The notes under the pieces are model-generated. The model was not told the DNA's origin. It was given only the letters and a program-made list of their open reading frames with translations, and did not search any database. DNA of 15,812 nucleotides from an uncultured Spirochaetales bacterium. Lineage in GTDB: Bacteria; Spirochaetota; Spirochaetia; Sphaerochaetales; Sphaerochaetaceae. The translations under genes and the position numbers were made by a program. Below, one piece after another: positions 1-15,812 of the stretch. Position 1 is the stretch's first letter; the number at the start of each line of letters is the position of its first letter. Location: positions 1 through 15,812 of the forward strand of contig CASEZU010000016.1 in the NCBI GenBank assembly GCA_949292445.1, given 5' to 3'.

Positions 1-18
1 AATCATATCGTTTCAGTA

Positions 19-47
19 TTGACTTAGATTCATCCTTTGGCTAATAT
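19..47 (+). promoter_or_regulatory. sigma-70 promoter of the rpmG-secE-nusG operon
   Basis: TTGACT (19-24) and TAATAT (42-47) are separated by exactly 17 bases, a near-consensus housekeeping promoter. Transcription should start near 54, leaving a leader of about 80 nt before rpmG. That leader holds a G-rich hairpin (72-78 with 84-90) and a small CGGC/GCCG hairpin (115-125) touching the SD GAGGAG (125-130). No other gene is visible in 1-136. It is the best candidate to drive rpmG, tRNA-Trp, secE and nusG. Confidence 0.8.
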
Positions 48-136
48 GAACCGACGGTAGCTGATAGCATGGAGGGGGAAGTGTCCCTTCGTCTGTCCGT
101 GAATGCGTAAAAAACGGCAATGCCGAGGAGATAAAA

Positions 137-316
137 ATGGCTAGTTCAAAGAAGAAAGGTCCTGTAGAGAAGATTGCTCTTCAGTGCACAGAGTGCAAGC
201 AGAAGAACTACACAACTCAGAAGAACCGCCGCAATACGCCGAATAAGCTTGAGCTTATGAAGTATTGCCCGTTCGAGCACAAGCACACTCTGCACCGCGA
301 GACGAAGATCAAATAA
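137..316 (+). CDS. rpmG: 50S ribosomal protein L33
   Basis: Small basic 59-residue protein of the large ribosomal subunit, recognised by its L33 pattern: a CxxC knuckle (Cys17, Cys20), the [10 protein letters not shown] segment and the C-terminal KHTLHRETK motif. The start is fixed by SD GAGGAG six bases upstream of ATG. The gene is shorter than many ORF-calling cut-offs and easy to miss. The second zinc knuckle is incomplete: Cys44 is present but the usual partner three residues on is Glu47, followed by His48. Zinc binding could therefore use a different fourth ligand or be lost, giving a form between the classical C+ and C- types. It is followed after 29 nt by tRNA-Trp and is presumably cotranscribed with it. 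Confidence 0.93.
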
Positions 317-345
317 GAGAAGGGAATTCTCATCGGGGTGCGAGC

Positions 346-419
346 AGGTCAGTAGCTCCAACGGCTAGAGCACTGGTCTCCAAAACCGGGTGTTGTAGGT
401 TCGAATCCTACCTGGCCTG
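346..419 (+). tRNA. tRNA-Trp (anticodon CCA)
   Basis: A complete 74-nt cloverleaf can be drawn. The acceptor stem AGGUCAG/CUGGCCU has seven pairs including one G-U. The D stem is GCUC/GAGC, the anticodon stem CUGGU/ACCGG with loop CUCCAAA and anticodon CCA, and the T stem GUAGG/CCUAC with loop UUCGAAU. The discriminator is G73, as expected for tRNA-Trp. The 3' CCA is not encoded (the next bases are CTG), so it must be added after processing. It sits between rpmG and secE, so it is probably cut from a polycistronic transcript. Confidence 0.97.
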
Positions 420-448
420 CTGGCGCTCCGATGGAAAGGGTTAAGAGA

Positions 449-628
449 ATGAAGAAGATCGGAAGATATTTCAAGGAGTGCTGGCTCGAGATGAAGAAGG
501 TGTCATGGCCGTCAAGGGCTGTCGTCCTTCATTCAACATGGGTCGTCATCATCTCCACGATAGTTTTCGCAGTCGTGCTCGGTCTCGTGGATACCGTCCT
601 CGGTCTCTGCCTTGACCTTATATTCTAG
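449..628 (+). CDS. secE: preprotein translocase subunit SecE
   Basis: SecE is the small essential subunit of the SecYEG protein-conducting channel in the inner membrane. This is the short single-span form of 59 residues. An amphipathic N-terminal helix carries the conserved family motif EMKKVSWPSR (residues 14-23), followed by one hydrophobic transmembrane segment at about 30-54. I chose ATG 449 because GGAAAGGG (433-440) lies eight bases upstream and MKKIGRYF is a typical SecE beginning. An in-frame ATG at 431, adding six residues, is only 12 nt past the tRNA and has no SD. The gene is followed by nusG after 8 nt, the near-universal secE-nusG pair. Confidence 0.93.
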   Translation: MKKIGRYFKECWLEMKKVSWPSRAVVLHSTWVVIISTIVFAVVLGLVDTVLGLCLDLIF

Positions 629-636
629 GAGAGGAA

Positions 637-1209
637 ATGGCCAGAGGCTGGTACGTCGTCCATACATATTCAGGCTACGAGCAGAAGATAGAGAGAATAA
701 TCAATAAGCTCCGCTCATCAGATGCGGAGTTCTCTGCTTACTGTACAGGTGTCAGCGTTCCGATGGAGCAGGTGCCTGTGGTCAACGAGAAAGGCGAGAA
801 GAAGATCGAACTCAAGAAGGTCCTTCCCGGCTACATCCTCGTGGAGCTCGACCTCCCGGAGAACACATGGCGTACAGTGACTGCCAAGATCGCTAGGATC
901 CCCGGCGTCACAGGCTTCCTCACAGCGGACAAGACCGGAAAGAATCCTCCCAAGCCGCTTTCACAGCGCGAGCATACGGACATACTCCGCCGTACAGGCG
1001 AGATGCCTGAGGAGAAGGTCTTCCGTCCGAAGCAGGATTTCGAGAAGGGCGAGGAGGTCAAGGTCATTTCCGGACCGTTCGCATCCTTCAACGGAACAAT
1101 CGACGACATCGATCTTGCGAAGGGCAGGCTCCGCCTCTCTGTGCAGATTTTCGGCAGGTCAACTCCTGTCGAGGTTGATTTCTCGCAGGTTGAGAAGGTT
1201 CTGGTCTGA
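637..1209 (+). CDS. nusG: transcription termination/antitermination factor NusG
   Basis: NusG binds the RNA polymerase clamp through its NGN domain, and its KOW domain contacts Rho or ribosomal protein S10, linking transcription to termination or translation. The 190-residue product has the NGN domain at about 4-122, with WYVVHTYSGYE near the start, LPGYILVE at 63-70 and IPGVTGFL at 88-95. The KOW domain is at about 137-187, containing GEEVKVISGPFASFNG. Length is normal for the family (about 180-200). A strong SD, AGGAGAGG (627-634), overlaps the secE stop codon, so the two genes are translationally close. Only the region around 97-120, linking the two domains, looks variable. Confidence 0.97.
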   Translation: MARGWYVVHTYSGYEQKIERIINKLRSSDAEFSAYCTGVSVPMEQVPVVNEKGEKKIELKKVLPGYILVELDLPENTWRTVTAKIARIPGVTGFLTADKTGKNPPKPLSQREHTDILRRTGEMPEEKVFRPKQDFEKGEEVKVISGPFASFNGTIDDIDLAKGRLRLSVQIFGRSTPVEVDFSQVEKVLV

Positions 1210-1246
1210 GGCCGGAACATGTTTTTTGACATCGTGATTTAGAAAA

Positions 1247-1288
1247 TCTCCCCCGCAGCGGCGGGGTGGGAGCTCTTCGTTGAAGAGC
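1247..1288 (+). promoter_or_regulatory. two abutting hairpins in the rplK leader
   Basis: Between nusG and rplK, CCCCGC/GCGGGG (1251-1256 with 1261-1266, loop AGCG) extends by four more pairs across a one-base bulge (1247-1250 with 1268-1271). The next hairpin, GCTCTTC/GAAGAGC (1272-1278 with 1282-1288, loop GTT), follows with no gap. Position matches the place where L1 represses the L11-L1 mRNA in Escherichia coli, so an autoregulatory role is inferred. I could not match the structure to the known L1 target. It is not a clear terminator, because no U-tract follows. Confidence 0.5.
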
Positions 1289-1335
1289 GTTAATACCAGC
1301 GCGGAGCAATGGCTCCAGAGCGTAAGGAGAAAAAA

Positions 1336-1767
1336 ATGGCAAAAAAGAAGGTTACTGCCGTCATCAAGCTGCAGTGCCCTGCCCAGAAGGCCACGCCGGC
1401 ACCTCCTATCGGACCGGCACTCGGACCTCATGGGGTAAGCGCCCCTCAGTTCGTCCAGCAGTTCAATGACAAGACAAAGGGATATGAACCTGGACTCATC
1501 CTTCCTGTTATCATCACTGTCTATCAGGATAAGAGCTTCTCTTTCATCCTCAAGACACCTCCAGCAGCTGTTCTCATCAAGAAGGCTCTCGGTCTTCAGA
1601 CAGCTTCCGGCCAGCCCAACAAGACAAAGGTCGGCACGCTCACAGATGCACAGCTTACGGAAATCGCCAAGACCAAGCTCGAGGATCTCAACGCCAATGA
1701 TCTTGAGGCTGCGAAGAGAATCGTTGCAGGTACAGCCCGCTCAATGGGTGTAGAGGTGGAGAAGTAA
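1336..1767 (+). CDS. rplK: 50S ribosomal protein L11
   Basis: L11 binds the GTPase-associated region of 23S rRNA and is part of the stalk base contacted by elongation factors. The 143-residue product shows the proline-rich N-terminal segment APPIGPALG (about 22-30), [14 protein letters not shown] and the C-terminal rRNA-binding domain ending [11 protein letters not shown]. Length is normal (141-145). The start at 1336 is set by SD AAGGAG (1324-1329) six bases upstream and by the usual [13 protein letters not shown] beginning; an in-frame ATG at 1309 lacks an SD and would add an alien tail. After ALG the usual Gln is Pro (ALGPHG), an uncommon variant in the thiostrepton-contacting loop. The stop codon is one base from the rplA start. 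Confidence 0.97.
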
Positions 1768-1768
1768 G

Positions 1769-2467
1769 ATGAAAAGAGGAAAGAAATACCAGGAAGCGGT
1801 CAAGAAGATCGACAGGTCAAAGGAGTATACGCTCCAGGAGGCCGCAGAGCTCGTGAAGAGCGTCGCATTTGCGAAGTTCACCGAGACTGTTGAGCTCTCC
1901 GTTGCTCTTTCTCTCAAGAAGAGCCAGTCCGTCAGGGACACCGTGGTTCTCCCCAACCAGTTCATGGCGCAGAAGAGGATCCTCGTATTCGCCAAGGGTG
2001 AGAAGGCTGAGGAGGCTAAGGCTGCTGGTGCTGCCTATGTAGGCGACACTGACCTCATCGACAAGATCAGGGGCGGCTGGATGGATTTCGACATCGCTGT
2101 TGCTACTCCCGACATGATGAAGGATGTAGGTAGGCTCGGACCAATCCTCGGAAGAAGAGGCCTCATGCCGAACCCGAAGACTCATACAGTCACCAATGAC
2201 ATCAAGGAGGCTCTCGAGGAGCTCGGAAGAGGCCGCGTTGAGTTCCGCTCTGACAAGACCGGTGTCGTTCACATGGCTGTAGGCAAGGTCAACATGGATG
2301 CTGCAGCAATCGCTGAGAACGCAAAGGTGACCATCGCTGAGATCATGAGGAAGAAGCCCTCCGATGCAAAGGGAGACTTCATCGTATCCGTGGCTCTCTC
2401 TTCTACAATGGGCCCCGGAGTCCGCGTGAACTATAAGGATGTTGCTGACGCTTCGGCGGCAGTGTAA
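1769..2467 (+). CDS. rplA: 50S ribosomal protein L1
   Basis: L1 forms the mobile L1 stalk that helps release deacylated tRNA from the E site, and in many bacteria it represses its own operon by binding the mRNA. The 232 residues carry the family landmarks: FTETVELSVAL near the N terminus, TPDMMKDVGRLGPILGRRGLM with MPNPK in the middle, and KTGVVHMAVGK in the C-terminal half. The start lies one base after the rplK stop, with SD GGTGGAG inside the end of rplK, so translational coupling is likely. Family MPNPKVGTVT reads MPNPKTHTVT here, a small local difference. Confidence 0.97.
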   Translation: MKRGKKYQEAVKKIDRSKEYTLQEAAELVKSVAFAKFTETVELSVALSLKKSQSVRDTVVLPNQFMAQKRILVFAKGEKAEEAKAAGAAYVGDTDLIDKIRGGWMDFDIAVATPDMMKDVGRLGPILGRRGLMPNPKTHTVTNDIKEALEELGRGRVEFRSDKTGVVHMAVGKVNMDAAAIAENAKVTIAEIMRKKPSDAKGDFIVSVALSSTMGPGVRVNYKDVADASAAV

Positions 2468-2479
2468 TGGAGGGATGAC

Positions 2480-3025
2480 ATGGAGAATTATCAGACACGT
2501 GTAACCCCGGCTAAGGAAGATGCTGTCGCAGCTCTCAGAGATGAGTTCAAGGATTACAACGGATTCATCTTTACAGACTACAGAGGAATGACCGTTCAGC
2601 AGATCACCGACATCAGGAAGGCCCTGAAGAAGGATGATGCTGCATACCGCGTCGTCAAGAACCGCTATGCGAAGATCGCTCTCAAGGACCTCGACAAGAT
2701 AGGTGCCGATGATCAGATGAAGGGACCGACAGCTGTCGCTCTCATCAAGGGCGATACAGCCAACACAGTTGCAAAGGTTCTCTTCAACGCGAACAAGGAT
2801 GGAGTCACCATCCAGGTCAAGGGAGCTCTTCTCGATGGCAAGTTCATGTCAGCTGAGGAGGTTGAGGCACTCTCGAAGCTGCCTACAAAGCTCGAGCTCA
2901 TCGCTTCCCTTATGGGTACGATGAAGGCACCTGTACAGAAGCTCGCTGCTACGCTTCTCGCTTATGTCGAGTCGAAGGGCGGTGCGCCGGCTGAGGCTGC
3001 TGCTTCTGAGGAATCACAGAACTAA
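2480..3025 (+). CDS. rplJ: 50S ribosomal protein L10
   Basis: L10 anchors the L7/L12 dimers to the 23S rRNA stalk base. The 181-residue protein shows the N-terminal rRNA-binding domain with NGFIFTDYRGMTV, KNRYAKIAL and KGPTAVAL. A C-terminal helix, LPTKLELIASLMG onward (about 134-165), binds L7/L12. It then ends in an Ala/Glu-rich tail of about 15 residues that makes it slightly longer than E. coli L10. SD GGAGGG lies five bases before ATG. Only 12 nt separate it from rplA, too little for the long L10 leader found upstream of rplJ in many bacteria, so any L10 feedback must act elsewhere. Confidence 0.97.
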   Translation: MENYQTRVTPAKEDAVAALRDEFKDYNGFIFTDYRGMTVQQITDIRKALKKDDAAYRVVKNRYAKIALKDLDKIGADDQMKGPTAVALIKGDTANTVAKVLFNANKDGVTIQVKGALLDGKFMSAEEVEALSKLPTKLELIASLMGTMKAPVQKLAATLLAYVESKGGAPAEAAASEESQN

Positions 3026-3026
3026 T

Positions 3027-3060
3027 ACGGTCCTAGTCTTCAAGTAACCTGCTAGACCGT
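3027..3060 (+). promoter_or_regulatory. rplJ-rplL intercistronic hairpin
   Basis: Two bases after the rplJ stop, ACGGTC (3027-3032) pairs with GACCGT (3055-3060). After a bulged C (3033), TAG pairs with CTA, enclosing a 15-base loop. GGTTTTAT follows, then the rplL SD. The nine pairs with a single bulge and a short U-run could be a weak attenuator, a processing site or a translational enhancer. L7/L12 is needed in four to six copies per ribosome, so a device that raises rplL output over rplJ is plausible. Function is inferred. Confidence 0.5.
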
Positions 3061-3082
3061 GGTTTTATAAGGAGAAGATAAT

Positions 3083-3457
3083 ATGGCTACAAAGGAAGAA
3101 ATCCTTGAATCCATCGCTCAGATGAGCGTTATGGACGTTGCGGACCTCATCAAGATGATGGAGGAGAAGTTCGGTGTCGTTGCTGCAGCTGCTGCTGTTG
3201 CTGGCCCTGCTGCAGGTGCTGCTGATGCTCCTGCTGAGGAAGAGCAGACTGAGTTCACAGTCGTCCTCAAGAGCGTCGATGCTGCAAAGAAGATCGCATG
3301 CATCAAGGAAGTCAGAGCAGTCACAGGACTCGGACTCAAGGAGGCAAAGGATCTCTGCGAGAACGGCGGCAATCTCAAGGAAGGCGTCAGCAAGGAAGAG
3401 GCTGCATCCATCAAGGAGAAGCTCGAAGCTGCTGGATGTGTTATCGAAGTCAAATAA
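3083..3457 (+). CDS. rplL: 50S ribosomal protein L7/L12
   Basis: Stalk protein present in several dimers per ribosome; its C-terminal domain recruits and activates GTPase factors (EF-Tu, EF-G, IF2). The 124 residues divide into an N-terminal dimerisation helix pair (1-32), an alanine-rich flexible hinge (about 33-52) and a compact C-terminal domain. That domain starts at [15 protein letters not shown] and includes the factor-binding [16 protein letters not shown] helix region. SD AAGGAG stands eight bases before ATG. Three cysteines in the C-terminal domain (in ACIKE, DLCENG and AAGCVIE) replace common Val/Ala positions. Confidence 0.97.
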
Positions 3458-3480
3458 CACAGCTTTCCATCATGTTTCAT

Positions 3481-3548
3481 CCAGGTCCCTTTTCCGGGGC
3501 CTGGAATATGCCATCGGTGACCCCGATGGCTTAGGCGTCTGCTGACGC
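3481..3548 (+). promoter_or_regulatory. three tandem hairpins between rplL and rpoB
   Basis: The 129-nt gap holds three consecutive stem-loops. The first is CCAGGTCCC/GGGGCCTGG (3481-3489 with 3496-3504, nine pairs with one G-U). The second is GCCATCGG/CCGATGGC (3510-3517 with 3523-3530, eight perfect pairs). The third is GCGTC/GACGC (3535-3539 with 3544-3548). None is followed by a U-tract. In E. coli the same gap holds a partial attenuator and an RNase III site that lower rpoBC relative to the ribosomal genes; a similar role is inferred from position. Confidence 0.6.
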
Positions 3549-3586
3549 AAAGCAAGAAATGCGATCCAGTGTGCTATGGAGGTACA

Positions 3587-6500
3587 ATGATTCCCAGCAA
3601 AGGCAAAGGCATTAAGAGAGTCGATATCGGTTCTGAGCTCCCGGAAGTATGTGAACTTCCGAATCTTATCGGAATCCAGACCGAATCGTTCAGCAAGTTC
3701 CTTCAGCTGGATAGGGTTCTCAATGGCGAGGAGCCCAATCCATCCTATGGTCTTGAATCCGTATTCCGTTCTACATTCCCGATCGTATCCCCGAATGAGG
3801 ATATGAGGGTCGAGTACAACGGCTACAAGGTCGATATGGCCGGAATCAAGTATACGGAGTCGGAGTGCAAGAAAAAGGGCAGGACTTACGGAGTGCCAAT
3901 CAAGGCCAATGTTGCTCTCGAGACGAAAAATGGCGAGATCAAGGAGAAGGAGATCTTCTTCGGCGATTTCCCTTTGATGACGGATCGTGGTACTTTCATC
4001 ATCAACGGAGCTGAGCGTGTAATCGTTTCACAGATCGTCCGCTCACCCGGTGTCGTTTTCAAGGAAGGAAAGAAGAATGACTCCTCCTCCCTCTACTACG
4101 GCACGCTCTATCCGTACTCAGGCACGAAGCTCGAGTTCGTCCTCACCAGGAAGAACGAGAAGACTGAGACGAAGAAGGGCGAGCTCACAAGCGCCGCGGA
4201 GAGGAAGAAGGTCAACAACATAATCCAGGTCAGCTTCGGCAAGAAGCCGTTCCTCGTGACATTCTTCCTCCGTGTCCTCGGCATCGACACCAGGGAGAAG
4301 ATCGTTGCCGCATTCTACTCCTCAAAGGAGATAGTCATTGCGGACAGCCTCTCCGATGATGCCAGGTTCTATTCATATAAGGACATCCGTGTTGACGGAG
4401 ATCTCCGTTTCCCCGCAGGTTCCGAACTCGGAGCCATTGAGCTCGAGGAGCTCAGGAGCGCGGGCATGGAGACTGTCGAGGTCGTGGATACAAATGCCCA
4501 TGATCTCGATGCCCCGGCACTCGCTGTCCTCAAGACGCTCCGCCGTGAGCGCATTCTCTGCCCGAGCTACAGGCAGGAGGAGTCTGAGGAATTCCAGAAC
4601 GAGTACATCGGCCAGATTGTCGAGGCCTGCAGGAACTCGCTTCCCCAGAACCTCAAGACATTCCCCGATCCTAAGCGCGTCATAAGCTACTTCCAGGAGT
4701 TCTTCCTCCATGGACGCGGCTTCGAGCTTTCGGATATCGGCCGCCACAAGCTCAACAAGAAATTCTACGGAAGGGAGGAGGAGAAGTACCTTTCCTCTAC
4801 AGCCCTCACTCCGGATGATGTCGTCAACACTGTCAATTTCCTCATCCAGTTCTGCAACGGAACTGTCAAGGAGGATGATATCGACTCTCTCGGAAACAGA
4901 AGGGTAAGGACTGTTGGAGAGCTTCTTGAAATCACACTCTCCGAGGCATTCAACCGCATGGCCAAGACTGCCCGCGAGAAGATGAACATCACCGATGACT
5001 CTGTAAAGCCGCAGGAGATAATCTCCATCAAGCCGATCGTGGGCGCCATCAAGGAGTTCTTCGGTTCATCCCAGCTCTCGCAGTTCATGGATCAGATCAA
5101 CCCGCTTGCGGAGCTTACCCACAAGAGGCGTGTATCGGCTCTCGGCCCCAAGGGCGGTCTTTCCCGCTCCTCCGCGCGTGCGATCTACGAGGTCCGCGAC
5201 GTTCACTATACCCACTATGGAAGGATCTGTCCTATCGAGACTCCTGAAGGCTCGAACATCGGACTCATCCTCTCCCTCGCGAACTATGCCCGCGTGAATG
5301 AGTTCGGCTTCATCGAGACCCCGTACAGGAAGGTCGAGAACGGAATCGTCACGAATGATGTGCAGTATCTCGATGCGAATGATGAGGAGAGATGCTATAT
5401 CGCCCAGGGCAACGCCAAGATCGATGCTGAGGGACACTTCCTTGAGAAGGAGATCGCTGTAAGGCACTATGGTGACTACGGCGTGGCAAGCCCCGAGGAG
5501 ATCAGCTGGATGGATGTCTCCCCGCGCCAGGTTGTATCTGTCGCCACATCGCTCATCCCGTTCCTCGAGCACGATGACGCAAACCGTGCCCTCATGGGCT
5601 CGAACATGCAGCGCCAGGCTGTTCCTCTCGTCTTCCCCGAGGCTCCGCGCGTCGGTACAGGTATGGAGCAGAGGACTGCATATGACTCTGGCGTCCTCAT
5701 CAAGGCGAAGAGGGCAGGTACTGTCGAGTATGTCTCTTCCACTGAGATAAGGATCATTCCTGACAACCCTGAGATCAAGGGCGAGGTTGACAAGTACGAG
5801 GTCCACAAGTTCGAGAGGACGAATCAGGACTCCTGCCTCAACCAGAAGCCGATCGTCAATGTCGGTGACAAGGTCGCAGCCGGGGATGTGCTTGCTGACG
5901 GTCCTGCAACACAGAACGGAGAGCTCGCTCTCGGCCGCAACATCCTCGTAGGCTTCGTTCCATGGAACGGTTACAACTATGAGGACGCCGTCCTCATTTC
6001 CGAGCGCGTTGTCAGGGAGGATATTTACACCTCAATCCACATCAAGGAGTTCTCCATCGATGTGCGTGAGACAAAGCTCGGACCGGAGAAGCTCACAAGG
6101 GATATCCCGAACACGAGCGAGAAGCTCCTCGAGCACCTCGATGCCGAGGGTATAGTCTGTATCGGAACTTATGTGCATCCGGGCAGCATCCTCGTCGGCA
6201 AGGTAACGCCGAAGAGCGAGGCTGACACGACGCCCGAGGTCAAGCTCCTCAACTCCATCTTCGGCGAGAAGGCCAAGGAGGTGAGGGACTCGTCGCTGAA
6301 GGTTCCCCATGGAACAGAGGGCACCGTCATCGATATCCAGCGCCTGAAGAAGAGCGATAAGGATGAGCTCCAGCCGGGCGTTGATGAGACGATCAAGGTC
6401 CTCATCGCCACGAAGAGGAAGCTCAAGCAGGGTGACAAGATGGCAGGACGCCATGGAAACAAGGGTGTTGTGTCCCGTGTTCTCCCCGAGGAGGATATGC

Positions 6501-7180
6501 CTTACATGGCTGACGGCACTCCGCTCGACGTCTGCCTCAATCCACTCGGCGTTCCTTCGCGTATGAACATCGGTCAGCTCATGGAGACGCAGCTCGGCTG
6601 GGCAGCCGTGAAGAATGACAAGTGGTACAAGACCCCTGTCTTCCAGTCGGCGACTATGGAGCAGATCGAGCATGAGATGGAGGAAGCCGGACTGCCGAAG
6701 ACGAGCAAGACGACGCTCTACGACGGACGCACGGGAATACCGTTCGTCAATCCGGTATTCTGCGGATATATCTACTACCTCAAGCTGCATCACCTCGTCG
6801 ATGACAAGATGCATGCACGTTCGACAGGACCTTACTCGCTTGTCACGCAGCAGCCGCTCGGCGGAAAGGCTATGTTCGGCGGCCAGAGACTTGGAGAGAT
6901 GGAGGTCTGGGCTTTCGAGGCATACGGTGCCGCGAACACGCTGCAGGAGCTTCTGACCATCAAGTCCGATGACATGAAGGGCCGTGTCCAGATTTACGAG
7001 TCGATAGTCAAGGGTGAGCCGGCAGAGACTGTCTCCATGCCTGAGGCATTCAACGTGCTCGTACAGGAGATCAGGGGCCTTGCCCTCGATATGTCCGTAT
7101 ACGACGAGAACGGCAAGCAGGTCCCGCTTACGGAGCGCGACGAGGAACTCATCGCCAAGAGAGAGAAAGGCACTTTCTAG
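3587..7180 (+). CDS. rpoB: DNA-directed RNA polymerase subunit beta
   Basis: Beta subunit of RNA polymerase, forming one pincer of the active-site cleft. The product is 1197 residues. Landmarks in order: [12 protein letters not shown] near the start, RSPGVVF, the rifampicin cluster ([17 protein letters not shown], 491-507), HKRRVSALG (512-520), [46 protein letters not shown], and the C-terminal [18 protein letters not shown] that packs on beta'. ATG 3587 follows SD GGAGG (3578-3582); an in-frame GTG at 3569 lies before the SD and is rejected. Ser517 aligns with E. coli Ser531, so the Asn reported at this site in several spirochaetes is absent. Fork loop 2 (about 520-535) has roughly three extra residues, described in the findings. 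rpoC follows after 13 nt. Confidence 0.98.
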
Positions 7181-7193
7181 GAGGAAAGACGGA

Positions 7194-10100
7194 ATGAAGG
7201 AAATACAGGATTTCAGCTCGATCAGGATCAAGCTCGCTTCACCGGAGCAGATCCTTGCATGGTCCTATGGCGAAGTCAAGAAGCCCGAGACCATCAATTA
7301 CCGTTCACTCCGCCCGGAGAGGGATGGCCTCTTCTGCGAGAGGATCTTCGGTACCACCAAGGCCTGGGAGTGCTGGTGCGGAAAGTTCAAGTCCAACAGG
7401 TACAAGGGCGTCGTATGCGACCGCTGCGGCGTCGAAGTCACTGATACGAAGGTGCGCCGTGAGCGCATCGGGCACATCACGCTTGCAGCTCCGGTGGCAC
7501 ACATCTGGTTCTACCGCTCGACTCCATCCATCATGAGCTATCTTCTGGACATCAAGCGTTCAGAGCTCATGGAGATTCTCTCATACGAGAAATATGTCGT
7601 TACTGACCCCGGTCAGGATACTGATCTCAGGAAGTATCAGGTCCTCGATGAGGATGAGTATTACTCAGCTGTCGACAAGTACGGCGATACATTCAAGGCA
7701 GGCATGGGCGCTGAGGCGATCTATGACCTCCTGAGGGATCTTGATCTCCAGTCGCTCTCCGCAGAGCTCAGGGAGCAGCTTTCCCAGAAGGAGGAGGCGA
7801 ACAACAAGATCGACAACAAGCTCCTCTCGCGTATCCGCTACTGCGAGGAGTTCCTCGCTTCAGGCAACAAGCCGGAGTGGATGATCCTCAAGGTCATTCC
7901 GGTAATACCGCCTGATCTCCGCCCGATGGTCCAGCTCGATGGCGGCCGCTTTGCCACGACCGACCTCAATGAGCTCTACAGAAGGGTAATCAACAGGAAC
8001 AACCGCCTTGACAGGCTTATAAAGATCCAGGCTCCGGATATCATCATCCGCAACGAAAAGAGGATGCTCCAGGAGGCTGTTGATTCGCTCTTCGACAATT
8101 CGAAGACCCCGAACCCGACCAAGGGCAGCAGCAAGAGGGACCTCAAGTCACTCTCCGATGTCCTCAAGGGCAAGCAGGGAAGGTTCAGGCAGAACCTTCT
8201 CGGAAAGCGTGTCGACTACTCCGGACGTTCTGTAATCGTCGTCGGACCGGAGCTGAGGATGCATCAGTGCGGTGTTCCTTCCAAGATGGCTCTCGAGCTC
8301 TTCAAGCCGTTCATCATGCGCAAGCTCGAGCAGAAGGAGATCGCACAGAACGTCAAGAGGGCGAAGATGCTTGTAGAGCAGGAAGCGCCTGAGGTATGGG
8401 GAGTCCTTGATGAGGTCGTCAAGGAGCATCCTGTCATGCTCAACAGAGCTCCTACGCTTCACCGTCTCGGCATTCAGGCTTTCGAGCCTGTGCTTGTCGA
8501 GGGCAAGGCTCTGAAGCTCCATCCGCTCGTCTGCCACGCTTTCAATGCTGACTTCGACGGTGACCAGATGGCTATCCATGTGCCTCTCACTCATGCTGCA
8601 CAGCTTGAGTGCTGGACGCTCATGCTTAGCACCACGAACCTTCTCGACCCGGCAAACGGAAAGCCGATCGCATTCCCGTCGCAGGACATGGTCCTCGGCA
8701 TCTTCTATCTCACGAAGGAGAGAACCGATCTCGATCCGGAGAGGAAGGTGAAGAGATTCGAGACTGTGGCTGAGATCGAGGCCGCCATCGATTCCTATGC
8801 CGTGTCTTACAACGAGAAGATCTACTACCGCTTCAAGAAGGGGCTTGAGATCGTCGACGAGAAGGGCGGCAGCCAGGTTTCCGATGGAAAGAGCTGGTAT
8901 GCCACGACTCCGGGAAGGATCATTTTCAACGCAGCCATTCCTGAGGGAATCCCGTATCAGAACTACTGCCTCGGCGACAAGCAGCTGAGGAAGGTCATCG
9001 GCGAGACAATCAGGAGCAGCAAGCCGTCCGTGGCTGTCGATCTCCTCGATTCCGTGAAGGATCTCGGATTCAAGTACGCGACTCTCTTTGGTGCCACGAT
9101 CGGCCTTTCCGACATGGTCGTTCCGGCGGAGAAGGCAGGACTCATCGAGGAAGCCAACGAGAAGCAGTCAGTCGTCTTCAAGCAGTACCATGACGGTCAG
9201 ATTACCCAGGAAGAGAGATACAACCGTGTCATCGAGGTCTGGACCGAGACGAACGAGGAGCTCACTGACAAGCTCATGGATGAGCTGAAGAGGAGCCAGC
9301 ATGGCTTCAATCCGCTCTATCTCATGGTCGAGTCCGGAGCGAGAGGCTCGAAGAACCAGATCAGGCAGCTTGGCGGAATGAGAGGCCTCATGGCCAAGCC
9401 GAACGGAAAGATCATCGAGCTTCCGATCAAGTCCAACTTCAAGGAAGGACTTTCGATCATGGAGTTCTTCATCTCATCCAACGGCGCCAGAAAGGGTCTC
9501 ACGGATACTGCTCTCAAGACAGCAAAGGCAGGTTACCTTACACGTAAGCTCGTCGATGTTGCACAGGATGTCGTCGTTTCCGAGGAGGACTGCCACACGA
9601 TCAACGGTATCTGGGTGAGCGCGGTCAAGGACGGCGACGCCGTCATCGAGACACTCGCCTCCAGGATCACGGGATCATGCCCTGTGGAGGATGTGCTGCA
9701 TCCGTTCCTCAAGGATGAGAACGGAAGGCCCGTCGTGCTGGCAAAGGCCAATGAGGAGATTTCCGATGACACCGCTGCAGCCATTGAGGAGGCGGGTGTC
9801 GAGAAGGTGCTTCTCCGCACAGTCCTCACATGTGAGGCTGAGCATGGCGTATGCCGCAAGTGCTATGGACGCAACCTTGCAACCAACCGCCCTGTCGAGA
9901 TCGGCGAGGCTGTCGGCATCATCGCAGCGCAGTCCATCGGACAGCCGGGAACCCAGCTCACGATGCGTACATTCCACGTCGGAGGAACAGCATCCACATC
10001 CACGAAGGAGAACAAGCTCTCATTCAGCTATCCTACGGTCATCCGCGGCCTGAAGGGACTTATCATCCACAACAGCCAGGGACAGAGGCTCTTCCCGAGG

Positions 10101-11606
10101 AAGGGACATATAACAATCTCCCGCGTCTTCGAGGAGATCACGGGACAGTTCGATGAGCTCCTTGTCCAGAACGGCGATGCTGTCGGTAAGGGCTATCCGT
10201 TCTACAGGAAGGCAGGACACGATGTCGCCGCTGGCGAGAACGGAAGGCTCTTACAGATCCAAGATATCGCCGGCAGCGGAATGCGCACATTCGTCGTAGG
10301 CCCGGAGGCTGAGTATCAGGTGCCTGCAGGATCGGAGCTGATGGTCGCTGAGGGACAGGTTGTCGCAGAGGGCGATGCCATCATCACATTCGACCCGTTC
10401 TCCGAGCCGATCATCGCTGAGGAGTCCGGTGTTGTCGAGGAGATGAATGACTTCGTCGAGGACAAGTCCTACAGGAAGATCTTCAATGAAGCCGGAGATA
10501 TCGAGATGCTTGTTGTGCCGGGATCACACCTCGGTGCCTTCCGCCCATCCGTGCTTGTACGCACTGACAGCGGCGAGATGAACCAGTACCAGATCCCTGG
10601 CGGCGCTTACATGGTCGTCAAGGAGAAGGGTGAGAGGGTCGAGGCAGGCGACATCATCGCAAAGGTCTCCAAGGACAGCACCACCACGAAGGATATCGCC
10701 GGTGGTCTCCCGCAGGTCGACTCGCTCTTCGAGGCAAGGCACGGAAAGGTATCTTCCTCGAACAAGGTCAACCCGATCATCCTCGCCCGTGTCACAGGTA
10801 CGGTTGTCGGAGTACAGGCCGGAGCTGCAAACGGATCGACCACGACGGTAACCATCCGCGACGCGTTCGGAGCCCTGCATCCGCATAAGGTATATACAAA
10901 GGATGCGCTCCTTCTTGTCAGGGAAGGCGATGAGGTCAAGGCGGGTGAGCCGCTCTGTGATGAGCCGGTCACATCCCGCGAGGTCCTCGATGTCCTCGGC
11001 GAGAATGCTGTTCTCTCCTTCCTCGTCAATGAGATCCAGAAGGTCTACAGGATGCAGGGAGTCGAGATCAACGAGAAGCACCTTGGCATCATCATCCGCC
11101 AGATGCTCAGGAAGGTTGAGATCCTCAGGGCCGGCGATACGCAGTTCGTCAAGATGCAGCGCGTGGACAAGAATCTCTTTGACCGCGTAAACGCGGAGAT
11201 GAAGAAGCAGGGCAAGACGCCCGCCATCGCACGTCCTGTGCTTCAGGGTGTGTCGGAGGCTGCTCTCTCCGTCGATTCCTTCATTTCAGCTGCGTCCTTC
11301 CTCTCGACCACGAGGGTATTGACCAATGCTGCCATTGCGGGTAAAAAGGATGAGCTGAGAGGACTCAAGGAGAACGTTATCATCGGTCATCTGATTCCGG
11401 CTGGAACAGGTATGAAGCGCTACAGGAGCGTGCATCTCGATGAGGATGAGAAGCTGCTTGAGCTGCAGAAGGACGTCGACAGGGCCCGCAAGGAGCAGAA
11501 GGTTGACACATCTGCCTACGCAGATGACTTCGATGCAGAAGAGCTTGGTGATATGAAGACGGTGGGAGAACCGGTCGATATCGACGAGGGTTCATTCGAG
11601 GAGTGA
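7194..11606 (+). CDS. rpoC: DNA-directed RNA polymerase subunit beta'
   Basis: Catalytic beta' subunit, 1470 residues. Visible landmarks: zinc-ribbon cysteines C60, C62, C75 and C78; the active-site motif NADFDGDQM (451-459) with the three Mg-binding aspartates D453, D455 and D457; the bridge-helix region ([19 protein letters not shown]); the second zinc site C800, C880, C887, C890; and the trigger-loop entry [18 protein letters not shown]. The last motif has Gln917 where nearly all RNA polymerases have Glu (E. coli E925). The ATG follows AGGAGG (7179-7184) by nine bases, and this SD overlaps the rpoB stop. The reading frame is open 180 nt upstream inside rpoB, but that part is a shadow. The acidic C terminus (DIDEGSFEE) is poorly conserved. 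Confidence 0.98.
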
Positions 11607-11722
11607 GCGCCTGTTGGCGCCCCTCCCGGGCTTTCGTGATCGGGGTCTCATGCTGACCATCGTCTGAAAATAGAGGCACCGCTTGTGCGGTGCAGATCCC
11701 TCTGCTGTGAGAAGAGCGGATC
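11607..11722 (+). promoter_or_regulatory. structured rpsL leader (three hairpins)
   Basis: The 139-nt gap after rpoC holds GCGCC/GGCGC (11607-11611 with 11616-11620) directly after the stop. It is followed by a perfect seven-pair GCACCGC/GCGGTGC (11676-11682 with 11687-11693, loop TTGT). Last comes GATCCCTCT pairing with AGAG(C)GGATC (11695-11703 with 11713-11722, bulged C at 11717). No U-tract follows any of them and I see no convincing promoter, so rpsL is probably reached by read-through from rpoC. Position suits translational control or mRNA processing; this is inference. Confidence 0.45.
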
Positions 11723-11745
11723 ATAATGAAGGAGCGTATCGTAAG

Positions 11746-12120
11746 ATGCCTACTATTAATCAGCTTATCAGAAAGGGCAGGGAAACCTCCAAGTCGAAGA
11801 CGAAGTCTCCGGCTCTCCAGGGCTGCCCGCAGAAGAGAGGAGTCTGCACAAGGGTTATGACAGTAACCCCCAAGAAGCCGAACTCCGCTCTCAGGAAAGT
11901 CGCCCGTGTGCGCCTTTCGAATGGAATTGAAGTAACCGCATACATTCCTGGTATCGGCCATAACCTTCAGGAGCACTCTGTTGTTCTCATCAGGGGCGGA
12001 AGGGTCAAGGACCTCCCGGGTGTAAGGTATCACATCATCCGCGGTACCAAGGATACCCTTGGTGTTGCTGACCGCAAGCGCAGCCGCTCGAAGTACGGCG
12101 CGAAGAAGCCAAAGGCCTGA
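11746..12120 (+). CDS. rpsL: 30S ribosomal protein S12
   Basis: S12 lies at the decoding centre of the small subunit and controls accuracy. The 124-residue protein begins [12 protein letters not shown], as in most bacteria, and contains [17 protein letters not shown] and [13 protein letters not shown]. Both lysines linked to streptomycin sensitivity (E. coli K42 and K87 equivalents, in PKKPNS and RVKDLP) are present, so no S12 streptomycin-resistance change is visible. The Asp of KDLPG, the methylthiolation site in E. coli, is also kept. SD AAGGAG lies 11 nt before ATG, slightly long. The open frame extends upstream to 11683 without an SD, and that extension is rejected. rpsG follows after 12 nt. 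Confidence 0.97.
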
Positions 12121-12123
12121 TAG

Positions 12124-12600
<477 letters not shown>

Positions 12601-12621
12601 TCGCAGTATTCCTGCAGATGG

Positions 12622-12650
12622 CCTCCCAGAAATGGGAGGTTTCATTTTCT
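12622..12650 (+). terminator. intrinsic terminator after rpsG
   Basis: CCTCCCA (12622-12628) pairs perfectly with TGGGAGG (12633-12639) around a GAAA tetraloop, followed by the U-rich tract TTTCATTTTCT. This is a clear Rho-independent terminator and marks the end of the rpoBC-rpsLG transcription unit. Confidence 0.9.
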
Positions 12651-12686
12651 CCCGCTGTTTGTGCTATCATTTCCGAAGGAGGCGCT

Positions 12687-13022
12687 ATGATCCCTGATTA
12701 CGATGATTACTATTCCCTGACGGCCTATGCCAGACGTTTCATAAGGACGCCGATGCGTGAGATCGAGGGATGGCTTTCCCAGCGTTCTACCGTGGCCATG
12801 ATCACCGACTGGGAGAGGCGCAACGGCAATGACAGCTTCCGGGAATCGAGCGTCCCGTATCTTTTTGAGCGTGCCGATAAGGATGAGGTCATAACAGTGC
12901 CTGATTTCATTGCCCTCACATCATGCCAGGGCATAGCGCTGGATGGCGAGGAGGTGATTGCTGATATCGCGATCTATAATGATTTCGTCGCTTTCCTCAC
13001 CGCGCGGGGAATAAACATCTAG
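12687..13022 (+). CDS. small KilA-N-like domain protein
   Basis: A 111-residue protein from ATG 12687, preceded by the strong SD AAGGAGG (12676-12682). The layout resembles the KilA-N fold found in phage and viral DNA-binding proteins. YYSLTAYARRF (8-18) stands for the opening strand and helix. GWLSQRSTVAMITDWERRNGN (28-48) resembles the family Trp-Leu, rnt and WE-x-x-N pattern. VPDFIALTSCQGIAL (71-85) is followed by ADIAIYNDFVAFL (92-104), like the closing DIA-x-x-F-x-x-W/F helix. The glycine-rich GRYGGT turn of typical members is replaced by DGEEVI, so the match is distant. There is no N- or C-terminal partner domain. It may bind nucleic acid; the target is unknown. An upstream in-frame extension to 12618 overlaps the rpsG terminator and is rejected. 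Confidence 0.5.
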   Translation: MIPDYDDYYSLTAYARRFIRTPMREIEGWLSQRSTVAMITDWERRNGNDSFRESSVPYLFERADKDEVITVPDFIALTSCQGIALDGEEVIADIAIYNDFVAFLTARGINI

Positions 13023-13028
13023 AAATGG

Positions 13029-13062
13029 AAAACCGCGCACTGAGGCGCGGCTTCATCATTTT
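13029..13062. terminator. bidirectional terminator between convergent genes
   Basis: CCGCGC (13033-13038) pairs with GCGCGG (13045-13050). Read on the minus strand the stem is followed at once by TTTTCC, a good U-tract for the TSCPD gene. Read on the plus strand it is followed by CTTCATCATTTT, a weaker tract for the KilA-N-like gene. It lies exactly between the two convergent stop codons. Confidence 0.8.
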
Positions 13063-13310
13063 CCAAGTGCTTCTCCGATTGCTTTCGAGAGCTGGTCAGG
13101 GCAGGATGTGGGCTTGAGGCCGCACCTTATTCCTTTTACTCTCTCCATCACTTCCTCAGCCTTCTGGCCCTCGCAGAGCCTGCCGATTCCCTGCAGGTTG
13201 CCATGGCAGCCGCCATTGAACTTCAGGTTGTGGATCCTTCCCTCATCATCGATCTCGAATGTGATTGCCCTCGAGCATGTCCCATGCGTCTTATATTCAA
13301 CTGTTCTCAT
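13056..13310 (-). CDS. TSCPD-domain small protein (TIGR03905-like)
   Basis: An 84-residue minus-strand protein. It ends in the hallmark TSCPDQL (68-74) and has the four-cysteine pattern of the short stand-alone TSCPD family: Cys12 in GTCSRAI, Cys35 in GGCHGNLQGI, Cys46 in LCEG, Cys63 in GIRCG and Cys70 in TSCPD. The same domain occurs at the C terminus of some vitamin B12-dependent ribonucleotide reductases, where its cysteines are thought to bind metal or act in redox chemistry. The role of the short form is unknown. The start at 13310 has SD AGGAG five bases upstream; a longer in-frame beginning to 13355 has none. It is transcribed towards the KilA-N-like gene and divergently from the lipoprotein gene. 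Confidence 0.88.
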   Translation of the reverse strand: MRTVEYKTHGTCSRAITFEIDDEGRIHNLKFNGGCHGNLQGIGRLCEGQKAEEVMERVKGIRCGLKPTSCPDQLSKAIGEALGK

Positions 13311-13326
13311 GTTTTCTCCTCGCTGT

Positions 13327-13355
13327 AAGATACGAAAATGCAAATGATTGGGCAA
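13327..13355 (-). promoter_or_regulatory. possible promoter of the TSCPD gene
   Basis: On the minus strand TTGCCC (13355-13350) and TATCTT (13332-13327) are spaced by 17 bases, each with four of six consensus bases. The start point would fall around 13320, giving a very short leader beginning at the SD. In the other direction TTGACG (13364-13369) with AATCAT (13387-13392), also 17 bases apart, could drive the lipoprotein gene nearly leaderless. Both are weak calls. Confidence 0.3.
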
Positions 13356-13398
13356 GTTCCCCTTTGACGATGCGGGATAAATGCGAAATCATGGGAGT

Positions 13399-14917
13399 AT
13401 GAAAGGTTTTCGTTCAATTGTTTTGTTTGTGATGATCATGATGGCCTTTTTCCTGCCGTCATGTGATGGGGACGCCGGAATTACCCCCCCCTCCATCGGA
13501 TGAAGAGGCCCCGTCGGGCCCTGTGACCGATCCCGGAACATCTCCAGGCGGAGGTGGCGGCGGAACTTCTTCCGGACTTGATACTGCGGAGAAAAAGGAA
13601 CTTCTTGCCGGTTTTGATCTGAGGTCATTCCTTGCTGATTCTCTGGAGAATGTTGAAAATCCCGAGAATGTCAAATGGAATGATGGGGACATTGCTGCAG
13701 CTGCATCGCTTCTGGGGAACAGCTCCGGAAGAGAGCTCAGCTTTACCGTCAGCTTCGAAAATGAACCTTATAATGGCTCTGTCGTTTCCGGTACAGTCGG
13801 ATATGTTCTCTCTGTGACAGATGGAGCTGTCAATGGCTATAAGGCTTCCACTTCTGATGATGCCGGTCTGGAAGTTGATGGCTACAAGCTGACCGTTGCG
13901 ATGAATGAGATGGTGACTGCCTATGGTACTGTGAGTGTCAGCGGCGGCAAGGCTGAATTCACTGATCTTGAAGCGATTCCTGTCCCTGTAGGAACAGATA
14001 TTTCTGTTTCGCTGGAAGGGGAGGAGATTGATCTTGATGAGCTCTTTGTGGACATACCTAAGCGGCACGCAGAGTATGAGGATATCCCTAAGGATCTTTA
14101 TACGATAATGCAGGGCATGGGTAATCTGACGATGTATGTGGCGCAGGGAATTTCTTCTCCGGTGGAAGGCTATTATGATCTGTCTGATCTCTCCAGAACA
14201 TCAGCTGATCCTGATGCGTTCCGGTCTTATGTGAGGTTCTCTGACTATGAGTATCAGGAAGGGCAGTATCAGCTGACGATGACGGAAGTCCATGCAGAAG
14301 GTCCTCTGAACATCAGGTATAATGATCAGACGATATATTACTCCGGCATTCTTGATGTTGATATGGAAACTCCGAATTTCGGAACCACATTTGACAATTT
14401 CGCAGCAACAATTGTTCCTGATGCGGGGGATGTGGAAATGACCGATCCGGTAAACGGTACATATGTATCAAATCTTGCAAGTTTTGCTGATTCTCCTGAG
14501 TTCTCGGCAGAAATCGAAATCAGCGACAGGATCTATGAGAATGACGAATACATTGCCATGGGGACTGTAAATGTGCTGAATATGTTCCTGTGTACCCTCA
14601 ATGATGAATGGCTTATTCCTGATTCGGAAAATTCCGCAGCAGGCAGGCTGTATATAGGGGAGGCAGGTTTCAGCTCGGCCATTGAAGGCAGATACACTAA
14701 GGAAACTGGCGGAACAATATCAATCACTGAAGGGTGTGTTAAGCCTGTTGCGGGGTATGAGTTCACATTCTCTGCCACGATAAAGCCATTGGCTTCCGCA
14801 GCCGGTTATTATGTATACTCACTGCAGGATTTTACATTCGAAGAGTGCGAGTATAATGAAGAGCAGATAGGGTATCTCAATGCCCTCAGCAGTATGACTG
14901 GCGGGATGTATTATTGA
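13399..14917 (+). CDS. putative phase-variable lipoprotein, frame broken at C8 tract
   Basis: ATG 13399 opens a clear lipoprotein signal peptide: MKGFRS, a hydrophobic core (IVLFVMIMMAFF) and lipobox LPSC with Cys22. That frame stops at TGA 13501 after 34 codons. The following long frame (open to TGA 14915-14917) has no signal peptide or SD of its own. Removing one C from the C8 run at 13484-13491 joins them into a 505-residue lipoprotein. The joined protein would have a Pro/Ser/Asp/Gly-rich tether (about 29-60, including six glycines), then an acidic, beta-rich body with two related segments (255-297 and 351-390). No known family is recognised. The body uses more A/T-ending codons than the ribosomal genes. 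Likely an outer-membrane or periplasmic lipoprotein, not expressed in this copy. ATG 13381 is an alternative in-frame start. A GNAT gene follows after 15 nt. Confidence 0.75.
13484..13491 (+). repeat. poly-C tract (C8), candidate contingency repeat
   Basis: Eight consecutive cytosines lie 22 bases after the lipobox cysteine codon. I noticed no longer C or G run elsewhere in the window. C7 or C10 would keep the signal peptide in frame with the body; C8 or C9 would not. Slipped-strand changes in poly-G/C tracts switch genes in Treponema pallidum and other bacteria. Confidence 0.85.
14162..14569 (+). repeat. diverged internal duplication in the lipoprotein
   Basis: At protein level, the segment at 14162-14290 (VEGYYDLSDL... 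FSDYEYQEGQY... TEV) and the segment at 14450-14569 (VNGTYVSNLA... ISDRIYENDEY... GTV) share the pattern V-x-G-x-Y, S-x-L, AD, F, [FI]-SD, Y-x-E/N and a closing V. The units are about 40 residues long and 96 residues apart. The DNA has drifted, so this is an old duplication and not a recombining repeat. A weaker third copy may end the protein (YYVYSLQDFTFEECEY). Confidence 0.45.
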
Positions 14918-14932
14918 AGCAGAGGAGGGGTT

Positions 14933-15388
14933 ATGAGGATCAGGAGATATTCATCTGCGGATGCTGCTTCGGTCGCTTCCCTTTTCAGGGAGAGTGTCTG
15001 GCAGCTCTGCCGTGATTCATACACCCCTCTGCAGCTTTCGGCCTGGGCTCCGGATGATATCGATCCGGAGGTCTGGGCTGAGAGGTTCTCCGATCAGTAC
15101 TCGATAGTTGCCGAAGAAGGAGAGAAGCTCATCGGTTTCGCCTCAGCCGATCTTCGTGAAGGTTATGTCGACATGCTCTATGTCTCTCCATCTGCTGCGG
15201 GGCATGGGGTAGGGAAGCAGCTTCTTCTGGCCCTGGAGGCCATGATGGAGACGGAAAACGTCTCTGTGCATGCTTCTGATACCGCAAAGGGCTTCTTCCT
15301 CCATATGGGTTACCGTGCTGTTCGTGAAAATACCGTGGCAAGACGCGGCATTGAGCTCCGGAACTGGCTCATGGAGAAGGGAAAATAA
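14933..15388 (+). CDS. GNAT family N-acetyltransferase
   Basis: A 151-residue protein of the GCN5-related acetyltransferase superfamily, which transfers an acetyl group from acetyl-CoA to an amine. IRRYSSADAASVASLFRES starts with the usual first strand and helix. LIGFASADLREGYVDMLYVSP (66-86) forms strands 2-4. The CoA pyrophosphate loop is AGHGVGKQLL (89-98). ASDTAKGFFLHMGYRAV (114-130) is the closing A-x-x-FF-x-x-GY motif with Tyr127. The segment YTPLQLSAWAPDD (30-42) is typical of the YafP-like group. The substrate cannot be predicted. SD GAGGAGGGG lies two bases before ATG, and the gene starts 15 nt after the lipoprotein gene, so the two are probably cotranscribed. Confidence 0.9.
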   Translation: MRIRRYSSADAASVASLFRESVWQLCRDSYTPLQLSAWAPDDIDPEVWAERFSDQYSIVAEEGEKLIGFASADLREGYVDMLYVSPSAAGHGVGKQLLLALEAMMETENVSVHASDTAKGFFLHMGYRAVRENTVARRGIELRNWLMEKGK

Positions 15389-15404
15389 TCCTTCCGGTAT
15401 ATTC

Positions 15405-15466
15405 TAACTTATTTTCTTAAAAAGAATTGGAAATCTGTTGACAAAGGCATGGCGTTTGTGTAAATT
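15405..15466 (+). promoter_or_regulatory. strong tuf promoter with UP-like element
   Basis: TTGACA (15438-15443), a perfect -35, and TAAATT (15461-15466) are spaced by exactly 17 bases. The 30 bases upstream (15405-15433) are rich in A and T tracts (TTATTTTCTTAAAAAGAA), like the UP elements bound by RNA polymerase alpha C-terminal domains. Expected start is near 15473. Such strength suits EF-Tu, usually the most abundant cell protein. I see no strong terminator for the upstream GNAT gene in 15389-15437. Confidence 0.85.
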
Positions 15467-15472
15467 AGGCAA

Positions 15473-15812
<340 letters not shown>

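Follow-up and report, generated by a model that had tools for sequence, protein, structure and literature searches.

Does a run of eight cytosines that breaks the reading frame of a lipoprotein gene mark a gene that has died, or one that can be switched off and on again? This question was raised by a locus in the rpo/str region of a spirochaete, contained in a stretch of 15,812 bases that was analysed as a whole and is called the window here. The window carries the genes for tRNA-Trp, nusG, ribosomal proteins, rpoB, rpoC, rpsL and rpsG, a 134-codon open reading frame (ORF), a TSCPD-domain protein, the lipoprotein under study, a GNAT acetyltransferase and the start of tuf. Among these, rpsG, TSCPD, GNAT and rpoC were named by family search, and the remaining protein genes were named from their translations.

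Judging from RpoC, the contig comes from a bacterium closely related to Candidatus Ornithospirochaeta stercoravium. The window RpoC was 93% identical to that of Candidatus Ornithospirochaeta stercoravium in the best segment, and its first 500 residues were 100% identical to those of two family genomes (G055 and G065) and 98% identical to those of G001 (Candidatus Ornithospirochaeta stercoravium). The lineage is uncultured, and its sole named member is a metagenome assembly, which, going by the title of a paper, appears to come from chicken gut. We know of no link between the Ornithospirochaeta-like lineage and disease.

The C8 Run Separates the Lipoprotein Signal from an Open Body

The features of the locus are listed in Table 1. 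Translation of the signal-peptide frame yielded MKGFRSIVLFVMIMMAFFLPSCDGDAGITPPSIG, after which the frame closed. An alternative start for this frame is an in-frame ATG at 13381, and an in-frame stop codon (TAA) lies further upstream at 13378. The LPSC motif follows a hydrophobic core, and by both rule and eye this arrangement fits a signal peptide with a lipobox. The C8 run begins 7 codons past the lipobox Cys and occupies codons 29-31 of the lipoprotein gene; the signal and body frames join at the run, so its length sets the reading frame. On the 3' side of the run, 3 codons are open in the signal frame, 474 in the body frame and 10 in the third frame. These translations and frame counts confirmed the sequence-only reading, which had placed the signal peptide with its LPSC lipobox and the body in different frames, with eight C at their overlap. 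The run is the sole C or G run of at least 6 in the window, for which a first-order Markov model gave about 0.10 C runs and about 0.33 G runs of at least 8; the homopolymer is thus longer than expected by chance.

Table 1. Positions of the lipoprotein gene features and of the neighbouring genes in the window.
Feature	Position	Strand	Basis
134-codon ORF, sub-threshold KilA-N match (E 0.002)	12618-13022		Family search
TSCPD-domain protein (TIGR03905), upstream neighbour of lipoprotein gene	13059-13313	-	Family search
Signal-peptide frame, 34 codons and stop TGA (13501-13503), from ATG 13399	13399-13503	+	Translation
Lipobox LPSC, Cys codon 13462-13464	13453-13464	+	Translation, position from sequence
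Body frame, 484 codons from GTG 13463, 474 of them after C8, closed by a stop	13463-14917	+	Frame count
C8 homopolymer with TTA on its 5' side, frame junction	13484-13491	+	Sequence, run count
GNAT acetyltransferase, downstream neighbour of lipoprotein gene	14933-15388	+	Family search

Apart from this single frame break, the lipoprotein gene is intact, and it is known only in the out-of-frame form. The third-position GC content of the body (13493-14917) was 0.45, compared with 0.72 in rpoB and rpoC, and the gene may be foreign or weakly expressed. The body gave no match in Pfam and NCBIfam at E 0.1, and a protein database search for a known family retrieved only the body itself. An AlphaFold model of the body, built from three sequences, had a mean pLDDT of 38.3 and was too poor for use. 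Five public protein records were found, four in cluster P0001 and one further record, P0005, and both representatives begin 3' of the C8 run, a pattern that would also be expected if the off state were fixed or if several assemblies derived from one sample. P0001 starts at GTG 13523 and illustrates that gene callers can lose the start of a lipoprotein. P0005, listed as an 86% match, is identical to the body over the first ~170 residues and unrelated beyond that point; it probably represents a chimeric contig.

The Body Is Patchily Distributed in Relatives

Homologues of the body were found in 3 of 139 family genomes (G056, G042 and G067). The one in G056 lies in the order TSCPD, lipoprotein, GNAT and tuf, and it was the only syntenic homologue found. 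It is intact in one frame and has its own lipobox. Its identity to the window body was 31%, whereas the product of the neighbouring 134-codon ORF, which has relatives in 41 of the 139 family genomes, was 93% identical. At the window locus, the body was present in 1 of 27 relatives (G056), with some of these loci cut by contig ends. In G001, GNAT follows directly after TSCPD with no body in between, and other relatives carry different inserts. The lipoprotein gene thus has a scattered occurrence and, given its low identity next to a well-conserved neighbour, appears to be evolving rapidly. We also observed that, in relatives, insertions are concentrated in the stretch between rpsG and tuf (12618-15715; loci L114-L140), where inspection of translations by eye revealed other lipoprotein-like genes, an ATPase-like gene, a second GNAT, a HAD-like hydrolase and sugar-kinase-like genes.

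The homologue also bears on what the sequence-only reading had expected of relatives. That reading had argued against an old pseudogene from a body of about 470 codons without stops, and the 474 open codons, the single frame break and the intact G056 homologue all agree with it; decay of the body in relatives, regarded as the mark of a plain pseudogene, was not seen in this syntenic copy. A conserved gene start had been expected as well: the layout of signal peptide, lipobox and linker is kept in G056, but the residues themselves are not alike. In the G056 gene, a G9 run lies in frame within a glycine linker 3' of the lipobox. This run sits 26 residues past the Cys and has no TA abutting it (the GnTA flank described below), and it is a different tract from the window C8. 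The homologues of G042 and G067 had no G/C run of at least 6 in the stretches read.

Long G/C Runs Form a Distinct Population in Close Relatives

In five close relatives, all G/C runs of at least 8 were listed and inspected (n = 103; loci L173-L202 and L203-L281), with 30 runs in G043, 20 in G055, 16 in G056, 14 in G059 and 23 in G065; these are fragmented assemblies, in which a single locus may count twice near contig ends. Across six genomes, the number of such runs per genome ranged from 13 to 30, and C/G runs of this length were present in 133 of the 139 family genomes. The whole-genome counts by exact length in the five relatives were 444 runs of 6, 33 of 7, 35 of 8, 56 of 9, 9 of 10, 2 of 11 and 1 of 13. 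It was observed that the counts fall to 33 at length 7 and then rise to a second peak at 8-9, with 12 runs longer than 9, and the long runs are thus a population distinct in tract length. Length 7 itself shows no gap. A/T runs fall steadily with length (125 runs of 6, 26 of 7, 7 of 8 and none of 9) in 259 kb from relatives, taken from stretches chosen for their long G/C runs.

Sorting of the 103 runs placed 53 in a promoter-type class and 23 in the start of a lipoprotein gene, and 27 belonged to neither class; 71 of the 103 were linked to lipoprotein-like genes. As a control, we used 2353 random positions within the same loci. A run was called promoter-type when TTGACA (at most 1 mismatch) was followed by 7-12 nt, the G run and a directly adjoining TAnnnT. 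In these 53 cases the run forms the 3' part of a putative -35/-10 spacer, compared with 2 of the 2353 random positions; 6 of the 53 are close to where a contig or a stretch ends and may be counted twice. The total spacing was 15-21, with 18-19 in 38 of the 53. Based on this arrangement, we consider that the sites presumably act as promoters. A simple lipobox rule, by which the downstream lipoproteins were called, was matched by 48 of the 49 uncut genes behind promoter-type runs; four more genes were cut by a contig end. In a Pfam scan of ten promoter-type genes at E 0.01, three matched (Big_3 twice and GLUG once) and seven gave nothing. In G001, 9 of 13 runs were promoter-type.

Runs at Lipoprotein Starts Occur in Both Frame States

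Lipoprotein starts contained 23 of the 50 non-promoter runs and 59 of the 2353 random positions (Fisher P about 4e-22); the recurrence of runs at lipoprotein genes is therefore not random. Most of these runs are placed as in the window or inside the signal peptide. The run follows the lipobox in 12 cases. The lipobox frame continues into the longest downstream frame in 6 of them and does not in the other 6, and the distance from the Cys to the run is 4-12 residues in 11 of the 12 (7 in the window). For the 11 runs before the lipobox, a same-frame start codon was found within 90 nt in 3. Overall, 9 of the 23 lipoprotein-start runs of the relatives were in frame and 14 were not, and the class thus holds mixed frame states. 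Among the out-of-frame cases, L247 (cut after 15 codons) and L268 (a body of just 70) are weak, and long bodies are kept in L190 (460 codons) and L198 (500+ codons). Two tandem paralogues in G043 have a C9 in frame and a C8 out of frame, respectively, and their bodies are 41% identical over 118 positions.

We further compared runs with similar surroundings. Flanks at least 85% identical were shared by 17 pairs, and the tract length differed in 12 of these. However, 16 of the 17 pairs come from G043 and are non-independent: L181, L213, L223 and L224 are located at contig ends and could in part represent a single locus counted twice. Three pairs have flanks 94-100% identical, unequal tracts and different bodies, and are hence clear of most of the doubt about double counting: L213/L216 (9 and 8), L222/L226 (8 and 11) and L252/L253 (8 and 9). 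Tract lengths therefore differ between near-identical flanks of different genes. Together with the placement of 23 of the 50 non-promoter runs in lipoprotein starts, the coexistence of in-frame and out-of-frame copies supported the proposal, made from the window alone, that the lipoprotein is phase-variable. The window run is thus no isolated case, and, within the reach of the data, none of the three outcomes that the sequence-only reading had named as grounds for rejection came about.

Coding and Promoter-Type Runs Mostly Share a Flank

The dinucleotide TA comes immediately 3' of the G run in all 53 promoter-type cases (by definition), in 20 of the 23 runs at lipoprotein starts and in 15 of the 27 others, compared with 37 of 575 runs of G4-6. 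T is the next base after 4 of the 33 runs of 7, versus 93 of the 103 longer runs. The window C8 fits this GnTA signature on the opposite strand, where the TTA before the run (13482-13491) supplies it. The signature is directional and accompanies most of the runs, including coding ones, where no promoter reason for it was seen.

The pattern TTGACA-N8-12-G8 was present in 44 of the 139 family genomes, and the backward pattern gave 4 matches over all 139. Every genome with an RpoC N-terminal identity of at least 95% (24 of 24) had at least 3 matches and zero backward matches, with overlapping spacings counted. In a sample of the phylum, the pattern was found in 77 of 392 genomes, some of them apparently outside the family of the window, and the backward pattern in about a dozen. 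Genomes that appear to lie outside the family also had many TTGACA-N-G8 matches; G456, G401, G492 and G179, for example, had 25, 13, 12 and 10, respectively, with overlapping spacings counted.

Discussion

In the present study, we found that the window gene is very probably a contingency (phase-variable) lipoprotein locus, one of a repertoire in its clade that is switched by G/C runs. For the class of loci, phase variation has strong support, and for the window gene itself it is likely. We propose that slipped-strand mispairing would change the length of the C run close behind the acylation site, a step that we infer at the window tract, and that each change would join the mature protein to the frame of its signal peptide or separate it from that frame. 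With the tract as sequenced, translation would stop three codons past the C8, which indicates that the protein is off. The clade would hold a repertoire of lipoproteins whose switching depends on G/C runs, usually 8-10 long; in most members the run would set the -35/-10 spacing, and in a minority, including the window gene, it would lie in the first codons. The consequences of tract length for expression are predicted from these placements, and the lipoproteins are presumed to be exposed at the surface and to act in host interaction.

Similar slippery runs recur at lipoprotein genes in the relatives inspected, which suggested a gene that is switched on and off rather than one that has died. 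We also weighed a chance C8 within a proline linker; it is conceivable for one locus alone, but it clashes with the association with lipoprotein starts, the GnTA flank and the run-length peak. A recent pseudogene, inactivated by slippage at a C run that is not under selection and too young for its body to have decayed, would agree with the out-of-frame window form, with the two public representatives that start after the C8, with a body found at the locus in a single relative, as if dispensable, and with the third-position GC content below that of rpoB and rpoC. We nevertheless consider it improbable, because the C8 belongs to a distinct tract population tied to lipoprotein starts and because out-of-frame relatives, such as L190 and L198, keep long bodies too.

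Two further explanations would leave the DNA fixed. Homopolymers are prone to sequencing error, and the true tract could be of another length and permanently in frame; given that long C/G runs occur in nearly all family genomes, that separate assemblies hold out-of-frame copies and that a length of 8 is within the usual range, such an error in sequencing or assembly is the least probable of the explanations weighed here. A C run read as CCC codons is a plausible site for slippage, and some full protein could arise from unchanged DNA through slippage during transcription or a ribosomal frameshift at the run. Such recoding would account neither for the location of most of these runs in promoter-like spacers, which are untranslated, nor for the coexistence of in-frame and out-of-frame copies, and as a replacement for phase variation we judge it very unlikely, although it could operate alongside it.

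Beyond the single gene, the larger result is the lipoprotein-centred repertoire of run-switched loci in this lineage. The G(8-10)TA signature shared by promoters and codons might reflect one sequence-guided mechanism that creates or preserves the runs in both. From this, a tentative and rather doubtful picture can be drawn, in which Ornithospirochaeta-like spirochaetes possess a lipoprotein-centred phasome with a shared directional G(8-10)TA, sequence-guided making or keeping of runs and a coat that is reshuffled combinatorially. In the literature searched, which left out most subscription papers, we found no report of a lipoprotein repertoire or of phase variation in this group. According to a review, multi-locus phase variation seems to be confined to pathogens, an open question to which database bias may contribute (PMC11868660). 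With 71 of 103 runs tied to lipoprotein-like genes in an uncultured lineage, this question becomes testable in existing metagenomes.

The coding runs resemble the poly-G/C loci of Campylobacter, Helicobacter and Neisseria in that a surface-related gene carries a homopolymer close to its start. In the coding contingency loci of these genera, the length modulo three sets the frame. In contrast to theirs, the coding runs of the clade lie at the signal peptide or lipobox of lipoproteins and mostly share GnTA with the promoter-type runs. Large repeat-mediated repertoires are named for the three genera in the same review (PMC11868660).

The Vlp system of Mycoplasma hyorhinis is similar in that a set of surface lipoproteins is switched in combination. 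Its tract is a poly-A promoter tract, of A rather than G/C. Mycoplasma belongs to another phylum, and the clade, unlike Vlp, uses two placements, the promoter-like spacer and the first codons.

The nearest spirochaete case found is that of the poly-G promoters of Treponema pallidum. A poly-G lies between the -35 and -10 sites of tp0126, where transcription was best at 17-nt spacing, and G runs (7-11 in tprL) are located at the promoters of tprE, G, J and tprL, which encode putative outer-membrane proteins (PMC7864442). Both cases are spirochaetes, and 53 of the 103 runs in the five relatives fit the corresponding promoter-type sequence pattern. Unlike the T. pallidum runs, the window run is coding and does not lie between -35 and -10 sites, the clade genes behind promoter-type runs are nearly all lipoproteins by the simple rule, and the promoter-type run of the clade directly abuts TAnnnT.
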